A model generated the notes under the pieces. It was not told the origin of the DNA, made no database searches, and worked only from the letters and a program-made list of their open reading frames with translations. From Paracoccus sp. MKU1 (GTDB taxonomy: Bacteria > Pseudomonadota > Alphaproteobacteria > Rhodobacterales > Rhodobacteraceae), in NCBI RefSeq assembly GCF_001447385.1, contig NZ_LLWQ01000125.1:60-64059 (forward strand): DNA of 64,000 nucleotides. Direction: 5' to 3'. Position 1 is the stretch's first letter. Every line of letters starts with the position of its first letter. The translations under genes were made by a program, and so were the position numbers. Positions 1 to 64,000 of this stretch are shown in pieces.

Positions 1-220
1 TCAGCCGAACCTCGTGCCCGAGCGCCGCCAGCGCTCGTCCCATGTGATGCGCGCCGCAGCAGGCCTCCATCGCCATCGTGCAGGGCGACAGTTTCGATGC
101 GAAGGCGATCACGCTGTCACGACGCATCCGACGTCGCAGCACTACCTTCCCGCTGTCATCCAGCCCCACCAGGCTGCAGCTGTTCTTGCCGAGATCAATA
201 CCGAGGATCACAATGCTCAT
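1..220 (-). CDS. IS110-family transposase, N-terminal part (runs off the left edge)
   Basis: The minus strand opens at 220 with a protein beginning MSIVILGIDLGKNSCSLVGL, followed by a basic stretch and then TMAMEACCGAHHMGRALAAL. This is the characteristic start of IS110-family (DEDD) transposases: the Asp in GIDLGKN is the first catalytic acidic residue, and the EACCGAHH segment follows. Only about 73 codons lie in the window, so completeness cannot be judged. IS110 elements insert without terminal inverted repeats and are guided by a bridge RNA encoded in a non-coding end. Only about 84 bp separate this start from glucokinase, which leaves little room for a long 5' leader. The element may therefore be of the IS1111 type or truncated here. 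Confidence 0.8.
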   Translation of the reverse strand, partial: MSIVILGIDLGKNSCSLVGLDDSGKVVLRRRMRRDSVIAFASKLSPCTMAMEACCGAHHMGRALAALGHEVRL

Positions 221-304
221 GGTTCGCTCCTTCCTCCTTTGAACGCCGACAGCCTACACCAGCGGCGGCGGGAGGGGCGGGCCATCCATAAAGGGGGGAT
301 GGGC

Positions 305-1228
305 ATGGCGATCCTGTTGGCGGATGTGGGCGGCACCAATGCGCGGATGGCGCTGGCGCGGGACGGTGCCCTTGCACCCGAGACCATCACGCGGTTTCGC
401 GGCGACGACCATGCCACCTTCGACGATGTGGTGGTGAAGTTCCTGGCCCAGCAGGGCAGCCCGCAGATTGAGGCGGTCTGCGTCGCCGTCGCCGGCCCGG
501 TCTGGGGCGACGAGGCGCGGCTGACCAACCGCGACTGGACCTTTTCCGAGGCGCGGCTCTGCGCGCTGTCCGGCGCCCCGCGCGCCCGGCTGATCAACGA
601 CCTGATCGCGCTGGGCTATGCCACGCCGGCGCTGGACGGCGAGGCGGCGGGTTTCCTGCGCGCGGCGCCGGAAGGTGCGCTGTCGAACGGCCAGCGGCTG
701 GTGGTGAATGCCGGCACCGGCTTTAACGTCTGCGCGGTCAAGGTGCTGTCCGGTGGCGGCATCGCCTGCCTGGAATCCGAGGAGGGCCATACCCGCCTGC
801 CGCTTTCGGTGGCCGTTCCGCTGGCCGAGGCGCTGGGCGAGCCCGGCCGCGCCATCGATTCGGTCGAGGAGCTTTTCGCCGGCCGCGGTCTTGCCCGGCT
901 GCACGCATTGCGCATGGGCGGCGCCCAGGGCCGGGCGGAAGCCGTGGTCGCGGCCGCCGCCGAAGGCGATGGCGCGGCCGAGGAAACGCTGGCGCTCTAT
1001 GCGCGGCTGTTCGGGCTGTTCTGCCGCGAACTTGCCTTGCGATTCATGCCGATGGACGGGCTGTTCCTGGCCGGCAGCGTCGCGCGCTCCTGCACCGACC
1101 GGTTCGAGATCTTCGAGCGCGCCTTCCTCTCCGACCCGCTGATGGCGCGGATTCCGCAGGCGGTCCCGGTCGGCGTGATCCGCGACGACATGGCCGCGCT
1201 GCATGGCTGTCTGGCCGCAATTCGCTGA
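305..1228 (+). CDS. glk: Glucokinase (ROK-unrelated, Glk family)
   Basis: The protein of 307 residues phosphorylates glucose with ATP in the cytoplasm. The N-terminus LLADVGGTNARMALA is the phosphate-binding loop of Glk (PF02685-type) kinases. INDLIALGYA near residue 98, AGTGFNVCAVK near 137, the SEEGHTRLPL sugar-binding segment near 157 and GLFLAGSVARS near 253 match the family order, although several motifs are looser than in E. coli Glk. Length is normal for the family. I chose the ATG at 305 because a purine-rich AAGGGGGG lies just upstream; an in-frame ATG at 299 is possible. It stands alone, with an IS110 fragment before it and the tam operon after it. Confidence 0.85.
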   Translation: MAILLADVGGTNARMALARDGALAPETITRFRGDDHATFDDVVVKFLAQQGSPQIEAVCVAVAGPVWGDEARLTNRDWTFSEARLCALSGAPRARLINDLIALGYATPALDGEAAGFLRAAPEGALSNGQRLVVNAGTGFNVCAVKVLSGGGIACLESEEGHTRLPLSVAVPLAEALGEPGRAIDSVEELFAGRGLARLHALRMGGAQGRAEAVVAAAAEGDGAAEETLALYARLFGLFCRELALRFMPMDGLFLAGSVARSCTDRFEIFERAFLSDPLMARIPQAVPVGVIRDDMAALHGCLAAIR

Positions 1229-1319
1229 AAATTGCCTGCAAAGGGCCGGCTGCGCTGGATTTTGTTGACGCGGCCTGCAATGCTTTCGGCAAAACCGCCA
1301 GAAGCAGGGCAGTCAGGCA

Positions 1320-3203
1320 ATGAAAAGCTGGATCAAGGCAGGAACGGCTGCCGCATTCGTGCTGGGAACCGGCGCAGGCATGGTCTGGGCGCAGTCCTCG
1401 GGCTCGCCTTCCTCCTCGCCCTTTTCCGGCTGGTTCGGCAGGGACAGCAATGACGGCTCTCCCGTCGACCTGGATTTCCAGCTGCATGGCGGCGATGACG
1501 GCCTGCTTCCGGCGATCCGGCAGACCTCGCTTCTGGTCAGCGCCCAGGACGAGGGGCGGGTGACCGGGCAGGACATGCTGGCCGCGGCGCGCGGCGATTA
1601 CGCCCGCATTCTGGGCGTGCTTTACGACCAGGGCTATTACTCGGGCATCATCGACATCACGCTGGACGGGGTCGAGGCGGCCAGCATCGCCCCGCTCGAT
1701 GCGCCCAGCACGGTGCGCCGGGTGGTGGTCTCGGTCCAGCCCGGGCCGCGCTTCCGCTACAGCCGGGCCGAGATCGCGCCGGTGGCGCCGGGGACCGAAC
1801 TGCCGCGCGACTATCGCCGGGGCGAGATCGCCCGCACCGGCGACATGAAGAACGCCGCGACCTCGGGCGTCGCGAGCTGGCGCGATGTCGGCCATGCCAA
1901 GGCCGAGGTGGCCGAGACCGAGATCATCGCCGATCACGCCACCAACCTGATCGACAGCCGCATCCGCCTGGCGCCGGGCCCCGAACTGCGCTTTGGCCAG
2001 CTGACCATCCGCGGCCACCAGCGCATGGACCCGCGCCGGCTGCGCAAGATCGCCGGCTTCCCCGAGGGCGAGCGTTTCGATCCCGAAAAGCTCGAGGACA
2101 TGCGCAAGCGCCTGCGCCGCTCGGGCGTGTTCTCGGCCATCACCCTGACCGAGGCCGACCAGATCGGCCCCGGCAACACGCTGGACGTGGATCTGCTGGT
2201 GACCGAGCAGAAGCTGCGCCGGCTGGGCGCCGGCTTCGAATATTCCAACACCGACGGGTTGTCGCTGACCGGCTATTGGATCAACCGCAACCTGTTCCGC
2301 GGCGGCGAGCGGCTGCGCGTCGATGCCAGCATCTCGGATATCGGCGGCGATACCGGGCGCGACTACAGCCTGGGGCTGCGCATCGACCGGCCGGCCACCA
2401 TCACCGCCGACACCACCGGCTATGTGCTGGCCAAGGTCGAAAGCCTTCAGGAAGAGGATTACGACCTCAAGTCCGGCACCTTCGGCCTGGGCTTCACCTG
2501 GATCCCCAGCGACGAGCTGACCGCCGACATCGCCCTGCAATACCGGGCGCTGCGGGTGGACGACGACAGCGGCCGCACCGATTTCCGGCTGTTCGCCCTG
2601 CCGGCCCTGGTCACCTGGGACAAGCGCGACGAGCCGACCGACGCCAAGCGCGGCTATTGGCTGTCCGGCGGCATCACCCCCTTTGTCGGCTTGCAGGAGG
2701 AAACCGGCTCGGGCGCGCAGGTTCTGGCCGAGGGGCGGGCCTATTACAGCTTCGGTGCCGACGACCGCTTCACGCTGGCCGGCCGGGCGCGGCTGGGCAC
2801 CGTGGTCGGCCCCGAGATCGAGGAAACCCCGCGCGACTATCTGTTCTGGTCGGGTGGCGGCGGCACGGTGCGCGGCCATTCCTATGAATCGCTTGGCGTC
2901 GAGGTGATCCAGGGCCCGGACGGCCCGGTCAAGACCGGCGGCATGTCCATCGTCACCCTGACCGCCGAGACCCGCATCCAGGTCCGCGAGCGCATCGGGC
3001 TGGCGCTTTTCGCCGATGCCGGCCGGGTGTGGGAGGACAGCGGCTGGTCCGGCGCCAGCGGCTGGCAGGCCGGCGCCGGGGCGGGCGTGCGCTATCAGAC
3101 GCCGGTCGGACCCTTGCGCTTCGACATCGCCGCCCCGGTCGGCGGCGGCGATGGCGACGACGGCGGGGTGCAGGTCTATATCGGTCTGGGGCAGGCGTTC
3201 TGA
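1320..3203 (+). CDS. tamA: TamA, Omp85-family outer membrane assembly protein
   Basis: The 627-residue protein has a signal peptide (residues 1-24, ending VWAQ), a periplasmic POTRA region to about residue 300 and a C-terminal 16-strand-type beta barrel. The barrel contains the Omp85 lid-loop motif VRGHSYESLG near residue 515, and the chain ends in an aromatic beta-signal (IGLGQAF). Omp85 proteins insert or help fold outer-membrane proteins; TamA pairs with the inner-membrane-anchored TamB. The stop codon overlaps the start of tamB by one base (TGATG), so the two are translationally coupled and form one operon. Confidence 0.9.
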   Translation: MKSWIKAGTAAAFVLGTGAGMVWAQSSGSPSSSPFSGWFGRDSNDGSPVDLDFQLHGGDDGLLPAIRQTSLLVSAQDEGRVTGQDMLAAARGDYARILGVLYDQGYYSGIIDITLDGVEAASIAPLDAPSTVRRVVVSVQPGPRFRYSRAEIAPVAPGTELPRDYRRGEIARTGDMKNAATSGVASWRDVGHAKAEVAETEIIADHATNLIDSRIRLAPGPELRFGQLTIRGHQRMDPRRLRKIAGFPEGERFDPEKLEDMRKRLRRSGVFSAITLTEADQIGPGNTLDVDLLVTEQKLRRLGAGFEYSNTDGLSLTGYWINRNLFRGGERLRVDASISDIGGDTGRDYSLGLRIDRPATITADTTGYVLAKVESLQEEDYDLKSGTFGLGFTWIPSDELTADIALQYRALRVDDDSGRTDFRLFALPALVTWDKRDEPTDAKRGYWLSGGITPFVGLQEETGSGAQVLAEGRAYYSFGADDRFTLAGRARLGTVVGPEIEETPRDYLFWSGGGGTVRGHSYESLGVEVIQGPDGPVKTGGMSIVTLTAETRIQVRERIGLALFADAGRVWEDSGWSGASGWQAGAGAGVRYQTPVGPLRFDIAAPVGGGDGDDGGVQVYIGLGQAF

Positions 3204-6200
3204 TGCGTGATCTGGCTTATCGTCTCGTTGTCGCATTTGGCCTGGCGCTGGCCGTCCCCCTGGCCGCGCTGGCGCAGGATACCGCCGCCGAGATCTCGCA
3301 GGAGGTCGAGGACGACCGCGGCTTCATCACCCGCTTCCTGGAGGAAAAGCTGTCCGGCGCCGGGCGGCAGGTGGTGATCGAGGGGTTCCGCGGCGCGCTG
3401 TCCTCGCGCGCCACCTTCGACCGCATGACCATCGCCGACGACGACGGGGTCTGGATCACGCTGGAAAACGGCGCCATGCAATGGACCCGCTCGGCGCTGC
3501 TGGCCCGCCGGGTCGAGATCAACGAGCTTTCGGCCGAGCGCATCATCCTGCCGCGCCTGCCGGGCGGCGGCGACAGCGCACCGCAGGCCGAGGCGCGGGA
3601 ATTTTCCTTGCCGCAGCTGCCGGTGGGGGTGAACATCGCCCGCATCGCCGTCGGCCGGGTGGAGCTGGGCCAGCCGGTGATCGGGCAGGAGGCGGTGATC
3701 TCCATCGATGGCTCGATGAACCTGTCGGGCGGCGAGGGCGAGACCAAGCTGACCATCAACCGCGTGGACGGGCCGCGCGGCGAGTTTGCACTGGATGCGG
3801 GCTTTTCCAACGAGACCCGGGTGCTGCGCTTCGATCTCAAGCTGGACGAGGATCGCGACGGGTTGTTCGTGAACGCGGTCAAGCTGCACGACCGCCCCGC
3901 GGTCACCGCCGAGATCGCGGGCGAGGGGCCGATGTCGGATTTCACCGCCAATATCCAGCTGGCGACCGACGGCCAGCCGCGCGTGACCGGCACCGTCTCG
4001 GTCGATGCGGAAGAACGCGGCGGCGCCCCCGGCACCGCCTTCCGCGCCGAGCTGGGCGGCGACGTGGCCGCCCTGGCCCCGCCGCAGCACCGCGCCTTTT
4101 TCGGCAGCCAGTCCCAGCTTCTGGCCGAGGGCTGGCGCGGCCAGGACGGCCGGCTGGTCATCCCCTCGCTGCGCCTGGCGACCGAGGCGCTGCGGCTGGA
4201 CGGCAGCCTGGCCACCACCAGCCGCGGCGCGCCGGAAAGCGCGCATCTGACGCTGCTGCTGGGCGAGGATGCGGGGGCTGCGCAATTGCCGGTGCGGCTG
4301 CCCTGGGCCGACCGGCCGACCACGGTGCGCTCGGGCAGCCTGCGGCTGGATTACGACGCGGCGCAGGGCTCGGGCTGGGTGCTCAAGGGCGTGGTGGGCG
4401 ACATCGCCCGCGACGACATCTCCCTGTCGGAGCTGCGGATGGACGGGCGCGGGCGCATCGCGTTGACCGCCGAACAGGCGCTGGAGGAAGTGCGCGGCTG
4501 GATCGCCTTCGGCATGGACGAGCTGGCCCCGGCCGATCCCGGCCTGGCGCAGGCCCTGGGCGAGACGCTGAACGGCGGGCTCAACTTTGCCTTCGCCCCC
4601 GGCAATGCGCTGCGGCTCTGGGGCATGAACATCAACGGCGAGGATTTCGGCTTCAAGGGCGAGGCGACCGTCTCGGGCCTGCGGACCGGGATCACGCTGT
4701 CGGGCGACATCACCGCGCAGCACCGCAATGTCGCGCGCTTCTCGACCCTGGCCGGGCGCGAGCTCGGCGGCTCTGCCGATGCCCATATCAAGGGTCGCTA
4801 CGCGCTGCTGGGCAAGGGTTTCGACGTCGAGGCGCAGGTGCTGGGCAACGACATCCGCATCGGCCAGGACCATGCCGACCGGATGCTGGCCGGCCAGTCG
4901 CGCATCGAGCTCAGCGCCCGGCGCGACACCTCGGGCATCAATCTGCGCAAGCTGATGGTGAACGCGCAGAACCTGACCGCCGAGGCGCAGGGCCGGCTGG
5001 ACAGCTATTCCAGCACCCTGACCGCCACCATCGCCATGCCCGACCTGTCGGTCGCCGACCCGGATTTTTCGGGCAGCGTCCGTACCGAGGCCCGCGTCAC
5101 CGGCGCCGCCGGGGCGCGCAAGGTCACCCTGACCGGCACGGCGCAGGATCTGGTCACCGGCATCGCCGAGCTTGATGGGGCGCTGAAGGGCGAAACCGAT
5201 CTGCTGGTCGAGGCCGCAGAATCGCAGGGCAGTTTCGAGGTGCAGACCTTCCGGCTGACCAATCCGCAGCTCGACGCGCAGGGCCGGGGCGATTTCGCCC
5301 CGGGGACGATGGATGCGACGCTGAACCTGTCCGTGCCCGACCTTGCGGTGCTGGGGCGCGGCTTCTCGGGCGGGCTGACCGCCGAGGCGACGGCGGTGGA
5401 ACAGGACGGCGCCCGCCGGATCGAGCTGACCGGGCGCGGCACCGACCTGCGCTTCGGCCAGCAGGACGTGGACGGGGCGCTGACCGGCGTGACCGACCTG
5501 CGCCTTTCGGCCGAGCAGCGCGGGGACGAGATCACCGTGCACGATTTCGACCTGACCAACCAGCAGATGCTGGCGACCGCGCAGGGCCGCATCGCGCCCA
5601 GCGGCACCGACATGGAGGGCCGGGTCGAGATCCGGTCGCTGGCCAGCTTCGGCCGCGGCTGGCGCGGCGCGCTGAACGCGCGGGGCAGCTTCAAGGACGA
5701 CGGTTCCGGCGCGCGGCGGCTGGACGTGACCGGCACCGGCACCGACCTGTCCTTTGGCCAGGCGCAGGTCGATGGCGCGCTGGCCGGCGAGACCCGGCTG
5801 GCCCTGCACGGGATCGAGCGCGACGGCGTGTTTTCCATCGAGACCGCGACGGTCGAGAATCCACGCCTGAACCTTGGCGCCGAGGGCCGGGTGGGCCCGG
5901 GCGCGACCGATCTGACCGCGACCCTGCGCGCCGACGACCTGCGCTTTCTTGGCCGCGGCTTCCGGGGCGCGGTCAGTGCCTCGGGCCATGTCGTGGACCA
6001 GCCGGGCGGCGGCCGGCAGATCACCGCCAACGGCTCGGCGCGTGGGCTGGGGGTCGGCAATCCGCAGGCCGATGCCGTGCTGGCGGGCGAGACCAGCTTC
6101 GACCTTGCCGCCGTGCAACGGCCGGACGGCAGCCTGACCGTCAGCCGGCTGCGCGCGCAGAATCCGCAGCTTTCCGTCACCGGCGACGGCAGCCCCGCCG

Positions 6201-7708
6201 AGGGGCTGAACCTCGACGCCCGGCTGAACGATCTGGGCCTGCTGGTGTCGGGCTTCCCCGGTCCGGCGACGGTGGCCGGCCGAATCCACAACACCGGCCG
6301 TGCCTATGAGGTGAACCTGACCGCGACCGGGCCTGGCAATACCCAGGCCAGGGTGACCGGCACCGCGGCGACGGACCTGTCCACCGCCGATATCGCGGTC
6401 AGCGGCAGCAGCAATGCCGCCGCCGCCAACCCCTTTCTGCGGACCCGCTCGATCGAGGGGCCGCTGAGCTTCGATCTGCGCCTGAACGGCCGGCCGGCGC
6501 TGGAATCGCTGTCGGGCCGGGTGGCGCTGACGAATGGCCGGCTGGCCGAGCCGCGCTTCGGCCTGGCCGTCGGCAGCCTGAACGCCAATGCCGATTTCAA
6601 CGCCGGCCGCATCGCCGTCGATGTGCGCGGCGCGGTCGAGGCCGGCGGCACCATCACCGTCAGCGGCCCGGTCAGCCTGGTCGGTGACCGGCAGATGAAC
6701 CTGGACGTGCGGCTGTCCAACGTGGTGCTGCGCGACCCCAACCTCTACGAGACGCTGGTGAACGGCGCGATCAATGTCGCGGGCACGGTGGGGCAGGGGC
6801 CGCTGGTCTCGGGCCGCATCGATGTCGGCCATACCGAGCTGCGTATCCCCTCGACCGGGCTGGGCGGCGCCAAGGCGATCCCGGACATCATCCACCGCTC
6901 CGAACGCCCGCCGCAACGCCAGACCCGCGCCAAGGCCGGGCTGCTGGAATATCCCAGCGAGGCCTCGCGCCAGGCCGGTATGGCCGCGCCCCCGGCGACG
7001 CCGCCGGCCAATCCGGCGCGCTTCGACCTGCTGATCTCGGCCCCCTCCCAGGTCTTCATCCGCGGCCGCGGCGTCGATGCCGAACTGGGCGGCGAGTTGC
7101 GCCTGACCGGCAATGCCCGCCAGCCCATCCCCATCGGCCAGCTGGAACTGATCCGCGGCCGGGTCGATCTGCTGGGCAAGCGGTTCGACATGACCGAGGG
7201 GCTGATCGAGTTGCAGGGCAGCCTGATTCCGGTGATCCGGCTGGTGGCCGAGACGGTTCAGGACGACATCACCACCCGCATCATCATCGACGGCGAGGCG
7301 CGGGACCCCGAGATCACCTTCGAATCCTCGCCCGACATGCCGCAGGAGGAGGTGCTGTCGCAGCTGCTGTTCGGGCGCGGGCTGGATAATATCAGCGCGC
7401 TTCAGGCCGCGCAGCTGGCCAGCGCCGTGGCGACGCTCGCCGGGCGTGGCGGCGAAGGCATTGTCGGGCGGCTGCGGGCCTCGACCGGGCTGGACGATCT
7501 GGACCTGGCGACGGACGATGACGGCAATGTCTCGGTCCGGGCCGGAAAATACCTGTCCGAGAACCTCTATACCGATGTGCAGGTCGGCGCCGACGGCAAG
7601 ACCAAGCTGAACCTGAACCTGGACGTCTCCGAGACGCTGACCGCGCGCGGCTCGGTGGACAGCGAGGGCGAAAGCACCATCGGCCTGTTCTACGAACGCG
7701 ACTACTGA
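3203..7708 (+). CDS. tamB: TamB, translocation and assembly module protein
   Basis: The 1501-residue protein begins with a hydrophobic signal-anchor (residues 5-27) and continues as a very long, repetitive, beta-rich chain. Several copies of a segment like 'D-L-G-R-G-F/W-G' recur between residues 600 and 1050, for example LGRGFSG, FGRGWRG and LGRGFRG. The C-terminal 330 residues form the DUF490/TamB domain (PF04357-type), including FDLLISAPSQVFIRGRGVDA and EEVLSQLLFGRGLDNIS. TamB spans the periplasm from the inner membrane and is thought to carry lipids or help TamA. The long internal repeats explain the extensive open frames on the opposite strand, which are not genes. Confidence 0.9.
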   Translation: MRDLAYRLVVAFGLALAVPLAALAQDTAAEISQEVEDDRGFITRFLEEKLSGAGRQVVIEGFRGALSSRATFDRMTIADDDGVWITLENGAMQWTRSALLARRVEINELSAERIILPRLPGGGDSAPQAEAREFSLPQLPVGVNIARIAVGRVELGQPVIGQEAVISIDGSMNLSGGEGETKLTINRVDGPRGEFALDAGFSNETRVLRFDLKLDEDRDGLFVNAVKLHDRPAVTAEIAGEGPMSDFTANIQLATDGQPRVTGTVSVDAEERGGAPGTAFRAELGGDVAALAPPQHRAFFGSQSQLLAEGWRGQDGRLVIPSLRLATEALRLDGSLATTSRGAPESAHLTLLLGEDAGAAQLPVRLPWADRPTTVRSGSLRLDYDAAQGSGWVLKGVVGDIARDDISLSELRMDGRGRIALTAEQALEEVRGWIAFGMDELAPADPGLAQALGETLNGGLNFAFAPGNALRLWGMNINGEDFGFKGEATVSGLRTGITLSGDITAQHRNVARFSTLAGRELGGSADAHIKGRYALLGKGFDVEAQVLGNDIRIGQDHADRMLAGQSRIELSARRDTSGINLRKLMVNAQNLTAEAQGRLDSYSSTLTATIAMPDLSVADPDFSGSVRTEARVTGAAGARKVTLTGTAQDLVTGIAELDGALKGETDLLVEAAESQGSFEVQTFRLTNPQLDAQGRGDFAPGTMDATLNLSVPDLAVLGRGFSGGLTAEATAVEQDGARRIELTGRGTDLRFGQQDVDGALTGVTDLRLSAEQRGDEITVHDFDLTNQQMLATAQGRIAPSGTDMEGRVEIRSLASFGRGWRGALNARGSFKDDGSGARRLDVTGTGTDLSFGQAQVDGALAGETRLALHGIERDGVFSIETATVENPRLNLGAEGRVGPGATDLTATLRADDLRFLGRGFRGAVSASGHVVDQPGGGRQITANGSARGLGVGNPQADAVLAGETSFDLAAVQRPDGSLTVSRLRAQNPQLSVTGDGSPAEGLNLDARLNDLGLLVSGFPGPATVAGRIHNTGRAYEVNLTATGPGNTQARVTGTAATDLSTADIAVSGSSNAAAANPFLRTRSIEGPLSFDLRLNGRPALESLSGRVALTNGRLAEPRFGLAVGSLNANADFNAGRIAVDVRGAVEAGGTITVSGPVSLVGDRQMNLDVRLSNVVLRDPNLYETLVNGAINVAGTVGQGPLVSGRIDVGHTELRIPSTGLGGAKAIPDIIHRSERPPQRQTRAKAGLLEYPSEASRQAGMAAPPATPPANPARFDLLISAPSQVFIRGRGVDAELGGELRLTGNARQPIPIGQLELIRGRVDLLGKRFDMTEGLIELQGSLIPVIRLVAETVQDDITTRIIIDGEARDPEITFESSPDMPQEEVLSQLLFGRGLDNISALQAAQLASAVATLAGRGGEGIVGRLRASTGLDDLDLATDDDGNVSVRAGKYLSENLYTDVQVGADGKTKLNLNLDVSETLTARGSVDSEGESTIGLFYERDY

Positions 7709-7734
7709 CCCCGGCCCCGCAGGCCGCAGCCGCC

Positions 7735-7767
7735 GACCCCGCCCGCAGCCGCGCGGCGGGGTCTTGC
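7735..7767 (+). terminator. Probable intrinsic terminator after tamB
   Basis: GACCCCGCC at 7735-7743 pairs with GGCGGGGTC at 7755-7763, giving a 9-bp GC stem with an 11-nt loop. Only a weak T-rich tail follows. The position, 27 bp after the tamB stop, fits the end of the tamAB transcript. Confidence 0.5.
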
Positions 7768-7782
7768 ATAACTGCGGCGAGC

Positions 7783-7800
7783 TCATTAGCTTGCTAATGA
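7783..7800. promoter_or_regulatory. MarR-type operator upstream of the efflux operon
   Basis: TCATTAGCTTGCTAATGA is a perfect inverted repeat with 8-bp arms and a 2-bp centre. It lies 24 bp before the marR start. MarR-family dimers commonly bind TTAGC/GCTAA palindromes of this size that overlap their own promoter. The site predicts autorepression of the whole marR-emrB-emrA operon. Confidence 0.75.
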
Positions 7801-7824
7801 ATTTTGCGGACAGTGGGAATCTCC

Positions 7825-8256
7825 ATGCCAGACCGTCCCTTCACGATTGTGGAATCGCTGATCGAACTGACGCGCACGTTGCGGGCTGCCTTTGAGCAGC
7901 GCGTCGAACAATACGGGCTGACCTTTGCCCGCGCCCGGCTGCTGACCACCATCGGCCGCCATGAGGGCGCAAGCCAGGCCCAGCTGGCCGCGATCCTGGG
8001 CATCGAGACGCCCACGCTGAAACGCCTGCTGGATGCGCTGGAGAATCAGGGCCTGGCCGAGCGCCGCCCAATCCCCGAGGATGCCCGCAAGCACGCGGTC
8101 TATCTGACCGAACTCGCCCGGATCGAGCCCCTGCTGGGGTTTCGCGCCGAGGTCGATGCCACACTGGCCGAAGGCATTGCGCCCGAGGATCTGGCGGTCA
8201 CGCGCCGGACGCTGACGCAGATGGCGCAGAACGCGGAAAGGCTGAGGCAGGCATGA
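7825..8256 (+). CDS. MarR-family transcriptional regulator
   Basis: The 143-residue cytoplasmic regulator has a winged helix-turn-helix (residues 40-100), including ARARLLTTIGRHEGASQAQLAAILGIETPTLKRLLDALENQGLAERRP, written here in parts: recognition helix TPTLKRLLDALE and wing AERRPIPEDARKHAVYLTE. ATG 7825 is preferred because GGGA lies 8 bp upstream; a TTG at 7804 would add seven residues. The gene shares an ATGA overlap with the downstream transporter, and a perfect palindrome lies just upstream. It therefore probably represses the efflux operon until a toxic ligand binds. Confidence 0.88.
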   Translation: MPDRPFTIVESLIELTRTLRAAFEQRVEQYGLTFARARLLTTIGRHEGASQAQLAAILGIETPTLKRLLDALENQGLAERRPIPEDARKHAVYLTELARIEPLLGFRAEVDATLAEGIAPEDLAVTRRTLTQMAQNAERLRQA

Positions 8257-9914
8257 GCCAAACCCAGGCCGCTCCGGCGGCGCCTGCGCCTGCTGCACCG
8301 GCCGCGGCGGCGCCGCCCTTCGTGCCGATGTCCTGGCCGGCCACGCTGGGCTATATCGGCGCCTCGGTCGTCATCGGCCTGACGCAGGGTCTGGCGCAGG
8401 GTTTCGTCAGCACCAACATCCCGCAGATCGCCGGCGATCTGGGCGCCACCACCACGCAGGCCAGCTGGCTGATGGCGGCCTTCATGATCCCGCGCGCCTC
8501 GATGCCGCTGTTGCTGATCAAGATCCGCACCCAGTTCGGCCTGCGCCGCTTTGCCGAGGTGGCGATCCTGATCTATCTGGCGGTTTCGCTGGCGGCCTTG
8601 GCCATCTCGGACCTGCGCTCGGCGGTGGCGGTGCAGTTCGTCGCCGGCATGGCCTCGGCGCCGCTCTCCACGCTGGCCTTCATGTATATGCTCGAGCCGC
8701 TGCCGCCGGCCTGGAAGATGCGGCTGGGCCTGCCCATGGTGCTGGCCATGGTCGCGACCGGGCCGATGCTGGCGCGGGTGATCTCGCCGGCGCTGATGGG
8801 CGATCACGGCTGGGACGGGCTGCATTACATGGCGCTGGGGCTGGCGGCGGTTTCGCTGGCGCTGGTCTATGCCCTGCCGCTGACCTCGGCGCCGCGGGTC
8901 AAGGTGATCGCCGCCATGGACCTGGTCAGCTGGCTGCTGATCGCCACCGGATTCGGCGGGCTGACGGTCGGCTTCATCATGGGCTCGATCCATTGGTGGA
9001 CCGACGTGGCCTGGCTGGGCTGGGTGCTGGCGCTGTCCATCGTGGCGCTGACCCTGGCCGTGGTGATCGAGCTGCACCGCAAGGCGCCGCTGCTGGACAT
9101 CCGCTGGCTGGCCAGCCCCGCCATGCTGCACCTGACGGCGACGCTGCTGATCTTTCGGCTGGTGCTGTCCGAGCAAAGCGCGGGCGCGCCGCGCATGTTC
9201 CAGGTGCTGGGCGTGACGCAGGACCAGCTGGTGCCGCTGTTCGCGATGATCTCGGTGGCCTCGGTGCTGGGCGGGCTGGCGCTGATCCCCTTCATGAAGC
9301 CCGAGCGGGTGCCGCTGTTCCACGTCATCGCGCTGGCGCTGATCGCTGCCGGAGCCTTCATGGACAGCCATGCCACCATCGACACCCGGCCGGCGCAGAT
9401 GATGCTGAGCCAGGCGCTGATCGCCTTTGCCGGCTCGTTCTTCCTGGCGCCGGCGATGATGCGCGGGCTGCTTTCGGCCCTGGCGCGCGGGCCGAACTAC
9501 ATCCTGTCCTTCGTCATCGTTTTCCTGTCCACGCAATCCTTGGGCGGGGCCATGGGGTCGGGCCTGTTCTCGACCCTCATCAACCACCGCCAGGCCCTGC
9601 ATCTGCAAGTGCTGCGTGAGGATCTGACGGCCGCCGATCCGCAAACCGCGGCCGAGATCGCGCAGCGCAGCATGGCGCTGGCGCCGCAGATCGCCGATGC
9701 CGCGCAGCGAAGCGCGCAGGCGGTGGCGCAGATCGCGCAGGATGCCAGCGCGCAGGCTTATGTCATGGCCTATAACGATGCCTATTTCCTGACCTTCCTG
9801 GTGGCGTCGGCAGCGCTTTGCGCGTTGCTCCTGCACCTGTTCCGCGACTGGCTGATGGCGCGCTTCTGGCCGCTGCCCGCCGGCGCCCAAACCCGTTCCG
9901 AGCCCGAGACATGA
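8253..9914 (+). CDS. DHA2-type MFS multidrug efflux permease (EmrB-like)
   Basis: The 553-residue inner-membrane protein has an Ala/Pro-rich cytoplasmic N-terminus (residues 1-30) followed by about 14 hydrophobic segments, as in the DHA2 drug:H+ antiporters. The segment GFVSTNIPQIAGDLGATTTQASWLMAAFMIPRA, read across residues 50-85, matches the TM1-TM2 region of EmrB. A cytoplasmic helix rich in Ala/Gln (about residues 465-500) precedes the last membrane segment. It overlaps marR (ATGA) and the adaptor gene (ATGA), so the three form one operon. The substrate is unknown. Confidence 0.85.
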   Translation: MSQTQAAPAAPAPAAPAAAAPPFVPMSWPATLGYIGASVVIGLTQGLAQGFVSTNIPQIAGDLGATTTQASWLMAAFMIPRASMPLLLIKIRTQFGLRRFAEVAILIYLAVSLAALAISDLRSAVAVQFVAGMASAPLSTLAFMYMLEPLPPAWKMRLGLPMVLAMVATGPMLARVISPALMGDHGWDGLHYMALGLAAVSLALVYALPLTSAPRVKVIAAMDLVSWLLIATGFGGLTVGFIMGSIHWWTDVAWLGWVLALSIVALTLAVVIELHRKAPLLDIRWLASPAMLHLTATLLIFRLVLSEQSAGAPRMFQVLGVTQDQLVPLFAMISVASVLGGLALIPFMKPERVPLFHVIALALIAAGAFMDSHATIDTRPAQMMLSQALIAFAGSFFLAPAMMRGLLSALARGPNYILSFVIVFLSTQSLGGAMGSGLFSTLINHRQALHLQVLREDLTAADPQTAAEIAQRSMALAPQIADAAQRSAQAVAQIAQDASAQAYVMAYNDAYFLTFLVASAALCALLLHLFRDWLMARFWPLPAGAQTRSEPET

Positions 9915-10993
9915 CCAAGAACCACCTGATCCCGACGCTGATCGCCCTGGCGGCCGGCCTGGCCGGCCTGTTGATCGTGCTTTACGCCTGGCACCTGCCG
10001 CCGTTTCGCCCGGCCCATCCGCAGACCGAGAATGCCTATATCCGCGGCCAGCTGACCACCATCGCACCGCAGCTTTCGGGCTATGTCGCGGCGGTCGAGG
10101 TGCAGGACTTCCAGCCGGTCGCCGGCGGCCAGGTCATCGCCCGGCTCGACGACCGGCAATATCGCCAGAAGCTCGCGCAGGCCCAGGCCATGCTGGAAGG
10201 CGCCGAGGCGGCGCTGAAGATCCAGGAACAGAGCGTGCATTCCGCCCAGGCCAGCCTGCAATCGGCCGAGGCGGCGCTGTCGGCGGCGCAGGCGGCGCGG
10301 GACACCGCGGCCTCGACCTGGGACCGGGCGCAGGCCCTGCAATCGCGCGGCGTGACGGCGCAAAGCTCGGCCGACCAGAGCGAGCTGGCGCTGCGCCAGA
10401 CCGAGGCCGCCGTCACCCAGGCCGAAAGCGCCATTGCCGTGGCGCGCGAGAACGTCGCCGGCGCCCAGGTCGGGCTGGCCGCCAAGCGCGCCGAGATCGC
10501 CTCGGCCCGCGCGGCGGTCGAACTGGCGCGGATCGACCTGGACAACACGGTGATCCGCGCGCCCTCGGATGGGCGGCTGGGTCAGGTCGGGGTGCGGCTG
10601 GGCCAGTATGTGACCGCCGGCACCGCGCTGGTCAGCCATGTCGGCCCCGAGGTCTGGGTCATCGCCAATTTCCGCGAGACCGAGCTGCACGGCATGCGCG
10701 TCGGCGACCGCGCCACATTCACCGTGGACGCCATGCGGCACCGCGCCTTTACCGGCCGGGTCGAGGCCTTCTCGCCGGCCACGGCGTCCGAGTTCAGCCT
10801 GCTGGCCGCGTCCAACGCCACCGGCAATTTCACCAAGGTCGCGCAGCGCCTGCCGGTGCGCATCGCGATCGACCCGGGGCAGGAGATGGCGGATTATCTG
10901 GAGCCGGGCCTGTCGGTGGTGGTCACGGTGGACGAGGACTCGGCCACCGGCCGCTCGGCCCAGGCCCGGCCGATCATGGGGCATGAGGGATAG
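9911..10993 (+). CDS. HlyD/EmrA-family membrane fusion protein
   Basis: The 360-residue protein has one N-terminal membrane anchor (residues 7-29), a biotinyl-lipoyl-like half (VSGYVAAVEVQDFQPVAGG-type region near residues 55-75), a long Ala/Gln-rich coiled-coil hairpin (residues 80-200), then the second lipoyl half with DNTVIRAPSDGRLGQVGVRLG. This is the normal order for EmrA proteins, which link the MFS pump to an outer-membrane channel. No TolC homologue is encoded nearby. The start overlaps the permease stop (ATGA). Confidence 0.88.
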   Translation: MTKNHLIPTLIALAAGLAGLLIVLYAWHLPPFRPAHPQTENAYIRGQLTTIAPQLSGYVAAVEVQDFQPVAGGQVIARLDDRQYRQKLAQAQAMLEGAEAALKIQEQSVHSAQASLQSAEAALSAAQAARDTAASTWDRAQALQSRGVTAQSSADQSELALRQTEAAVTQAESAIAVARENVAGAQVGLAAKRAEIASARAAVELARIDLDNTVIRAPSDGRLGQVGVRLGQYVTAGTALVSHVGPEVWVIANFRETELHGMRVGDRATFTVDAMRHRAFTGRVEAFSPATASEFSLLAASNATGNFTKVAQRLPVRIAIDPGQEMADYLEPGLSVVVTVDEDSATGRSAQARPIMGHEG

Positions 10994-11030
10994 AGACGGC
11001 CCGACGGGAAGCGGCCTTGCGCCTGCGCGG

Positions 11031-11056
11031 CTTGCCCGCTACCCGTTGCGGGCAAG
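11031..11056 (+). terminator. Hairpin after the efflux operon
   Basis: CTTGCCCGC (11031-11039) and GCGGGCAAG (11048-11056) form a perfect 9-bp stem with an 8-nt loop, 37 bp after the emrA-like stop. There is no T tract, so it may be a processed 3' end or a weak terminator. Confidence 0.35.
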
Positions 11057-11100
11057 GGCGAGCCCGCATCCGCCAGCCCGCCGATGGACCGGAGGCGACG

Positions 11101-11979
11101 ATGCACATTCCCCTTTCCCGACGCAACCTCCTTGCGGCGTCGCTGATCGCCATGGCCGGCGGCATGGCGCGGGCGCAGGAACGCCGGCCGCGCGGGCTGG
11201 AGCCGGCCGAGCGGATCGACCATCCCCGCGCCAGCCATTTTGACCTTGGCCCGGCCAAGGCGCCCTGGCGCATCTTTCTGGGCCAGCCCTCGGTGGCGGC
11301 GCCGCGGGGCGGCTATTCCGCGATCCTGGCGCTGGACGGCAACGCGACCTTTCCGATCCTGTGGCATCTGCGCCAGGAACTGGCCCCCGAGGCGCCCGTG
11401 GCGCTGGTCGGCATCGGCTATCCGGTCGAGACCCGCTTCGATCCTGCCCGCCGCTGGTTCGACCTGACCTCGCCCGGCAAGCAGCCGGTGCCGGCGCAAG
11501 AGGGGCTGCGCGGTCCAGGCGATCGTCCGACCGGCGGGCAGGACGCCTTGCTGGACATGATCGCGGCGCAGCTTCTGCCCGAACTGTCCCGGCGCCTACC
11601 CCTGGACACGGGCAACCTAACGCTGTTCGGCCATTCGCTGGGCGGGCTTTTCGTGCTGAACGCGCTGTTCAGCCGGCCGCGCCTGTTCGCCCGCTATGCC
11701 GCCGCCGATCCCTCGACCTGGTGGAACGCCGGCGAGCCCCTGCGCGAGGCCCGTGCCTTTCGCGGCGGCATCATGGCGGCGGGCGGGCGGCTGGAGCCGG
11801 CGGTGCCGCTGCTGATCGCCAATTCGGGGGCGGCAGTGCCGCCGATCCTGGCCCAGCTGTCGGGCATTCCGGGGCTCGACCTGGTCTACCGCCCGCATCC
11901 TGCGGAAAACCACGGCTCGCTTATCGGTCCGGCCGCGCGCCAGGCGCTGGCGCTGCATCTGGGCAGGCTGGCCGGCTAG
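11101..11979 (+). CDS. Tat-exported alpha/beta hydrolase (siderophore-esterase/EstD-like)
   Basis: The 292-residue protein starts with a twin-arginine signal (SRRNLLAASLIAMAGG, residues 6-21) that ends near ARAQ. The mature part is an alpha/beta hydrolase of the COG2819 kind: the nucleophile elbow is FGHSLGGLFVLNALF near residue 180, with a following DPSTWW typical of IroE/Fes-like esterases and a late His in AENHGSLIGPA near 268. These proteins are periplasmic serine esterases; the substrate cannot be read from the sequence. A GGAGG ribosome site lies just upstream of ATG 11101. It is convergent with ftsK and shares a terminator with it. Confidence 0.75.
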   Translation: MHIPLSRRNLLAASLIAMAGGMARAQERRPRGLEPAERIDHPRASHFDLGPAKAPWRIFLGQPSVAAPRGGYSAILALDGNATFPILWHLRQELAPEAPVALVGIGYPVETRFDPARRWFDLTSPGKQPVPAQEGLRGPGDRPTGGQDALLDMIAAQLLPELSRRLPLDTGNLTLFGHSLGGLFVLNALFSRPRLFARYAAADPSTWWNAGEPLREARAFRGGIMAAGGRLEPAVPLLIANSGAAVPPILAQLSGIPGLDLVYRPHPAENHGSLIGPAARQALALHLGRLAG

Positions 11980-12005
11980 GCCGCAGCAGGGCGCGCAACG
12001 AGAAA

Positions 12006-12027
12006 GGCCGGGCGCAGCGGCCCGGCC
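12006..12027. terminator. Bidirectional terminator between hydrolase and ftsK
   Basis: GGCCGGGC (12006-12013) and GCCCGGCC (12020-12027) form an 8-bp GC stem with a 6-nt loop. AAA precedes it and CTT follows it, as expected for a shared terminator between convergent genes. Confidence 0.6.
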
Positions 12028-12051
12028 CTTGATCCCGATGTGCGGCCCGCC

Positions 12052-14721
12052 TCAGACCTCCGGCACCAGAACCTCGCGCTTGCCGACATGGTTGGCCGGG
12101 GTGACGACGCCCTGTTCCTCCATCTGCTCGACCAGCCGCGCGGCCTTGTTGTAGCCGATGGCCAGCTTGCGCTGGATATAGGAGGTCGAGCATTTGCGGT
12201 CCTTGGCGACGATGGCGACGGCCATGTCGTAAAGCTCGGCATCCCCGCCTTCGCCGCTCGAAAGCCCCAGCACCTGGTCGATGCTGTCGGCGCGTTCCTC
12301 GTCCGGGCCCTCGACCACGCCGGACATGTAGCTGGGCGGGCCGAAGCTTTTCAGGTGGTTCACCACCTCCTCGACCTCCTCGTCGCTGACGAAGGGCCCG
12401 TGGACGCGGGTGATGCGCGAGCCGCCGGCCATGTAGAGCATGTCGCCCTGGCCCAGCAATTGCTCGGCGCCCTGCTCGCCCAGGATGGTGCGGCTGTCGA
12501 TCTTGGAGGTGACCTGGAAGCTGATCCGGGTCGGGAAGTTGGCCTTGATCGTGCCGGTGATGACATCGACCGAGGGGCGCTGCGTCGCCATGATCAGGTG
12601 GATGCCCGAGGCCCGCGCCATCTGCGCAAGGCGCTGGATGCAGGCCTCGATCTCCTTGCCGGCAACCATCATCAGGTCGGCCATCTCGTCCACGATGACG
12701 ACGATATAGGGGAAGGTCTCGGGCTGGAACTCCTCGGTCTCGAAGACCGGCTCGCCGGTGTCCTCGTCGAAGCCGGTCTGCACGGTGCGCTTGAACAGCT
12801 CGCCCTTGTCCAGCGCCTCGCGCACGCGGCCGTTATAGCCCTCGATGTTGCGCACGCCCATCTTGGACATCTTGCGATAGCGTTCCTCCATCTCGCCCAC
12901 GACCCATTTCAGGGCGACCACGGCCTTCTTGGGATCGGTGACGACGGGGGAAAGCAGATGCGGGATGCCGTCATAGACCGACAGTTCCAGCATCTTGGGG
13001 TCGATCATGATGAGCCGGCATTCCTCGGGCGTCAGCTTGTAGAGCAGCGACAGGATCATGGTGTTGATCGCCACCGACTTGCCCGAGCCGGTGGTCCCGG
13101 CGATCAAGAGGTGCGGCATCTTGGCCAGGTTCGCCACCACCGGCCCGCCGCCGATATCCTTGCCAAGCGCCAGCGGCAGCGGCTGGGTGCCGTCGCCATA
13201 GGCCTTGGAGGCCAGGATCTCGCGCAGCACCACCTTCTCGCGCCGGGCATTGGGCAGCTCGATGCCGATCACCGAGCGGCCGGGCACGGTCGAGACGCGC
13301 GCCGACAGCGCCGACATGCTGCGCGCGATGTCGTCGGCCAGGCCGATCACCCGGCTGGCCTTCAGCCCCGGCGCCGGCTCCAGCTCGTAAAGCGTGACCA
13401 CCGGGCCGGGGCGGACCTCGGTGATCTGGCCCTTGACGCCATAATCGTCCAGCACCGCCTCGAGCATGCGAGCGTTTTCCATCAGCGCCTCTTGCGAGAG
13501 CTGGTGGCGCTCGACGGTGGTCGGCGCGGTCAGCAGCGACAGCGGCGGATGCTCGTAATGGCTGGCCGATTCGTCGAAGCGCAACGCCGGCTGTGCCTCG
13601 GATTGCGCCTGCCGCGACGGGGCGGGCTTCTTCGGCGGCACTACGACGCGCGGCGTTTCGGCGCCGAAGGGCGCGGCGCTGACGGGTTCGGCGAAATCCT
13701 CGTCCTCCTCCTCCTCGGCGCTCAGCGGCGGCTCGGCGCGGACGGGTGCGGCGCGGGCGCCGGTCAGCCGCGCGGTTACTGCCGACAGCAGGCCCTTACC
13801 CTCGGAACGGGTGCGGATGGCATCGCTGATGCGGGCGCTGATCGCGGCGTTCGAGGGCGGCTCGTCCTCCTCGGCATAATGCGTCTCGGGGTCGATCAGC
13901 TCGGGCTGGGGCGCGAAATCGCGATCCTCGGCCAGCGGTGCCGGGGCGGGGCGCAGGCCCGGCAGGGCGCTGCGCGGCGCCTGGGGCAGGGCGGTGCTGC
14001 CGGCGCGGCCGGCGCGCTCGCGCCGGGCCTCGGCGCGGGTCCTGATCCCGCGCGCCGCGCCCGAGGACAGCCGCGCCCCGCGATCCGCCGCATGCAGCGC
14101 CAGGAGGCGGGCGGTCGCCAGCCCCTCGGCCAGGAAGGTGCGGATGACGGTCAGCTCCTTGCGGTCGAAGCCCAGCACGAAGGCCAGGAAGGCCACGGCG
14201 CCGATGGCGGTCAAGAGCGCCAGCAGCTTGATCGCGATGGACGCCTTCATCGGCATGGCCGACAGCATGCCGCCCATCAGCATGTCGCCCAGATGCCCGC
14301 CCAGGCCGAAGCTTTGCGTCCAGTCGGCCGGCGGCGCCATCGATGTGGCATAGATCGACACCAGCACCATGGCGATGGGCAGGAAGATGCCGCGCATTAG
14401 CCGCTCTTCGCCCCGGTGCAGCATCAGCCGCAGACCCCAGACCGTCGCGCCGACCACCAGCACCCAGGTGCCGTAGCCGGTGATCATGAACAGCGCCGAG
14501 GCGACATAGGCGCCGAAGCGGCCCAGATAGTTCTGCGCCGGCTGGTCGGTCGCCGACATGAAGCTGGGGTCGTCGGGGGAATAGCTGACCAGCATCATCG
14601 CGATCAGCACGCCCAGGATGACCAGGCCCGCGCCCAGCAACTCCTTGCCGCGCCGTTCCAACGCCGCCTGCGTGCTTTGGTCGAACAGTGGATCGCGGTG
14701 TTTCGCCTGCCAGCTCGCCAT
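12052..14721 (-). CDS. ftsK: FtsK/SpoIIIE-type DNA translocase
   Basis: The 889-residue protein has about four N-terminal membrane segments (residues 25-185), a proline/acid-rich linker (about 220-400) and a RecA-like motor. Walker A is [13 protein letters not shown] near residue 540, Walker B is [12 protein letters not shown] near residue 675, and the last 65 residues form the winged-helix gamma domain that reads KOPS-like DNA signals. FtsK sits at the division septum and pumps chromosome ends, helping XerCD resolve dimers. The linker is short compared with E. coli FtsK, as is common in alphaproteobacteria. It follows the aminotransferase gene with only 3 bp between them. Confidence 0.92.
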
Positions 14722-14724
14722 GCG

Positions 14725-15918
14725 TCAACCCCCTTGATACAAACAGTTTTTCAGGCGGTTCAGCGCCGCCTCGGTCTGGTCCGCCGGGGCGACCAGCGCC
14801 ACGCGGATGAAATTCCGGCCGGGATTGCCGGCCTGGCTGTCGCGGGCCAGATAGGCGCCGGGCAGCACCTGGATGCCGGCCTCGGCCCAAAGCTTCCTGG
14901 CCGCCGCCTCGCCCTCGCCGACGCTTTCGGGCACCGGCAGCCACAGGAAGAAGCCGCCCTGCACAGGCTGATAGCCCGGCACATTGCCCAGCACCCGGTC
15001 GGCGATGGCGTATTTCTGCTGATAGAGCGCCCGGCTGGCCTCGACATGGCCCTCGTCGCCCCAGGCCATGGCGCTGACGCGCTGCACCGGCAGCGGCAGG
15101 GGCGCGCCGGCATAGCTGCGCAGCCGCCGCATCTGGGCGATCTGCTCGACCCCGCCCGCCGCGAAGCCCGAGCGCAGCCCCGGCAGGTTCGAGCGTTTCG
15201 ACAGCGAGTTGAACATCACCACCCGGTCGGCCAGCCCCATGCGCGTCGCCACCGCCAAGGCGCCGGGCGGCGGCGCGTCGCGCCAGATCTCGGAATAGCA
15301 TTCGTCGGAGAACACCAGGAAATCGTGCCGGTCGGCCAGCGCGATCAGCTCCTCGAGATAATCCTCGGACGCGATGCTGCCCTGCGGATTGGCGGGCGAG
15401 CACAGATAGGCCACAGTGGCACGGTCGAGCACCGCGGCCGGCAGATCGGCAAAGCGCGGCAGGTGGCCGGTTTCCGGAGTGGCGGGTACGAAGACGGGCT
15501 CGGCGCCGACGGCGGCGGCGGCCACGGCATAGACCTGATAGAACGGGTTCGGCACCAGGATTGCGGGCTTCTGGCCGTTCTTGCACTCGGGCGCCAGCGC
15601 CAGGGCAGCGTTGAACAGCCCCTCGCGCGTGCCGTTCAGCGCCATGATGCGCTCGGGCGCGACATCCAGCCCGTGCCGGCGCTGGAGCCAGCCCGAGATC
15701 GCGGCCAGCAGTTCGGCCGTGCCCTCGTTCGCGGGATATTTGCCGAAATCGGCGATGCTTTCGGCCATGACCGGCCCGACGAAATCCGGCAACGCATGGC
15801 GCGGCTCGCCAATGGTCAGGATCAGGGGATCGCCCCCGGGCTCGATGCCCGAGAGCAGTTTCCGCAGGCGCGGAAACGCGTAATCCGGCAGGTTCGAGAA
15901 CCGCTCGGGAATTGCCAT
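14725..15918 (-). CDS. Class I/II PLP aminotransferase, DapC-like
   Basis: The 397-residue fold-type I PLP enzyme has the lysine motif NSLSKRSNLPGLRSGF (Schiff-base Lys near residue 240), the phosphate- and substrate-binding GEPRHALPDF near the N-terminus, and GTREGLFNAA near residue 100. Proteins of this style in alphaproteobacteria are annotated as succinyldiaminopimelate transaminase (DapC), a lysine and peptidoglycan precursor step, but other alpha-keto acids remain possible. It is the first gene of a two-gene operon with ftsK, which would link a cell-wall precursor enzyme to division. Confidence 0.8.
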   Translation of the reverse strand: MAIPERFSNLPDYAFPRLRKLLSGIEPGGDPLILTIGEPRHALPDFVGPVMAESIADFGKYPANEGTAELLAAISGWLQRRHGLDVAPERIMALNGTREGLFNAALALAPECKNGQKPAILVPNPFYQVYAVAAAAVGAEPVFVPATPETGHLPRFADLPAAVLDRATVAYLCSPANPQGSIASEDYLEELIALADRHDFLVFSDECYSEIWRDAPPPGALAVATRMGLADRVVMFNSLSKRSNLPGLRSGFAAGGVEQIAQMRRLRSYAGAPLPLPVQRVSAMAWGDEGHVEASRALYQQKYAIADRVLGNVPGYQPVQGGFFLWLPVPESVGEGEAAARKLWAEAGIQVLPGAYLARDSQAGNPGRNFIRVALVAPADQTEAALNRLKNCLYQGG

Positions 15919-16046
15919 GACTGCCTCTCAGTCGGGGTCGTCGCGCCCCGTTTCGTCGCAAGATTACCGGCAATCCCCCGATGCGTCCAGAGTTTCACGG
16001 GCAGATTGCGCCCGCGAGGCCCGGATTTGCCCGGAAAATCCGCGGG

Positions 16047-17372
16047 TCAGCGCAGGGCGACCTCGGCCGCGGCGGCTGCCGCCAGCAGGGCGCGGTCGCC
16101 GCCCGCGCGGCCCATCAGCATGATGCCGCAGGCCGGATGGCCGGTCGGCAGGCTGATCGCCGGCAGGCCCAGCAGGTTGGCGATGCGGGTGTTGCGCAAG
16201 GTCAGCAGGTTCTCGCGCGCAAAGAACTCCTCCTCGGCCAGCAGCCGGTCCACCGGCGGCGGCAGGATCGGCGCCGTGGGCAGGATCACCGCATCGAAGC
16301 CGGCGACCAGCCGCGCCCAGTCGGCGCGCAGCCTTGCGATCTCCTCCCAGGCGGCGACGTAATCGGCCGCCAGCACGAATTGGCCGCCGCGAAAGCGTTC
16401 CAGGATCGGCGGATACATCAGCTCGGGCGCCGCCTCGATCTGCTCGCGCCAGATGCCATAGGCCTCGGGGGCGAACAGCAGCGGCGCCAGAACCATGGCC
16501 TCGGCCACGCAGGGCGGCGCGGCATGGGTGATGCGGGCGCCGGCGCGGGCCAGGCGGTTCACCGCATCCTCGAAACCGGCGACGGGTTCCTGGCGGGCCT
16601 CGTCGAAGGGCAGGCCGTCCAGCACCATCAGCCGCAGCCCGCGCGGGTTGGCATCGGTCAGGTCGGGCGCGGTCTCGCCGCGCAGCACGGCGAAAAGCTC
16701 GGCGCAATCCTCGACCGTGCGGGCGATGGGGCCCGCCACGTCGAAGCGGCGGCACAGCGGCACGATGCCCTCGGCGCTGACGGCGCCCTGCGTGGGCTTG
16801 AAGCCGACAAGCCCGTTCCAGGCCGCCGGCACCCGCAGCGAGCCCCCGGTATCCGAGCCGATGGCCGCCGCCGCCAGCCCCAGCGCCACCGAGACCGCCG
16901 CGCCCGAGCTTGATCCGCCCGGCGCCAGTTCCTGGTCAATGCTGTTCGGCGGCGTCGCCGTCCTGGGGTTCACGCCCAGACCGGAAAAGGCCAGCTCGGT
17001 CAAATGCGTCTTGCCCAGGCAGACCAGCCCGTCCAGCGTCGCGCCGGCCAGGATCGCGGCATCGCGCGTCGGGACGCGGCCTTCCAGCAGGCGCGAGCCC
17101 GCCTCGGTCGCGGTGCCGGCGCTGTCGATATTGTCCTTCCAGCTGATCGCCACCCCGTCCAGCAGGCCGTGGCGCAGCCCGGCGCGGGCGCGGTCATGGG
17201 CGGCGATGGCCTCGGCCCGGGCGCGTTCGGGGGTCAGGCGGGCATAGATGCGGTCGCCATAGGGATGGCGGGCCGCGGCGTCCAGATAGGCCTCGACCTG
17301 CTCGACCGGGCTGATGAGCCCGGCCAGGATCGCCCGTCCCTGTTCCGCCGCCGATGCCTTGAGCCAATCCAT
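16047..17372 (-). CDS. Amidase-signature hydrolase
   Basis: The 441-residue enzyme carries the amidase-signature triad: Lys in ISWKDNI (near residue 77), the cis-Ser in APGGSSSGAAVSV (near 153) and the nucleophilic Ser in GSDTGGSLRVPA (near 177). It hydrolyses a C-N amide bond; the substrate could be an amide, carbamate or allophanate-type compound. It is not a GatA by context, because no gatB or gatC is nearby. The start MDWLKASAAEQ at 17372 follows a purine-rich GGAGAAGGC. It is divergent from ubiH-like, sharing a 129-bp intergenic region. Confidence 0.83.
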   Translation of the reverse strand: MDWLKASAAEQGRAILAGLISPVEQVEAYLDAAARHPYGDRIYARLTPERARAEAIAAHDRARAGLRHGLLDGVAISWKDNIDSAGTATEAGSRLLEGRVPTRDAAILAGATLDGLVCLGKTHLTELAFSGLGVNPRTATPPNSIDQELAPGGSSSGAAVSVALGLAAAAIGSDTGGSLRVPAAWNGLVGFKPTQGAVSAEGIVPLCRRFDVAGPIARTVEDCAELFAVLRGETAPDLTDANPRGLRLMVLDGLPFDEARQEPVAGFEDAVNRLARAGARITHAAPPCVAEAMVLAPLLFAPEAYGIWREQIEAAPELMYPPILERFRGGQFVLAADYVAAWEEIARLRADWARLVAGFDAVILPTAPILPPPVDRLLAEEEFFARENLLTLRNTRIANLLGLPAISLPTGHPACGIMLMGRAGGDRALLAAAAAAEVALR

Positions 17373-17501
17373 GCCTTCTCCCCGACCAGCATCCAAATAC
17401 CAGATAATGCACAGGCTATCCCGGCCCGGGCGGGCCCGCAATGCGCTTGGTGGCGGCCGTGACGCATGGACATTGCCCGGCCGAAGGTCATATTGCGTCC
17501 C

Positions 17502-18725
17502 ATGAGGACCGATTTCGACATCCTGATCGCGGGCGGCGGGTTGAACGGCCCGGCCCTGGCCCTGGCGCTGGCCGATGCGGGCCTGTCGGTGGCGGTGGCC
17601 GACGCCCGCCCCGCCGATGCCCGCGCCGGCGAGGCTTTCGACGGCCGCGCCTATGCGCTGGCGCTGGCCTCGCAACGGCTGCTGGCCGCGCTGGGGCTGT
17701 GGCGCGAACTGGCTCCGAACGCGCAGGAGATCCGCAAGGTCGCGGCGACGCAGGGCGTGGCGGGCGAGGGGGCCGGCCCCTTCGGCCTGCATTTCGACGG
17801 CGCCGAGATCGAGGAGGGCCGTCTCGGCTACATGCTTGAGGACCGGTTCCTTTATCGTGCGCTTCTGGCGGCGATGCAGGGGCGGGTCACGCATCTGCCG
17901 GGCCTGTCCGTCATCGGGCAGGAGCCGGATGGCCCCGCGATCCGCGCCACCCTGTCGGATGGGCGCAGCATCGGCGCCCGGCTGCTGGTCGGCGCCGACG
18001 GGCGGCAGTCGGGCGTGGCGGCGCGGGCCGGGATCCGGCGCATCGGCCACGACTACGGCCAGATCGCGCTGGTCGCGGCGGTCGATCACGAATTGCCGCA
18101 TCACGGCACCGCGCATCAGTATTTCATGCCCACCGGGCCGCTGGCGATCCTGCCGCTGCCGGGCAATCGCAGCTCGATCGTCTGGTCCGAGGCCGAGGCC
18201 AGCGCCCGCGCCATCATGGATCTGCCGGATGCGGAGTTCCTGGCCGTCCTGCGCCCGCGCTTCGGCGATTTCCTGGGCGAGATCCGGCTGGCCGGCCCCC
18301 GATTCTCCTATCCGCTGAACCTGACGCTGGCCGAGCGCTACGTCGCCCCGCGCCTGGCGCTGGTCGGCGATGCGGCGCATGGCGTGCATCCCATCGCCGG
18401 GCAGGGGCTGAACCTGGGCCTGCGCGACGTGGCGGCGCTGGCCGAGGTGCTGGTCGCCGCCCGCCGCCGCGGCGAGGATATCGGCGCCGACGCGGTGCTG
18501 GCCCGCTATCAGGACTGGCGGCGGCCGGACGCGACGGCGCTGGCGCTTGGCATGGACGGGGTGAACGCGCTGTTTTCCAACGCCAATCCGCTGCTGCGCG
18601 CCGCGCGCGAGATCGGCATGGGCCTGGTCGATGCCATCCCGCCCCTGCGGCGCGGCTTCATGCGGCAGGCGGCGGGGCTGAGCCTGGAGCCGATGCCGCG
18701 CCTGCTGACCGGCCGGCGGCTCTAG
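17502..18725 (+). CDS. UbiH/UbiF-type FAD-dependent monooxygenase
   Basis: The 407-residue flavoprotein has an N-terminal Rossmann motif ILIAGGGLNGPALALAL for the FAD adenosine, a GADGRQSGVA segment near residue 165, and the second FAD motif GDAAHGVHPIAGQGLNLGLRD near residue 288. This order is that of the UbiH/UbiF/UbiI/COQ6 ring hydroxylases of ubiquinone biosynthesis. Which ring position it hydroxylates cannot be told from sequence alone. Start 17502 places the Rossmann fold at residues 6-22; an upstream ATG at 17466 would add twelve residues. LolA follows in the same direction after 89 bp. Confidence 0.85.
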   Translation: MRTDFDILIAGGGLNGPALALALADAGLSVAVADARPADARAGEAFDGRAYALALASQRLLAALGLWRELAPNAQEIRKVAATQGVAGEGAGPFGLHFDGAEIEEGRLGYMLEDRFLYRALLAAMQGRVTHLPGLSVIGQEPDGPAIRATLSDGRSIGARLLVGADGRQSGVAARAGIRRIGHDYGQIALVAAVDHELPHHGTAHQYFMPTGPLAILPLPGNRSSIVWSEAEASARAIMDLPDAEFLAVLRPRFGDFLGEIRLAGPRFSYPLNLTLAERYVAPRLALVGDAAHGVHPIAGQGLNLGLRDVAALAEVLVAARRRGEDIGADAVLARYQDWRRPDATALALGMDGVNALFSNANPLLRAAREIGMGLVDAIPPLRRGFMRQAAGLSLEPMPRLLTGRRL

Positions 18726-18814
18726 GGAACACTCACGCCGCCGTCAGCGTTGGCCCTGCGCGCATCCAGCGAACGTGATGTGCAAGTCACTGAAGGATCG
18801 GTATCATCCCGCTC

Positions 18815-19414
18815 ATGAAACTGAAATCGCTCGCCCTCGCGCCCGTCCTGTGCCTGGCCATGGCCTTTCCCGCTTTGGCCGAGAAGATCCCGCTGAACGA
18901 GATCTCGCGCTATCTCAACAGCCTCAAGACCGCCAAGGCGGATTTCACCCAGGTGAATGCCGACGGCTCGATCTCGACCGGGGTGGTCTATATCCATCGC
19001 CCGCAGCGGGTGCGCTTCGAATACAAGGGCGACCGCACGCTGGTCATGGCCTCGGCCGGCAACGTCGCGGTGTTCGACGGCAAGACGCGCGGCGCGCCGC
19101 AGCAATATCCGCTGTCCAAGACGCCGCTGTCGCTGATCCTGGCGCCGAATATCGACCTGAGCCGGGCGCGCATGGTGACGGGCTATACCGAGAAGAAGAA
19201 CACCACCGTCGTCACGGCGCAGGATCCCCAGCATCCGGAATATGGCAATATCCAGATGGTGTTCACCGCCAACCCGACCCAGTTGCGGCAATGGGTGGTG
19301 ACCGACGACACCGGCAAGCGCACCACGGTGATCCTGGGCGACATGCAGACCGGGGTTTCGTTCCCGGCCTCGGCCTTCGCCATCCAGAACGAGATCGCCC
19401 GCCGCAGCCGTTAG
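18815..19414 (+). CDS. lolA: LolA-like outer-membrane lipoprotein carrier
   Basis: The 199-residue protein has a signal peptide (residues 1-22, ending FPALA) and then the LolA beta-sandwich pattern: ISRYLNSLKTAKADFTQVNADGS, VYIHRPQRVRFEY, VAVFDGKT and a late IQMVFTANPTQLRQWVVTDD. LolA shuttles lipoproteins across the periplasm from LolCDE to the outer membrane. The basic surface residues and the R-F-E-Y strand are consistent with the family. It is convergent with a lipoprotein gene, with only 14 bp between the stops. Confidence 0.88.
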   Translation: MKLKSLALAPVLCLAMAFPALAEKIPLNEISRYLNSLKTAKADFTQVNADGSISTGVVYIHRPQRVRFEYKGDRTLVMASAGNVAVFDGKTRGAPQQYPLSKTPLSLILAPNIDLSRARMVTGYTEKKNTTVVTAQDPQHPEYGNIQMVFTANPTQLRQWVVTDDTGKRTTVILGDMQTGVSFPASAFAIQNEIARRSR

Positions 19415-19428
19415 GCGGGCGAGCGCGC

Positions 19429-20007
19429 TCAGCGGCAGGAGGCGAGCTGGCTGCGATAGACCTCGGACCGGGCCTGGACCTTGCCAGCCACGCTCATCAG
19501 CCAGGGCTTCGAATTATGCGAGCCCCTGGAAAAGCCCGAGCGTCCCTCGTGATAGGCCAGGTATTGCGAGGCGGCGTCCCATTTGGAAATGCCCAGCACC
19601 CGCGACGAATCGTTCATGTACCAGCCCATGAAATCGGTGGCGTCGCGGATATTGTCGCGCTGGGCGCGACGATTGCCGGTCTGCTTGCGGTAATCGTCCC
19701 AGGTGCTGTCCAGCGCCTGGCTGTAGCCATAGGCCGAGCTTTGCCGCCCGATCGGAATCAGCCCCAGCGCATATTGATGCGGTGTGCGGGCATTGCCGAT
19801 GAATTTCGATTCCTGGTGGATCGTCGCCATCTGGACATGGATCGGCACGCCCCAGCGCCGCTCGGTCGCCCTCATCGCGCGCATATAGGCGGGCCGTTCC
19901 GCCGCGATGGCGCAGGCGTTGTCCAGATTGCGCGGCGCCTTGTAGTTCCCGCCCCCTCCGCAAGAGGCCACCAGCCCGACGATGGCGAGCTTGAGAAACC
20001 TGTTCAT
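19429..20007 (-). CDS. Lipoprotein with lytic transglycosylase-like (SLT) domain
   Basis: The 192-residue protein begins MNRFLKLAIVGLVASCGGGG, a lipoprotein signal with a lipobox Cys at residue 15. The mature part contains QMATIHQESKF (candidate catalytic Glu), a glycine- and aromatic-rich SSAYGYSQALDSTWDDYRK segment and NIRDATDFMGWYMND, resembling the core of SLT-type transglycosylases. Such proteins cleave peptidoglycan between MurNAc and GlcNAc. The domain is compact and divergent, so the catalytic assignment is an inference. Confidence 0.65.
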   Translation of the reverse strand: MNRFLKLAIVGLVASCGGGGNYKAPRNLDNACAIAAERPAYMRAMRATERRWGVPIHVQMATIHQESKFIGNARTPHQYALGLIPIGRQSSAYGYSQALDSTWDDYRKQTGNRRAQRDNIRDATDFMGWYMNDSSRVLGISKWDAASQYLAYHEGRSGFSRGSHNSKPWLMSVAGKVQARSEVYRSQLASCR

Positions 20008-20082
20008 ACTGCCCTCATGTTTTTTACGGGCAGGATAAGCAAAACTGGCGGGGGGGCGCAAATGACAAAGGCTCGACCTGGC

Positions 20083-21138
20083 CTAGCTGGGCAGGACCGA
20101 GACCGATTTCACGATGGCGTGGCAGGCGGTTCCCTGCTGCAATTCCAGCGCCTTGACCGAGCGCGGCGTGATTTGCGCAAGCATCCGCTCATGCTGCGGG
20201 CCCTGTCCCAGCGCCAGCTGCACCAGCCCGCCCTCGACCCGCGTCACCGTGACCGGCAGCACGTTCAGCGCCGAGAGGCCGCGTGGCGCCTCGCGCGCCA
20301 GGATGACCTCATGCGCCAGGATTCGCAGCCGCAGCACCTGCCCCGGCGCCGGGTCCAGATCCGGCAGCAGCATCGGCCCGCCCGCGGTCGCGACCCGGAC
20401 CATGCCGTCGGCCTCGCGTCCTTCGACGCGGGCCTGGATCAAGGCCCCGGCCTCGCGTGCGCCCAACTGTGGGGCCAGTTCGGGATCGGCCAGGATCTCG
20501 GTCAGCGCGCCGGAATGGATCACCCTTCCCTGCCGCATCAGCACCACCGTGGTCGCCAGCCGCAGCACCTCGGGCACCGAATGGCTGACATACAGGATCG
20601 GCAGCCGGATCTCGTCCCGCAGCCGCTCCAGCCAGGGCATGATCTCGGCCTTGCGCGCCTCGTCCAGCGCCGCCAGCGGCTCGTCCATCACCAAGAGCGC
20701 CGGGTCGGACAGCAGCGCCCGGCCGATGGCCACGCGCTGGCGCTCGCCGCCCGACAGCGTGCCGGGGCGGCGATGCAGCAGCGGTTCCAGGGCCAGCATC
20801 CCGGTGATGCGGTCGAAATCGCGTGCCGCCCCGCGCCGCCAGCGCGACGGATAGCGCAGGTTCGCCGCCACCGTCATATGCGGAAACAGCCGCGCGTCCT
20901 GGAACACGCAGCCGATGCGCCGGGCCTGCGGCGGCAGGTTGGTGCGGCCGTCGAACAGCACCCGCCCGTCCAGGGCGATCCGGCCCTGATCGGGCCGCAA
21001 CAGCCCGGCGATGGCGTTGATCGCCGTGCTTTTCCCGCAGCCCGAGGGACCGAACAGCGCCGTCACACCGCCCGGCGTCCGGAACGCGACGTCCAGTGCC
21101 AGCCCAGGAAAGCGGTGGCGAAAGACAACCTCCAGCAT
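20083..21138 (-). CDS. modC: Molybdate ABC transporter ATP-binding protein ModC
   Basis: The 351-residue ATPase has Walker A GPSGCGKSTAINAIAGL (near residue 31), Q-loop VFQDARLFPHMTV, signature LSGGERQRVAIGRALL (near 128) and Walker B LLVMDEPLAALD. The C-terminal third (about 285-351) is a TOBE/MOP-like oxyanion domain, LSALNVLPVTVTRVEGGLVQLALG, that fits molybdate transporters. The start overlaps the modB stop (ATGA). ModC powers uptake through ModB. Confidence 0.92.
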   Translation of the reverse strand: MLEVVFRHRFPGLALDVAFRTPGGVTALFGPSGCGKSTAINAIAGLLRPDQGRIALDGRVLFDGRTNLPPQARRIGCVFQDARLFPHMTVAANLRYPSRWRRGAARDFDRITGMLALEPLLHRRPGTLSGGERQRVAIGRALLSDPALLVMDEPLAALDEARKAEIMPWLERLRDEIRLPILYVSHSVPEVLRLATTVVLMRQGRVIHSGALTEILADPELAPQLGAREAGALIQARVEGREADGMVRVATAGGPMLLPDLDPAPGQVLRLRILAHEVILAREAPRGLSALNVLPVTVTRVEGGLVQLALGQGPQHERMLAQITPRSVKALELQQGTACHAIVKSVSVLPS

Positions 21139-21830
21139 CAGCGCCGCCCCGCCATGCGCCGCGCCAGCCATTCCGAGACCAGCACCGCCGCCATGGCGAT
21201 CACCACCGAGACCAGCACCAGCCGCAGCGCCGCCGCATCGCCCGAGGGCACCTGCAACAGCGCATAGATGGCCGAGGGCAGCGTCTGGGTCTGGCCCGGG
21301 ATGTTCGAGACGAAGGTGATGGTGGCGCCGAACTCGCCCATCGCCTTGGCAAAGCCCAGCGTTGCCCCGGCCAGGATCGCCGGGACGATCAGCGGCAGCG
21401 TCACCGTCAGGAAGATCCAGGCCCGCGGCGCGCCCAGCGTCGCGGCGGCCTGCTCGAGCCGGGGGTCCACCGCCTCGAAGCCCAGCCTGATGGCGCGCAC
21501 CATCAGCGGAAAGCTCATGATGCCGCAGGCCAGTGCCGCGCCGGTCCAGCGAAAGGCAAAGACGATGCCCAGCGGTTTCAGCAGGCTGCCTACCGGTCCC
21601 TGGGTGCCGAAGGTGACCAGCAGCAGATAGCCGGTGACCACCGGCGGCAGGATCAGCGGCAGATGCACGATGCCGCTGACCAGCCCATGTCCGGGAAAGC
21701 GCCGCCGCGCCAGAAGCCAGGCCACGGCGATGGCAAAGGGCAGGCTGACAAGCGTGGCGACGCTGGCCACCCTCAGGGACAAGCGCACGGCCTGCCATTC
21801 CTGAGGGCCAAGCCAGTCGGTCGGGATCAT
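21138..21830 (-). CDS. modB: Molybdate ABC transporter permease ModB
   Basis: The 230-residue inner-membrane protein has five to six hydrophobic segments and the EAA-like cytoplasmic loop EQAAATLGAPRAWIFLTVTLPLI that docks on ModC. FAKAMGEFGATITF is the signature segment of molybdate and sulfate permeases. Both ends overlap their neighbours by an ATGA, so modA-modB-modC are translationally coupled. Confidence 0.92.
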   Translation of the reverse strand: MIPTDWLGPQEWQAVRLSLRVASVATLVSLPFAIAVAWLLARRRFPGHGLVSGIVHLPLILPPVVTGYLLLVTFGTQGPVGSLLKPLGIVFAFRWTGAALACGIMSFPLMVRAIRLGFEAVDPRLEQAAATLGAPRAWIFLTVTLPLIVPAILAGATLGFAKAMGEFGATITFVSNIPGQTQTLPSAIYALLQVPSGDAAALRLVLVSVVIAMAAVLVSEWLARRMAGRR

Positions 21831-22567
21831 TGCGTGACGGTGAAGCCTTGCGATTCAAAGATCGACTTTGCCGGCTCCTGCGACAGGCTGTCAAGGAAAG
21901 CCGCGGCCTGCGGCGTGTCGGCGGCCTTGGTCACCGCCCCGGGATAGGTGATCGGCGCGTGGCTGTCGGCGGGGAAGGTCGCGACCACGCCCACGCCCGG
22001 CTCGGCCACCGCGTCGCTGCCATAGACGATGCCCAGCGGCGCCTCGCCGGTCGCGACCAGCTTCAGCGCGGCGCGGACGTTGTCGGCCTGCGCGACATGG
22101 CTTTCCACGTGCTCCCAGAGGCCCAGCGAGGTCAGCGCCTGTTTTCCGTATTGCCCGGCAGGCACGGAATCGACCAGCGCCATGGCCAGCTTGCCGTCGC
22201 CCAGCAGGGCCGGCAGTTCGGTCACCGGCGCCTCGGCCGGCGTGCCGGTGCCGACGAGCACCAGCGTATTGCCCAGCAGGTCCTTGCGCGTCGCCGGGTC
22301 GATATCGCCCGATTCCTGCACCGCGTCCATCCAGTCCGTCGAGGCCGAGATGAACAGGTCGGCCGGTGCGCCCTCCTGGATCTGCTTGGCGAGCTGCGAG
22401 CTGCCCGCATAGGAGATCACCACCATATCATCGTGGTTTTTCTGCCAATCGGCGGCGATCTCGTCCAGCGCGTCCTTGAGGCTGGCGGCGGCAAAAATGG
22501 TGATCTCGTCGGCTTGCGCGGCGGGCGCAAATGCGATCAGGGCGGCGGCAATGAGAGACAGGCGCAT
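21827..22567 (-). CDS. modA: Molybdate-binding periplasmic protein ModA
   Basis: The 246-residue protein has a signal peptide (residues 1-19, ending AAQA) and the ModA fold start DEITIFAAASLKDALDEIA. Molybdate ligands are expected from Ser in AAASL, Ser in YAGSSQLAKQI, Ala/Val around LVDSVPAGQYG, and Tyr in GIVYGSDA. It delivers molybdate to ModBC, supplying molybdenum-cofactor enzymes such as nitrate reductase. The ModE-like box 15 bp upstream suggests repression under molybdate-replete conditions. Confidence 0.9.
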   Translation of the reverse strand: MRLSLIAAALIAFAPAAQADEITIFAAASLKDALDEIAADWQKNHDDMVVISYAGSSQLAKQIQEGAPADLFISASTDWMDAVQESGDIDPATRKDLLGNTLVLVGTGTPAEAPVTELPALLGDGKLAMALVDSVPAGQYGKQALTSLGLWEHVESHVAQADNVRAALKLVATGEAPLGIVYGSDAVAEPGVGVVATFPADSHAPITYPGAVTKAADTPQAAAFLDSLSQEPAKSIFESQGFTVTQ

Positions 22568-22581
22568 CGGGCTGGTCCATT

Positions 22582-22605
22582 CGTTATGGTTCAATGGACA
22601 TAACC
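22582..22605 (-). promoter_or_regulatory. ModE-binding box upstream of modABC
   Basis: CGTTATGG at 22582-22589 and GACATAACC at 22597-22605 form a 24-bp interrupted palindrome. The core halves GTTATG and CATAAC lie at 22583-22588 and 22599-22604. The length and half-sites match the CGTTAT...ACATAACG operator known upstream of E. coli modA. It lies between modE and modA, so molybdate-loaded ModE would block modABC, or read-through from modE. Confidence 0.65.
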
Positions 22606-22633
22606 AAGCGGCGGCGTGGCTGGCAACCGTTAT

Positions 22634-22990
22634 TTATGTTGAAACAGATCGCTGTCCGGCGCGCAGCCGCGCCAATTGCTCGGCGCCCTGGTCGCGCAGC
22701 AATTGCTCCAGCGCGCGGTAATCGGCCAGCACTTGCCGGCCCCGTTCGGTCAGCTGGGCGCCGCCGCCCTTGGCGCCGCCGCGGCTGCTGTCCACCAGGG
22801 GGGCATCGAAATGCGCATTCATCTCCTCGACCAGCGACCAGGCGCGGCGATAGCTCATCTTCATGCGCCGCCCGGCCGCCGAGATCGAGCCTTCCTCGTC
22901 AATGCCTTGCAGCAGGTCGGCCTTGCCGCGCCCCAAGGTCAGGCCGGAATCGAAATGCAGGCGGAGGCTCAGCCGGGGATCGTTCGTCAT
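22634..22990 (-). CDS. modE: ModE-type molybdate-responsive regulator, DNA-binding domain only
   Basis: The 118-residue protein is the LysR-like winged helix-turn-helix of ModE: GKADLLQGIDEEGSISAAGRRMKMSYRRAWSLVEEMN followed by the wing VDSSRGGAKGGGAQLTERG. It lacks the C-terminal pair of MOP domains that bind molybdate in E. coli ModE, as do many alphaproteobacterial ModE-like proteins. How it senses molybdate is not visible; ModC's TOBE domain or a separate molbindin could help. It is upstream of modABC in the same direction. Confidence 0.85.
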   Translation of the reverse strand: MTNDPRLSLRLHFDSGLTLGRGKADLLQGIDEEGSISAAGRRMKMSYRRAWSLVEEMNAHFDAPLVDSSRGGAKGGGAQLTERGRQVLADYRALEQLLRDQGAEQLARLRAGQRSVST

Positions 22991-23094
22991 GGCCGCATCT
23001 TGCCCGGTTTCCGCTACGTTGCAAGAGGCCGGGTCTTTTCCGGTCGCTGCGCTGCGGCTACGAGTAATAAAATTCCAGCATGACCGGAGGAATC

Positions 23095-24276
23095 ATGTCC
23101 GAGAACGAAATCGTCATCCTGTCGGGGGCTCGCACGGCCATCGGCACTATCGGCGGCAGCCTGGCGGGCGTGCCGCCGATCCAGCTGGCCGCGACGGTGA
23201 CCCGCGCCGCGATCGAGCGCGCCGGCATCGGCGCCGAGCGCATCGGCAGCGTGGTCTTCGGCCATGTGCTGAACACCGAGCCGCGCGACATGTACCTGTC
23301 GCGCGTGGCGATGCTGGAGGCCGGGGTGCCGGACACCACGCCGGCGATGAACGTGAACCGGCTCTGCGGCTCGGGGGCGCAGGCCATCGTCTCGGCCACG
23401 CAGGCGCTGATGCTGGGCGATGCCGATTTCGCCGTGGCGGGCGGTGCCGAATCGATGAGCCGCGCCCCCTATGCCGTGTCGGCGGCGCGGTTCGGCGCCA
23501 AAATGGGCGACGTGCAGATGCTCGACATGATGGTCGGCGCGCTGACCTGCCCGATGGGGACCGGTCATATGGGGGTGACGGCGGAAAACGTCGCGCGCGA
23601 ACATGACATCTCGCGCCAGGCCCAGGACGAATTCGCGCTGGAAAGCCAGAAACGTGCCGCTGCCGCCATCGCCGAGGGCCGCTTCAAGGAACAGATCGTC
23701 CCCATCGAGATCAAGACCCGCAAGGGCATGGTGGCCTTCGACACCGACGAGCATCCGAAAGCCACCGATCTCGAGAAACTGGCCGGACTGAAGGCCGTGT
23801 TCCAGAAGGACGGCACGGTGACGGCCGGCAATGCCTCGGGCATCAACGACGGCGCGGCGGCGCTGGTGCTGGCGCGGGCCGAGGCGGCGCGGGCGGCGGG
23901 CGCCAAGCCGCTGTTCCGCGTGCTTGGCTATGCCGTGGCGGGGGTGCGCCCCGAGGTCATGGGCATCGGCCCGATCCCTGCGGTCGAGGCGCTGCTGAAG
24001 CGCACCGGCCTGAGGGCCGGCGATTTCGATGTGATCGAATCGAACGAGGCCTTTGCCGCCCAGGCGCTGGCGGTGAACAAGGGGCTCGGCCTTGATCCTG
24101 CCAAGGTGAACCCGAACGGCGGCGCCATCGCCCTGGGTCACCCGGTCGGTGCGACCGGTGCCATCGTCACCGTCAAGGCCATGTATGAGCTGATGCGAAC
24201 CGGCGGCAGCAAGGGCCTGATCACCATGTGCATCGGCGGCGGCCAGGGCATCGCGCTGGCCATCGAGCGTATCTGA
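23095..24276 (+). CDS. Acetyl-CoA C-acetyltransferase (thiolase)
   Basis: The 393-residue enzyme joins or splits acetyl-CoA and acyl-CoA. The acyl-accepting Cys is in [10 protein letters not shown] (near residue 90), the His is in [17 protein letters not shown] (near 349), and the second Cys is in MCIGGGQG (near 379). The whole chain is collinear with bacterial thiolase II. GGAGG at 23086-23090 supports ATG 23095. No phaB or other beta-ketoacyl gene is adjacent, so its role in PHB synthesis or fatty-acid breakdown is open. It is divergent from modE and is followed by an intrinsic terminator. Confidence 0.9.
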
Positions 24277-24286
24277 GCTTGGCTCG

Positions 24287-24316
24287 ACCCGGTCCCTGCA
24301 TCGGGGGCCGGGTTTT
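24287..24316 (+). terminator. Intrinsic terminator of the thiolase gene
   Basis: A 10-bp stem (24287-24296 with 24304-24313, one G-T pair) with a 7-nt loop is followed by TTTT, 10 bp after the thiolase stop. Confidence 0.75.
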
Positions 24317-24330
24317 GACGGCACCCTCCT

Positions 24331-24387
24331 ATGGGTATTTGGACAACAGAGAAGCGACCTGGACTTCTCTGTTGTCCAAATACCCAT
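24331..24387. repeat. Perfect 24-bp inverted repeat, 9-nt spacer
   Basis: Bases 24331-24354 (starting ATGGGTATTTGGACAACAG) are exactly mirrored at 24364-24387, giving a hairpin with a 24-bp perfect stem around the spacer CGACCTGGA. No T tract follows on either side, and the preceding thiolase already has its own terminator. The arm resembles a short motif (GTATTTGGACAAAGATGAAG-like) that I remember as frequent between genes of Rhodobacterales; that recollection is not checked. It may be a REP-like element or a transcript-stabilising hairpin. Confidence 0.8.
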
Positions 24388-24437
24388 GCACCCTTGCCAC
24401 GGGCGCGGCGCTTGGGGGCCTTGGCCGGAAAATGGAA

Positions 24438-24615
24438 CGAGCCGTTCTGCTGGAGAACGGCTCGCGAGATCCACGGAGATGGTCCGGTTAGGGTTGGTGC
24501 CCACCGTCCCAGCCAGGGTTTACGACCCTTGGGGCTGCCCTCAGGCCACGGCCCCCCTGACTGTCCCGACACCTCTCTCCAATATCACTCTCGACACTGG
24601 ACCACCTCCTTTCAA
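24438..24615 (-). ncRNA. Candidate small RNA or leader-peptide locus with own terminator
   Basis: On the minus strand, a strong ribosome site AGGAGG (24610-24605) precedes a GTG at 24597 and an 18-codon frame, MSRVILERGVGTVRGAVA, ending at 24541. About 75 bases later a perfect 11-bp hairpin (CGAGCCGTTCT at 24438-24448, AGAACGGCTCG at 24454-24464) is followed by TTCCATTTT. This looks like a short transcript downstream of the VUT transporter gene: either a small RNA, a micropeptide gene, or its 3' untranslated region. I do not recognise a known family and see no clear promoter. Confidence 0.4.
24541..24597 (-). CDS. Possible 18-residue peptide
   Basis: GTG start at 24597 with AGGAGG seven bases upstream, 18 codons (MSRVILERGVGTVRGAVA) and a TGA stop. 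The perfect ribosome site is the only support; no family is recognised. See the surrounding candidate small-RNA locus. Confidence 0.35.
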   Translation of the reverse strand: MSRVILERGVGTVRGAVA

Positions 24616-24658
24616 TAAGTTGCCGTATGGGCTCAGCCTGCCACAGAACCATGAACAG

Positions 24659-25273
24659 TCAATGAATTTGCGCGCGGCGCTGGATCAAATTTCCGACGAC
24701 GATACGGAACGGCACGAGCGCCAGGATTGCCTGCGCAAGCTTCACCGAACAGTCGGCGACTGCCAGCGAAACCCACAGAGGCTGCACGGGGCCATGGCCC
24801 AGCAGCGGAACCAGTTCATTTGCCCAGGAAACATCGTCCGCCGGGAAGAGCGGCGTCAGCTGCGCGGCAAAGGCGATGCTGAAGAAAACGGCAGTGTCGA
24901 TGATCGAACCGGCGACGCTTGCCGCCAGGGGTGGTAGCCACCAGTTGTATTTTCGCAACTGGTTGAAGACCGAGATGTCCATCAGCTGTGCCGACAGGAA
25001 GGCGGCGCCCGAGGCGACGGCGATGCGCAGCGTGGTCTTGTCCATCCCGGCGGCGACGACCGAGCAGAGCACGCCGGTCACGAAACCGGCATAGACCACC
25101 TTGCGCGCCGCGGTCGGGCCATAAACCCGGTTCATGATGTCGGTCACCAGAAAGGCGACCGGATAGGTCAGTGCCCCCCAGGTCAGCCAGGAGCCCAGCA
25201 GGTGCTGGACCAGGATATTCGAGGCCACGACGATGGTGGCCATGGCGATGACGCCGGGAAGGATACGGGGCAT
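24659..25273 (-). CDS. VUT-family (YhhQ-like) transporter, likely queuosine precursor uptake
   Basis: The 204-residue inner-membrane protein has about six hydrophobic segments. The stretch LTYPVAFLVTDIMNRVYGPTAARKVVYAGF is the signature of the YhhQ/VUT_1 family (PF02592-type), as is the later SIIDTAVFFSIAF. E. coli YhhQ imports queuine precursors (preQ0/preQ1) for tRNA modification. No queC-F gene is nearby to confirm the substrate. The start MPRILPGV at 25273 lies about 60 bp after a good sigma-70-like promoter. Confidence 0.78.
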   Translation of the reverse strand: MPRILPGVIAMATIVVASNILVQHLLGSWLTWGALTYPVAFLVTDIMNRVYGPTAARKVVYAGFVTGVLCSVVAAGMDKTTLRIAVASGAAFLSAQLMDISVFNQLRKYNWWLPPLAASVAGSIIDTAVFFSIAFAAQLTPLFPADDVSWANELVPLLGHGPVQPLWVSLAVADCSVKLAQAILALVPFRIVVGNLIQRRAQIH

Positions 25274-25331
25274 GTCTGGTTTTCCGTTTTGGCAAGGTCG
25301 CGGAGACTCGGCCCTTGTCCGGGGCAAGGCC

Positions 25332-25359
25332 GCATAAGGCTGGCTCGCGCTTCTGTCAA
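25332..25359 (-). promoter_or_regulatory. Sigma-70-like promoter of the VUT transporter gene
   Basis: Minus strand: -35 TTGACA (25359-25354) and -10 TTATGC (25337-25332), spacing 16 bp. The ~50-nt leader contains CCTTG/CAAGG that can pair, but the preQ1 riboswitch consensus is not evident. Confidence 0.5.
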
Positions 25360-25374
25360 TGGTTTTGCACGGGT

Positions 25375-26508
25375 CTATAGCGTGGCTGCCGCGGCGATTT
25401 CCACCGCAAAGGCGCCGTTCATCCCCTCGACCGCGGTATTGGTCAGCGCGACCAGGCTGCGACACCGGGTCGGGTCGACGATCCAGCTATGGCCGTAGAT
25501 GCCGCCCCAGCTGAGGCTGCCCTGCGGCAGGCCGATGCCGGCCGCCGCGGCATCGATGACCACCGCGCCAGCCCAGGCGTGGCCCCAGCCGGGACCGCGC
25601 AGCGGGTGGCGCTGGCGGATGCGGTTGCGCTGCGCCTCGGCGCGCAGGTTCTCGCCCAGGAAAGAGCCGGCGCGCAGGGTTTCCAGCAGCGCCAGCGCCG
25701 CCTCGGCCGTGCCCGCCATGCCGCCGCCGCCCGAAGGATAGGCCAAGGGGTCGCGGATGCGCTCGGGCAGGTAGGCATAGCTCTGCTCGGGTTGCAGCGG
25801 GTTCCTGACCCGGGTCGGGCCGCGCATCCGCTGCGGCTCGGGTCGGGCATCGGCGTAATTCGCGGCCAGATCGGCGGTCTCGGGGGCGTGGAAACCGGCC
25901 TCGATGCCCAGCGGATCGGTCACCAGCCGGGCCATGGCCTCGGGCAGCGGCATGTCGGCCGCGGCCTCGATCACCGCGCCCAGCACGTCGGTCGCCACCG
26001 AATAGCGCCAGCGCGTGCCGGGCGGCCGGTCCAGCGGCACCGAGGCGATGCGGCGCAGGTTCTCGGCCAGCGAGATGCCGCTGTCGCCGATCCCGTCCGA
26101 GACCCCGGCACGGGCATAGGGGCCGTCCTCGGGCTGGTTGAAGCCGTAATCCAGCCCGGCCAGATGCGACATCAGCTGATCGACGGTGATCGCGGGGCGG
26201 CTGCCGTCAGGCAGGGCGGGGGTGAAATCCGGCAGCCAGCGCGTCACCGGATCCGCGGGCGACAGCCGGTCCGCCTGCATCAGCCGCAGCGCCGCGACGG
26301 TGGTGAAGGGCTTCGAGACCGAGGCATAGCGCAGCCAGGTCGCCTGCCGCATGGGCCGGCCGGTCTCGCGGTCGGCAAGGCCAGCGGCGCGGGCATGGAC
26401 CAGCTTGCCCCCCTCGGCCAGCAGCACCACGCAGCCGACGATCCGCCGCTCGGACAGGGCGCTTTCGACCGCGCGGTCCAGCGCGGCGATGCAGGCGGCA
26501 AGGCTCAT
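25375..26508 (-). CDS. Beta-lactamase-family serine hydrolase
   Basis: The 377-residue protein has the class C/esterase fold markers: SVSK (nucleophile Ser near residue 62, in WLRYASVSKPFTTVAAL), RYSVATD as the Tyr motif near residue 165, and a C-terminal GIYGHSWIVDP in the place of the KTG box. It lacks an obvious signal peptide, so it is probably cytoplasmic. Enzymes of this group are often esterases or D-aminopeptidases, so antibiotic hydrolysis should not be assumed. Its start overlaps the stop of the upstream gene (ATGA). Confidence 0.78.
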   Translation of the reverse strand: MSLAACIAALDRAVESALSERRIVGCVVLLAEGGKLVHARAAGLADRETGRPMRQATWLRYASVSKPFTTVAALRLMQADRLSPADPVTRWLPDFTPALPDGSRPAITVDQLMSHLAGLDYGFNQPEDGPYARAGVSDGIGDSGISLAENLRRIASVPLDRPPGTRWRYSVATDVLGAVIEAAADMPLPEAMARLVTDPLGIEAGFHAPETADLAANYADARPEPQRMRGPTRVRNPLQPEQSYAYLPERIRDPLAYPSGGGGMAGTAEAALALLETLRAGSFLGENLRAEAQRNRIRQRHPLRGPGWGHAWAGAVVIDAAAAGIGLPQGSLSWGGIYGHSWIVDPTRCRSLVALTNTAVEGMNGAFAVEIAAAATL

Positions 26509-27473
26509 TCCGTCACCCGGTATTCCACCAGTTCCGTGCGTTGCAGCCATCCGAAATTGTCGTCTGAAATCATGGTGATGCGGATGCCCTGCCCATCATG
26601 CCAGACCGAGATCCCCTCGAGGTTGTCATATTGCAGCGGCCGCGATTCCAGCAGCACCCGTTCGTTCGAGACGCCGCTTTCCGACAGGTCGAAGCGCCGG
26701 ATGCGGGCGCGGAAGCCCAGAAGGCCCTTGAAATCGCGTTCCAGCAGGTAGAAGCGCCCGTCCGGGCCGATATCGGCGCCGACCGCCAGCCAGTCGCCCG
26801 AACGCGGGATCGAGAAGGGCTGGTCCCATCTGCCGTTCCGCCAGCGCCAGACCGGAAAGGGCCGGGTCAGGGTGCCCGACCGTTCGGGCAGGGTCAGCAG
26901 CGTGCCGTCGGGCAGGATCGCCAGCGCCTCCAGCGAGGAATTGCGCTGCATCGCCTTGAATTCCGGCGGGCGGGGCAGGGGCTTGGCCGGGCTGTCGGGC
27001 GTGTCGTAGCGGGCGACGCGGGTCAGCCCCTCGAAGCTGACCCAGATCGTGCCGTCGGGGGCGATGGCCAGCCCCTCGCTGTCGCCCTGCCAGCCGGGTT
27101 TCAGCGGCTTGCCGGCGCTGTCGCGCAGCTGGGCGCGGCCCGCCAGTGCCAGCCCGCGGATGCGGCCCTGCGCATCGCGCTCGACGCTGCCCCAGCGGAT
27201 GGTGGCGCGGTCCGAGAGCGCGGTGAAACGCTCGCCGTCGGCGCTGATCTCGATGCCCGAGAAGCCGCCGAAGCTGTCATCCTTCATCTGCCAGACATAG
27301 CTGGCGACGTAATCCACCCTGGGCGCGGGTTGCGGTGCCGGCTCGGCCGCGCAGGCCGAGGAGGCGGAGAGCAGCAGCAGCGCCAGCGCAAGGCCCGGCA
27401 GGCGGCGGGGCCGCCCTGCCGCGCCGCCTGCCGGGCCGCCGCGCCCTAGCGGGCGGTGGCGACGACCTGGCAT
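26505..27473 (-). CDS. Esterase-like (phytase-like propeller) exported protein
   Basis: The roughly 322-residue protein has a hydrophobic signal (LPGLALALLLLSASSACAAE) and a beta-propeller pattern with repeated GxxWxS/DGxxY strands: FGGFSGIEISADGERFTALSDRA, DSEGLAIAPDGTIWVSFEG, SSLEALAILPDGTLLTLPE and YDNLEGISVW. This fits the esterase-like-activity-of-phytase domain (PF13449-type). Activity is unknown. The start at 27473 overlaps mepA by 28 bp and gives an unusually long basic N-region. The signal could also end a shorter form, so the start is uncertain. Confidence 0.68.
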   Translation of the reverse strand: MPGRRHRPLGRGGPAGGAAGRPRRLPGLALALLLLSASSACAAEPAPQPAPRVDYVASYVWQMKDDSFGGFSGIEISADGERFTALSDRATIRWGSVERDAQGRIRGLALAGRAQLRDSAGKPLKPGWQGDSEGLAIAPDGTIWVSFEGLTRVARYDTPDSPAKPLPRPPEFKAMQRNSSLEALAILPDGTLLTLPERSGTLTRPFPVWRWRNGRWDQPFSIPRSGDWLAVGADIGPDGRFYLLERDFKGLLGFRARIRRFDLSESGVSNERVLLESRPLQYDNLEGISVWHDGQGIRITMISDDNFGWLQRTELVEYRVTE

Positions 27474-28318
27474 TGCCGGGGCATCTCGCTCAGCCGGAAG
27501 CTGCGGGGGTGGCGATAGTTCGGGTCGGGCGGAACCGGCTTGACCCGGCTGGGATCGATGCGGTTCTTGATCCATTCCGCCGCCTCGGCGCAACCGTCGC
27601 CGGGCGGCGGCGCGTCCTGCTGCTGGCAGACCGAGCCGGCCGGGCAGGCCATTCGGACGTGGAAGTGATAGTCATGGCCCCCCAGCGGCCGGATCTTGCG
27701 CAGGTAGCTGCGGTCGCCGGTCTCGGACTGGCACATGGCCAGCTTGGCGACCGGATCGACGAAGATACGCTCGACCCGCGGGTCGCGGGCCGCGGCGCGC
27801 ATGATCGCCATGTGCCCGCCGCTCCACAGGCCCGAGGGCGCGGTGCCGGCCTTGTTCACTACCGATTGCGACGAGATCTTCTCGCGCTGCGCCGCGGTCA
27901 GGCGCAGGCTTTGCGGCGGCAGCATCCAGATGTCGGCGTCGAGCCCCGACTGGTGGCTGGCATGGCCCGAGGTCATCGGCCCGCCGCGCGGCTGGCCCAT
28001 GTCGCCGATATAGAGCCCCTGCCAGCCGACCTGGCGCGCGGCCTGCGACAGGCCGATCAGGAAGCTGACCAGTTCGGGATGGCCCCAGTTGCGGTTCCGC
28101 GACAGGCGCATCGCCTGCCAGGTCGGGCCGGATTCCGGCAGTTGCACGGCGCCCGAGACGCAGCCCTTGGAATAGAACCCGATCGAGACCGGGGCGCCCC
28201 CGGTCGGGCCGGGTGCGGCGCCGAAGACGCTGCGGGCCAGCGGGTCGGCTGCCGCGGGCTGGACCAGGCCAAGCCCGGTCAGCGCCAGCACGGCGGCGGT
28301 CAGGAATTTGCGGATCAC
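27446..28318 (-). CDS. mepA: Penicillin-insensitive murein endopeptidase MepA
   Basis: The 290-residue periplasmic zinc endopeptidase has a signal peptide (residues 1-24, ending PAAA). The zinc-binding motifs of the LAS/MepA family are visible: SGHASHQSGLDADIW (His and Asp ligands) and GHDYHFHVRMACP (His ligand and catalytic His). It cuts D-Ala-meso-DAP cross-links in peptidoglycan. Conserved Cys residues (KGCVSG, MCQSE, ACPAGSVC, DGCAEA) fit the disulfides known in MepA. The GTG start overlaps the upstream MFS stop (GTGA), so it is in that operon. Confidence 0.9.
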   Translation of the reverse strand: MIRKFLTAAVLALTGLGLVQPAAADPLARSVFGAAPGPTGGAPVSIGFYSKGCVSGAVQLPESGPTWQAMRLSRNRNWGHPELVSFLIGLSQAARQVGWQGLYIGDMGQPRGGPMTSGHASHQSGLDADIWMLPPQSLRLTAAQREKISSQSVVNKAGTAPSGLWSGGHMAIMRAAARDPRVERIFVDPVAKLAMCQSETGDRSYLRKIRPLGGHDYHFHVRMACPAGSVCQQQDAPPPGDGCAEAAEWIKNRIDPSRVKPVPPDPNYRHPRSFRLSEMPRQCQVVATAR

Positions 28319-29673
28319 TGCGCGGCCTCTCCTTTTGCTTTGACCCAAATTAGCAGAACCAGCGCCAGAAGGAACATCACGATGAGCGGAGAGATGCCGA
28401 GCCGTTGGTTTCCGGTCACATCCGTCACCGTGGCGATCAGCAAGGGCGCGAGGAAAGCCGTCGCCTTGCCCGACAGCGCGTAGAGGCCGAAGGCCTCGGT
28501 GGCCCGTTCCGGCGTGGTGTGGCGCACCATCATGGTGCGGCTGGCCGATTGCAGCGCGCCCCCCGCGCCGCCGATCAGCGCGCCGCAAAGGAAGAACAGC
28601 GCATCGGGCAGACGCGAGCCCTCGGCCAGCGGCAGGCCCAGGACCTGCTGGCGGCTCATGCCGGTGACGAGGATGCAGACGACGATCAGGACCAGCGTGC
28701 AGGCGACGATCACCGGTTTCGGCCCCCAGCGCCGGTCGGCGCGGCCGCCGATCCAGCTGATGACGGCGGCCGAGACGGCGCTGACCACGCCGAAGACCCC
28801 GGCCAGGAACACCGGCCAGCCCAGCACCGTGCCGGCATAGACCCCGCCGAAGGCGTAAAGCGCGTTCAGCGCATCGCGCGAGAACATGGACGAGGCCAGC
28901 CAGGCCGCCAGCGAATGCCGGTGCCGCAGGCTGGCGAGCAGCCGGCCCAGTTCCGCCATGGCCGCGCCCAGATGCAGCGGCCGGCGCGGCCCCGGCGTCT
29001 CGGGCACCCAAAGCGCGAAGGGGATCATGAAGGCCAGATACCACAGCGCCGTGAACGGCCCCACGGCCCGCGTGCCCTCACGCAGCGCCGGATCAAGGCC
29101 CAGCACCGGCGCGATGCCCAGCATGGTGCGGCCGGTCTGGGCGTTCTCGGCCAGAAGCAGCAGCACCGCGGCCAGCGCGATGACGCCGCCGAGATAGCCG
29201 AAGGCGAAGCCCGAGCCCGAGACGCGGCCGATCTCGTCATGCGGCGCCAGCCCGGGCAGCAGGGCATTGGTGAAGATGGTGGCGAATTCCATGCCGATCA
29301 GCCCGATGCCGAAGCTGACGATGGCCAGATGCAGGTTCGGCTGGTCCGGCATCAGGAACCACAGGCCCCAGGACCCCGCCATGTAGAAGGCCGAGAACAC
29401 CCAGACCCAGACCAGCCGCCGCCCGGTATTGTCGGCGATGGCGCCCAGCACCGGGGCCAGGACCGCGATGATGATCCCGCAGATGCCCAGCCCGTAGCCC
29501 CAGAGCGACTGGGCCGCGGCGCCCGCCGCCTCGGGCGTCATGCCCTGCGCGGTATAGTGCTGGCGGGCGACCTCGGCGTAATAGACCGGGAAGATGAAGG
29601 TCATCAGCAGCGTCGCAAAGGGCTGGCTGGCCCAGTCGAAGAACCACCAGCCCCAGATGCGTTTGCGTTCCAT
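28315..29673 (-). CDS. UMF1-type (Atg22-like) major facilitator transporter
   Basis: The 452-residue inner-membrane protein has about 12 membrane segments. The opening MERKRIWGWWFFDWASQPFA is typical of the UMF1/Atg22-like family (PF11700-type), as is the ADNTGRRLVWVW loop. Yeast Atg22 exports amino acids from the vacuole; bacterial members are largely uncharacterised. It is first in a four-gene run (MFS, MepA, esterase-like protein, serine hydrolase) joined by overlapping start and stop codons. That suggests recovery or recycling of a cell-wall or peptide product, which is inference. Confidence 0.78.
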   Translation of the reverse strand: MERKRIWGWWFFDWASQPFATLLMTFIFPVYYAEVARQHYTAQGMTPEAAGAAAQSLWGYGLGICGIIIAVLAPVLGAIADNTGRRLVWVWVFSAFYMAGSWGLWFLMPDQPNLHLAIVSFGIGLIGMEFATIFTNALLPGLAPHDEIGRVSGSGFAFGYLGGVIALAAVLLLLAENAQTGRTMLGIAPVLGLDPALREGTRAVGPFTALWYLAFMIPFALWVPETPGPRRPLHLGAAMAELGRLLASLRHRHSLAAWLASSMFSRDALNALYAFGGVYAGTVLGWPVFLAGVFGVVSAVSAAVISWIGGRADRRWGPKPVIVACTLVLIVVCILVTGMSRQQVLGLPLAEGSRLPDALFFLCGALIGGAGGALQSASRTMMVRHTTPERATEAFGLYALSGKATAFLAPLLIATVTDVTGNQRLGISPLIVMFLLALVLLIWVKAKGEAAQ

Positions 29674-29739
29674 GCCGCGTCCCTCTTGCCCCCGGGCTGT
29701 GCCCGTCCCGCAGCCCGCGCGCATAAGGCCCCAGCCGGT

Positions 29740-30312
29740 TCAGGCTGGCAAGTCCGGATTCCGCTCGCCCGGCAGGATCGGCGGCAGCACCGGCGGCCAG
29801 GGACGCTCGGCATCCGCGGCGATCCAGGATTGCACCCAGCCCGGCAGTTCGGGGCTGACCGGATCGCGCCCGGCCGCCTGCATCAACCGCGCCGGTGCGA
29901 CGATGCCCTGGGCCGAGGTGATGGCGCCGCGCAGCAGCATGTGGTTGCAGCACTCGCCCGCCCGCCACATGCTTTGCTCCATGTAAAGAAAGCGTGCGTC
30001 CCAGCCTAGGGTGCGCGAGACCATGGTGAAGCGGTTGAAGGCCCTGATCCGGCGGCGATAGCGCACCGTGTTCCCCGCCACGGTGATGCCCCAGCCGTTC
30101 CGGCGCATGGTGTCGACGATCCCGGTGCGGACCGCCATCGGCAGCCGCCCGAGGTCGTAAAGCGTCAGGGTGCGGCCGTTGTTCAGCTCGATCCAGGGAT
30201 CCAGGTCCCAGGGCCAGCAGCGATGGGTCGAGACATGCGCGTCCAGCACCCCGATCCGGGGACTGCTGCGGAACTTCAGCACCTCCTTGGCAAAGCGGAA
30301 GATGGGATACAT
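29740..30312 (-). CDS. Acyl-CoA thioesterase-like protein (hot-dog fold, THEM6-like)
   Basis: The 190-residue protein contains the hot-dog pattern of 4HBT-type thioesterases: HVSTHRCWPWDLDPWIELNNGRTLTLYDLGR, then GWGITVAGNTVRYRRRIRAFNRFTMVSRTLGWDARFLYMEQSMWR. The DLDPWIELNNGRTLT stretch takes the place of the catalytic D-x-N-x-H of 4HBT enzymes. It probably hydrolyses a fatty acyl or aryl thioester, but no substrate can be read. The start at 30312 gives MYPIFRFAKE. It is a single gene, divergent from yggT. Confidence 0.7.
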   Translation of the reverse strand: MYPIFRFAKEVLKFRSSPRIGVLDAHVSTHRCWPWDLDPWIELNNGRTLTLYDLGRLPMAVRTGIVDTMRRNGWGITVAGNTVRYRRRIRAFNRFTMVSRTLGWDARFLYMEQSMWRAGECCNHMLLRGAITSAQGIVAPARLMQAAGRDPVSPELPGWVQSWIAADAERPWPPVLPPILPGERNPDLPA

Positions 30313-30455
30313 GGGCGGCTTCTCCTGCCTTGGGCACCGGAGCGGGCTAGCGGCGGTCCGCCGGGGCGTCAATCGGAACGCTGCGGCCGTGCTTGCTGCT
30401 TGCGCAACGCGGATGCCTGCCTTACCTGTCCACGGAACAGCCGGAAGGGAATGGA

Positions 30456-30749
30456 ATGGGCACCCTCTACGAAGCCTTGATGCTGATACTCGATGTGGTC
30501 TGGTTCGTGATGATCGCCCATATCATCATGTCATGGCTGATCAACTTCCAGGTGCTGAACCTGCGCCAGCCGCTGATCTGGCAGGTCTGGAGCGGGCTGA
30601 ACCGCCTGCTGGAGCCGATCTATGCGCCGGTGCGGTCCATCCTGCCGAATACCGGCGGGCTGGATCTGGCGCCGCTGGTGGTATTCATCATCATCATCAT
30701 CCTGCAACGCGCGCTCGCCAATAACGCCGGCTTCTTCTACGGCTTCTAG
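30456..30749 (+). CDS. YggT-family membrane protein
   Basis: The 97-residue protein has two hydrophobic hairpins typical of YggT (PF02325): LMLILDVVWFVMIAHIIMSW with the I-M-S-W turn, then LNRLLEPIYAPVRSILPNTGGLDLAPLVVFIIIIIL. The P-x-Y-x-P-V-R-x-x-L-P motif is diagnostic. YggT proteins are linked to osmotic and membrane functions but have no firm biochemical role. GGAAGGGA lies upstream of ATG 30456. RecQ follows after 2 bp, so the two are probably co-transcribed. Confidence 0.85.
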   Translation: MGTLYEALMLILDVVWFVMIAHIIMSWLINFQVLNLRQPLIWQVWSGLNRLLEPIYAPVRSILPNTGGLDLAPLVVFIIIIILQRALANNAGFFYGF

Positions 30750-30751
30750 CC

Positions 30752-32785
<2,034 letters not shown>

Positions 32786-32849
32786 GCGCGGCCAGGGCCA
32801 TAAGCGGCATCGCCAGCGGCGCGGCGGGCCGCCCTTCGTCCTTGCAGCC

Positions 32850-35800
32850 TTATTCCTGCGCGGCGGCGCGGGCGCGGTCCTCGGGGCTGGGCATGGGATC
32901 GCCCTCGGGCGGACGGACCGCGAAGACGGCACAGTAAAGCGCCGGGACGAAGATCAGCGTTACCAGCGTGCCGGCGATGATGCCGCCCATCATGGCGAAG
33001 GCCATCGGCCCCCAGAACACCTGGCGCGAGATCGGGATCAGCGCCAGGCTGGCCGCCGCCGCCGTCAGCAGGATCGGGCGGGCGCGGCTGTCCGATGCCT
33101 CGAACACCGCGTCCCATTTCGCATGGCCCTTGGCGATCAGGACCTGGATCTCATGCACCAGGATGACAGAGTTGCGGATCAGGATGCCGATCAGCGCCAG
33201 GATGCCGAGAATGGCCACGAAGCCCATCGGCACGCCAAAGGGCAACAGTGCTGCGACCACGCCGATCAGCCCCAGCGGTGCGGCGGCAAAGACGATGAAG
33301 GACAGCCGGAAACCCTGCATCTGCATCATCACCAGCGCCGCCATGATCAGCAGCATGATCGGCACCACCGCCGCGATCGGCTCCTGGCTTTCGGCCGATG
33401 TCTCGACCGTGCCGCCGACGACGACCTTGACCCCTGGCGGCAATCCGGCCTGGAAGCGCGCGACCTTTTCGGCCAGCGCCTCGACCAGCGTAGCGGGCTG
33501 GTCCTTGCTGGCGATGTCGGCCTTGATCGTCACCGTCGGCAAGCCGTCGCGCTGCATGATCAGCGGTTGCTCGGTGTCGTATTCCAGCTTGGCCAGCGAG
33601 GCGAGCGGGATCGGTGTGCCGGTCGGCGTCGCCAGTTGCAGGTTCTGGATCGATTCCAGCGATTCGCGATCCGCCTGCGAGCCGCGGGCGATGACGTCGA
33701 TCAGGAAGATCCCGTCGCGCAGCTGGGTGATGGTGCGGCCGTTGAAGGTGCCCGACAGCGCCCCCGAGATATCCTCGTTGGTCAGGCCCAGCCGGCGGGC
33801 CTGGTCCTGGTTCACCTGCAACCGCACCACGCGGGCCGGCTCGTTCCAGTCCAGCGCGATGTCGCGCAGCCGCGGCTCGGTCGCCAGCACCGCGGCAAGG
33901 TCGCGTGCCGCGTCGCGCGCCTGGTCCAGATCGGGCGACGAGACGCGGTATTGCACCGGCTTGCCGACCGGCGGCCCGATTTCCAGGTTCTTGACATAGA
34001 TGTCGGTGCCGATCAGCTCGCGCCCGGCGAATTCGACCAGCCGCGCCTTGAGCCGGTCGCGCGCCGCCAGATCGGGGGTCTGGATCACGATCTGGCCCAT
34101 ATAGGGGCCGGGCGTGGGCACATCCATCGACAGGATGAAGCGCGGCGCGCCGCGCCCGACATAGGTGGTCCAGAATAGCGCGTCCCGTTCCTCGGCCAGC
34201 ATCGCCTCGATCCTGGCCATGTCCGTATCGGTCTTGGCGATCGAGGCATTGGCGCGCTCGGTCACGTCCACGATGATCTCGGTCCGGTCCGAGGTCGGGA
34301 AGAACTGCTGCTCGACGAAGCGCATGCCCAGCACCGAAACGGCAAAGACCGCCAGGGTGATGGCGATGGTCAGCCATTTGTGGCGCATGCCCCACAGCAG
34401 CAGGCCATGGAACTGCCGGCGCAGCCAGCTTGGCCGTTCGGATTTATGCGCCATGGTCGCAGGCAGCATGGTGACGCCCAGCAGCGGCGCGAACAGCACG
34501 GCGACGATCCAGCTGACGATCAGCGAGACGGCGATCACCACGAACAGCGAAAAGGTGAACTCGCCCGCCGCGGAACTGTTCAACCCGATGGGGATGAAGC
34601 CCGCCACCGTCACCAGCGTGCCGGTCAGCATCGGGAAGGCGATGGAGCTCCAGGCATGGCTGGCGGCGCGTTCCAGGCTGTCGCCGACCTCCAGCCGCGA
34701 GATCATCGTCTCGATGGCGATCATCGCGTCGTCGACCAGCAGCCCCAGCGCGATGATCAGCGCCCCGAGCGAGATGCGTTGCAGCGTGATTCCATAGATG
34801 TCCAGCACGACGAAGGTGATCGCCAGCACCAGGGGGATGGTCAGCGTCACCACGAAGCCGGCGCGCAGGCCCAGGCTGACGAAGCTGACCAGCAGCACGA
34901 TGGCCACCGCCTCGGCCAGGGCCTGGACGAAATGGCCGACGGCCTCGTCCACCACATGCGGCTGGTCGGCGAACTTGGCCATCTCGATGCCGATGGGCAG
35001 ACCGCGCGCCACCTCGGCCATCAGCGCATCGACCTCCTGGCCGAATTCCAGGATGTTGCCGCCCTCGCGCATGCCGATCTGAAGGCCGACCGCCTCCTTG
35101 CCGTTATAGCGGAACAGCGCGCTCGGCGGGTCCTCGTAGCCGCGGGTGACGGTGGCCACGTCGCCGATGTTGAAGAAACGGTCGCCGACCCGCAGGTTCA
35201 CCGCGGCGATCGAGGCCGCGTCGTCGAACTGCCCGCCGACGCGCACCAGCACCTGCTCGGGCCCGGCCTGCACGATCCCCGAGGGCGAGATCGCGTTTTG
35301 CAGCGCCAGCGTCTGCACCACCTGGTTGTGGTTCAGGCCCAGCGAGGCCAGCCGTGCGGTCGAGAATTCCAGATAGATCTGTTCCTTCCGCACCCCCAGG
35401 AGCGCGGTCTTGCCCGCCATGGGCAGCGCCTGCACCTGCTTGCGGATGTCCTCGACCCGGTCGCGCAGCTCGCGCTGGGTAAAGCCGTCCGAGGTGAAGG
35501 CGTAGATGTTGCCGAACACGTCGCCGAAATCGTCGTTGAACTGGAAGCCCTGGAACTCCTGCGGAAATTCCGGGCGGATGTCCGACATCATGTTGCGCAC
35601 GCGCTTCCAGACCTCGGGCACCTGCGGGCCGCGGATCGTCGGGTCCAGCTCCAGATAGACCACCGACTGGCCCGGCATGGTGACCGAGCGGGTGAATTTC
35701 AGCTCGTCCAGCTCCTCGAGCCTGGTCTCGATCCGGGTCGTGACCTGGTCCAGCGTGTCCTCGATGGTGGCGCCGGGCAGCGAGGCGCTGATCACCATGA

Positions 35801-35945
35801 TCTTGATGGTGAAATTCGGATCCTCCTCGCGGCCGAGGCGCAGATAGCTGAGCGTGCCCGCCACCATCGAGACGATCAGCAGGAACCACACCAGCGAGCG
35901 GTGATGCAGCGCCCAGTCGGACAGGTTGAAGCCGCGATTGGTCAT
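32850..35945 (-). CDS. RND multidrug/solvent efflux pump (HAE1 family)
   Basis: The 1031-residue inner-membrane transporter has 12 membrane segments and two large periplasmic loops, as in AcrB/MexB. Visible landmarks are the opening LVWFLLIVSMVAGTLSYLRLGREEDPNFTIKIM, the central helices ALIIALGLLVDDAMIAIETM (proton-relay D-D near residue 405), and ILGILALIGILIRNSVILVHEI near 930. The ligand is unknown. The start overlaps the stop of the adaptor gene upstream (ATGA), and two different adaptors precede it. Confidence 0.9.
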   Translation of the reverse strand: MTNRGFNLSDWALHHRSLVWFLLIVSMVAGTLSYLRLGREEDPNFTIKIMVISASLPGATIEDTLDQVTTRIETRLEELDELKFTRSVTMPGQSVVYLELDPTIRGPQVPEVWKRVRNMMSDIRPEFPQEFQGFQFNDDFGDVFGNIYAFTSDGFTQRELRDRVEDIRKQVQALPMAGKTALLGVRKEQIYLEFSTARLASLGLNHNQVVQTLALQNAISPSGIVQAGPEQVLVRVGGQFDDAASIAAVNLRVGDRFFNIGDVATVTRGYEDPPSALFRYNGKEAVGLQIGMREGGNILEFGQEVDALMAEVARGLPIGIEMAKFADQPHVVDEAVGHFVQALAEAVAIVLLVSFVSLGLRAGFVVTLTIPLVLAITFVVLDIYGITLQRISLGALIIALGLLVDDAMIAIETMISRLEVGDSLERAASHAWSSIAFPMLTGTLVTVAGFIPIGLNSSAAGEFTFSLFVVIAVSLIVSWIVAVLFAPLLGVTMLPATMAHKSERPSWLRRQFHGLLLWGMRHKWLTIAITLAVFAVSVLGMRFVEQQFFPTSDRTEIIVDVTERANASIAKTDTDMARIEAMLAEERDALFWTTYVGRGAPRFILSMDVPTPGPYMGQIVIQTPDLAARDRLKARLVEFAGRELIGTDIYVKNLEIGPPVGKPVQYRVSSPDLDQARDAARDLAAVLATEPRLRDIALDWNEPARVVRLQVNQDQARRLGLTNEDISGALSGTFNGRTITQLRDGIFLIDVIARGSQADRESLESIQNLQLATPTGTPIPLASLAKLEYDTEQPLIMQRDGLPTVTIKADIASKDQPATLVEALAEKVARFQAGLPPGVKVVVGGTVETSAESQEPIAAVVPIMLLIMAALVMMQMQGFRLSFIVFAAAPLGLIGVVAALLPFGVPMGFVAILGILALIGILIRNSVILVHEIQVLIAKGHAKWDAVFEASDSRARPILLTAAAASLALIPISRQVFWGPMAFAMMGGIIAGTLVTLIFVPALYCAVFAVRPPEGDPMPSPEDRARAAAQE

Positions 35946-37042
35946 GGTGTCACGCTGCGTCCCACGGATTGGCCCTCGGTCAGGGAATGGATGCCGCGGA
36001 TCACCACCTCCTCGCCCGGGGTCAGGCCCGAGGCGATGGTGAGGCGCCCGGCGATCGGCGGGCCCAGGGTCTCGATCCGGCGCCGGGAGACGGTGCCCTG
36101 GTCGCCGTCGCGGCTGACCACCCAGACGTATTCGGCGCCGTCGCGCTCGAGGATGGCGGCCCGGGGCAGGACCAGCCGCGCGGCGGCGGCGCCGGCGGGG
36201 CGGGCCCGCACCAGCGCCCCCAGACGCAGATCGGCATCGTCGCCAAGCGCAAGATGGATGCGCCGCGTCCGGGTTGCGGCATCCGCCACCGGCTCGATCT
36301 GCGAGACCGTCGCCGGCAGGATGCGCCCGGGGTCGTTTTCCGTCCAGACTTCGTAGGGGTCGCCCTGCCTGACGCGTGACAGCACGATGTCGGGCAGGTC
36401 GATCACCGCTTCTATGCCGTCCTGGGTGGAAAGCCGCAGCACCGGCTCTCCGGCGCTGACCACGGCGCCGGCATTGACGAAAACCGCGCTGATCACCCCG
36501 TCGAAGGGCGCGCGCATTTCGGCGAAGCCCTCGGCGTCGCGGGCGCGGACCAGTTCGGACTGCGCCTGTTGCTCGGCGGCCTGGGCCGCGGCCAGCGCGC
36601 GCTCGGCCTGCTCCAGCTGCGCGGTCGAGGCGACGTTGCGCCGGGCCAGCGCCCGGGTGCGCTCGGCCGTGGCCTGGGCGGTGCGCAATTCCACCTGCGC
36701 CGCCTCGACCGCGGCCTGGGCGGCGCGGACATCGCCTTGCAGATCGTCTGGATTGAGCGTGGCCAGCACCTCGCCTTGGCGGACGACGTCGCCGATATCG
36801 ACATTGCGCGCCGTCACCCGGCCAAGGGTCTGGAAACCCAGGGAAACCTCGATCCGGGCGGCGATCACGCCGGGGATGGTGTGGCCGGCAGCCTGCGTGT
36901 CGCTGACAAGGATGCTGACCACCGGGCGGGGGGTGGCGGCGGTTTCGGCCTTCGGCTTCTGCCAGGGCAGGCTGAAGCCGGCCGCGCCGCCGGCGAGTGC
37001 GATCAGGAACAGCAGTGCGGGGATCAGGGACTTGCGCATCAT
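35942..37042 (-). CDS. RND periplasmic adaptor (membrane fusion) protein, second copy
   Basis: The 366-residue protein has an N-terminal signal/anchor (MRKSLIPALLFLIALAGGAAGF), the lipoyl half LGRVTARNVDIGDVVRQGEVLATLNPDD, an Ala/Gln/Glu coiled-coil hairpin (about 95-165), a second half AEMRAPFDGVISAVFVNAGAVVSAGEPV, and a beta-barrel and C-terminal region. It joins the RND pump to an outer-membrane channel. It overlaps both the neighbouring adaptor and the pump (ATGA on each side). Confidence 0.87.
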   Translation of the reverse strand: MMRKSLIPALLFLIALAGGAAGFSLPWQKPKAETAATPRPVVSILVSDTQAAGHTIPGVIAARIEVSLGFQTLGRVTARNVDIGDVVRQGEVLATLNPDDLQGDVRAAQAAVEAAQVELRTAQATAERTRALARRNVASTAQLEQAERALAAAQAAEQQAQSELVRARDAEGFAEMRAPFDGVISAVFVNAGAVVSAGEPVLRLSTQDGIEAVIDLPDIVLSRVRQGDPYEVWTENDPGRILPATVSQIEPVADAATRTRRIHLALGDDADLRLGALVRARPAGAAAARLVLPRAAILERDGAEYVWVVSRDGDQGTVSRRRIETLGPPIAGRLTIASGLTPGEEVVIRGIHSLTEGQSVGRSVTP

Positions 37043-38151
37043 TCCTGCCTCGCCGCTGGGGATGCGTTCGTGACCTGGCGGCCGGGATAGAGCATTTGCG
37101 ACCCGGCCCCGACCACGGTCTGCCCGGGTTCGATCCCGGCGCCGAGGATCACCGTGCCATTGGCGAACCGCTCGATCTGGACCGGCGCCAGCGAGACGCG
37201 GTTGTCGCTGTCCACCCGCCAGACGGCCGGCTGGCCATCCACCGAGGTCAGTGCCGTCCAAGGCACGGCGATGCCGCTTCCGGCAGGGAAATGCACCGCC
37301 CCCCGCACCGCCGCGCCCAGCAGGCTGGCAGTCGGCGGGGCGTTGTCGATCTCGGCCCGCACCGTGACCGAGCCGGTGGCGGGATCGACCAAAGGTGCGA
37401 TTTCCGTGACATGCGCGGTCATGTGAAGATCGGGAAAGTCGATCCCCGTCAGCGTCACCGGCGCGCCGATCGCATCGCGCAGCAGCGGCGTGTCCGGGGT
37501 CTGGAACACGGCTTCGCGCCCCGTCGCCGAAGCCAGCGAGATCACCGCCTGCGCCGCCCCGACGATTTGCCCAGGCTCGGCCCGGCGCGCGGTGACAATG
37601 GCATTGCTGGGTGCGCGGATCACCGTATCCTCCAGCGCACGCTGGGCCTGGCCCAGGGCCGAGCGCGCCTGCGCCAGTCCGCCGCTGGCAGCCGACAGGG
37701 CCTGGCTTGCCGCGTCAAGGGCAGCGCGCGTGCCGACGCCGCGGTTCAGCATCGCATCGGCGCGCTCAAGCGCCTGGCGGGCCTGGGCCTCTGCCGCCTC
37801 GGCCGAGGCGACTGCCGCCTGGGCCACGCGCAGCGCCTGCTCCTGTTGCAGCGGATCGGTCCGGGCCAGCGCCTGTCCCTGGGTGACGCGGTCGCCCTCG
37901 CGCACCAAGACTTCGGTGACGCGTCCGCCCAGGCGGAAGCCGATATCGACGCTGTCCTTGGCCTGGATGGCTCCGGTCAGGGCGGCGTCAAAGGTCAGCT
38001 CGGTGCGCTCGACCCGCACGAACTCCACCCGCAGGGGAGGCTGGGCCAGGGCCGGCAGGGCCGCGGCAAGCAGCGCGAGAATCAGCAGGGGCAGGCGCGG
38101 CACGGTTGTGCGGCGCTCTGACCCTTTGTCCGTTTCCGATCGGATGCTCAA
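37039..38151 (-). CDS. RND periplasmic adaptor (membrane fusion) protein, first copy
   Basis: The 370-residue adaptor has a signal-like segment (RLPLLILALLAAALPALAQ), lipoyl half GGRVTEVLVREGDRVTQGQALARTDP, an Ala-rich coiled coil, and the half VIRAPSNAIVTARRAEPGQIV. It is the first gene of the adaptor-adaptor-pump operon. I chose TTG at 38151 because AGGAG lies 8 bp upstream; a GTG 48 bp further on is a weaker option. Two non-identical adaptors for one pump suggest a hetero-oligomeric adaptor, as in MdtABC-like or TriABC systems (inference). Confidence 0.83.
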   Translation of the reverse strand: MSIRSETDKGSERRTTVPRLPLLILALLAAALPALAQPPLRVEFVRVERTELTFDAALTGAIQAKDSVDIGFRLGGRVTEVLVREGDRVTQGQALARTDPLQQEQALRVAQAAVASAEAAEAQARQALERADAMLNRGVGTRAALDAASQALSAASGGLAQARSALGQAQRALEDTVIRAPSNAIVTARRAEPGQIVGAAQAVISLASATGREAVFQTPDTPLLRDAIGAPVTLTGIDFPDLHMTAHVTEIAPLVDPATGSVTVRAEIDNAPPTASLLGAAVRGAVHFPAGSGIAVPWTALTSVDGQPAVWRVDSDNRVSLAPVQIERFANGTVILGAGIEPGQTVVGAGSQMLYPGRQVTNASPAARQE

Positions 38152-38183
38152 ATTCGTTGCTCCTGAAATGACCCCGAGCGACA

Positions 38184-38199
38184 GGGCTTGCGCAAGCCC
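38184..38199. promoter_or_regulatory. Operator-like palindrome upstream of the RND operon
   Basis: GGGCTTGCGCAAGCCC is a perfect 16-bp palindrome centred about 40 bp upstream of the first adaptor start. It lies where a TetR- or MarR-type repressor site would be expected, but it could also be a terminator stem for the fliP transcript. No regulator gene is adjacent. Confidence 0.4.
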
Positions 38200-38322
38200 C
38201 CGGCCCGGCCGCTACCGCCGGTGGTCTGCGACAAGCGAATGCGGCATCCCGCCGGATGTCCGAGCCGCCGCATCAGGGTGCATTCGGCGATTCTGGCCCG
38301 GAACGCCCGGCGGAACGGCCCG

Positions 38323-39051
38323 CTATTGATAGCTTCGCACCAGCGCGGCTGCAATCATGCCCCAGCCGTCGACGACGACAAAGAATGCCAGCTTGAAGGG
38401 TAGGGCGACCACCACCGGCGGCACCATCATCATGCCCATCGACATCAGCACCGCCGAAACCACCAGGTCGATGATGAGAAAGGGCAGCGCGACCAGAAAG
38501 CCGATTTCGAAGGCGCGCTGGATCTCGCTGAGCATGAAGGCCGGGATCAGCAGTGACAACCGGTCGGGCGGGGCCCCGGGATCGGGCGCGACATCGGCAA
38601 GGGTGGCCAGCATTTCGGGATCGGTGCGGTGCTCCATGAAGCCGCGGAAGGGCGCGATGCCGCGCTCGAAGGCCTGTTCGACGGTGATCCGACCGTCGCG
38701 CAGCGGCGCGCCGGCGACCTCCCAGGCCTCGGTCAGCACCGGGTTCATCACGAACCAGGTCAGGAACATGGCCAGGCTGACGATCAGCATGTTCGGCGGC
38801 GATTGCTGCAATCCCAGCGATTGGCGCAGGATCGACAGCACCGTCACGATGAAGGGAAAGCAGGTCACCATGATGGCGATGCCCGGCGCCAGAGACAGCG
38901 CCGTCATCACCGCCAGCAGCGTGATCGCATGCCGGCCGACGCCGCCGGTGACCGCGTCGAGGCTTGCCGTGTCGATCAGCGGCAGGTCCTGCGCCGCCCC
39001 CGTCTGGGGCAGCAGCGCCGCAAGGGCAAGGCCAAGGACGAGCCGGATCAC
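38323..39051 (-). CDS. fliP: Flagellar export gate protein FliP
   Basis: The 242-residue protein has a cleavable signal (residues 1-20) and the FliP pattern: LAPGIAIMVTCFPFIVTVLSILRQSLGLQQSPPNMLIVSLAMFLTWFVM and a C-terminal VVSAVLMSMGMMMVPPVVVALPFKLAFFVVVDGW. FliP forms the core of the flagellar export gate with FliQ and FliR. FliQ is not found in this window. The GTG start overlaps the fliN stop (GTGA), making fliF-fliH-fliN-fliP one leftward operon. Confidence 0.92.
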   Translation of the reverse strand: MIRLVLGLALAALLPQTGAAQDLPLIDTASLDAVTGGVGRHAITLLAVMTALSLAPGIAIMVTCFPFIVTVLSILRQSLGLQQSPPNMLIVSLAMFLTWFVMNPVLTEAWEVAGAPLRDGRITVEQAFERGIAPFRGFMEHRTDPEMLATLADVAPDPGAPPDRLSLLIPAFMLSEIQRAFEIGFLVALPFLIIDLVVSAVLMSMGMMMVPPVVVALPFKLAFFVVVDGWGMIAAALVRSYQ

Positions 39052-39305
39052 GATGCGCTGGCCGGGCCGAGGATGCGGACGCAAAGCCGGTTGTCGGTCT
39101 CGTCGCCTGCCACAAGCTCGCCCCGGGCGATGACCTTGTCGCCGACGCAGATCTCGACGCCGTCCGACATGTCCTGGTCGAGCGTCAGGATGTCGTTCGG
39201 CCGCAGGCGCGAAAGCTCGGCGACGGTAAGTTGCGTGCCGCCCAGCCGGATGGTGATTTCCACTTGGATCTGGTCGGTTGCGATCAGGCTTGCAAGGTCG
39301 TCCAT
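39048..39305 (-). CDS. fliN: Flagellar motor switch protein FliN-like
   Basis: The 85-residue protein consists almost only of the SpoA (surface presentation of antigens) domain: IQVEITIRLGGTQLTVAELSRLRPNDILTLDQ and VEICVGDKVIARGELVAGDETDNRLCVRI. This is the FliN/FliM C-terminal fold of the switch complex. It lacks the longer N-terminus of E. coli FliN, as is common in alphaproteobacteria. It is 2 bp from fliH and overlaps fliP. Confidence 0.85.
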   Translation of the reverse strand: MDDLASLIATDQIQVEITIRLGGTQLTVAELSRLRPNDILTLDQDMSDGVEICVGDKVIARGELVAGDETDNRLCVRILGPASAS

Positions 39306-39307
39306 AC

Positions 39308-39868
39308 TCAGTCCTCGGTCTCGATGTCGTCAATGATGGCCTTCAGCCCGGTGGTGACGAGCGAAGGGTCGAAGGTGATCGTGCCCTGGCCGCCGACCAG
39401 TTCGACCATGTCCCGCCCCGCCGGAAGGTTCTCGATCCGCACCTGGGGAAATCGCGCGCTGTCGAGGCAATCAGCGAGGTCCGGGTGCAGATCGCCGGGG
39501 CATCGCACGATCAATGCCCGCTCCGGTGCGTGCTCGACGATCCGCGCCACCTCCTCGGCCAGCGCGACCCGCAGCCGTTCCTTTTCCGAGCGGGGGCCGA
39601 GCAGGTCCACGATGGCATGCAGGACCGGGGTCAGCGCGCCGAGAACATCCCGGCGCAGCGCGGCCTCCCGCTCCTGGCTGGCCTGGATCTCCTGGCGAAG
39701 ACCGGCCAGCGCCCGGGTCAGCGCATCGAGGCTGATCTCGCGGCCGTCCTCCAGGCCCTTCTCGTAACCGTGCCGAAAGGCTTCCTCGCGCCCGATCGCG
39801 GCGGCCATTTGCGCGGCTTCCGCGGGGCCGGAGGAAAAGGAATCGAGGCGCAGCAGGGCCGGTCTCAT
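39308..39868 (-). CDS. fliH: Flagellar assembly protein FliH-like
   Basis: The 186-residue cytoplasmic protein has a GYEKGLEDGRE-type helix near residue 35, a long Ala/Glu-rich coiled coil (about 50-110) and a FliH-like C-terminal domain with RALIVRCPGDLHPDLADCLD. FliH regulates the FliI export ATPase. It sits between fliF and fliN with an ATGA overlap to fliF, where FliH normally lies after fliG. FliG and FliI are not in this window. Confidence 0.7.
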   Translation of the reverse strand: MRPALLRLDSFSSGPAEAAQMAAAIGREEAFRHGYEKGLEDGREISLDALTRALAGLRQEIQASQEREAALRRDVLGALTPVLHAIVDLLGPRSEKERLRVALAEEVARIVEHAPERALIVRCPGDLHPDLADCLDSARFPQVRIENLPAGRDMVELVGGQGTITFDPSLVTTGLKAIIDDIETED

Positions 39869-41433
39869 ACAGCATCCTCACGTTTCTCGATCCAGCCCGA
39901 CAAGATTTGCAGGCTTTCGTCCTTGCGCGATTTCATCAGCTCCTTGAGCCGTCCGACCGGATCACCGTCCTCTGCTCCGACGGGCCGGAAGTCGATCTCG
40001 GGGACGACATTGGCGATGGCCGGGGCCGGCGCGCCGTCGGCCCGGGCGGCTTCAAGGGCTGGTGGCGGTTCAGAGCGGTCCAGCACGGCCTGGCCCGGAT
40101 GGCCTGCGGATTTCGACCTCAGCAGCGGGCGCAACAGGAACGCCGCCAGCGCCAGCGCGAAAAAGCCGACCAGGGCGATGCGGATCAGCCCGTTCAGGTC
40201 CAGCTTCGACAGGAAGCCGCCGGTACTGGCCAGGGTGCCCGCCTCGGAAAGCGAGGCGAAGGGCAGCGATTTCACCGTGATCGCATCGCCCCGCGCCTCG
40301 TCGAAGCCGACGGCCGAGGCGACGAGTTCGCGGATCGCCTGAAGCTCGGCCTCCTCGCGCGGGACCAGGGCGATTTCGCCATTGGCCTCGGTCCGGGCGA
40401 CGCCGTTCACCAGCACGGCGACCGTCAGGCGGCGGGTGGCGCCGGGCTGGCGCGTCACCTCGCGCGTGACCTTGCTGACCTCGAAATTCGAGCGCTGGCG
40501 GGTCTCCGACCGCGAGGAACGGCTTTGATCGCCGGCACCGTCCTGTCCCTCGGGCAGGTTCGAGGCGGCGGTGACCGCGCCCTGCTGCGAATTGGTGCTT
40601 TGATCGGCGGTTTCCTCGCTTTCCTGCGAGATCAGCGCGCGTTCCTGCGGGTCGAAACGCTGCTCGGTCAGCAATTCGGATTCGTTGACCACGTCCAGAT
40701 GCAGCTCGACGATGGCATTGCCGTGGCCGACATGCGCGGCCAGGATGCGTTCGACATTGCGCTTCATCTCGGCCTCGCGATCCTCGCCGGCGAATTCCTC
40801 GCCCGAGGAGATCACGCCGCGCTCGCTGTCGATCACCGCCACCCGGTCCGCCGACATGCCCGGAACGCCAGAGGAAACAAGGAATTTCAGTGCTTTGGCT
40901 TGGCCGCGGTTGATCGGCGTGCCGTCGGTCGTCAGGGTGACCGAGGCGGTCGCCTCGGCCTCGCGCCGATAGCCGCGGCCGCTGGGGACGGCCAGATGCA
41001 CGCGCGCCGCCTTGACGTTCGGCAGGGCCAGGATGGTGCGCGCCAACTCGCCCTCCTTGGCGCGCCAATAGGCGGCATCGAACATCTGCGAGGTGGTGCC
41101 GAAACCCGACATGCCGTCGAGAATCTCATAGCCCATGCCCCCGGCCGAGGGCAGCCCCTCGCCGGCCAGTGCCATGCGCAATTCGTCCCTGCGGCTTTCT
41201 GCGACCCAGATCGAATCGCCCCGGATCTCATAGCGGATGCCGGACTTCTCGACTGCGGCCATGACGGCGCCGGATTGCTGGGGATCGAGCCCGGAATAGA
41301 GCAACGCCATGCCGGGCCGGCCCGCCATCCAGGACAGCCCGGCAATGGCGGCAAATGTGAACAGGAAGGCCGCCATCAGCGTGGCCCTCTGCCTTGCGCT
41401 TCGTTCGCGCCAGTAGTCCAGCAGCTTCTGCAA
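39865..41433 (-). CDS. fliF: Flagellar MS-ring protein FliF
   Basis: The 522-residue protein has two membrane segments (about 20-42 and 410-430) flanking a periplasmic ring domain. Clear FliF motifs are RRDELRMALAGEGLPSAGGMGYEILDGMSGFGTTSQMFDAAYWRAKEGELARTIL and VKAARVHLAVPSGRGYRREAEATASVTL. The C-terminal KELMKSRKDESLQILSGWIEK is the FliG-binding tail. It anchors the flagellar basal body in the inner membrane. It is first in the leftward operon and is divergent from fliL. Confidence 0.93.
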   Translation of the reverse strand: MQKLLDYWRERSARQRATLMAAFLFTFAAIAGLSWMAGRPGMALLYSGLDPQQSGAVMAAVEKSGIRYEIRGDSIWVAESRRDELRMALAGEGLPSAGGMGYEILDGMSGFGTTSQMFDAAYWRAKEGELARTILALPNVKAARVHLAVPSGRGYRREAEATASVTLTTDGTPINRGQAKALKFLVSSGVPGMSADRVAVIDSERGVISSGEEFAGEDREAEMKRNVERILAAHVGHGNAIVELHLDVVNESELLTEQRFDPQERALISQESEETADQSTNSQQGAVTAASNLPEGQDGAGDQSRSSRSETRQRSNFEVSKVTREVTRQPGATRRLTVAVLVNGVARTEANGEIALVPREEAELQAIRELVASAVGFDEARGDAITVKSLPFASLSEAGTLASTGGFLSKLDLNGLIRIALVGFFALALAAFLLRPLLRSKSAGHPGQAVLDRSEPPPALEAARADGAPAPAIANVVPEIDFRPVGAEDGDPVGRLKELMKSRKDESLQILSGWIEKREDAV

Positions 41434-41490
41434 AACCGTCCCCTTCGAATCGCCGTGATCCTCGTCACGACCGTCATGGCATGGGGGCGA

Positions 41491-41505
41491 TTAAGAATTG
41501 GTTAG
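41491..41505. promoter_or_regulatory. CtrA-type box between fliF and fliL
   Basis: TTAAGAATTGGTTAG (41491-41505) is TTAA-N7-TTAG, one base from the CtrA consensus TTAA-N7-TTAA. It lies in the 114-bp divergent region, 58 bp from the fliF start and 43 bp from the fliL start. In Rhodobacterales the CckA-ChpT-CtrA pathway controls flagellar genes, so the site plausibly activates both arms. Confidence 0.6.
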
Positions 41506-41547
41506 CCCGCGAGTGATATCCAGACCCCGGACGGATGGAGAATCACC

Positions 41548-42030
41548 ATGACCGATGTCGCCGACATCAACGCGGAAAGAAAACCCGGCGGGAGGATCGG
41601 CCGCATCCTGTTGCCGCTGGGCTTGGCCCTTGTCCTGGGCGGCGCGGGTTTCGCCACGACCTGGCTCGGCTTCTGGTCGCCGGTGTCGCTTTTCGCAGCG
41701 AAGGAACAGGCCGCCGAGGCCGTGGCCGCGCCGGCCGTGGCCTTCGTCGATATTCCCCAGATCGTTCTGACGCTGGCCGGGCCGGGGACGCGGACCCTGG
41801 TGATGACCGTCAAGATCGAGACCGATCAGAGCCACCGGGCCGAGGTCGAGCATCTGACCCCGCGCCTGCTGGACAGTTTCAACAGCTTTCTTGCCGATAT
41901 CGACCGTGCGGCCTTCGAGAAGCGCGGAATACTGGACATCGTCCGGGACGAACTGGCGACTCGCGCCGTCTTCGTCCTGGGCAAGGAGGCCTTCACCGAT
42001 GTCCTCATCACGGAGTTCAGGATCCAATGA
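41548..42030 (+). CDS. fliL: Flagellar basal body-associated protein FliL
   Basis: The 160-residue protein has an N-terminal membrane segment (residues 16-39) and the FliL periplasmic domain: FVDIPQIVLTLAGPGTRTLVMTVKIETDQSHRAEVEHLTPRLLDSFNSFLADIDRAAFEKRGILDIVRDELATRA. FliL helps hold and tune the MotAB stator. It leads the rightward arm and overlaps the next gene (ATGA). Confidence 0.9.
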   Translation: MTDVADINAERKPGGRIGRILLPLGLALVLGGAGFATTWLGFWSPVSLFAAKEQAAEAVAAPAVAFVDIPQIVLTLAGPGTRTLVMTVKIETDQSHRAEVEHLTPRLLDSFNSFLADIDRAAFEKRGILDIVRDELATRAVFVLGKEAFTDVLITEFRIQ

Positions 42031-42374
42031 CGGTTGCGCAGCTTCTACAGGTCATTCTGATTGCCTTCACCATCGGGCTATCGGGATTCTGCTTCACGCT
42101 GGCGCGGCGGCTGCGCAAGCTGAACGATCTGGAAACCGGCCTGGGCGGCGCCATCGCCGTCATGACCAGCGAAATCAGCCGGCTGGAAAAATCTATCCTG
42201 CTGGCCAAGGCGGAGGCCACCGCCGCCACGCAGGCGCTTGCCGACGAGATCGAGCGCGCCAAGCAGGAGCGCGCCTTCTGGATGTTGCAGCAGAAATTCG
42301 CCGCGGCCGGCCCGCCGCGGCCTGCCCGTCTGCAACGCCGCCGCCGGCGCGAAGGGGCGGTGGCCGATGCGTAA
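42027..42374 (+). CDS. Small membrane protein of the flagellar cluster
   Basis: The 115-residue protein has one N-terminal hydrophobic segment (residues 6-25, LQVILIAFTIGLSGFCFTLA) and then a charged coiled coil (LRKLNDLETGLGGAIAVMTSEISRLEKSILLAKAEATAATQAL...). The basic C-terminus is RPARLQRRRRREGAVADA. It resembles proteins placed between fliL and motE-like genes in other Rhodobacterales flagellar loci, but I do not recognise a characterised family. A role in stator or chaperone assembly is only suggested by its position. Confidence 0.65.
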   Translation: MTVAQLLQVILIAFTIGLSGFCFTLARRLRKLNDLETGLGGAIAVMTSEISRLEKSILLAKAEATAATQALADEIERAKQERAFWMLQQKFAAAGPPRPARLQRRRRREGAVADA

Positions 42375-42918
42375 GCCGATCCTGTCGCTTCTGGGCGGCG
42401 TGATGATCCTGGCCGCGGCCGGCCAGGCGGTGATGCTGATGGACGGGCTGTCGCGGCTGTCTGCACATGCCGAACCCTCCGAGCTGATGGCCGGCTGCAC
42501 CGACGTTCCCGAGGCCGTGGCCCTGGCCGAGACGCTGCGCGAGCGTGCCCTGCGCATCGACCGCTACATGCAGGATATCGACCGCCGCAAGGCCGAGCTC
42601 GCCTTTGCGGAAAAGCAGCTTACCGGGCGGCTTGTCGAGCTGCGCAAGCTCAAGCGGCAGATCGCCCAGGGCAATCAAGGCCAGAGCCAGGCGCAGAACG
42701 AGGATATCGCCCGCCTGATCGCGGTTTATGACCAGATGAAGCCGGAACAGGCGGCCATGGTCCTGTCGAATCTGCCTCCCGATTTCGCCGCGCAGATCCT
42801 GGCCCGGGTCCAGCCGGAAACCGGCGCACGCATCATGGCTTCGGTCGAGCCCGGCCATGCGGCGGTCCTGACCTCATATATGGGCGCCATCAGGGCAGCC
42901 AGGAAGCAGGTAGAATAA
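42367..42918 (+). CDS. motE: MotE-family flagellar protein
   Basis: The 183-residue protein has a signal/anchor (residues 5-24), a long coiled coil (ETLRERALRIDRYMQDIDRRKAELAFAEKQLTGRLVELRKLKRQI) and a C-terminal MgtE-N-like domain: IARLIAVYDQMKPEQAAMVLSNLPPDFAAQILARVQPETGARIMASV. MotE proteins help MotC or stator function in alphaproteobacteria. It overlaps its upstream neighbour by 8 bp and motA by one base (TAATG), fixing it as a motility gene. Confidence 0.8.
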   Translation: MRKPILSLLGGVMILAAAGQAVMLMDGLSRLSAHAEPSELMAGCTDVPEAVALAETLRERALRIDRYMQDIDRRKAELAFAEKQLTGRLVELRKLKRQIAQGNQGQSQAQNEDIARLIAVYDQMKPEQAAMVLSNLPPDFAAQILARVQPETGARIMASVEPGHAAVLTSYMGAIRAARKQVE

Positions 42919-43364
42919 TGTTCGGCATGATCGGCATCGTCGTGACCTTCGGGATGGTCTTCGGCGGCTACATCCTGGCAGGCGGAAAGCTGGGGGTGAT
43001 CCTGCATTCGCTGCCCTTCGAGCTGATGATGATCGGCGGGGCGGCGATCGGTTCGTTCCTGCTCTCGAATGAGACGGCAGTCATCAAGCAGGCGCTGGCC
43101 GGCATCGGTCGCTCGCTCAAGGGGCCGCGCTGGCACGAATCCGACGTGCAGGACGTGCTTTGCCTGCTGTTTCAACTGCTGCGGATCGCCCGCGCCAGCC
43201 CGGTCGAGCTGGAGGAGCATATCGAGAATCCCGAATCCTCGCCGATTTTCCAGGCTTACCCGCGGATACTGGCCGACGAGCATGTCGTGAACCTGATTGC
43301 CGATACGCTGCGCTCGGCGAGCCTGAACTACGATGATCCCTATCAGGTGGCAGATTTTGCATGA
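42918..43364 (+). pseudogene. motA: motA, 5' part, interrupted by the integrated element
   Basis: Codons 1-140 and the start of codon 141 encode the first half of the stator protein MotA: TM1 (residues 2-22), TM2 (about 34-52) and most of the cytoplasmic torque domain, with PRILADEHVVNLIADTLRSASLNYDDPYQV. The sequence reads straight into the integrated element at 43339 and stops after four foreign codons at 43364. The missing half (TM3, TM4 and the proton-channel region) is at 53650-54095. The truncated product cannot form a working stator, so this strain should have paralysed or unmotored flagella unless another motA exists elsewhere. Confidence 0.95.
43339..43348 (+). repeat. attL core: 10-bp direct repeat
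   Basis: CCTATCAGGT at 43339-43348 is repeated exactly at 53650-53659. The flanking bases differ on both sides. Removing one copy plus the intervening DNA restores the motA frame (codon phase 421 and 55 from the two start points are both 1 mod 3). Confidence 0.93.
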
Positions 43365-43424
43365 TTTTCACGATTATTCATACGGTTAATGGATTGTGTC
43401 CCGGCCTCTGGGGTGGCGTGTCCC
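43353..43424 (+). repeat. Candidate integrase arm-type sites, left end
   Basis: GATTTTGC (43353-43360), TGATTTTCA (43362-43370) and two GTGTCCC copies (43396-43402 and 43418-43424) lie just inside attL. The same three words recur beside attR at 53584-53623. Short repeated words flanking the core are typical of tyrosine-integrase arm sites. Confidence 0.45.
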
Positions 43425-43428
43425 ATTT

Positions 43429-44436
43429 TCACACCTCCCCCATAACCAGGCGGACGATTTGTTCACGGTCGGCGGCGCGGGTGTATCGTTCCACTTCTTT
43501 CAGCGTCAGATGCCCAGCCATCGCGGCAATCTGATGGACGGTCTTGCCGTTTTCGGCCCAGTAGACGCAGAAGGCTTTCCGCAGGCCGTGCAGTCTCGCT
43601 TTCATTCCCGCCGCCACCGCTGCATCCTCGAAACGCTGTCCAAGGCTCTGCGGTTGGTATGGCTTGCGCCACTTCGACAGGATGAACGTTGGCGAAATGT
43701 CCGGCGTCCGGGCGATGACAGCCCGCAGTTCCGGGGTGATGGGCACATAGCTGGGCACGCCGGTTTTTACCCGGTTGAAGATCAGCACGTTGCCCTTGAT
43801 GTTGTGCCGGCCGATCACGGCCAGGTCGGCCCGCGCCGCGCCGGTATATAGGCCGAGGTCGAATATCAGCCGCTCAACCGTCCCAACCTCCCATCGCTTG
43901 ATGAACGCCGCGATATCGTCCGCGTCCGCAGTCGGAAGCTCATTCGGCACGGGCCGGTCGATCTCTATGCCAACCAGAGGGTTGCGGGCGATGAAACCGA
44001 GGCGTTTCACATGCTCGAACACCGGCCGAAGCGCCTTGAAGTCATTGACAGCCCCATGCCCGCCCTTGGCGTAAAGCGCGTTCTCGATATCGCGTGGAGT
44101 GATGGCAGAGAGCGGGCGATTGCCCTGGGCGCGCACATAACGCTTGAGGATCGCTTGCCGGGCTTTCCGGGTGCCTTCACTGTATTCGTTCAGCCACTTC
44201 CAGTTGCCGGATGTGTAAAGATCAACGGCCCAAGCGAATGTCCCGCTCTTGGGCGTGGAAGTGTCTGGCGGGCGATGTTCCCATCGAGCATGTTCGGCGC
44301 AGTAGGCGGCGAACACGCGCGGATCGGTAGGGTGTAGGCCATGCACCCCAAGCGAGATTTCTTTGTCGCCCCGGCGATAAGTGTGGAACCAGCGCCCCCG
44401 GCGCAGTTTCGAGCGGAGATAGGGCACGGTTTTCAT
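43429..44436 (-). CDS. int: Tyrosine-type site-specific integrase
   Basis: The 335-residue recombinase has a SAM-like core-binding region (about 65-160, SGNWKWLNEYSEGTRKARQAILKRYV) and a catalytic domain with the full R-K-H-R-H-Y set: Arg in GAARADLAVI (near 200), HGLRKAF (near 283), GH in AGHLTLKEV (near 306) and the nucleophilic Tyr in RYTRAAD (near 316). It is placed 80 bp inside attL, pointing toward it. It should carry out integration at CCTATCAGGT in motA and, with a directionality factor, excision. Its start overlaps the stop of a 63-codon gene (ATGA). Confidence 0.93.
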   Translation of the reverse strand: MKTVPYLRSKLRRGRWFHTYRRGDKEISLGVHGLHPTDPRVFAAYCAEHARWEHRPPDTSTPKSGTFAWAVDLYTSGNWKWLNEYSEGTRKARQAILKRYVRAQGNRPLSAITPRDIENALYAKGGHGAVNDFKALRPVFEHVKRLGFIARNPLVGIEIDRPVPNELPTADADDIAAFIKRWEVGTVERLIFDLGLYTGAARADLAVIGRHNIKGNVLIFNRVKTGVPSYVPITPELRAVIARTPDISPTFILSKWRKPYQPQSLGQRFEDAAVAAGMKARLHGLRKAFCVYWAENGKTVHQIAAMAGHLTLKEVERYTRAADREQIVRLVMGEV

Positions 44437-44624
44437 GCGCCCTCCGCAGAGAACGGCTTGTTGTCCCAGTTGCTAACATGCTTGCGAGCTTCGGGATATT
44501 CGAAGGTGACGCCCTCCGGCCCCACCCGCGCGATTCGAGCGCCGGGATGAAGCGAAGCAACGACCTTATGCGCCTCCTGGATCTGGCGCTCGGTTGGCAT
44601 GGAAGGGGCCGAGGGGCGGGACAT
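44433..44624 (-). CDS. Small protein upstream of the integrase, possible excisionase
   Basis: The 63-residue protein (MPTERQIQEAHKVVASLHPG...RVGPEGVTFEYPE) overlaps the integrase start by an ATGA and has GAGGAGGG upstream. It has a basic N-terminal half and a short beta pattern near RIARVGPEGVTFEYP. Directionality factors often sit next to int, but no MerR- or AlpA-like helix-turn-helix is clear. Function is unknown. Confidence 0.55.
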   Translation of the reverse strand: MSRPSAPSMPTERQIQEAHKVVASLHPGARIARVGPEGVTFEYPEARKHVSNWDNKPFSAEGA

Positions 44625-44626
44625 CG

Positions 44627-44899
44627 CTATCCCTCCTCGCCAGTTGCCGGCTTGTCGCGCCAGACGCCACGCTTGGCCTCACGCTGCAACGCATCCACGC
44701 CGGCATAGGCTCGCACCACGCAGGCGTTCAGGATTTCCAGCACCGTCGCCACCTCATTGGTAATGCGCTCGGCATTGTTCCCGTCCGCGTCCATGAGGGC
44801 ACAATGGGCAGCCGAGAGCAGGTCCAGCATGCGATCAAGGATCGCCGGGGCTTCGTCCGCCGGATCATCCTTGCAGAGCAGATCAGCAAAATCCCTCAT
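44627..44899 (-). CDS. Hypothetical protein of the element, 90 residues
   Basis: The acidic 90-residue helical protein (DFADLLCKDDPADEAPAILDRMLDLLSAAHCALMDADG...) has no recognisable motif. It lies between two other small genes with 2-bp and ATGA-type junctions, so it belongs to the same leftward early operon as int. It could be a regulator or helper-interaction protein; this is a guess from position. Confidence 0.6.
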   Translation of the reverse strand: MRDFADLLCKDDPADEAPAILDRMLDLLSAAHCALMDADGNNAERITNEVATVLEILNACVVRAYAGVDALQREAKRGVWRDKPATGEEG

Positions 44900-45147
44900 G
44901 CCGCCACCTCGAACCGCTGGGGCGTATCGAGGCCATGCGCGATGGCGCTGGTGATCGAGGAAAGCGCCGTGGCGATCTCGATGCTGGTTTCCTGAAATTC
45001 CACGTCATCCGCCAGCGCGTTCAGCGCATCGGCCAGCGCCTGCGCCTTCACCGCGAAGGAATGCAGGCGGCCGAGATGGGCGTACAGAGCGGGCGACATG
45101 GTGCTGCCGCTCCCCTTGACTTCGTTGATGGTTTGGCCCATTTTCAT
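44896..45147 (-). CDS. Hypothetical protein of the element, 83 residues
   Basis: The 83-residue protein (MKMGQTINEVKGSGSTMSPAL...SIEIATALSSITSAIAHG) is mostly helical with heptad-like Leu/Ala spacing. A TTG at 45153 and ATG at 45147 are both possible; AGGA lies 8 bp before 45147, so 45147 is preferred. It overlaps the next gene (ATGA). Confidence 0.55.
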   Translation of the reverse strand: MKMGQTINEVKGSGSTMSPALYAHLGRLHSFAVKAQALADALNALADDVEFQETSIEIATALSSITSAIAHGLDTPQRFEVAA

Positions 45148-45171
45148 GGTCAAGATCCTTTTCTCACAGGT

Positions 45172-45387
45172 TTAGGATTGCTTGAGACCGTCAGGGTGGC
45201 CGCCCTGGCGGTCTTGCTCGTTTCCGGCATCCCAGCCGATGGCCTTCCGCAGGTGAAAAACAATCTCTGCGTTCATCGACCGTTCATTCTGGGACGCCAG
45301 CACCTTGATCCGGTCCCGCATCCCGTCCGGAAGACGAATGATGAACCGATCAAGCTGGCCGCTAGGGTAGTCTTCTCGTTTCTTCAA
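45172..45387 (-). CDS. Arc-type ribbon-helix-helix regulator, leftward
   Basis: The 71-residue protein has the Arc-family strand and helices: QLDRFIIRLPDGMRDRIKVLASQNERSMNAEIVFHLRKAIG. It would bind DNA as dimers of dimers. Its partner across the divergent promoter region carries the same RLPDGMRDRIK...SMNAEIV block, so the two are paralogues. It heads the leftward early genes and probably regulates them. Confidence 0.82.
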   Translation of the reverse strand: MKKREDYPSGQLDRFIIRLPDGMRDRIKVLASQNERSMNAEIVFHLRKAIGWDAGNEQDRQGGHPDGLKQS

Positions 45388-45397
45388 AACCGACTCC

Positions 45398-45470
45398 TAT
45401 CCGTTGGGTATGCAGGGACGCTACCCGTTGGATAGGTCTTGCGTCAATCTCAAAATACATCCAATGGGTA
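45398..45470. promoter_or_regulatory. Three operator-like sites between the divergent RHH genes
   Basis: TATCCGTTGGGTA (45398-45410), TACCCGTTGGATA (45422-45434) and CATCCAATGGGTA (45458-45470) share the pattern YAYCC-N3-GGRTA, each a small imperfect palindrome. Starts are 24 and 36 bp apart. The first is 10 bp from the leftward regulator start and the third is 3 bp from the rightward one, a lysogeny-switch-like layout. Confidence 0.65.
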
Positions 45471-45473
45471 TGA

Positions 45474-45902
45474 ATGGCTGAAGAATCGACCCGTGCTTGG
45501 AAAGATCAGTATATGCTCCGCCTTCCGGACGGGATGCGGGACCGGATCAAGGCTGTTGCCGAGGCGAACAACCGCAGCATGAACGCCGAGATTGTCGCAA
45601 CGCTTGAGGAAAAATATCCCGCACCGAAGCCGGAAAGCCGCCTGATATCGCGGCTACATCACCTTATCGACATATTCGATGACACTGTGATGAGTGACAA
45701 ACTGTCGAATGAACGGCGCGAGCATATGCTTTCGCTGTTCAAGGATTCGATCGTGGATGTCATTGACCGCATGACGGAAGACGAATTAGCGCGCGTCCGG
45801 GCAGAGACGTCCTTTCCTGGCGAGCTTGACCAATTCGAGGACTGGCCTCCGCAACGCTGGCGCTCTGGCGGAACCGGCGATGCCATGGGCGGGCGAAGCT
45901 AG
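45474..45902 (+). CDS. Arc-type ribbon-helix-helix regulator, rightward
   Basis: The 142-residue protein has an Arc-family domain at residues 10-45 (QYMLRLPDGMRDRIKAVAEANNRSMNAEIVATLEEKYP) and an acidic helical extension (about 55-120). It is the only rightward gene of the element. Its stop TAG and that of the convergent zinc-finger gene share the palindrome CTAG at 45899-45902. It is likely the repressor or counter-repressor opposite the leftward RHH. Confidence 0.8.
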   Translation: MAEESTRAWKDQYMLRLPDGMRDRIKAVAEANNRSMNAEIVATLEEKYPAPKPESRLISRLHHLIDIFDDTVMSDKLSNERREHMLSLFKDSIVDVIDRMTEDELARVRAETSFPGELDQFEDWPPQRWRSGGTGDAMGGRS

Positions 45903-46429
45903 CCCTTCCTGCGCCTTCGCAGCTCATCCCGACAGGCCCGCGAACAGGTCACTTGCTCGATCCGGTGCGGCTTGAACACCGCCTGGCAGACCGGGCAGGT
46001 CTTGGGGTGCCGCTTGCGCCGGCTGGCCGCATAGCAGGGATGGGCACAGAATTTCCCGAAGCCTCGGAAGGTCTTGCCGCAATGCTGACAGGTCCGCCGC
46101 GTCTTCTGCATGTCTGCCTGCGCACGGCTCTGGCAAGGCTTGCTGCAATAGATCACGTCGCCGCGCGCCTCGGCCGGGATCGGGCCGCTGCACCACAGGC
46201 ATGTGCGACCCTGCCGCGCCGCAATGCGTTCGGCCCGTGCCTGGGCGGTTTGCGCGGCCTGACGACAGGTCTTGCTGCAATACATGCGGTTCGCGGATGA
46301 ACCTTCCGGCAACGGCCCGCCGCAATATTCACACTCGGCCGTCAGTCCGAATTGACCGCCATATGCACCGCCTGATCCTCCGACGCCTGCCGCATCCTCG
46401 TCATCCAGTTCGCATGGCTGGTGTTGCAT
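45899..46429 (-). CDS. Zinc-finger array protein of unknown function
   Basis: The C-terminal 130 residues hold four Cys4 knuckles in series: CEYCGGPLPEGSSANRMYCSKTC, CLWCSGPIPAEARGDVIYCSKPC, CQHCGKTFRGFGKFCAHPC and CPVCQAVFKPHRIEQVTCSRAC. Each has CxxC at the first pair and CxxxC at the second. The start is uncertain; ATG 46429 is in frame but overlaps the upstream gene by 88 bp, and a shorter form from near 46345 would begin at the first knuckle. Nucleic-acid or protein binding is plausible. The stop is shared with the convergent regulator. Confidence 0.65.
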   Translation of the reverse strand: MQHQPCELDDEDAAGVGGSGGAYGGQFGLTAECEYCGGPLPEGSSANRMYCSKTCRQAAQTAQARAERIAARQGRTCLWCSGPIPAEARGDVIYCSKPCQSRAQADMQKTRRTCQHCGKTFRGFGKFCAHPCYAASRRKRHPKTCPVCQAVFKPHRIEQVTCSRACRDELRRRRKG

Positions 46430-46848
46430 AGCCGGCTGCAAAACTTGTAGTGCCCCTCGGGCAAGGGCTTGTGGCAGCGAACGCAGCGCGTCCGCTCGAT
46501 CAGGGTTCCCGCTTCGATAGTCCATTCCGGCTGTCCTTCATACCAGTCGGGCCGCTCGGCCCCCACGCTGTTGAACACCTCGGCCATCAGGTCGCGCGCC
46601 ATCAGGTCGGCCGAGGTCCAGCCCCAGCCTTGCAGGCAGAAATCGGCGCGCAGCCCCGCCCGCAGCGGCCCCTCAAGGCCGAAGATGGATGCCGTCTCGC
46701 CCGCCTCGAAAGCCAGGCGCACCAGCGCGGCCAGATCCTTGACCATGGCGTGAAACCGGCCGGCGCCGACGCGGCCGCGCAGGGCATCGCGTTCTCGGTT
46801 CCTTTCCCGGCGCAGCCGCCTTTTCATCTCGGGGGACATGACAAGCAT
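46342..46848 (-). CDS. Zinc-knuckle protein adjacent to the head genes
   Basis: The 168-residue protein has a very basic N-terminus (KRRLRRERNRERDALRGRVGAGRF), a central WEGQPEW-like region and one Cys4 knuckle, CVRCHKPLPEGHYKFCSRLCN, near the C-terminus. That knuckle is the same type as the four in the next gene, suggesting that the two were once one protein or are a recent duplication. The start overlaps the head-closure gene by one base. Confidence 0.65.
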   Translation of the reverse strand: MLVMSPEMKRRLRRERNRERDALRGRVGAGRFHAMVKDLAALVRLAFEAGETASIFGLEGPLRAGLRADFCLQGWGWTSADLMARDLMAEVFNSVGAERPDWYEGQPEWTIEAGTLIERTRCVRCHKPLPEGHYKFCSRLCNTSHANWMTRMRQASEDQAVHMAVNSD

Positions 46849-47180
46849 CAGCGCGCCTCCGCCAGCATCTCAAGAAACGCGCGGTCTTGGCTTTCTCTCG
46901 GGTTTTCCTTGATCGCGTAGGTTCGCCCGTCGATTCTGGCTTTCCATTCGCTGGTGATGAGGCGGGTGTTCTCGCTGGCCCGAACCGTGATGATCGCCGG
47001 GTTCTTCGCTTCAATCCGGGCATGCATGACTTCCTCCCCGCCGCGCAACGGCAGGACATGCGCCCAGAGCGTGAATTGCGGATCATACCCTTGGATAATC
47101 CTCCCGTTCGCATCCACTTCCTTGCGCGGTTTCAGGAACTCGGCCCGGTTCGTCAGGCTATATGCGCCGTTCCTGCCCAT
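46848..47180 (-). CDS. Phage head closure (head-tail joining) protein
   Basis: The 110-residue protein matches the SPP1 gp16/HK97 head-closure style: TNRAEFLKPRKEVDANGRIIQGYDPQFTLWAHVLPLRGGEEVMHARIEAKNPAIITVRAS and DGRTYAIKENPRESQDRAFLEM. It plugs the portal and makes the interface for a tail. ATG 47180 overlaps the portal stop by one base; a TTG at 47192 would extend it. Keeping this gene while lacking tail genes fits a satellite using a helper's tails. Confidence 0.75.
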   Translation of the reverse strand: MGRNGAYSLTNRAEFLKPRKEVDANGRIIQGYDPQFTLWAHVLPLRGGEEVMHARIEAKNPAIITVRASENTRLITSEWKARIDGRTYAIKENPRESQDRAFLEMLAEAR

Positions 47181-48241
47181 CAGTCTGCCCAATCGATGAA
47201 TTGCAGCGCATCCTTGACGGTGGCCGGGTCAAGCCCCGCCTCTTTCGCCTGCGCCATGGCCTGAAGCATCGCCGACAGTGCCCGCGCCTTGCCGCCGTGG
47301 TCATAAGCCTGCATCGGCCGCACCACGTCGATGGCGACGGGCGCGCCCAGCTTTTCGGTCGCTTCCTCGGCCATCAGGTTGACGATGGGTTGCAGCACCA
47401 GCTGCGCCAGGTGGCGCTGCGCCTCGCGCACCAGCGGGCCGGTGGTGGCCGGGTTGGTCAGGCCGGGCAGGATGCCGAATACGTTGTAAATCTCGCCCTT
47501 GGCCTCGGTCAGAAGCTTGTCGGCCAGCGTCTTGTCGAGCTGAGGCGAAAGCTGATCAGGCGACTGGCCGATGTTCGGGTTCATGCCGGCGGCCGTCGCC
47601 TGGGCGGTGCCCTCGATGACCAAGGACGCACCCCGGTTGCCTCGGAAGCTGCGGCGCATCAGGTCCATGTCTTCGGCCGAGCCCTCGGGAACCGGGATGA
47701 TCTGTGAACCGATGGGCGCATCGCGGAACACGTCGCGCAGCGCCATGGTGATTTCGTCCAGCAGGGACGCCGACAGCTTGGCGCGGGCCAGCGGTGCCGA
47801 TCCGGCCCATGGGGTGACGGCATCGCAGCCGATGCGGAAATGCAGCACCTCGGGCGCCAGCACGGTTTCCGACCGCCCGCCGCCGATCTCGGGCAGGCCG
47901 AGGCGATAGGCGCGCGGCTGGCCGTAGCGGGTGGACAAGGCCCAATCGGTGGCCGGGATCAGCCGGTCGCGGATCAGGAACAGGCATTCCCCCCGCAAGG
48001 CCAGTGCGCGGGCGCAGATCGCCATGCTGCGCCGGTCCAGCAGATCAGTGCCGGTCACGTCCGCCAGCGACAGCCCGCTTTCCCAGAGGCTGACCGAGGC
48101 CTGCACGGCCGAGGTCAGTTCGGCCAGGCCGGAGCCGCCGGCAATCCAGGCCTCGCGCGCCGCCATCAGCGCGGCGGTATAGCCCGGCTGCACGGCGCGG
48201 GTTTCGACCGGCTTGCGGCGGAAAAAATCCATCAGCCCCAT
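47180..48241 (-). CDS. Phage portal protein
   Basis: The 353-residue protein shows the HK97-type portal order: MGLMDFFRRKP start, ALALRGECLFLIRD near residue 78, SETVLAPEVLHFR, KLLTEAKGEIYNVFGILPGLT near 250, and LVLQPIVNLMAEEATEKLG near 290. It is the dodecameric DNA gate of the capsid. It is 1 bp from the protease and coupled to head closure. Confidence 0.82.
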   Translation of the reverse strand: MGLMDFFRRKPVETRAVQPGYTAALMAAREAWIAGGSGLAELTSAVQASVSLWESGLSLADVTGTDLLDRRSMAICARALALRGECLFLIRDRLIPATDWALSTRYGQPRAYRLGLPEIGGGRSETVLAPEVLHFRIGCDAVTPWAGSAPLARAKLSASLLDEITMALRDVFRDAPIGSQIIPVPEGSAEDMDLMRRSFRGNRGASLVIEGTAQATAAGMNPNIGQSPDQLSPQLDKTLADKLLTEAKGEIYNVFGILPGLTNPATTGPLVREAQRHLAQLVLQPIVNLMAEEATEKLGAPVAIDVVRPMQAYDHGGKARALSAMLQAMAQAKEAGLDPATVKDALQFIDWAD

Positions 48242-48242
48242 G

Positions 48243-48794
48243 TCAGAGCCTCCAACGGTTCAGGTGATGCGTGACGATGCGTTCCGCGTCATCGCCCACG
48301 GGCTGCCATTCCCGCGCCTCGATCTGGGCTTGCGAATAGGCCGGCCGGGTGACGGCCGAGACCTCGAACAGGTCCGCCGCCGTGATGGTGCGCAGCGTCC
48401 CGGCCGCGCGCCGCTCGATCCGTTCGCCGCCGCGCTGGACGCGGAAACCGGGCGACAGGCCACGGATCAGGCCCGAGGCATGAGCGGCAAGGAAGTCCCG
48501 CGCCCAGCTGGTCTGGCCGTCAATCGTGGCCTCGATCTCCAATGCGGCATCGGTGTCTCGCAGCTGCAAGGTGCCGGCCGCGCGCGATGCCAGCGGGCGG
48601 TTGAAGTCATGGCCGGCCAGCAGGTGGATATCCTCGCCCCGCTCGATCCGGTCTGCGAAGGCGCGGGCGGCGATGACCTCATACCGCCCGGCTGCCAGTT
48701 CGGTTTCCGCGCCATAAGGGAACGTCGCCCGAAGGCGGGTTGCCCCGCCCTCGCTGCGCAGTTCCAGCGCCCCGAGCGACGCCCCCCACAGCAT
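48243..48794 (-). CDS. HK97-family prohead protease
   Basis: The 183-residue serine protease has the His in LLAGHDFNRPLAS (near residue 61), the Ser in RGLSPGFRV (near 115) and the conserved LFEVSAVTRPAYSQAQI tail, all typical of U35/HK97 prohead proteases. It would trim the scaffold region of the capsid protein made just upstream. Confidence 0.85.
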   Translation of the reverse strand: MLWGASLGALELRSEGGATRLRATFPYGAETELAAGRYEVIAARAFADRIERGEDIHLLAGHDFNRPLASRAAGTLQLRDTDAALEIEATIDGQTSWARDFLAAHASGLIRGLSPGFRVQRGGERIERRAAGTLRTITAADLFEVSAVTRPAYSQAQIEAREWQPVGDDAERIVTHHLNRWRL

Positions 48795-50029
48795 CAGGGT
48801 TCCCCGATGCCGGTCAGGATGCGGGTCTGCATCCCACGCGGCACGGTGAAATCGGCCGTGACCAGTGCCGTCAGCACCAGCTGGCCCGATTGCGCCTTGG
48901 TGTAGGGATCGCGGATCAGGTCCACGCCGCCATAGATGCCGAGATAGCCCGGCGCGATGCCCTGCACGGTCGCGGTCAGGATCGCGGTCTCAAGGGGGAT
49001 CACATTGCTGATCGCCGGGATGGCAATGTGCTTGGTCAGGCGGTCCCATTCCGAAACGGCGGTGCCGGTGATCAGCGCATCATCCAGCTCGGCCCAGATC
49101 GCCGGGCCGAAACCCAGATTGACTTGGGCAGCCGAGGTGATCGCGTTGGCCTGCATGAAGGCCACCACCTGCGCCCGGAATGCCGCCCAGGTCGCAGCCG
49201 CGCCAACGGCGGTCGAGGCAATGCCATAGGTCGCCGCGCCGGGGATCATGCCCAGAGGCTGGCCGGCCGCGCCGGAACCGTTCACCACCACGCGGTCAAG
49301 CTCGGTGCCGATCACCGCGTTCAGGTCGCGGCGGATGGCCGATTCCAGCCCTTCGCCAGCCTGTTTCAGCGCCTTGCGGCTGATGACCATCTGCGCCCCG
49401 CCGGTCTGGTCGGGGTTCAGGCTGCGTTCCGAGGTCTGGTATTCCGAGGCCGCGCCGACATTGCCCAGCTCGGTGGTCTGCCAGCCGAACACCGCGCCGG
49501 CGGTCGCAACCGGGAATTCCAGCTCGCCCGAGGTGATGTTGATCGACTGGACGCCGAGGCGCGAAGCCACCGAAGCCGGGAACAGCCGGTCGATTACCGG
49601 GCGGATGGTTTTCGGGTTGATCTGGTCGGCCGCGACGGTTTCGCCAGCGCGGGTTTCCAGAGCCGCCAGCGGGACCGGGACGCCCTGATAGCCGCCCTTG
49701 CTGCGCAGTTCGTCCACGACTTCCTTGGTCGCGCCCGACAGCGCCCGCCCTTCGTCGATGGCAAGCGCAACTTGGCGCAGTTCGAAGCGGCCGACCAGTT
49801 CGGCATATTCCCGGTCCGACCGGGTTTCCAGATCGGCCCCGGCCTCGCGGCGCTCGGTATCTTCCGCGATCAGGGCGGCACGATACCGGGTTTCGTTGGC
49901 GCGATATTCCGCGTCCAGCGTCTCCATGGAGCGGGTTTCGTCCTCGGTCGGGCTGTCCTTGCCCACCAGACCCGCCAGAGCCTGCCGGATTTCCGACTGG
50001 CGACGGGCGATTTTGACACTATCCAGCAT
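48794..50029 (-). CDS. HK97-fold major capsid protein
   Basis: The 411-residue protein starts with a helical delta/scaffold domain (about 1-110, with ETLDAEYRANETRYRAALIAEDTERREA) and then the HK97 capsid body: ELEFPVATAGAVFGWQTTELG, MVISRKALKQAGEGLESAIRRDLNAVIGTELDRVVVNGSGAAGQPLGM, and a C-terminal GVDLIRDPYTKAQSGQLVLTALVTADFTVPRG. A GAGG ribosome site favours ATG 50029; ATG 50041 overlaps the HNH stop and is also possible. It overlaps the protease by one base. Confidence 0.88.
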   Translation of the reverse strand: MLDSVKIARRQSEIRQALAGLVGKDSPTEDETRSMETLDAEYRANETRYRAALIAEDTERREAGADLETRSDREYAELVGRFELRQVALAIDEGRALSGATKEVVDELRSKGGYQGVPVPLAALETRAGETVAADQINPKTIRPVIDRLFPASVASRLGVQSINITSGELEFPVATAGAVFGWQTTELGNVGAASEYQTSERSLNPDQTGGAQMVISRKALKQAGEGLESAIRRDLNAVIGTELDRVVVNGSGAAGQPLGMIPGAATYGIASTAVGAAATWAAFRAQVVAFMQANAITSAAQVNLGFGPAIWAELDDALITGTAVSEWDRLTKHIAIPAISNVIPLETAILTATVQGIAPGYLGIYGGVDLIRDPYTKAQSGQLVLTALVTADFTVPRGMQTRILTGIGEP

Positions 50030-50037
50030 GTGATACC

Positions 50038-50376
50038 TCATGTTGCCGGGTTTGGGTTCGTCGCCAGATCGGCAACGGCTTGCGCCCAGGCATCGCGCTC
50101 GGGCGACCGGATCGGCGCGGGGTGGCCGCATTCGATCCGGGTTTTCTTGGTGTGGCAGGAGCTGCACCGCGTGGCGCAGTTGGCCGGGTCGAAGGCCAGT
50201 TCGGGATTGCTGCGCACCGGCTTGATGTGGTCGATTTCCAGCCGGCCGCGCTTGGTGCCGCAATCGACGCAGGCCCATCCGTCGCGTTCCAGCACGATCT
50301 GGCGCAGCACCTGCCAGCGTTTGGTTTTCAGGACGGGCCGGGAATGGCGCCGCCATTGGTCGCGCTTCATGCCCAT
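50038..50376 (-). CDS. HNH endonuclease
   Basis: The 112-residue nuclease has the HNH core with two CxxC zinc clamps: WACVDCGTKRGRLEIDHIKPVRSNPELAFDPANCATRCSSCHTKKT. Phage HNH proteins next to terminase help DNA cleavage during packaging in cos-type systems such as HK97. GAGGG upstream supports ATG 50376, inside the last codons of terL. Placement between terL and the capsid gene is unusual. Confidence 0.85.
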   Translation of the reverse strand: MGMKRDQWRRHSRPVLKTKRWQVLRQIVLERDGWACVDCGTKRGRLEIDHIKPVRSNPELAFDPANCATRCSSCHTKKTRIECGHPAPIRSPERDAWAQAVADLATNPNPAT

Positions 50377-52034
50377 GCCGCCCTCGCTTTCCGGGTCGGT
50401 GCGGCCTGCATCCGCGCGCCCTGGGCAACCGCCAGCACCGAAGCCGCTGCCGCGTCGATGCGGCCGAGGGCGCGGCCCTTCGCGAGCTTGGCGTTGCCGG
50501 CCGGATCGATCAGGGTCACGGCATCCGCGAAGGCGAAGCGCAGCAGCAGCGACGGCACGACCTTCACGTCGCCGTCGAACAGCGCCCGGCGGAACCGCTC
50601 GATATCCTCGGCCCCGTCCTTCCAGCCGAAGCCGCGCCAGATGAACGGGACGCGGGCGAGGCCGGCGCCGTTCATGGCCTCGGCAAATTCGGCATGGCGG
50701 AAACGGTCGCCGACGATGCAGGCGGGCTGGATACCGTCCAGCTGTCGCACGATCTCGGCCAGCCACGGGCCGGGCGGAACCGTGTTCTCGCCCATGACCG
50801 ACAATTCGCCGCGCTCGTGCATTTCGACATAGCGATGGGCGACGGCATCGGCCGCGCCGCGATCCGCCAGCGACGGGAAGGCCGGGAAGGTGCCGAGGGC
50901 TTCCAGCCGTCCGGTTTCCGGCCAGTAGAACGCCGCCGCCGACATGGAGCGCGAGCCGCCCAGATCCACGCCGAGAATACAGATGCCTTCGCGGGGCGGC
51001 AGATCCTCGGGCGCGACCTCGGCCGAAAGCCATTCGTCCACCGTGACCAGCACCGACCGATTCTCGATCGACACGCGCTCGTTGCGGTTCAGGTTGCGGA
51101 AGCTGGACAGGGCCGCGCCGCCGCGGGCGATGGCGGTCTTTGCCGCCGACAGCAGCCATTCCGGGGTCGAGCCGATGCCCTCGGCCGCGCCGGGGTTCGC
51201 CAGCAGCAGGCTTTCCAGATCGTCGGCCGGCAGGCCGAAGGGCGGGCGATGCTCCTGGACGTAAGAACCGGGCGGCGGTTCATCCAGCCAGCGGGAAAAG
51301 GTGTTGGTGTCGTCGGGGGCCGAGGTCGAGATGATCAGCGCCCGGCCGTCGCGTTTGCCGAGGCCCGAGAGAATGGCGTTTTCGAGGTTGTCGCCCTTCT
51401 CGCGTTCCCAGGCGGCGCGTTCGTCCATGATCGCCAGCGTCGGGGCACCGCCGAGAATGGACTTGCCGTCAGCGGCGATGCAGCGCGCCAGCCCGCCGCC
51501 ATTGCCGCCGAATTCGATCTCCAGCTTGGAGCCGCGCCGGATGGTGAACTGTGCCTGATCCGATTCCGGCAGGCCGTTGATGTAGCCCAGCACGAAATTG
51601 AAGGCGATGCGCGCCTGGTCACGGTTGCGGGCCGCGAAGATGATCTCGCGGTTCGGCTGCGGATCGTCCTGAAGCGCGCCGACCAGCTCGGCCAATGCGA
51701 GGCCCGCCGAAAGCGCGGTCTTGGCATTGCCGCGCCCGATGGACAGGACGCCGACCGTCACCCCCTTGGAAAAGGACCCTTTCACGAATTTTTTCTGGAA
51801 ATTCGCCAGTTTGAGCGGTTTTCCGGCCTTTTTGCCCTCGGGAACGCGCAACAGGCCCAAAAACTGGATCGCCCGCATCGACGGCGATTTTCCCCGGATT
51901 TTTTCCAAAAGTGAGAGCGGAACACTCCGCCGCCGGTCCCCCGGCAAAACCGAAGTCTGGGCATTGGGACCATGCCCGAACAGGTCGCGCGCCGCGCCTT
52001 CCGTTCCCGTGATCATCTCTTTGCCTTCTCGCAT
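50367..52034 (-). CDS. Phage terminase large subunit
   Basis: The 555-residue packaging motor has an ATPase half with a Walker A-like GRGNAKT (near residue 100) and Walker B TLAIMDERAAW (near 203), and a RNase H-like nuclease half beginning ICILGVDLGGSRSMSAAAFYW (catalytic Asp) with VGDRFRHAEFAEA later. It cuts and pumps element DNA into heads. It is leftward, followed by HNH with overlapping codons. Confidence 0.87.
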   Translation of the reverse strand: MREGKEMITGTEGAARDLFGHGPNAQTSVLPGDRRRSVPLSLLEKIRGKSPSMRAIQFLGLLRVPEGKKAGKPLKLANFQKKFVKGSFSKGVTVGVLSIGRGNAKTALSAGLALAELVGALQDDPQPNREIIFAARNRDQARIAFNFVLGYINGLPESDQAQFTIRRGSKLEIEFGGNGGGLARCIAADGKSILGGAPTLAIMDERAAWEREKGDNLENAILSGLGKRDGRALIISTSAPDDTNTFSRWLDEPPPGSYVQEHRPPFGLPADDLESLLLANPGAAEGIGSTPEWLLSAAKTAIARGGAALSSFRNLNRNERVSIENRSVLVTVDEWLSAEVAPEDLPPREGICILGVDLGGSRSMSAAAFYWPETGRLEALGTFPAFPSLADRGAADAVAHRYVEMHERGELSVMGENTVPPGPWLAEIVRQLDGIQPACIVGDRFRHAEFAEAMNGAGLARVPFIWRGFGWKDGAEDIERFRRALFDGDVKVVPSLLLRFAFADAVTLIDPAGNAKLAKGRALGRIDAAAASVLAVAQGARMQAAPTRKARAAWA

Positions 52035-52445
52035 CTAAGCTCTTGTTCCTGTTCTTCTCTTGTCCCTGCCCATCGGTTCAGACCCCGAGCGACGGTCAGG
52101 AAGCGGGTTAAAGGCCGGGGTTCAGAACCCAGCGTTCCCGCCCTGACCGCCGCGATCTTGACCTGCCCATTCGGACGAGCCCGTCGCTTAGGTCAGACCT
52201 GCCTTTCCCTCGGCCCGGTCCGCTCTCCCATGTTCGCCGCCGTGAGGGTGGCAGCGGGTTCCTGGGGCTTGGAGAGACCGCCGAAGCGGGATAGCTGCCC
52301 CTGCGGATTTCCACCGCACCGTGCGACTGTCGCCGCGCCGGTTTGCGCCTGAACCGTTCCGTCTGCTGCGCTTTAAGCCGCCGCGCATCGCTAACCCGTG
52401 AAAGCTCCACGGCGGCCGAGGCCCGCGCCATGCGGGCCGGTATGT
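52035..52445. other. 411-bp region between terL and the upstream gene, possible packaging site
   Basis: No convincing gene. A leftward frame from ATG 52431 to 52108 exists (about 107 basic residues) but lacks a ribosome site and its second half looks non-coding. The DNA contains GGGTTCAGAACCC (52118-52130, perfect palindrome), nested inside CGGTCAGG (52093-52100) and CCTGACCG (52142-52149), plus a second GGTTCAGA at 52075-52082. A symmetric structure next to terminase is where a cos or pac site would be expected. Confidence 0.4.
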
Positions 52446-52685
52446 TCAATCCTCGATCAGGTCAGGTTCATCCTCCCTGGCGACGGGTGGCAGCTCTGCC
52501 ACCAGGCGGCGCATGACGGCCAACTGCCGATGGCTGGGCATCCAGCCCGGACGCTTGCGCGCCCTCTGGATCGACAGGGCAAACCCCCGCGCCCATTCGT
52601 CGGTGGCGTCCGCAATAACGCGGCGCCACCGGAACAGCAGCTGGTCAATGTCGGGATCGCCCGTGTATCCTCGCTCCGCGCTCAT
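52446..52685 (-). CDS. Small protein upstream of terL, possible small terminase
   Basis: The 79-residue protein (MSAERGYTGDPDIDQLLFRWRRVIADATDEWARGFALSI...RPGWMPSHRQLAVMRRLVAEL) is basic and helical. Its W-x-P-x-x-R/K-Q-x-x-x-M-R-R-L-V pattern recurs in small phage proteins near primases and terminases. Position upstream of terL suggests TerS, but it is short for that role and the call is tentative. It overlaps the connector gene by an ATGA. Confidence 0.5.
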   Translation of the reverse strand: MSAERGYTGDPDIDQLLFRWRRVIADATDEWARGFALSIQRARKRPGWMPSHRQLAVMRRLVAELPPVAREDEPDLIED

Positions 52686-53215
52686 GCCCGCACCCCGCGA
52701 TAGCGGCCGAGGATCCGGGCGAAGTGGGGCGACAGGCTGACGGCCTGCTTATCGACCGCGCCCCTGGTGTCGTAATAGACCGACACCTGGTCCAGCATCG
52801 CCTTGCGCAGATCGCCGGGAATGTCGCCGGCTGCATCACCGAACCCCGCGACATACTCGATGACGATTCCCCCCCGCGGCCTGGACCCGCTCAATCGAAG
52901 CGCGGGGCGCCGGCCGGTCATCACCGCATAGTCGTCGAACGCTTCCCCGTCCGCGGTGACGGTCACGGTTGACCAGTCCAGGAGCGGCGCTATCGGCAGG
53001 TTGAAGCTCATGGCGCGCGGCCAGCACGGCAAGGTGACGCGGATTGTCTGATTGATCAGCGCGATCTGCCCGTAATCCTCGGCTTCGCGCGCCACCGCAT
53101 CAATCGCATTGACGAAATCGGCGTTGTCATCATCGAACAGGACGCGCGTATGGTTCTTGGCCTCTGTCAGGTCCAGCACCGGCTCGGGCGACCTCGAAAT
53201 CCGCTCGACGTTCAT
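52682..53215 (-). CDS. Phage head-tail connector (gp6-like) protein
   Basis: The 177-residue protein has the gp6/phiE125 gp8-like start DLTEAKNHTRVLFDDDNADFVNAIDAVAREAEDYGQIALINQTIRVTL and then a beta region with ALRLSGSRPRGGIVIEYVAGFGDAAGDIPGDLRKAMLDQVSVYYDTRG. This family forms the ring below the portal. It begins near 53215 and overlaps the neighbour at its 5' side. Its place upstream of terL, away from the other connector, is odd. Confidence 0.78.
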   Translation of the reverse strand: MNVERISRSPEPVLDLTEAKNHTRVLFDDDNADFVNAIDAVAREAEDYGQIALINQTIRVTLPCWPRAMSFNLPIAPLLDWSTVTVTADGEAFDDYAVMTGRRPALRLSGSRPRGGIVIEYVAGFGDAAGDIPGDLRKAMLDQVSVYYDTRGAVDKQAVSLSPHFARILGRYRGVRA

Positions 53216-53577
53216 GCCGCCTCCTCCCCGCTGACATGCGACAGGAAGGCCACCTGATCGGCCGGGGGCAGTGCCTCGTAGCAGGCCAGCGCATAGGCCT
53301 TGCGCTCGGCCGTGCTGGCCCAGCTGGCCCATTCCCGCGCCTCGGTCATAAGGCCGTAAGGGTTCGGGATCGGATGGCCGGGCGACAGATGGGCGTGAAT
53401 GATTTCGAGGAAACGCGCCGCGTCAGCGCCGCAGTTCAGCGCGGCATTGATCAGGTGACGGGCCGCGATCTGGCGCCGGGCATTTTCCTCGATCCGGTCG
53501 AGGAAGATCACCGCGTAGTCATGCGCCGGCCGGAACGTCGAGTGTCCCGAACGCTCTTCTAAGCTATTGACCTGCAA
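53212..53577 (-). CDS. Hypothetical protein, first gene of the leftward head operon
   Basis: The roughly 121-residue protein (starting at a TTG, no clear ribosome site) contains HDYAVIFLDRIEENARRQIAARHLINAALNCGADAARFLEIIHAHLSPGHPIPNPYG. I do not recognise it. It is closest to attR and reads away from it, so its promoter would lie in the attR arm region. The start may be internal. Confidence 0.55.
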   Translation of the reverse strand: MQVNSLEERSGHSTFRPAHDYAVIFLDRIEENARRQIAARHLINAALNCGADAARFLEIIHAHLSPGHPIPNPYGLMTEAREWASWASTAERKAYALACYEALPPADQVAFLSHVSGEEAA

Positions 53578-53583
53578 GGGGCT

Positions 53584-53623
53584 GATTTTGCCCGATGTGT
53601 CCCTTTCGCTTCCTTGATTTTCA
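53584..53623 (+). repeat. Candidate integrase arm-type sites, right end
   Basis: GATTTTGC (53584-53591), GTGTCCC (53597-53603) and TGATTTTCA (53615-53623) repeat words found just inside attL, here just inside attR in the same orientation. Confidence 0.45.
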
Positions 53624-53649
53624 AGGAAACTTTCGAGACTGTCGCAGTT

Positions 53650-53659
53650 CCTATCAGGT
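53650..53659 (+). repeat. attR core: 10-bp direct repeat
   Basis: CCTATCAGGT, identical to 43339-43348. It marks the right junction, after which motA resumes at codon 141. Confidence 0.93.
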
Positions 53660-54095
53660 CGAGGAGATGCTTTCGCAGCGCATCGGCCTGATGAACGAGG
53701 AGGCCATGCATGCGCCGCATGCGTTGCAGAACATGGCGGACGCCTTGCCCGCCTTGGGAATCGTCGCCGCGGTCCTGGGCGTGATCAAGACCATGAGTTC
53801 GATCGATCAGCCGCCCGAGGTGCTGGGCAAGATGATCGGCGGCGCCCTGGTCGGGACGTTCCTGGGCGTGTTCCTGGCCTATGCGATCGTCGCCCCCTTC
53901 GCCCAGCGGCTTGGGGCGGTGACGAAGCAGGACCAGGCCTTTTACGACGTGATCAAATCCGTCCTGGTGGCCGGCCTGCATCAGCATGCGACCAATCTTT
54001 GCGTCGAGGTGGGCCGGCAATCCGCGCCCGATCATGTCCGCCCCTCGTTCGGCGACCTCGAGAACGCGCTGCGCGAGTTGAAGAGGGCGTCGTGA
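53650..54095 (+). pseudogene. motA: motA, 3' part, separated from its start by the element
   Basis: From CCTATCAGGT the frame continues as PYQVEEMLSQRIGLMNEEAMHAPHALQNMADALPALGIVAAVLGVIKTM (TM3), then GKMIGGALVGTFLGVFLAYAIVAPF (TM4), and stops at 54095. Joined to 42918-43338 it encodes a normal 288-residue MotA. In the integrated state an ATG at 53595, inside the element, opens the same frame and would add 18 foreign residues ahead of PYQV, but there is no good ribosome site there. The next gene overlaps at GTGA (54092). Confidence 0.95.
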
Positions 54096-54364
54096 TCGCG
54101 GTGCTGATTCTGTCCGCCGCGCTGGCCGCCGAACCTGCCGGGGACGCGGCGCCGACCCGCGACGGCATGATCCGCGATGCGACCGAGCGGCTGCTTTATG
54201 GCGAGCCGCTGCCGGCGGACCTTGAGGACCGGTTGATGCGGCTGGCGCCGCCCGACCGGATCGAGGTGCTGATCTTTCTCAGGCGGTCGGGCATGCTGGC
54301 CGGCCCGGCCTGGACCACCGAGCGCCTGCTTGCACCCGCAAGAATTCAAGGAGCCCAGGAATGA
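54092..54364 (+). CDS. Small exported-like protein between motA and flhA
   Basis: The 90-residue protein starts with a short hydrophobic segment (VIAVLILSAALAAEPAGDA) and continues GMIRDATERLLYGEPLPADLEDRLMRLAPPDRIEVLIFLRRSGMLAG. The GTG start overlaps motA (GTGA) and its stop overlaps flhA (ATGA). No family is recognised; the context points to a motility function. Confidence 0.6.
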   Translation: MIAVLILSAALAAEPAGDAAPTRDGMIRDATERLLYGEPLPADLEDRLMRLAPPDRIEVLIFLRRSGMLAGPAWTTERLLAPARIQGAQE

Positions 54365-56448
54365 CCATGGCCGAGACGACCTCGGGTGCCGGCCGGGCGG
54401 CGCGGCCGCTGGTCATTACCGGGATTCTGCTGCTGATCGTGCTGTCCATGGTGATCCCCATGCCGGCGCGGCTGCTGGATCTGGGAATCGCGCTGTCCAT
54501 CGCCAGCGCGACCCTGATCCTGGTGATGGCCTCGCTGGTGGAAAAGCCCACCGATTTCCAGGCTTTCCCGGTCCTGCTGCTGGTCTCGCTGCTGATCCGG
54601 CTGTCGCTCAACATCTCATCGACCCGGCTGATCCTGACCGATGGCCAGAACGGCACCGCCGCCGCCGGCCATGTCATCGAGGCCTTCGCCGAGTTCGTGG
54701 CCGGCGGCTCGCTTCTGGTGGGGCTGACGGTCTTTGCCGTGATCACGGTGGTGAACTTCATGGTCATCACCAAGGGCTCGGGGCGCATGGCCGAGGTCTC
54801 GGCCCGTTTCGCGCTGGATTCCCTGCCCGGCAAGCAGTTGGCCATCGACGGCGACCTGAACTCGGGGGCCATCGACCATGACGAGGCCAAGCGCCGCCGT
54901 GCCCGCGAACAGCGCGAGATCAGCTTTTTCGGCTCGCTTGATGGGGCGTCGAAATTCGTCAAGGGCGATGCCATCGCCGGCCTGGTCATCACGCTGATCA
55001 ACCTGTTCGTCGGCCTAGCCGCTGGCGTGCTTGTGCATGGCATGCCGGTGGGGGAGGCGATGACCACCTACTCCAAGCTGACCATCGGCGACGGGCTGGT
55101 CAGTCAGGTTCCGGCGCTGATCACCTCGATGGCCGCGGCCCTGCTGCTGTCCCGGGGCGGCGCGACCGAGACCACCGCCGATCTTCTGTCGCAGCAATTC
55201 CTCAGCAACTGGCAGGTACCCTTCATCTGTGCGGTCGGGATGCTGTTCATCGGGCTGGTCCCAGGCATGCCGACACTGGTTTTTTTCGGCCTGGCTGCGG
55301 TGCTGGGCGTGGCGGCCTGGTTCATTCGCGCCCGGCAGGAAACGGCCTGCCCGGAGGATGTTGCCGCGGCAGAACCCCAACTCGCCGCTTCGGCGCAGAC
55401 CCGCATCGGCGACGTGCTGGATACCGATGAGATCTGCGTCGAGATCGGCGCCGGCCTGATCCTCAGTGCGCTGGATCCGGTGCGCGGGCTGGGCCAGCGC
55501 ATCACCAATCTGCGGCTGCATGTCGCCCGCGCCTATGGTCTGATCCTGCCCGATGTCCGCATCACCGACGGCACCGGCTTCCAGGAGGGCGAATATGTCA
55601 TCCGGGTGCAGGGCGTGGTGCGCGGCAAGGGTGTCCTGCGGCCGCATGGGGTGCTGGCGCTCGGCGGGGAAACCACGCTCGAGGGACTGGATGGCGAAAG
55701 CGTGCGTGAGCCGGTCTATGGCAGCGCCGCGCGCTGGATCGCGTCGGAATGGCAGGACGAGGCGGCGATCGCCGGCGCCACCGTCGTTACCCCGATGGAG
55801 GTTCTGTCCACTCACCTGATGGAGGTGGTCAAGACCAATCTGCCCGCACTTCTGACCATGTCCTCGATGCAGCGCATGATCCGCGAGCTGTGCAGCGTTT
55901 CGGACGAGCACCGTGCCCAGCTCAACCAGCGCTTCTTCGACAGCATGGTGCCGGACAAGGTGACGCCCGAACTGCTGCTGGCTGTTCTGCGCGGCTTGCT
56001 GGAGGAGCGGATCTCGATCCGCAACCTGGTGCTGATTACCGATGCGGTGCATGAGGCGCGTAGCGCCGCCACTCCCGAGGCCGTCTATGAACAGGTCCGC
56101 AAGCGCCTGCGCGGCCAGATCACCGAGCAGTTCCTGGACCTGGAAGGCCGTCTCGAACTGTTGCAACTGCATCCGCAATGGGAGGCCGAGATCGCCCGCG
56201 CCGAAGCCGAGGGCACCAGGGCGGGGGCCGGCGCCATCCCGCAGATCCAGAAACGGCTGATCGATGCCGTGCAGGCCACCCTGGGCGAACTGCCCCCCGG
56301 GCTGGAGGTGGTTCTGGCGGTGGCCGATCACCGCCGGCGCTTGGTGCGGATGATGCTGTCTTCGGCGGGGATCGCGACGCCGGTTCTGGGGCTGGACGAG
56401 ATCGATCCGGCCGCACAAGTCCGGCTGCGGGGAGTGGTCGGCCCATGA
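54361..56448 (+). CDS. flhA: Flagellar export protein FlhA
   Basis: The 695-residue protein has about eight N-terminal membrane segments and the FHIPEP landmark VASLVEKPTDFQAFPVLLLVSLLIRLSLNISSTRLIL, followed by the cytoplasmic nonamer-ring domain (from about residue 330). It selects and feeds export substrates through the gate. AAGGAG lies 7 bp upstream of ATG 54361. Confidence 0.93.
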   Translation: MTMAETTSGAGRAARPLVITGILLLIVLSMVIPMPARLLDLGIALSIASATLILVMASLVEKPTDFQAFPVLLLVSLLIRLSLNISSTRLILTDGQNGTAAAGHVIEAFAEFVAGGSLLVGLTVFAVITVVNFMVITKGSGRMAEVSARFALDSLPGKQLAIDGDLNSGAIDHDEAKRRRAREQREISFFGSLDGASKFVKGDAIAGLVITLINLFVGLAAGVLVHGMPVGEAMTTYSKLTIGDGLVSQVPALITSMAAALLLSRGGATETTADLLSQQFLSNWQVPFICAVGMLFIGLVPGMPTLVFFGLAAVLGVAAWFIRARQETACPEDVAAAEPQLAASAQTRIGDVLDTDEICVEIGAGLILSALDPVRGLGQRITNLRLHVARAYGLILPDVRITDGTGFQEGEYVIRVQGVVRGKGVLRPHGVLALGGETTLEGLDGESVREPVYGSAARWIASEWQDEAAIAGATVVTPMEVLSTHLMEVVKTNLPALLTMSSMQRMIRELCSVSDEHRAQLNQRFFDSMVPDKVTPELLLAVLRGLLEERISIRNLVLITDAVHEARSAATPEAVYEQVRKRLRGQITEQFLDLEGRLELLQLHPQWEAEIARAEAEGTRAGAGAIPQIQKRLIDAVQATLGELPPGLEVVLAVADHRRRLVRMMLSSAGIATPVLGLDEIDPAAQVRLRGVVGP

Positions 56449-57203
56449 CCCAGTGGCTCGCGGATCCGCGCATGGCGACCATGCTGGTCGCGCTGCTGCT
56501 GACCTATTGCCGGGTGCAGGCCTGCTTCCTGATGCTGCCGGTTCTGTCCGAGCGCGCCATGCCGGTCAGGATACGCGCGGGGCTGGCCATGGCGGTCACC
56601 CCCCTGCTGGCGGAGCAGGCGCGAGCCGTAGGCGAAATCGACGGCTTGCTGCAACTCGCCGCCCTGGCGGGGGCCGAGATCCTGTCGGGCCTGGTGCTGG
56701 GCGGGCTGGTGCGGCTGTTTGCCGTTGCGCTGGACATTGCGGCGACGGCCATGGCCGCCACCGCATCGTTGTCGCAGCTGGTCGGCGGCGCCAATGAATA
56801 TTCCCCGCATCCGATCGGCAACCTGCTGCATCTGGCCGGGTTGGCCGTCCTGATGGCTCTGGGGTTTCCTGTGCTTGCCTGCGATCTCTTGCGCGAAAGC
56901 CTGGTGCTGCGGCCCCTTGGGGACTGGCCGCAGATTTCCCAGCTTTTGCCCAGCGCGGTTGCGCTGGTCCGGCAGAGCTTTGTTCTGGCCATGCTGCTGG
57001 CGGCCCCGTTCATCCTGGGCGGTTTCCTGTTCCAGGTTCTCTCGGGCATGATCAGCAAGGTCATGCCCACCCTGCCGGTGATGTTCATCACCGCGCCCGG
57101 CGCCATCCTGCTGGCGTTGCTGGCGCTGGCCGTGCTGGCGCCCTCGATCCTCTCGGTCTGGGCCGATGCGGTGCTGGACAGGATGGGAGCGCTGCTGCGA
57201 TGA
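56445..57203 (+). CDS. fliR: Flagellar export gate protein FliR
   Basis: The 252-residue membrane protein has about six hydrophobic segments and FliR landmarks: RVQACFLMLPVLSERAMPVRIRAGLAMAVTPLL and LLAAPFILGGFLFQVLSGMISKVMPTLPVMFITAP. It completes the FliPQR-FlhB gate. ATGA overlaps on both ends couple it to flhA and flhB. Confidence 0.9.
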   Translation: MTQWLADPRMATMLVALLLTYCRVQACFLMLPVLSERAMPVRIRAGLAMAVTPLLAEQARAVGEIDGLLQLAALAGAEILSGLVLGGLVRLFAVALDIAATAMAATASLSQLVGGANEYSPHPIGNLLHLAGLAVLMALGFPVLACDLLRESLVLRPLGDWPQISQLLPSAVALVRQSFVLAMLLAAPFILGGFLFQVLSGMISKVMPTLPVMFITAPGAILLALLALAVLAPSILSVWADAVLDRMGALLR

Positions 57204-58306
57204 GCCAGGAAAGCAGCGATGACAAGCAATTCGACGCCACCGAAAGCAAGCTGCGCAAGGCGCGGCAGGAAGGCGACGTCCCGCGCTCGACCGAGCTGCA
57301 ATCGGCGCTGATGTATCTGGGCTTCTGGTTCGCGGCGCTGTTCGCCACGGCCTGGGCCGCGCCGGCATGGATCGCCATGGCGGCGCGCGCGCTGGGCGGG
57401 GAGCCATGGCCCGATGCCGAAGGGCGCGCCGTCACCGACCTGGCGCGCGCCCTGGCGGGGCAGGCCGGGTTGGCGACCCTGGCCGGCGTCGCGATCATGG
57501 CGTTGCCGATCCTGCTTGGCATGGTGGCGCAACGTTCGATCGTGCTGACGCCCAAGAAGCTGCTGCCCGATTTCAAGCGCATCAATCCGGCCAAGAATGC
57601 CGCGCAGAAGTTCGGGAAGAGCGGGCTGGTCACCTTTGCCATCTCGCTGGGCAAGGCGCTGCTGGTCGGCCTGGGGGGCTGGTTTCTCTACGTCTCGCTT
57701 CTGTCCTGGCTGATGGCCTCGGGGGCCATGCAGGATCTGCAATGGGTCGAGGGGCTGGGGCTGATCCTGCGCCGGGCGGTGCTCTTGGCGCTGGGGATCG
57801 GCGCGGTTTTCGCCGTTATCGACCTGATCTGGAAGCGGCTCGAATACCTGAAGCGACACCGCATGTCGCGGCAGGAGATGCAGGACGAACACAAGGAAAA
57901 CGAGGGCGACCCGCATCTGAAGGCGGCGCGCCGGCAAAAGGGCGTGGACATCGTTCTCAGCACCATGCTGGCCGATGTCCAGAAGGCCGATGTCATTATC
58001 GTCAACCCGACGCATTACGCCGTGGCGCTCGAATGGAAGCGCGGCAGCGGCCGGGCTCCGGTCTGCCTGGCGAAAGGGGTCGACGAGGTTGCGCGCCGCA
58101 TCCGCGAACGTGCCCAGGACCATCGGGTGCCGATCTGGTCCGATCCGCCCTGCGCCCGCGCGCTGCATGCGACGGTCGAGATCGGGCAGGAGATCAAGGC
58201 CGAACATTTCGCCCCGGTCGCCGCCGCCATCCGCTTTGCCGAGGCGATGCGCAAGAAGGCCCGCGAGGGCTGGGGCGGCTTGCCCCGCCGCAAGGAGAGG
58301 ACATGA
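57200..58306 (+). CDS. flhB: Flagellar export switch protein FlhB
   Basis: The 368-residue protein has four membrane segments and a cytoplasmic domain with the autocleavage site NPTH near residue 269 (VIIVNPTHYAVALEW), then a PPCARALHATVEIGQEI segment. Cleavage switches export from rod/hook to filament proteins. It starts with the usual SDDKQFDATESKLRKARQEGDVPRS. Confidence 0.93.
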   Translation: MSQESSDDKQFDATESKLRKARQEGDVPRSTELQSALMYLGFWFAALFATAWAAPAWIAMAARALGGEPWPDAEGRAVTDLARALAGQAGLATLAGVAIMALPILLGMVAQRSIVLTPKKLLPDFKRINPAKNAAQKFGKSGLVTFAISLGKALLVGLGGWFLYVSLLSWLMASGAMQDLQWVEGLGLILRRAVLLALGIGAVFAVIDLIWKRLEYLKRHRMSRQEMQDEHKENEGDPHLKAARRQKGVDIVLSTMLADVQKADVIIVNPTHYAVALEWKRGSGRAPVCLAKGVDEVARRIRERAQDHRVPIWSDPPCARALHATVEIGQEIKAEHFAPVAAAIRFAEAMRKKAREGWGGLPRRKERT

Positions 58307-58689
58307 GGCGCGACCCCGATGCGCTGGCCAGACTGGAGCGGATAGCCCGATTGAAGGCGGATATGGAGCTGCGCCGGCTGGCCGCGTTTCGCGCGCATGT
58401 CGAGGCGGCGCGTCACCGCATCGACCAGCTCGAAGCCGAACTGGAGACGATCTATCGCTCGGATCGGCCGTTCTCGATTGCCGAGGCGCGACTGACCAAT
58501 GCCCTGGCCGGTGAGCGGAGTCGGGCTCTGCTGGCCGCCGAGGAGGAACTGGCCCGGCTCCTGCCCGGCTATGAATTGGCCCGGCAGGCCGCCGCGCGCG
58601 AATTCGGCCGCGGCGAGGCCGTGCATGCGCTGCGCCAGAATCTGATCGCACGGCGGCGGCAGGACCGGCTGCGACGAGGCGGCGGGTGA
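58303..58689 (+). CDS. Coiled-coil protein at the end of the flagellar arm (FliJ-like)
   Basis: The 128-residue protein is almost entirely a charged coiled coil: DPDALARLERIARLKADMELRRLAAFRAHVEAARHRIDQLEAELETI ... ALRQNLIARRRQDRLRRGGG. FliJ, the export chaperone escort, has this look, but its sequence is too loosely conserved to be sure. The start overlaps flhB (ATGA), so it is the last gene of the rightward operon. Confidence 0.55.
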   Translation: MRRDPDALARLERIARLKADMELRRLAAFRAHVEAARHRIDQLEAELETIYRSDRPFSIAEARLTNALAGERSRALLAAEEELARLLPGYELARQAAAREFGRGEAVHALRQNLIARRRQDRLRRGGG

Positions 58690-59563
58690 CGGCACAGGCG
58701 CGCAGCGAATGGCGCGGTGGGCGACATGGCATGCCCGGCGGCGGATGCCGGACGGGACGGGTGGCCGTCGCCACTCAGGCGGTTTCGGCGCCGGCCAGCC
58801 GCAGTCGGTCGAAAGAACGCGGCCATCGGATGGATATCTGTCCTGGCCAGCATGGGATGGTGGCGCCTGCATCTGTCGGTGGCGATCTTGCCGCGCCTGC
58901 ATCGAAGGGCGCTGCGGGGGCCCGGACCGCCGGGCGACCGGCGCTGCCTTGCGCGGCAGGTTTGTCGGGGGGTTATACTTTTTCGGCATAACCGCCTCGT
59001 GTGATCCGGGGATCGGAGGCCGCAACTCCGTCCCGCCGGCCGTGGCGGTCCGGCCGTGGCCGTCCGGCTTCCGATCGGGGGGGCGGGGGGCCCGTGCCGA
59101 ATCGCGACCGGTGCTGCCGTCTTTTTTGTTGCCGGCGGAACCGCCGAGTTGGTCGTCCCCCGTCACGGCGCGGCTATGGGCGGCCGAATCACGGAAACGG
59201 CATGTCTGCCCGGCGGGATTTCGCGGGCTTGGTTCCCCCGGCTCAGCATCATTGCGGCGGCGCGGATGCAATGCGCATCGCCGCGGTTCATAAGCAAAAG
59301 CAGCGATTTCCCAGGCTTTTCGCCGCCCGCGTCATGGGGCCGTCCGGGGGCCGGCGATTCCCCATTGCTCCGCCGGGAGGGCTGGGGCAATCAAGTAGGC
59401 GAAATTTAGACATATTGGGCTTCACATCGCGCAGAGGCTTTGCAAAGAATCCGGTTTGCTTTATGAACGGGACAGCGCGATTTGCGGCAGCGTTACGGTA
59501 TCTGTGTTTTGTCCTGCGGGCCTCGCGGGGCAAGTTAAGGAGTAGTGAGGGGGGGTGTTGCGG
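58690..59563. other. 874-bp gene-poor stretch with an operator-like inverted repeat
   Basis: I see no convincing coding region: the frames present are short, lack ribosome sites and have no recognisable motif. GGTTAT (58971-58976) and ATAACC (58988-58993) form an inverted repeat with an 11-bp spacer, and CTGCC/GGCAG can pair just before it. The last 200 bp before tetR are more AT-rich and probably hold its promoter. Confidence 0.5.
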
Positions 59564-60208
59564 ATGCCTAAGGCTCTTCCGGTAACGCGCGGTCGCAAAT
59601 TCCTACAGGTGCTGGAGGGCGCCCGGACGATATTTCTGCGCGATGGGTTCGAAGGGGCAAGTGTCGATGACATCGCCCGCGAGGCGAGCGTGTCCAAGGC
59701 GACGCTTTACAGCTATTTCCCCGACAAGCGCGTCATGTTCATGGAAGTCTTCCGCAACGAGCTTGCGCGCGAGGCCGCCGATGCCAGCGCCCTGATCGAG
59801 GTCGAGCTGCCGGTCGAACAGGTGCTGCCCTTCATCGTCCAGATCATTTCGGCGCATATGATTTCGGAATTCGGGCTGCGCATTTTCCGGGTCAGCGTGG
59901 GCGAGGCGGAACGTTTCCCCTCGCTCGCGCAGGAATATTACGAAGCCGGGCCGGCGCTGCTGCGCCAGCAACTCATCGGCTATTTCGAACGCTGCGTCCA
60001 GCGTGGCGAATTGCGCATTCCCGATCTGGAACTGGCTGCCGATCAGCTTATCGAACTGGCCGGGGTCACCATTCACGACCGCGCGCTGTTCCTGGGCCCG
60101 CAATCGGTGGACAAGGAGCTTTTGCGCAAGGTGAACCGCAGCGCGGTGGCCATGTTCCTGGCCTGCTACGGCAACGGCCGAAATGCGCTGATCGAAGCGG
60201 CCGAATAG
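59564..60208 (+). CDS. TetR-family transcriptional regulator
   Basis: The 214-residue regulator has the TetR DNA-binding domain at residues 13-55: FLRDGFEGASVDDIAREASVSKATLYSYFPDKRVMF. The rest is an alpha-helical ligand domain. A ligand or target is not apparent from neighbours, which are lipoprotein genes. ATG 59564 is preferred over the TTG at 59555. Confidence 0.87.
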   Translation: MPKALPVTRGRKFLQVLEGARTIFLRDGFEGASVDDIAREASVSKATLYSYFPDKRVMFMEVFRNELAREAADASALIEVELPVEQVLPFIVQIISAHMISEFGLRIFRVSVGEAERFPSLAQEYYEAGPALLRQQLIGYFERCVQRGELRIPDLELAADQLIELAGVTIHDRALFLGPQSVDKELLRKVNRSAVAMFLACYGNGRNALIEAAE

Positions 60209-60328
60209 GCGCAATCCGGCGCGGTTTCGCTGCAACGCCGGGCCTTATTCATCGCCGGGCCGCTTCTCATTTTCCAGCCGCACCCTTATGATGCCGCGCC
60301 AGAAATTCCCTCACTGGATGATTGCCCG

Positions 60329-60667
60329 ATGACCCGAGCCCTGATCGCGCTTCTTGCTCTTGCCCCCCTTGCCGCTTGCGCCCCGGCCTATGCGCCGGCG
60401 CCCGAGCCGGTCCCGGCCGTCGCGCCGCTGCCGCCCGTGCCGGTGGCCGGTGTCAGCGGGCTGGAATCGCGCGAGCCCGACGCCTGCCATGCCAAGAACT
60501 ATGTCTCGGCCCTGGGCCAGCCTGGCAGCATCATTCCCACCCTGGGCGTGACCCGCGACTATCGCGTCGTCGAATATCGCGGCATCGAGCCGCAGGAATA
60601 CGATCCGCTGCGCATCGTCTTCCGGCTGGATGCGGCAGGCAATATCTACAATATCGATTGCGGCTGA
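60329..60667 (+). CDS. I78-family peptidase inhibitor lipoprotein, first copy
   Basis: The 112-residue protein has a lipobox Cys at 17 (LAPLAAC), a Pro/Ala spacer and the I78 core: EPDACHAKNYVSALGQPGSIIPTLGVTRDYRVVEYRGIEPQEYDPLRIVFRLDAAGNIYNIDCG. The paired Cys and the D-x-D-P-x-R-x-x-F-x-x-D pattern fit the potato-inhibitor-I-like fold that guards against serine proteases. A second copy follows 3 bp later. Confidence 0.72.
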   Translation: MTRALIALLALAPLAACAPAYAPAPEPVPAVAPLPPVPVAGVSGLESREPDACHAKNYVSALGQPGSIIPTLGVTRDYRVVEYRGIEPQEYDPLRIVFRLDAAGNIYNIDCG

Positions 60668-60670
60668 CGG

Positions 60671-60958
60671 ATGCGGTGGATCGGACGAATCCTGATGCTC
60701 GCGCCGCTTTGCGCGCTTGCCGCCTGTGCCGAGGCGCCGCCCCCGGCATCGGCACCCCAGCCCGGGGCCGATAGCTGCAATGCCGCGTCGTTCCGCGGTC
60801 TGGTCGGCCAGCCGCGCGAGGTGCTGGACAGGATGACCTTGCCTGCCGGCACCCGCATCATCGGTCCGCGCGACGCGGTGACGATGGACTTCAGCCCCGG
60901 CCGGCTGAATTTCGAGATCGGCGAGAACGGCCGGATCGCCAAGATCGGCTGTTATTGA
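60671..60958 (+). CDS. I78-family peptidase inhibitor lipoprotein, second copy
   Basis: The 95-residue protein has a lipobox Cys near residue 19 (LAACAEA) and a shorter I78 core: DSCNAASFRGLVGQPREVLDRMTLPAGTRIIGPRDAVTMDFSPGRLNFEIGENGRIAKIGCY. It follows the first copy after 3 bp and is a divergent tandem duplicate. Both would face the periplasm or be anchored at the outer membrane. Confidence 0.72.
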   Translation: MRWIGRILMLAPLCALAACAEAPPPASAPQPGADSCNAASFRGLVGQPREVLDRMTLPAGTRIIGPRDAVTMDFSPGRLNFEIGENGRIAKIGCY

Positions 60959-61305
60959 CACGCATGGCCGCGGCGGCGGATCGCCGCGCCCATATGCGGC
61001 GGGCTTGCGGCATGACGAGGTCCCAGGCCGCCCGCCCTGGCGGTTTTGGGACAGGGACACGCCCCATTCCCCGCCCGCCTTTCGCGGTATCCGTCACGGT
61101 ATGGCGGCCGTTCCGGCTGGGCCGCATCCGGCTTGACCCGTCCCATGCGCCGGCCGTATCGGCCGATCCGGCGAGGGCCGTGCCCTGCCTCGCGCCCTGG
61201 CCGGGATCGCGGCTATGGACCGGCTGGGGCGGATGTTCTAGACATTTCCCGGGGCAAGCGGACGGCCGGGCGCCGGTCCGAGAGGTTTCCGGAGGAGCTG
61301 GGGAA
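60959..61305. other. 347-bp intergenic region before the LacI-type regulator
   Basis: No gene is supported. The GC-rich stretch 61000-61250 has frames in several phases without ribosome sites. It probably holds the promoter and any autoregulatory site for the LacI-kynureninase unit, but I cannot point to a clear operator. Confidence 0.45.
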
Positions 61306-62334
61306 TTGGCCACGCTGAAGGATGTCGCGCGCGCCGCCGGGCTGTCGATCACCCAGACCAGCCGGGCGCTGAACGATCATTCCGACGTGAACGAGATGAC
61401 GCGCAAGCGGGTCAAGGCCGTGGCGCGGTCGCTGAACTATCAGGCCAACATCTCGGCGCGCAAGCTGGTGACCGGCCGCTCGGGCATGGTGGCGCTGGTG
61501 GTGCCGCAATCGACCAATCTGGCCCAGGACGGACTGTTCATCGAGGGCGTCGCCGGGCTGTCGGCGCAGTTCTCGGGCCGCGGCATGCAGTTCGTGCTGC
61601 ATGTCATGCGCCAGCAGGAGCCGATCATCGAGGTTTACAAGCGCCTGATCGGCAATGGCGTGCTGGACGGGTTCGTGCTGTTCAGCCCGTCGGACGACGA
61701 CCCGCGGGCGGCCTTCCTGCGGGAAAACGATATCCCCTTCGTCGTGCATGGCCGCATCGGCCCGGCGCCCGACCACGCCTATTTCGACATCGAGAACGAG
61801 GGCATCCTGTATCAGATGGCCAGCCATCTGACCGGGCTGGGCCATCGCCGCATCGCGCTGATCAACGGCCGGCAGGGGCTCAGCTTCGCCTCGGCCCGGC
61901 TGCGCGGTTATCGCCGGGCGCTGGAGCAGGCCGGCATCGCATTCGATCCGGCGCTGACCCGGCATGGCGAGATGACCGAGGCGCTGGGGCTGGTCTCGAC
62001 CGTCGAGATGTTCCGCCTGGGCGGTCCGCCGCCGACCGCCATCCTCTGTAGCCATGTCCATATCGCCAAGGGGGTTTACAAGGCGCTGGAGGCGCTGGAC
62101 CTGGGGATTCCCGGCGATGTCTCGGTCATGGCGCATGACGACCACCTGCCGGCGCTGCGGGCCTCGGCCTTCTTCCCGGCGCTCAGCGTCACCAAGGCGC
62201 CGCTGCGCGACAGTTGGGAGCCCCTGGCCGACTGCCTCGCCGGCCTGCTGGAGGGCCGGCCGCTCAAGGAATTGCAGCGCGTCGGCCCGCATGAGCTCAT
62301 CATCCGCAACTCGACCGGCCCGGCGCCGGAATGA
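61306..62334 (+). CDS. LacI-family transcriptional regulator
   Basis: The 342-residue regulator begins LATLKDVARAAGLSITQTSRALNDHSDVNEMTRKRVKAVARSLNYQANISARKL, the LacI helix-turn-helix and hinge. The rest is a periplasmic-binding-like ligand domain (VSVMAHDDHLPALRA near 275). The TTG start at 61306 is preferred because GGAGGAG lies 8 bp upstream. It overlaps the kynureninase region and probably controls it, with a tryptophan-breakdown signal as a candidate inducer. Confidence 0.85.
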   Translation: MATLKDVARAAGLSITQTSRALNDHSDVNEMTRKRVKAVARSLNYQANISARKLVTGRSGMVALVVPQSTNLAQDGLFIEGVAGLSAQFSGRGMQFVLHVMRQQEPIIEVYKRLIGNGVLDGFVLFSPSDDDPRAAFLRENDIPFVVHGRIGPAPDHAYFDIENEGILYQMASHLTGLGHRRIALINGRQGLSFASARLRGYRRALEQAGIAFDPALTRHGEMTEALGLVSTVEMFRLGGPPPTAILCSHVHIAKGVYKALEALDLGIPGDVSVMAHDDHLPALRASAFFPALSVTKAPLRDSWEPLADCLAGLLEGRPLKELQRVGPHELIIRNSTGPAPE

Positions 62335-62351
62335 ACAGCCAAGGACAAGCC

Positions 62352-63596
62352 ATGACCCTTCCCGACCGTGCCGCGATCGAGGCGATGGACGCGCAGGACC
62401 CGCTGCGCCACCTGCGCGACGCCTTCATCCTGTCCCCGGACGAGGTCTATCTGGACGGCAATTCCCTGGGCGTCCCGACCCGCGCCGCGCAGGAGGAGTT
62501 GCTGCGCGCCGCCCGCGACGAATGGGGCGGCGAATTGATCCGCAGCTGGAACGGCGCTGGCTGGTTCGACCTGCCCATCGAACTGGGGAACCGCATCGGA
62601 AGGCTGATCGGCGCCGCGCCCGGGCAGGTGGTGGTGGCGGATACCACCTCGGTCAACATCTACAAGGCGCTGCATGCCGCCATGGGGCTGCGGCCGGGGC
62701 GCAAGACCATCGTCGCGGAAAGCGGCAGTTTTCCGACCGATCTCTATATCGCCGAGGGCGTGGTCTCGACCCTGCCCGGCGCGCAGTTGCGGCTGGAGGG
62801 CGTGGACGGCGCGACCATCGAGGAGATGTTGGACGCCGATGTCGCCGCCGTGCTGGTCAACCATGTGAACTACAAGACCGGCGAGCTGCGCGACATGGCC
62901 GCGCTGACCGCCCGTATCCACGCGGCGGGCGCCGTCGCCGTCTGGGATCTGTGCCACTCGGCGGGCGCGCTGCCGGTGGAACTGGACGCGGCCGGGGCGG
63001 ATTTCGCCGTCGGCTGCACCTATAAATACCTGAACGGCGGGCCGGGCTCGCCGGCCTTCGTCTATGTCGCCCGCCGGCATCTGGGGCAGGCGCGCCAGCC
63101 GCTCAGCGGCTGGTGGGGGCATGCCCGGCCCTTTGCCTTCGAGACGGGCTACGAGGGCGATCCCGGCATCCGCCGCTTTCAATGCGGCACCCAGCCGATC
63201 CTGTCGATGCGGGCGCTGAAGGGCGCGCTGGCGATCTGGGATGGCGTGGACATGGCTCTGCTGCGGGCGAAAAGCCTGGCCCTGACCGACCTGTTCATCC
63301 GGCTGGTCGAGGCGCGTTGTGCCGGCCTGGGGCTGGAGCTGGAAAGCCCGCGCGACGGCGCCCGGCGCGGCAGCCAGGTCGCCTGGCGCCACGATCATGC
63401 CTGGCCGGTGATGCAGGCGCTGATCGCGCGCGGGGTGATCGGCGATTTCCGCGCGCCTTCGACGCTGCGTTTCGGCTTTGCCCCGCTCTACCTGCGCCAT
63501 GTCGATGTGCTGCACGCGGTCGAGGCGCTGGAGGACGTGCTGCGCAGCGAAAGCTGGCGCGATCCGCGCTTCGCCATGCGCGCCGCGGTGACCTGA
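62352..63596 (+). CDS. kynU: Kynureninase
   Basis: The 414-residue PLP enzyme splits kynurenine or 3-hydroxykynurenine to anthranilate compounds and alanine. Landmarks are VYLDGNSLGVPTRAAQE, VWDLCHSAGALPVELDAAGADFAVGCTYKYLNGGPGSP (Schiff-base Lys near residue 226) and GWWGHARPFAFETGYEGDPGIRRFQCGTQPI. ATG 62352 has AAGG 8 bp upstream; ATG 62331 overlaps the LacI stop. No kynA or kynB is in view. Confidence 0.93.
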   Translation: MTLPDRAAIEAMDAQDPLRHLRDAFILSPDEVYLDGNSLGVPTRAAQEELLRAARDEWGGELIRSWNGAGWFDLPIELGNRIGRLIGAAPGQVVVADTTSVNIYKALHAAMGLRPGRKTIVAESGSFPTDLYIAEGVVSTLPGAQLRLEGVDGATIEEMLDADVAAVLVNHVNYKTGELRDMAALTARIHAAGAVAVWDLCHSAGALPVELDAAGADFAVGCTYKYLNGGPGSPAFVYVARRHLGQARQPLSGWWGHARPFAFETGYEGDPGIRRFQCGTQPILSMRALKGALAIWDGVDMALLRAKSLALTDLFIRLVEARCAGLGLELESPRDGARRGSQVAWRHDHAWPVMQALIARGVIGDFRAPSTLRFGFAPLYLRHVDVLHAVEALEDVLRSESWRDPRFAMRAAVT

Positions 63597-63600
63597 GGCG

Positions 63601-64000
63601 CTATCCGCCCGCCGGCGGGCAGAGCCGCACCTCGGTGCGCCATTCCGCGCAATGCCGGGCCAGTTCCTCGGGCAGGGGCTGGTCGGTGAAGATGGCGTCC
63701 ATTTCGGACAGGCTGGCGATGCGGGCGGGCGCGGGGCGGCCGATCTTGGAATGGTCGGTGACCAGAAAGGTCCGGCGCGACTGGCGCAGGATGGCGCGGC
63801 TGACCCGCACCTCGGCCAGGTCGAAATCCAGCAGGTCTCCGTCATGGTCCAGGGCCGAGGTGCCGATGACCGCGTAATCCACCTTGAACTGCTCGAAGAA
63901 CTGAGTGGTCAGTTCCCCCACCAGCCCGCCGTCCGAACGGCGCAGCGCGCCGCCCGCCACCATGATCTCGCAACCCGGATTGGCCAGCAGGATATTGGCG
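63601..64000 (-). CDS. DeoR-family transcriptional regulator, C-terminal part (runs off the right edge)
   Basis: The visible C-terminal portion reads ANILLANPGCEIMVAGGALRRSDGGLVG, FEQFKVDYAVIGTSALDHDGDLLDFDLAEVRVSRAILRQSRRTFLVTDHSKIGRPAPARIASLSEMDAIFTDQPLPEELARH, the sugar-phosphate sensor half of DeoR/GlpR proteins. The N-terminal helix-turn-helix is outside the window. It is convergent with kynureninase, with 4 bp between the stops. Confidence 0.87.
   Translation of the reverse strand, partial: ANILLANPGCEIMVAGGALRRSDGGLVGELTTQFFEQFKVDYAVIGTSALDHDGDLLDFDLAEVRVSRAILRQSRRTFLVTDHSKIGRPAPARIASLSEMDAIFTDQPLPEELARHCAEWRTEVRLCPPAGG

Follow-up and report, generated by a model that had tools for sequence, protein, structure and literature searches.

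The motA gene of Paracoccus sp. MKU1, located in the 64-kb stretch of DNA analysed here (the window), is divided into two parts by an insert that lies between two exact copies of CCTATCAGGT in direct orientation, with a period of 10,311 bp (Table 1). Joining the flanks at CCTATCAGGT yielded a MotA ORF of 288 aa, which passes through a DDPYQVEEML junction and contains no internal stops. By chance, an identical 10-mer would be expected at a given offset about once in a million (4^-10, by arithmetic). The natural empty site was found in relatives: all 14 intact motA genes compared (the highest-ranking ones from 30 loci listed) read through the junction point, and the 10-mer is identical in 10 of them. 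In the MKU1 genome, the CCTATCAGGT core with either flank occurs in two copies only; a pattern covering the attL, attR, attB and attP forms matched attL and attR, and no attB or attP form was present in the assembly. No other MotA_N match was found in this 242-contig draft. These data agree with an earlier note on this DNA, according to which an integrated 10.3-kb element cuts motA (as it turns out, the only recognisable one in the genome) and precise excision would restore the frame. The orthologous genes of related Paracoccus, suggested there as a check, show the uninterrupted junction, and a further motA copy, considered there as a second source of motility, was not found besides the split gene. 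Residues 1-140 of MotA do precede the repeat as described, but they end at 43337 rather than 43338, one base off. A motA match was obtained in 120 Paracoccus genomes; the gene is split in two of these (strain MKU1 and DSM 413) and unsplit in the other 118. The split is expected to abolish flagellar torque, and both strains are predicted to be non-swimming.

Table 1 Features of the split motA gene and its insert in Paracoccus sp. MKU1 (window positions)
Feature	Position	Strand	Evidence or remark
5' motA part (residues 1-140, then shared codons; VADFA end inside element)	42918..43364	+	PF20560 MotA_N, E 8.2e-33
attL core CCTATCAGGT	43339..43348	+	exact copy of 53650-53659; same as uninterrupted sequence in relatives
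two GTGTCCC repeats, predicted integrase arm sites	43396..43424	+	clustering at element end
tyrosine integrase, 335 aa	43429..44436	-	PF00589 E 2.1e-10; phrog_1 E 3.6e-31
63-aa protein, candidate excision cofactor	44433..44624	-	accompanies integrase
two small ORFs, 90 and 85 aa	44627..45153	-	no Pfam/PHROG match
Arc-type repressor-like protein, 71 aa	45172..45387	-	PF03869 E 3.4e-11
divergent Arc-type regulator, 142 aa	45474..45902	+	PF03869 E 5.9e-14
treble-clef/zinc-finger protein (start uncertain; open to 46525)	45899..46381	-	PF09889 E 3.6e-6; phrog_1271 E 2.3e-13
168-aa protein	46342..46848	-	340 homologues
head closure protein (Hc1-like)	46848..47192	-	PF05521 E 1.2e-17; phrog_25
portal protein	47180..48241	-	PF04860 E 1.2e-6, below family cut-off; no PHROG match
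prohead protease (S78)	48243..48794	-	PF04586 E 1.5e-23
HK97-type major capsid protein	48794..50032	-	PF05065 E 1.6e-11; phrog_617
HNH endonuclease	50038..50370	-	PF01844 E 1.9e-9
large terminase	50367..52034	-	phrog_9 E 4.4e-51; PF03354
79-aa ORF, possible small terminase	52446..52685	-	no family match
head-tail adaptor	52682..53218	-	phrog_442 E 5e-21
121-aa ORF	53212..53577	-	no family match; 22 homologues, sole named one hypothetical
two GTGTCCC repeats at right end, predicted integrase arm sites	53542..53603	+	clustering at element end; same in DSM 413
3' motA part, 166 aa, open from ATG within element	53595..54095	+	PF01618 E 3.1e-14
attR core CCTATCAGGT	53650..53659	+	repeat match; uninterrupted sequence in relatives

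Seventeen genes were called in the element, all of them open frames, with some start codons chosen by us among alternatives. Six of the 17 have no family match and could conceal a replication, tail or small-terminase gene. For the 168-aa protein, 120 homologues were listed, of which the named ones are hypothetical proteins save one nucleic-acid-binding Zn ribbon protein. The 63-aa protein has 50 homologues and stands beside the integrase in eight of nine relative loci outside motA (two of the nine come from one genome); its structure model, a helix and a hairpin with a pLDDT of 75, neither backs nor refutes an identity as excisionase.

The element was probably inserted at the 10-bp core by its own tyrosine integrase, which may bind both this core and GTGTCCC arms. 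The GTGTCCC heptamer has six copies in the window; four of them, all on the plus strand, are no more than about 110 bp away from an end of the element, and these four are also present in the DSM 413 element. A GGGACAC pair was detected between the integrase and a tRNA in all 11 relative loci checked (9 distinct). Furthermore, among integrase relatives of at least 58% identity, to which the comparison was confined, a tRNA gene lies within 86-98 bp in 13 of the 13 loci scanned. Because all 11 distinct loci among these are tRNA-adjacent, motA appears to be a newly adopted target, and the integrase lineage may have moved from tRNA 3' ends to motA, a direction drawn from these loci rather than from a rooted tree. 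This would be a natural case of an integrase lineage apparently giving up insertion at a tRNA end, which does no harm, for a site in a coding sequence, which is costly. Within viral contigs, attR- or attP-form junctions were represented only by the attR copies of MKU1 and DSM 413, and a wider junction search gave two more contigs, with motA found in neither.

The earlier view of the element is modified: with head and packaging genes only, the insert looks less prophage-like than satellite-like. A prophage identity was rejected, as Pfam and PHROG found nothing between the repeats that could be recognised as a gene for tails, lysis or replication. The element combines an integrase and direct-repeat att sites, a trait of PICIs, with the characters of capsid-forming PICIs (cf-PICIs): its own capsid, protease and portal (the portal match being below the Pfam cut-off), head-tail connectors (PF05521/phrog_25 and phrog_442), a large terminase with an HNH endonuclease, and no tail or lysis genes among the 11 of 17 genes that have a family match. 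In the search for a small terminase, the 79-aa and 121-aa ORFs gave no family match. AlpA and a primase/replicase are PICI core genes according to excerpts of PMC11773190; neither Pfam nor PHROG revealed an AlpA-family regulator in the element, which has two Arc-type regulators instead, and no primase/replicase was found among its 17 genes. Another 68 ORFs, taken from 14 related contigs, were scanned with Pfam: AlpA appeared in one ORF, and one match, HK97-gp10-like, was tail-labelled. Among the PHROG families listed for these ORFs (25 of 57), primase/helicase families matched at least six ORFs.

Many other contigs, none longer than 20.9 kb, carry the packaging block as well. In the best 80 of 100 viral contigs found through the capsid, the protease, HNH and terminase genes were present in 79 each and portal relatives, 45-100% identical, in 72; the head closure gene, the most interface-like one, occurred in only five of the 80. 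A capsid relative (E<=1e-20) was found in 32 of 125 Paracoccus genomes. The phage matches listed are distant, with 26-29% identity both for the capsid (8 of 8 records) and for the terminase (12 of 60 records). No helper phage could be named, the connectors matching distant phages only. Taken together, we consider it likely that the 10,311-bp insert is a capsid-forming satellite (cf-PICI-like), probably self-integrated, which splits the only recognisable motA and whose precise excision would rebuild the gene. Against this reading stand the missing AlpA and primase, the six genes with no family match, the portal score below the Pfam cut-off, the rarity of the head closure gene among the relatives, the lack of attB and attP forms in the assembly and the interrupted flgL described below. 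The reading would indicate capsid-forming satellites in Rhodobacterales. In such a cycle, an incoming helper phage would induce excision and supply tails, lysis and replication, while the element DNA would be packaged in the element's own small heads.

The earlier note knew of no such element in a flagellar stator gene, but MKU1 is not a single case: P. denitrificans DSM 413 has a mosaic relative of the element, inserted in motA at the identical base. Divergence between the two strains jumps at both edges, from 2/80 and 2/80 differences inside to 9/80 and 10/80 outside. Capsid, portal, protease and terminase are alike in the two copies (dN 0.009-0.024), other modules are swapped, and DSM 413 lacks the head closure gene in its element; the changed head-tail adaptor genes may suit different helpers. 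Between the strains, both edges of the element and most of its packaging genes have diverged less than a typical host gene. The integrase dS is 0.26, against a host median of 0.28 (17 genes), a near match; however, dating by dS gives no answer because values for single host genes spread from 0.14 to 0.50 (17 of 18 genes gave values, fliH having no match in the stretches used). Private codon changes in motA (synonymous : amino-acid) were 8:1 in MKU1 and 6:0 in DSM 413, and 0:0, 2:0, 4:3 and 9:1 in four intact genomes counted alike, with pairwise dN/dS of 0.039-0.071. As no decay is seen in either split motA, the insertions are young or reversible.

One reading under which the insertions would be reversible is an active-lysogeny switch, in which the satellite would excise and re-insert on a signal and the lineage would alternate between swimming and non-swimming, as SpyCIM1 does with mutL. 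Consistent with this are the frame-restoring site, the open integrase, the undecayed motA halves in both species and the open state of the other flagellar genes examined in DSM 413; moreover, the integrase dS allows one old insertion, and an old insertion together with an intact motA would need reversal. However, the likeness of the packaging genes and edges favours recent separate arrivals, neither an empty site nor a circle was found in the assembly, and flgL of MKU1 is independently broken by an insertion sequence, which is flanked by a duplication of 8 bp. We regard such a switch as unlikely. Excision from motA alone is not expected to restore swimming in MKU1; the earlier expectation that it would stands for the motA frame, which would be rebuilt, but is weakened for this strain by the broken flgL. 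The MKU1 insertion is probably no simple on/off switch; it is best understood as a mobile element that has inactivated the gene in a potentially reversible way. In papers, P. denitrificans is called non-motile, which argues against the switch and likewise against a functional split MotA, whose 148-aa and 166-aa pieces would both be made and assemble into a stator that keeps motility. Although both frames are open in both strains, with the start codon of the 3' piece inside the element in each, earlier coding constraint on motA explains the open frames, and we judge this arrangement very improbable.

The recognition of head and packaging genes alone and the size of 10 kb would also suit a decaying prophage remnant, left fixed in the genome after a full phage had shed its genes for tail, lysis and replication. 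This origin is quite improbable, given the 17 open genes, the exact boundaries, the conservation of capsid, portal, protease and terminase amid swapped modules in DSM 413, and the recurrence of the packaging block in short contigs, of which 14, with 68 ORFs scanned, gave a single tail-labelled Pfam match. Nor do the split motA halves carry the excess of amino-acid changes that would fit the fixed remnant named as an alternative in the earlier note. An assembly artefact joining unrelated DNA might be suspected in a draft of 242 contigs, but these junctions are also seen in an independent species' assembly (DSM 413), which leaves this possibility practically negligible.

With the exception of motA, every flagellar gene examined in DSM 413 is open; this set did not include fliM, fliI, the rod genes and fliH, and PD1222 and other P. 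denitrificans strains lay outside the comparison. One DSM 413 ORF with a stop was rejected as a broken flagellar gene, since it encodes glyceraldehyde-3-phosphate dehydrogenase and its start had been placed too far upstream. This assembly contrasts with the account in excerpts of PMC5588039 that P. denitrificans lacks most flagellar genes. A retargeted, tail-less capsid-forming satellite might be the immediate cause of non-motility in DSM 413, with helper-induced excision restarting the motor, a tentative proposal that we hold to be rather doubtful. For a denitrification model, the standing non-motility may have a specific, possibly reversible cause.

The term searches in the literature gave no precedent: among the matches listed for open-licence papers, titles and abstract beginnings describe neither an element in motA as a switch nor a capsid-forming satellite in Paracoccus, and motA, flagell-, satellite and chromosomal island are all absent from the Paracoccus virome paper PMC6536676. 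Active-lysogeny prophages such as phiSa3 are full phages. The motA element differs from phiSa3 in being satellite-like and in its target, a flagellar stator gene. The two are alike in that integration inactivates a host gene; precise excision would restore motA, and for phiSa3 in hlb, producing variants arise again (PMC6597384, excerpts). Like SpyCIM1 of Streptococcus pyogenes, the element is a phage-like island placed site-specifically in a host gene; excision restores mutL (excerpts of PMC4689407) and would restore motA. SpyCIM1, however, prevents mutL transcription from its place at the 5' end of the gene, and its cycle follows growth, whereas the motA element cuts mid-frame and is known from sequence alone. 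Compared with cf-PICIs, the element has no recognised AlpA, primase or small terminase, is smaller (10.3 kb versus a mean of 14 kb) and resides in an alphaproteobacterial host outside the main groups named in excerpts of PMC10803314. It nevertheless resembles them in its integrase and its own capsid, protease, portal, connectors, HNH endonuclease and large terminase, and in having no recognisable tail or lysis genes, as the definition in excerpts of PMC10690885 has it. The same excerpts describe MulchRoom-type satellites of Streptomyces phages, which also join an integrase to encapsidation genes and have no replication genes; these use virulent helpers, and the likeness to the motA element is one of description.

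The results confirmed two proposals of the earlier note, namely that motA in the window is split by an integrated element and that its halves, which match the Pfam domains MotA_N and MotA_ExbB, rejoin in frame. CCTATCAGGT, the predicted attL and attR core, is present twice with a spacing of 10,311 bp, and fusing the motA flanks at this repeat yields a 288-codon MotA with the expected DDPYQVEEML junction. This junction is uninterrupted in all of the 14 top-ranked intact motA relatives, 10 of which carry the exact CCTATCAGGT 10-mer. A related element lies at the same base of motA in Paracoccus denitrificans DSM 413, and the two carriers differ at 2 of 80 bp inside each edge and at 9 and 10 of 80 bp outside; because the divergence changes there, the insert edges coincide with the repeat positions. 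The motA insertion in the window is thus real, precise and made by a satellite-like element.

Coordinates of the motA, insert and flagellar features (C3, C98 and C191 are contigs of the window's own genome, G000)
Feature	Position	Remark
motA, residues 1-140	window 42918-43337	
CCTATCAGGT, first copy	window 43339-43348	
Arms formed by the two divergent Arc genes	window 45303-45351 / 45504-45552	49 nt, 86% complementary
3' motA piece	window 53595-54095	open frame with element-supplied start codon; same start codon in DSM 413
CCTATCAGGT, second copy	window 53650-53659	
flgL pieces	C3:1-300; C191:3134-3464	loci L183, L181
Overlapping contig ends, flgE region	C191:1-569; C98:4-572	loci L181, L184; 569 bp, 97.7% identity

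From left to right, the insert encodes a tyrosine integrase, its 63-aa partner, two small ORFs without assigned function, two divergent Arc-type regulators, a zinc-finger-like protein, a 168-aa protein without assigned function, head closure protein, portal protein, S78 protease, HK97-type capsid protein, HNH protein, large terminase, a 79-aa ORF, a head-tail adaptor and a 121-aa ORF. The facing Arc genes look like a duplicated regulator opposite its own copy. Among the matches listed (12 of 60 records), the large terminase shows ~28-29% identity to HK022-like phages (HK542, HK633, HK022 and others), and the capsid shows 26-28% identity to phage proteins (8 records). Of the 17 called genes, none was recognised as a tail, lysis, primase or AlpA gene, and six are without a family match.

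A capsid search gave 100 viral contigs; in the best 80 of these (56-100% identity; largest, 20.9 kb), relatives of the protease, HNH protein and terminase each occur in 79, of the portal in 72, of the adaptor in 26 and of head closure in 5. A capsid match at E<=1e-20 was found in 32 of 125 Paracoccus genomes. Three further loci in the genus were examined: one has an integrase and an adjoining tRNA-Glu, another has its own integrase, and in L202 (G120:C4) two long ORFs, which we take to resemble insertion-sequence genes, replace the satellite terminase region. Furthermore, 68 ORFs from 14 contigs were scanned (66 of the 120 without a window-protein match, plus two others). Pfam returned integrases, ATPases and connectors, together with single matches to a D5-type helicase domain, to AlpA and to the HK97-gp10-like family (which it labels putative tail component), while PHROG assigned primase/helicase families to at least six ORFs among the 25 of 57 families listed. 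Known here from their genes, the insert and its relatives have the same anatomy as capsid-forming satellites (cf-PICIs), as far as the available text of PMC10690885 describes it. AlpA and primase are PICI core genes according to the accessible part of PMC11773190; since both were sought and not found, we keep the insert out of the PICIs and name it cf-PICI-like, and by gene content it looks like such a satellite-type element.

The integrase has relatives (at least 58% identity) with a tRNA gene (Arg, Glu or Lys) 86-98 bp away in 13 of 13 loci, 11 of them distinct (L019 and L057 are from one species; L199 is identical to L056). A GGGACAC pair lies between integrase and tRNA in all 11 loci checked (nine distinct). 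GTGTCCC occurs six times in the 64-kb window, four copies being within ~110 bp of the element ends, and the DSM 413 element has four copies at corresponding places; these are predicted integrase arm sites. In a 394-genome family sample, integrase matches at E<=1e-70 turned up outside the window's own genome in just two genomes, both times beside tRNA-Arg. Five tRNA-linked loci (L018, L020, L055, L056 and L060) carry the integrase and 63-aa partner with no packaging-gene match in the available stretch, suggesting that other elements use this pair as well. A motA match was obtained in 120 of the 125 genus genomes searched, the other five giving none; the gene is split in two of them (the window genome and DSM 413) and unsplit in 118, two of those 118 matches being partial. 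A second motA-like gene is present in G060 (50% identity) and G098 (full-length), two Paracoccus genomes.

Between the window and DSM 413 elements, the integrase is 97% identical in amino acids and the packaging genes 94-99%, compared with 66-75% for the regulators and zinc-finger protein, 63% for the 79-aa ORF and 52% for the adaptor; the two small ORFs and head closure have no counterpart in the DSM 413 element. Whereas 17 host genes have dS values of 0.14-0.50 (median 0.28), the integrase stands at 0.26, the packaging genes at 0.10-0.21 and the swapped modules at 0.68-1.2. In addition, an 8206-bp contig that probably belongs to P. pantotrophus (L063, IMGVR_UViG_2508501030_000001) matches 5.9 kb of the window cargo at 96%, the match ending ~144 bp before the core. 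Given this mosaicism and the shared cargo, element modules move between species; L063, whose end differs, shows the packaging cargo joined to a different attachment end. The two motA insertions may represent one inherited event or two.

The earlier note had named, as the case against it, relatives carrying split motA as a fixed inactivated remnant; motA of DSM 413 is indeed split, but neither carrier showed decay by dN/dS or private codon changes. Pairwise dN/dS was 0.039 for the split pair, 0.055-0.071 for split versus intact genes, and 0.058 and 0.080 for two intact pairs. Private synonymous to amino-acid changes were 8:1 in the window genome and 6:0 in DSM 413, with 0:0, 2:0, 4:3 and 9:1 in four intact genomes. 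It follows that the insertions either are recent or have been undone frequently enough for selection to maintain motA.

A second flagellar lesion bears on the proposed motility switch. The Flagellin_N and Flagellin_C gene named flgL from its place between flgK and flgI is open in DSM 413 and broken across two contigs in the window genome, which has no further Flagellin_N match beyond one flagellin. Both break ends carry unrelated DNA, presumably resembling an IS66-type element, bounded by the duplicated 8-mer GATGTTTC; judged from the sequence, flgL was entered by an insertion sequence that duplicated 8 bp. Relatives of motB, flgI, flgK, flgE, fliG, flagellin, fliL and flhA are open in both genomes, as is fliF across the compared stretch, and fliP, fliN and flhB aligned as open frames. 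The contig-end overlap in the flgE region may be a partial duplication, a mixed culture or an assembly problem. Of the reversible motility switch proposed earlier, the precise insert and in-frame rejoining hold, whereas in the window strain excision alone would not be expected to restore motility: because flgL is also interrupted, the motA insert is probably not a switch by itself there. We regard a motA switch as an unlikely reading overall, conceivable chiefly in DSM 413. P. denitrificans is called non-motile in the accessible parts of PMC5588039 and PMC13235738 (strain PD1222 in the latter), the former also describing it as without most flagellar genes, a statement with which the DSM 413 contigs conflict.

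Overall, the element would enter motA by site-specific integration and, by splitting the sole recognisable motA, would remove flagellar torque for as long as it stays integrated; a helper phage would trigger its excision, and its DNA would be packaged in its own heads with helper tails. The closest analogue, as far as the available portion of PMC4689407 describes it, is SpyCIM1 in mutL, an island whose excision restores the host gene.
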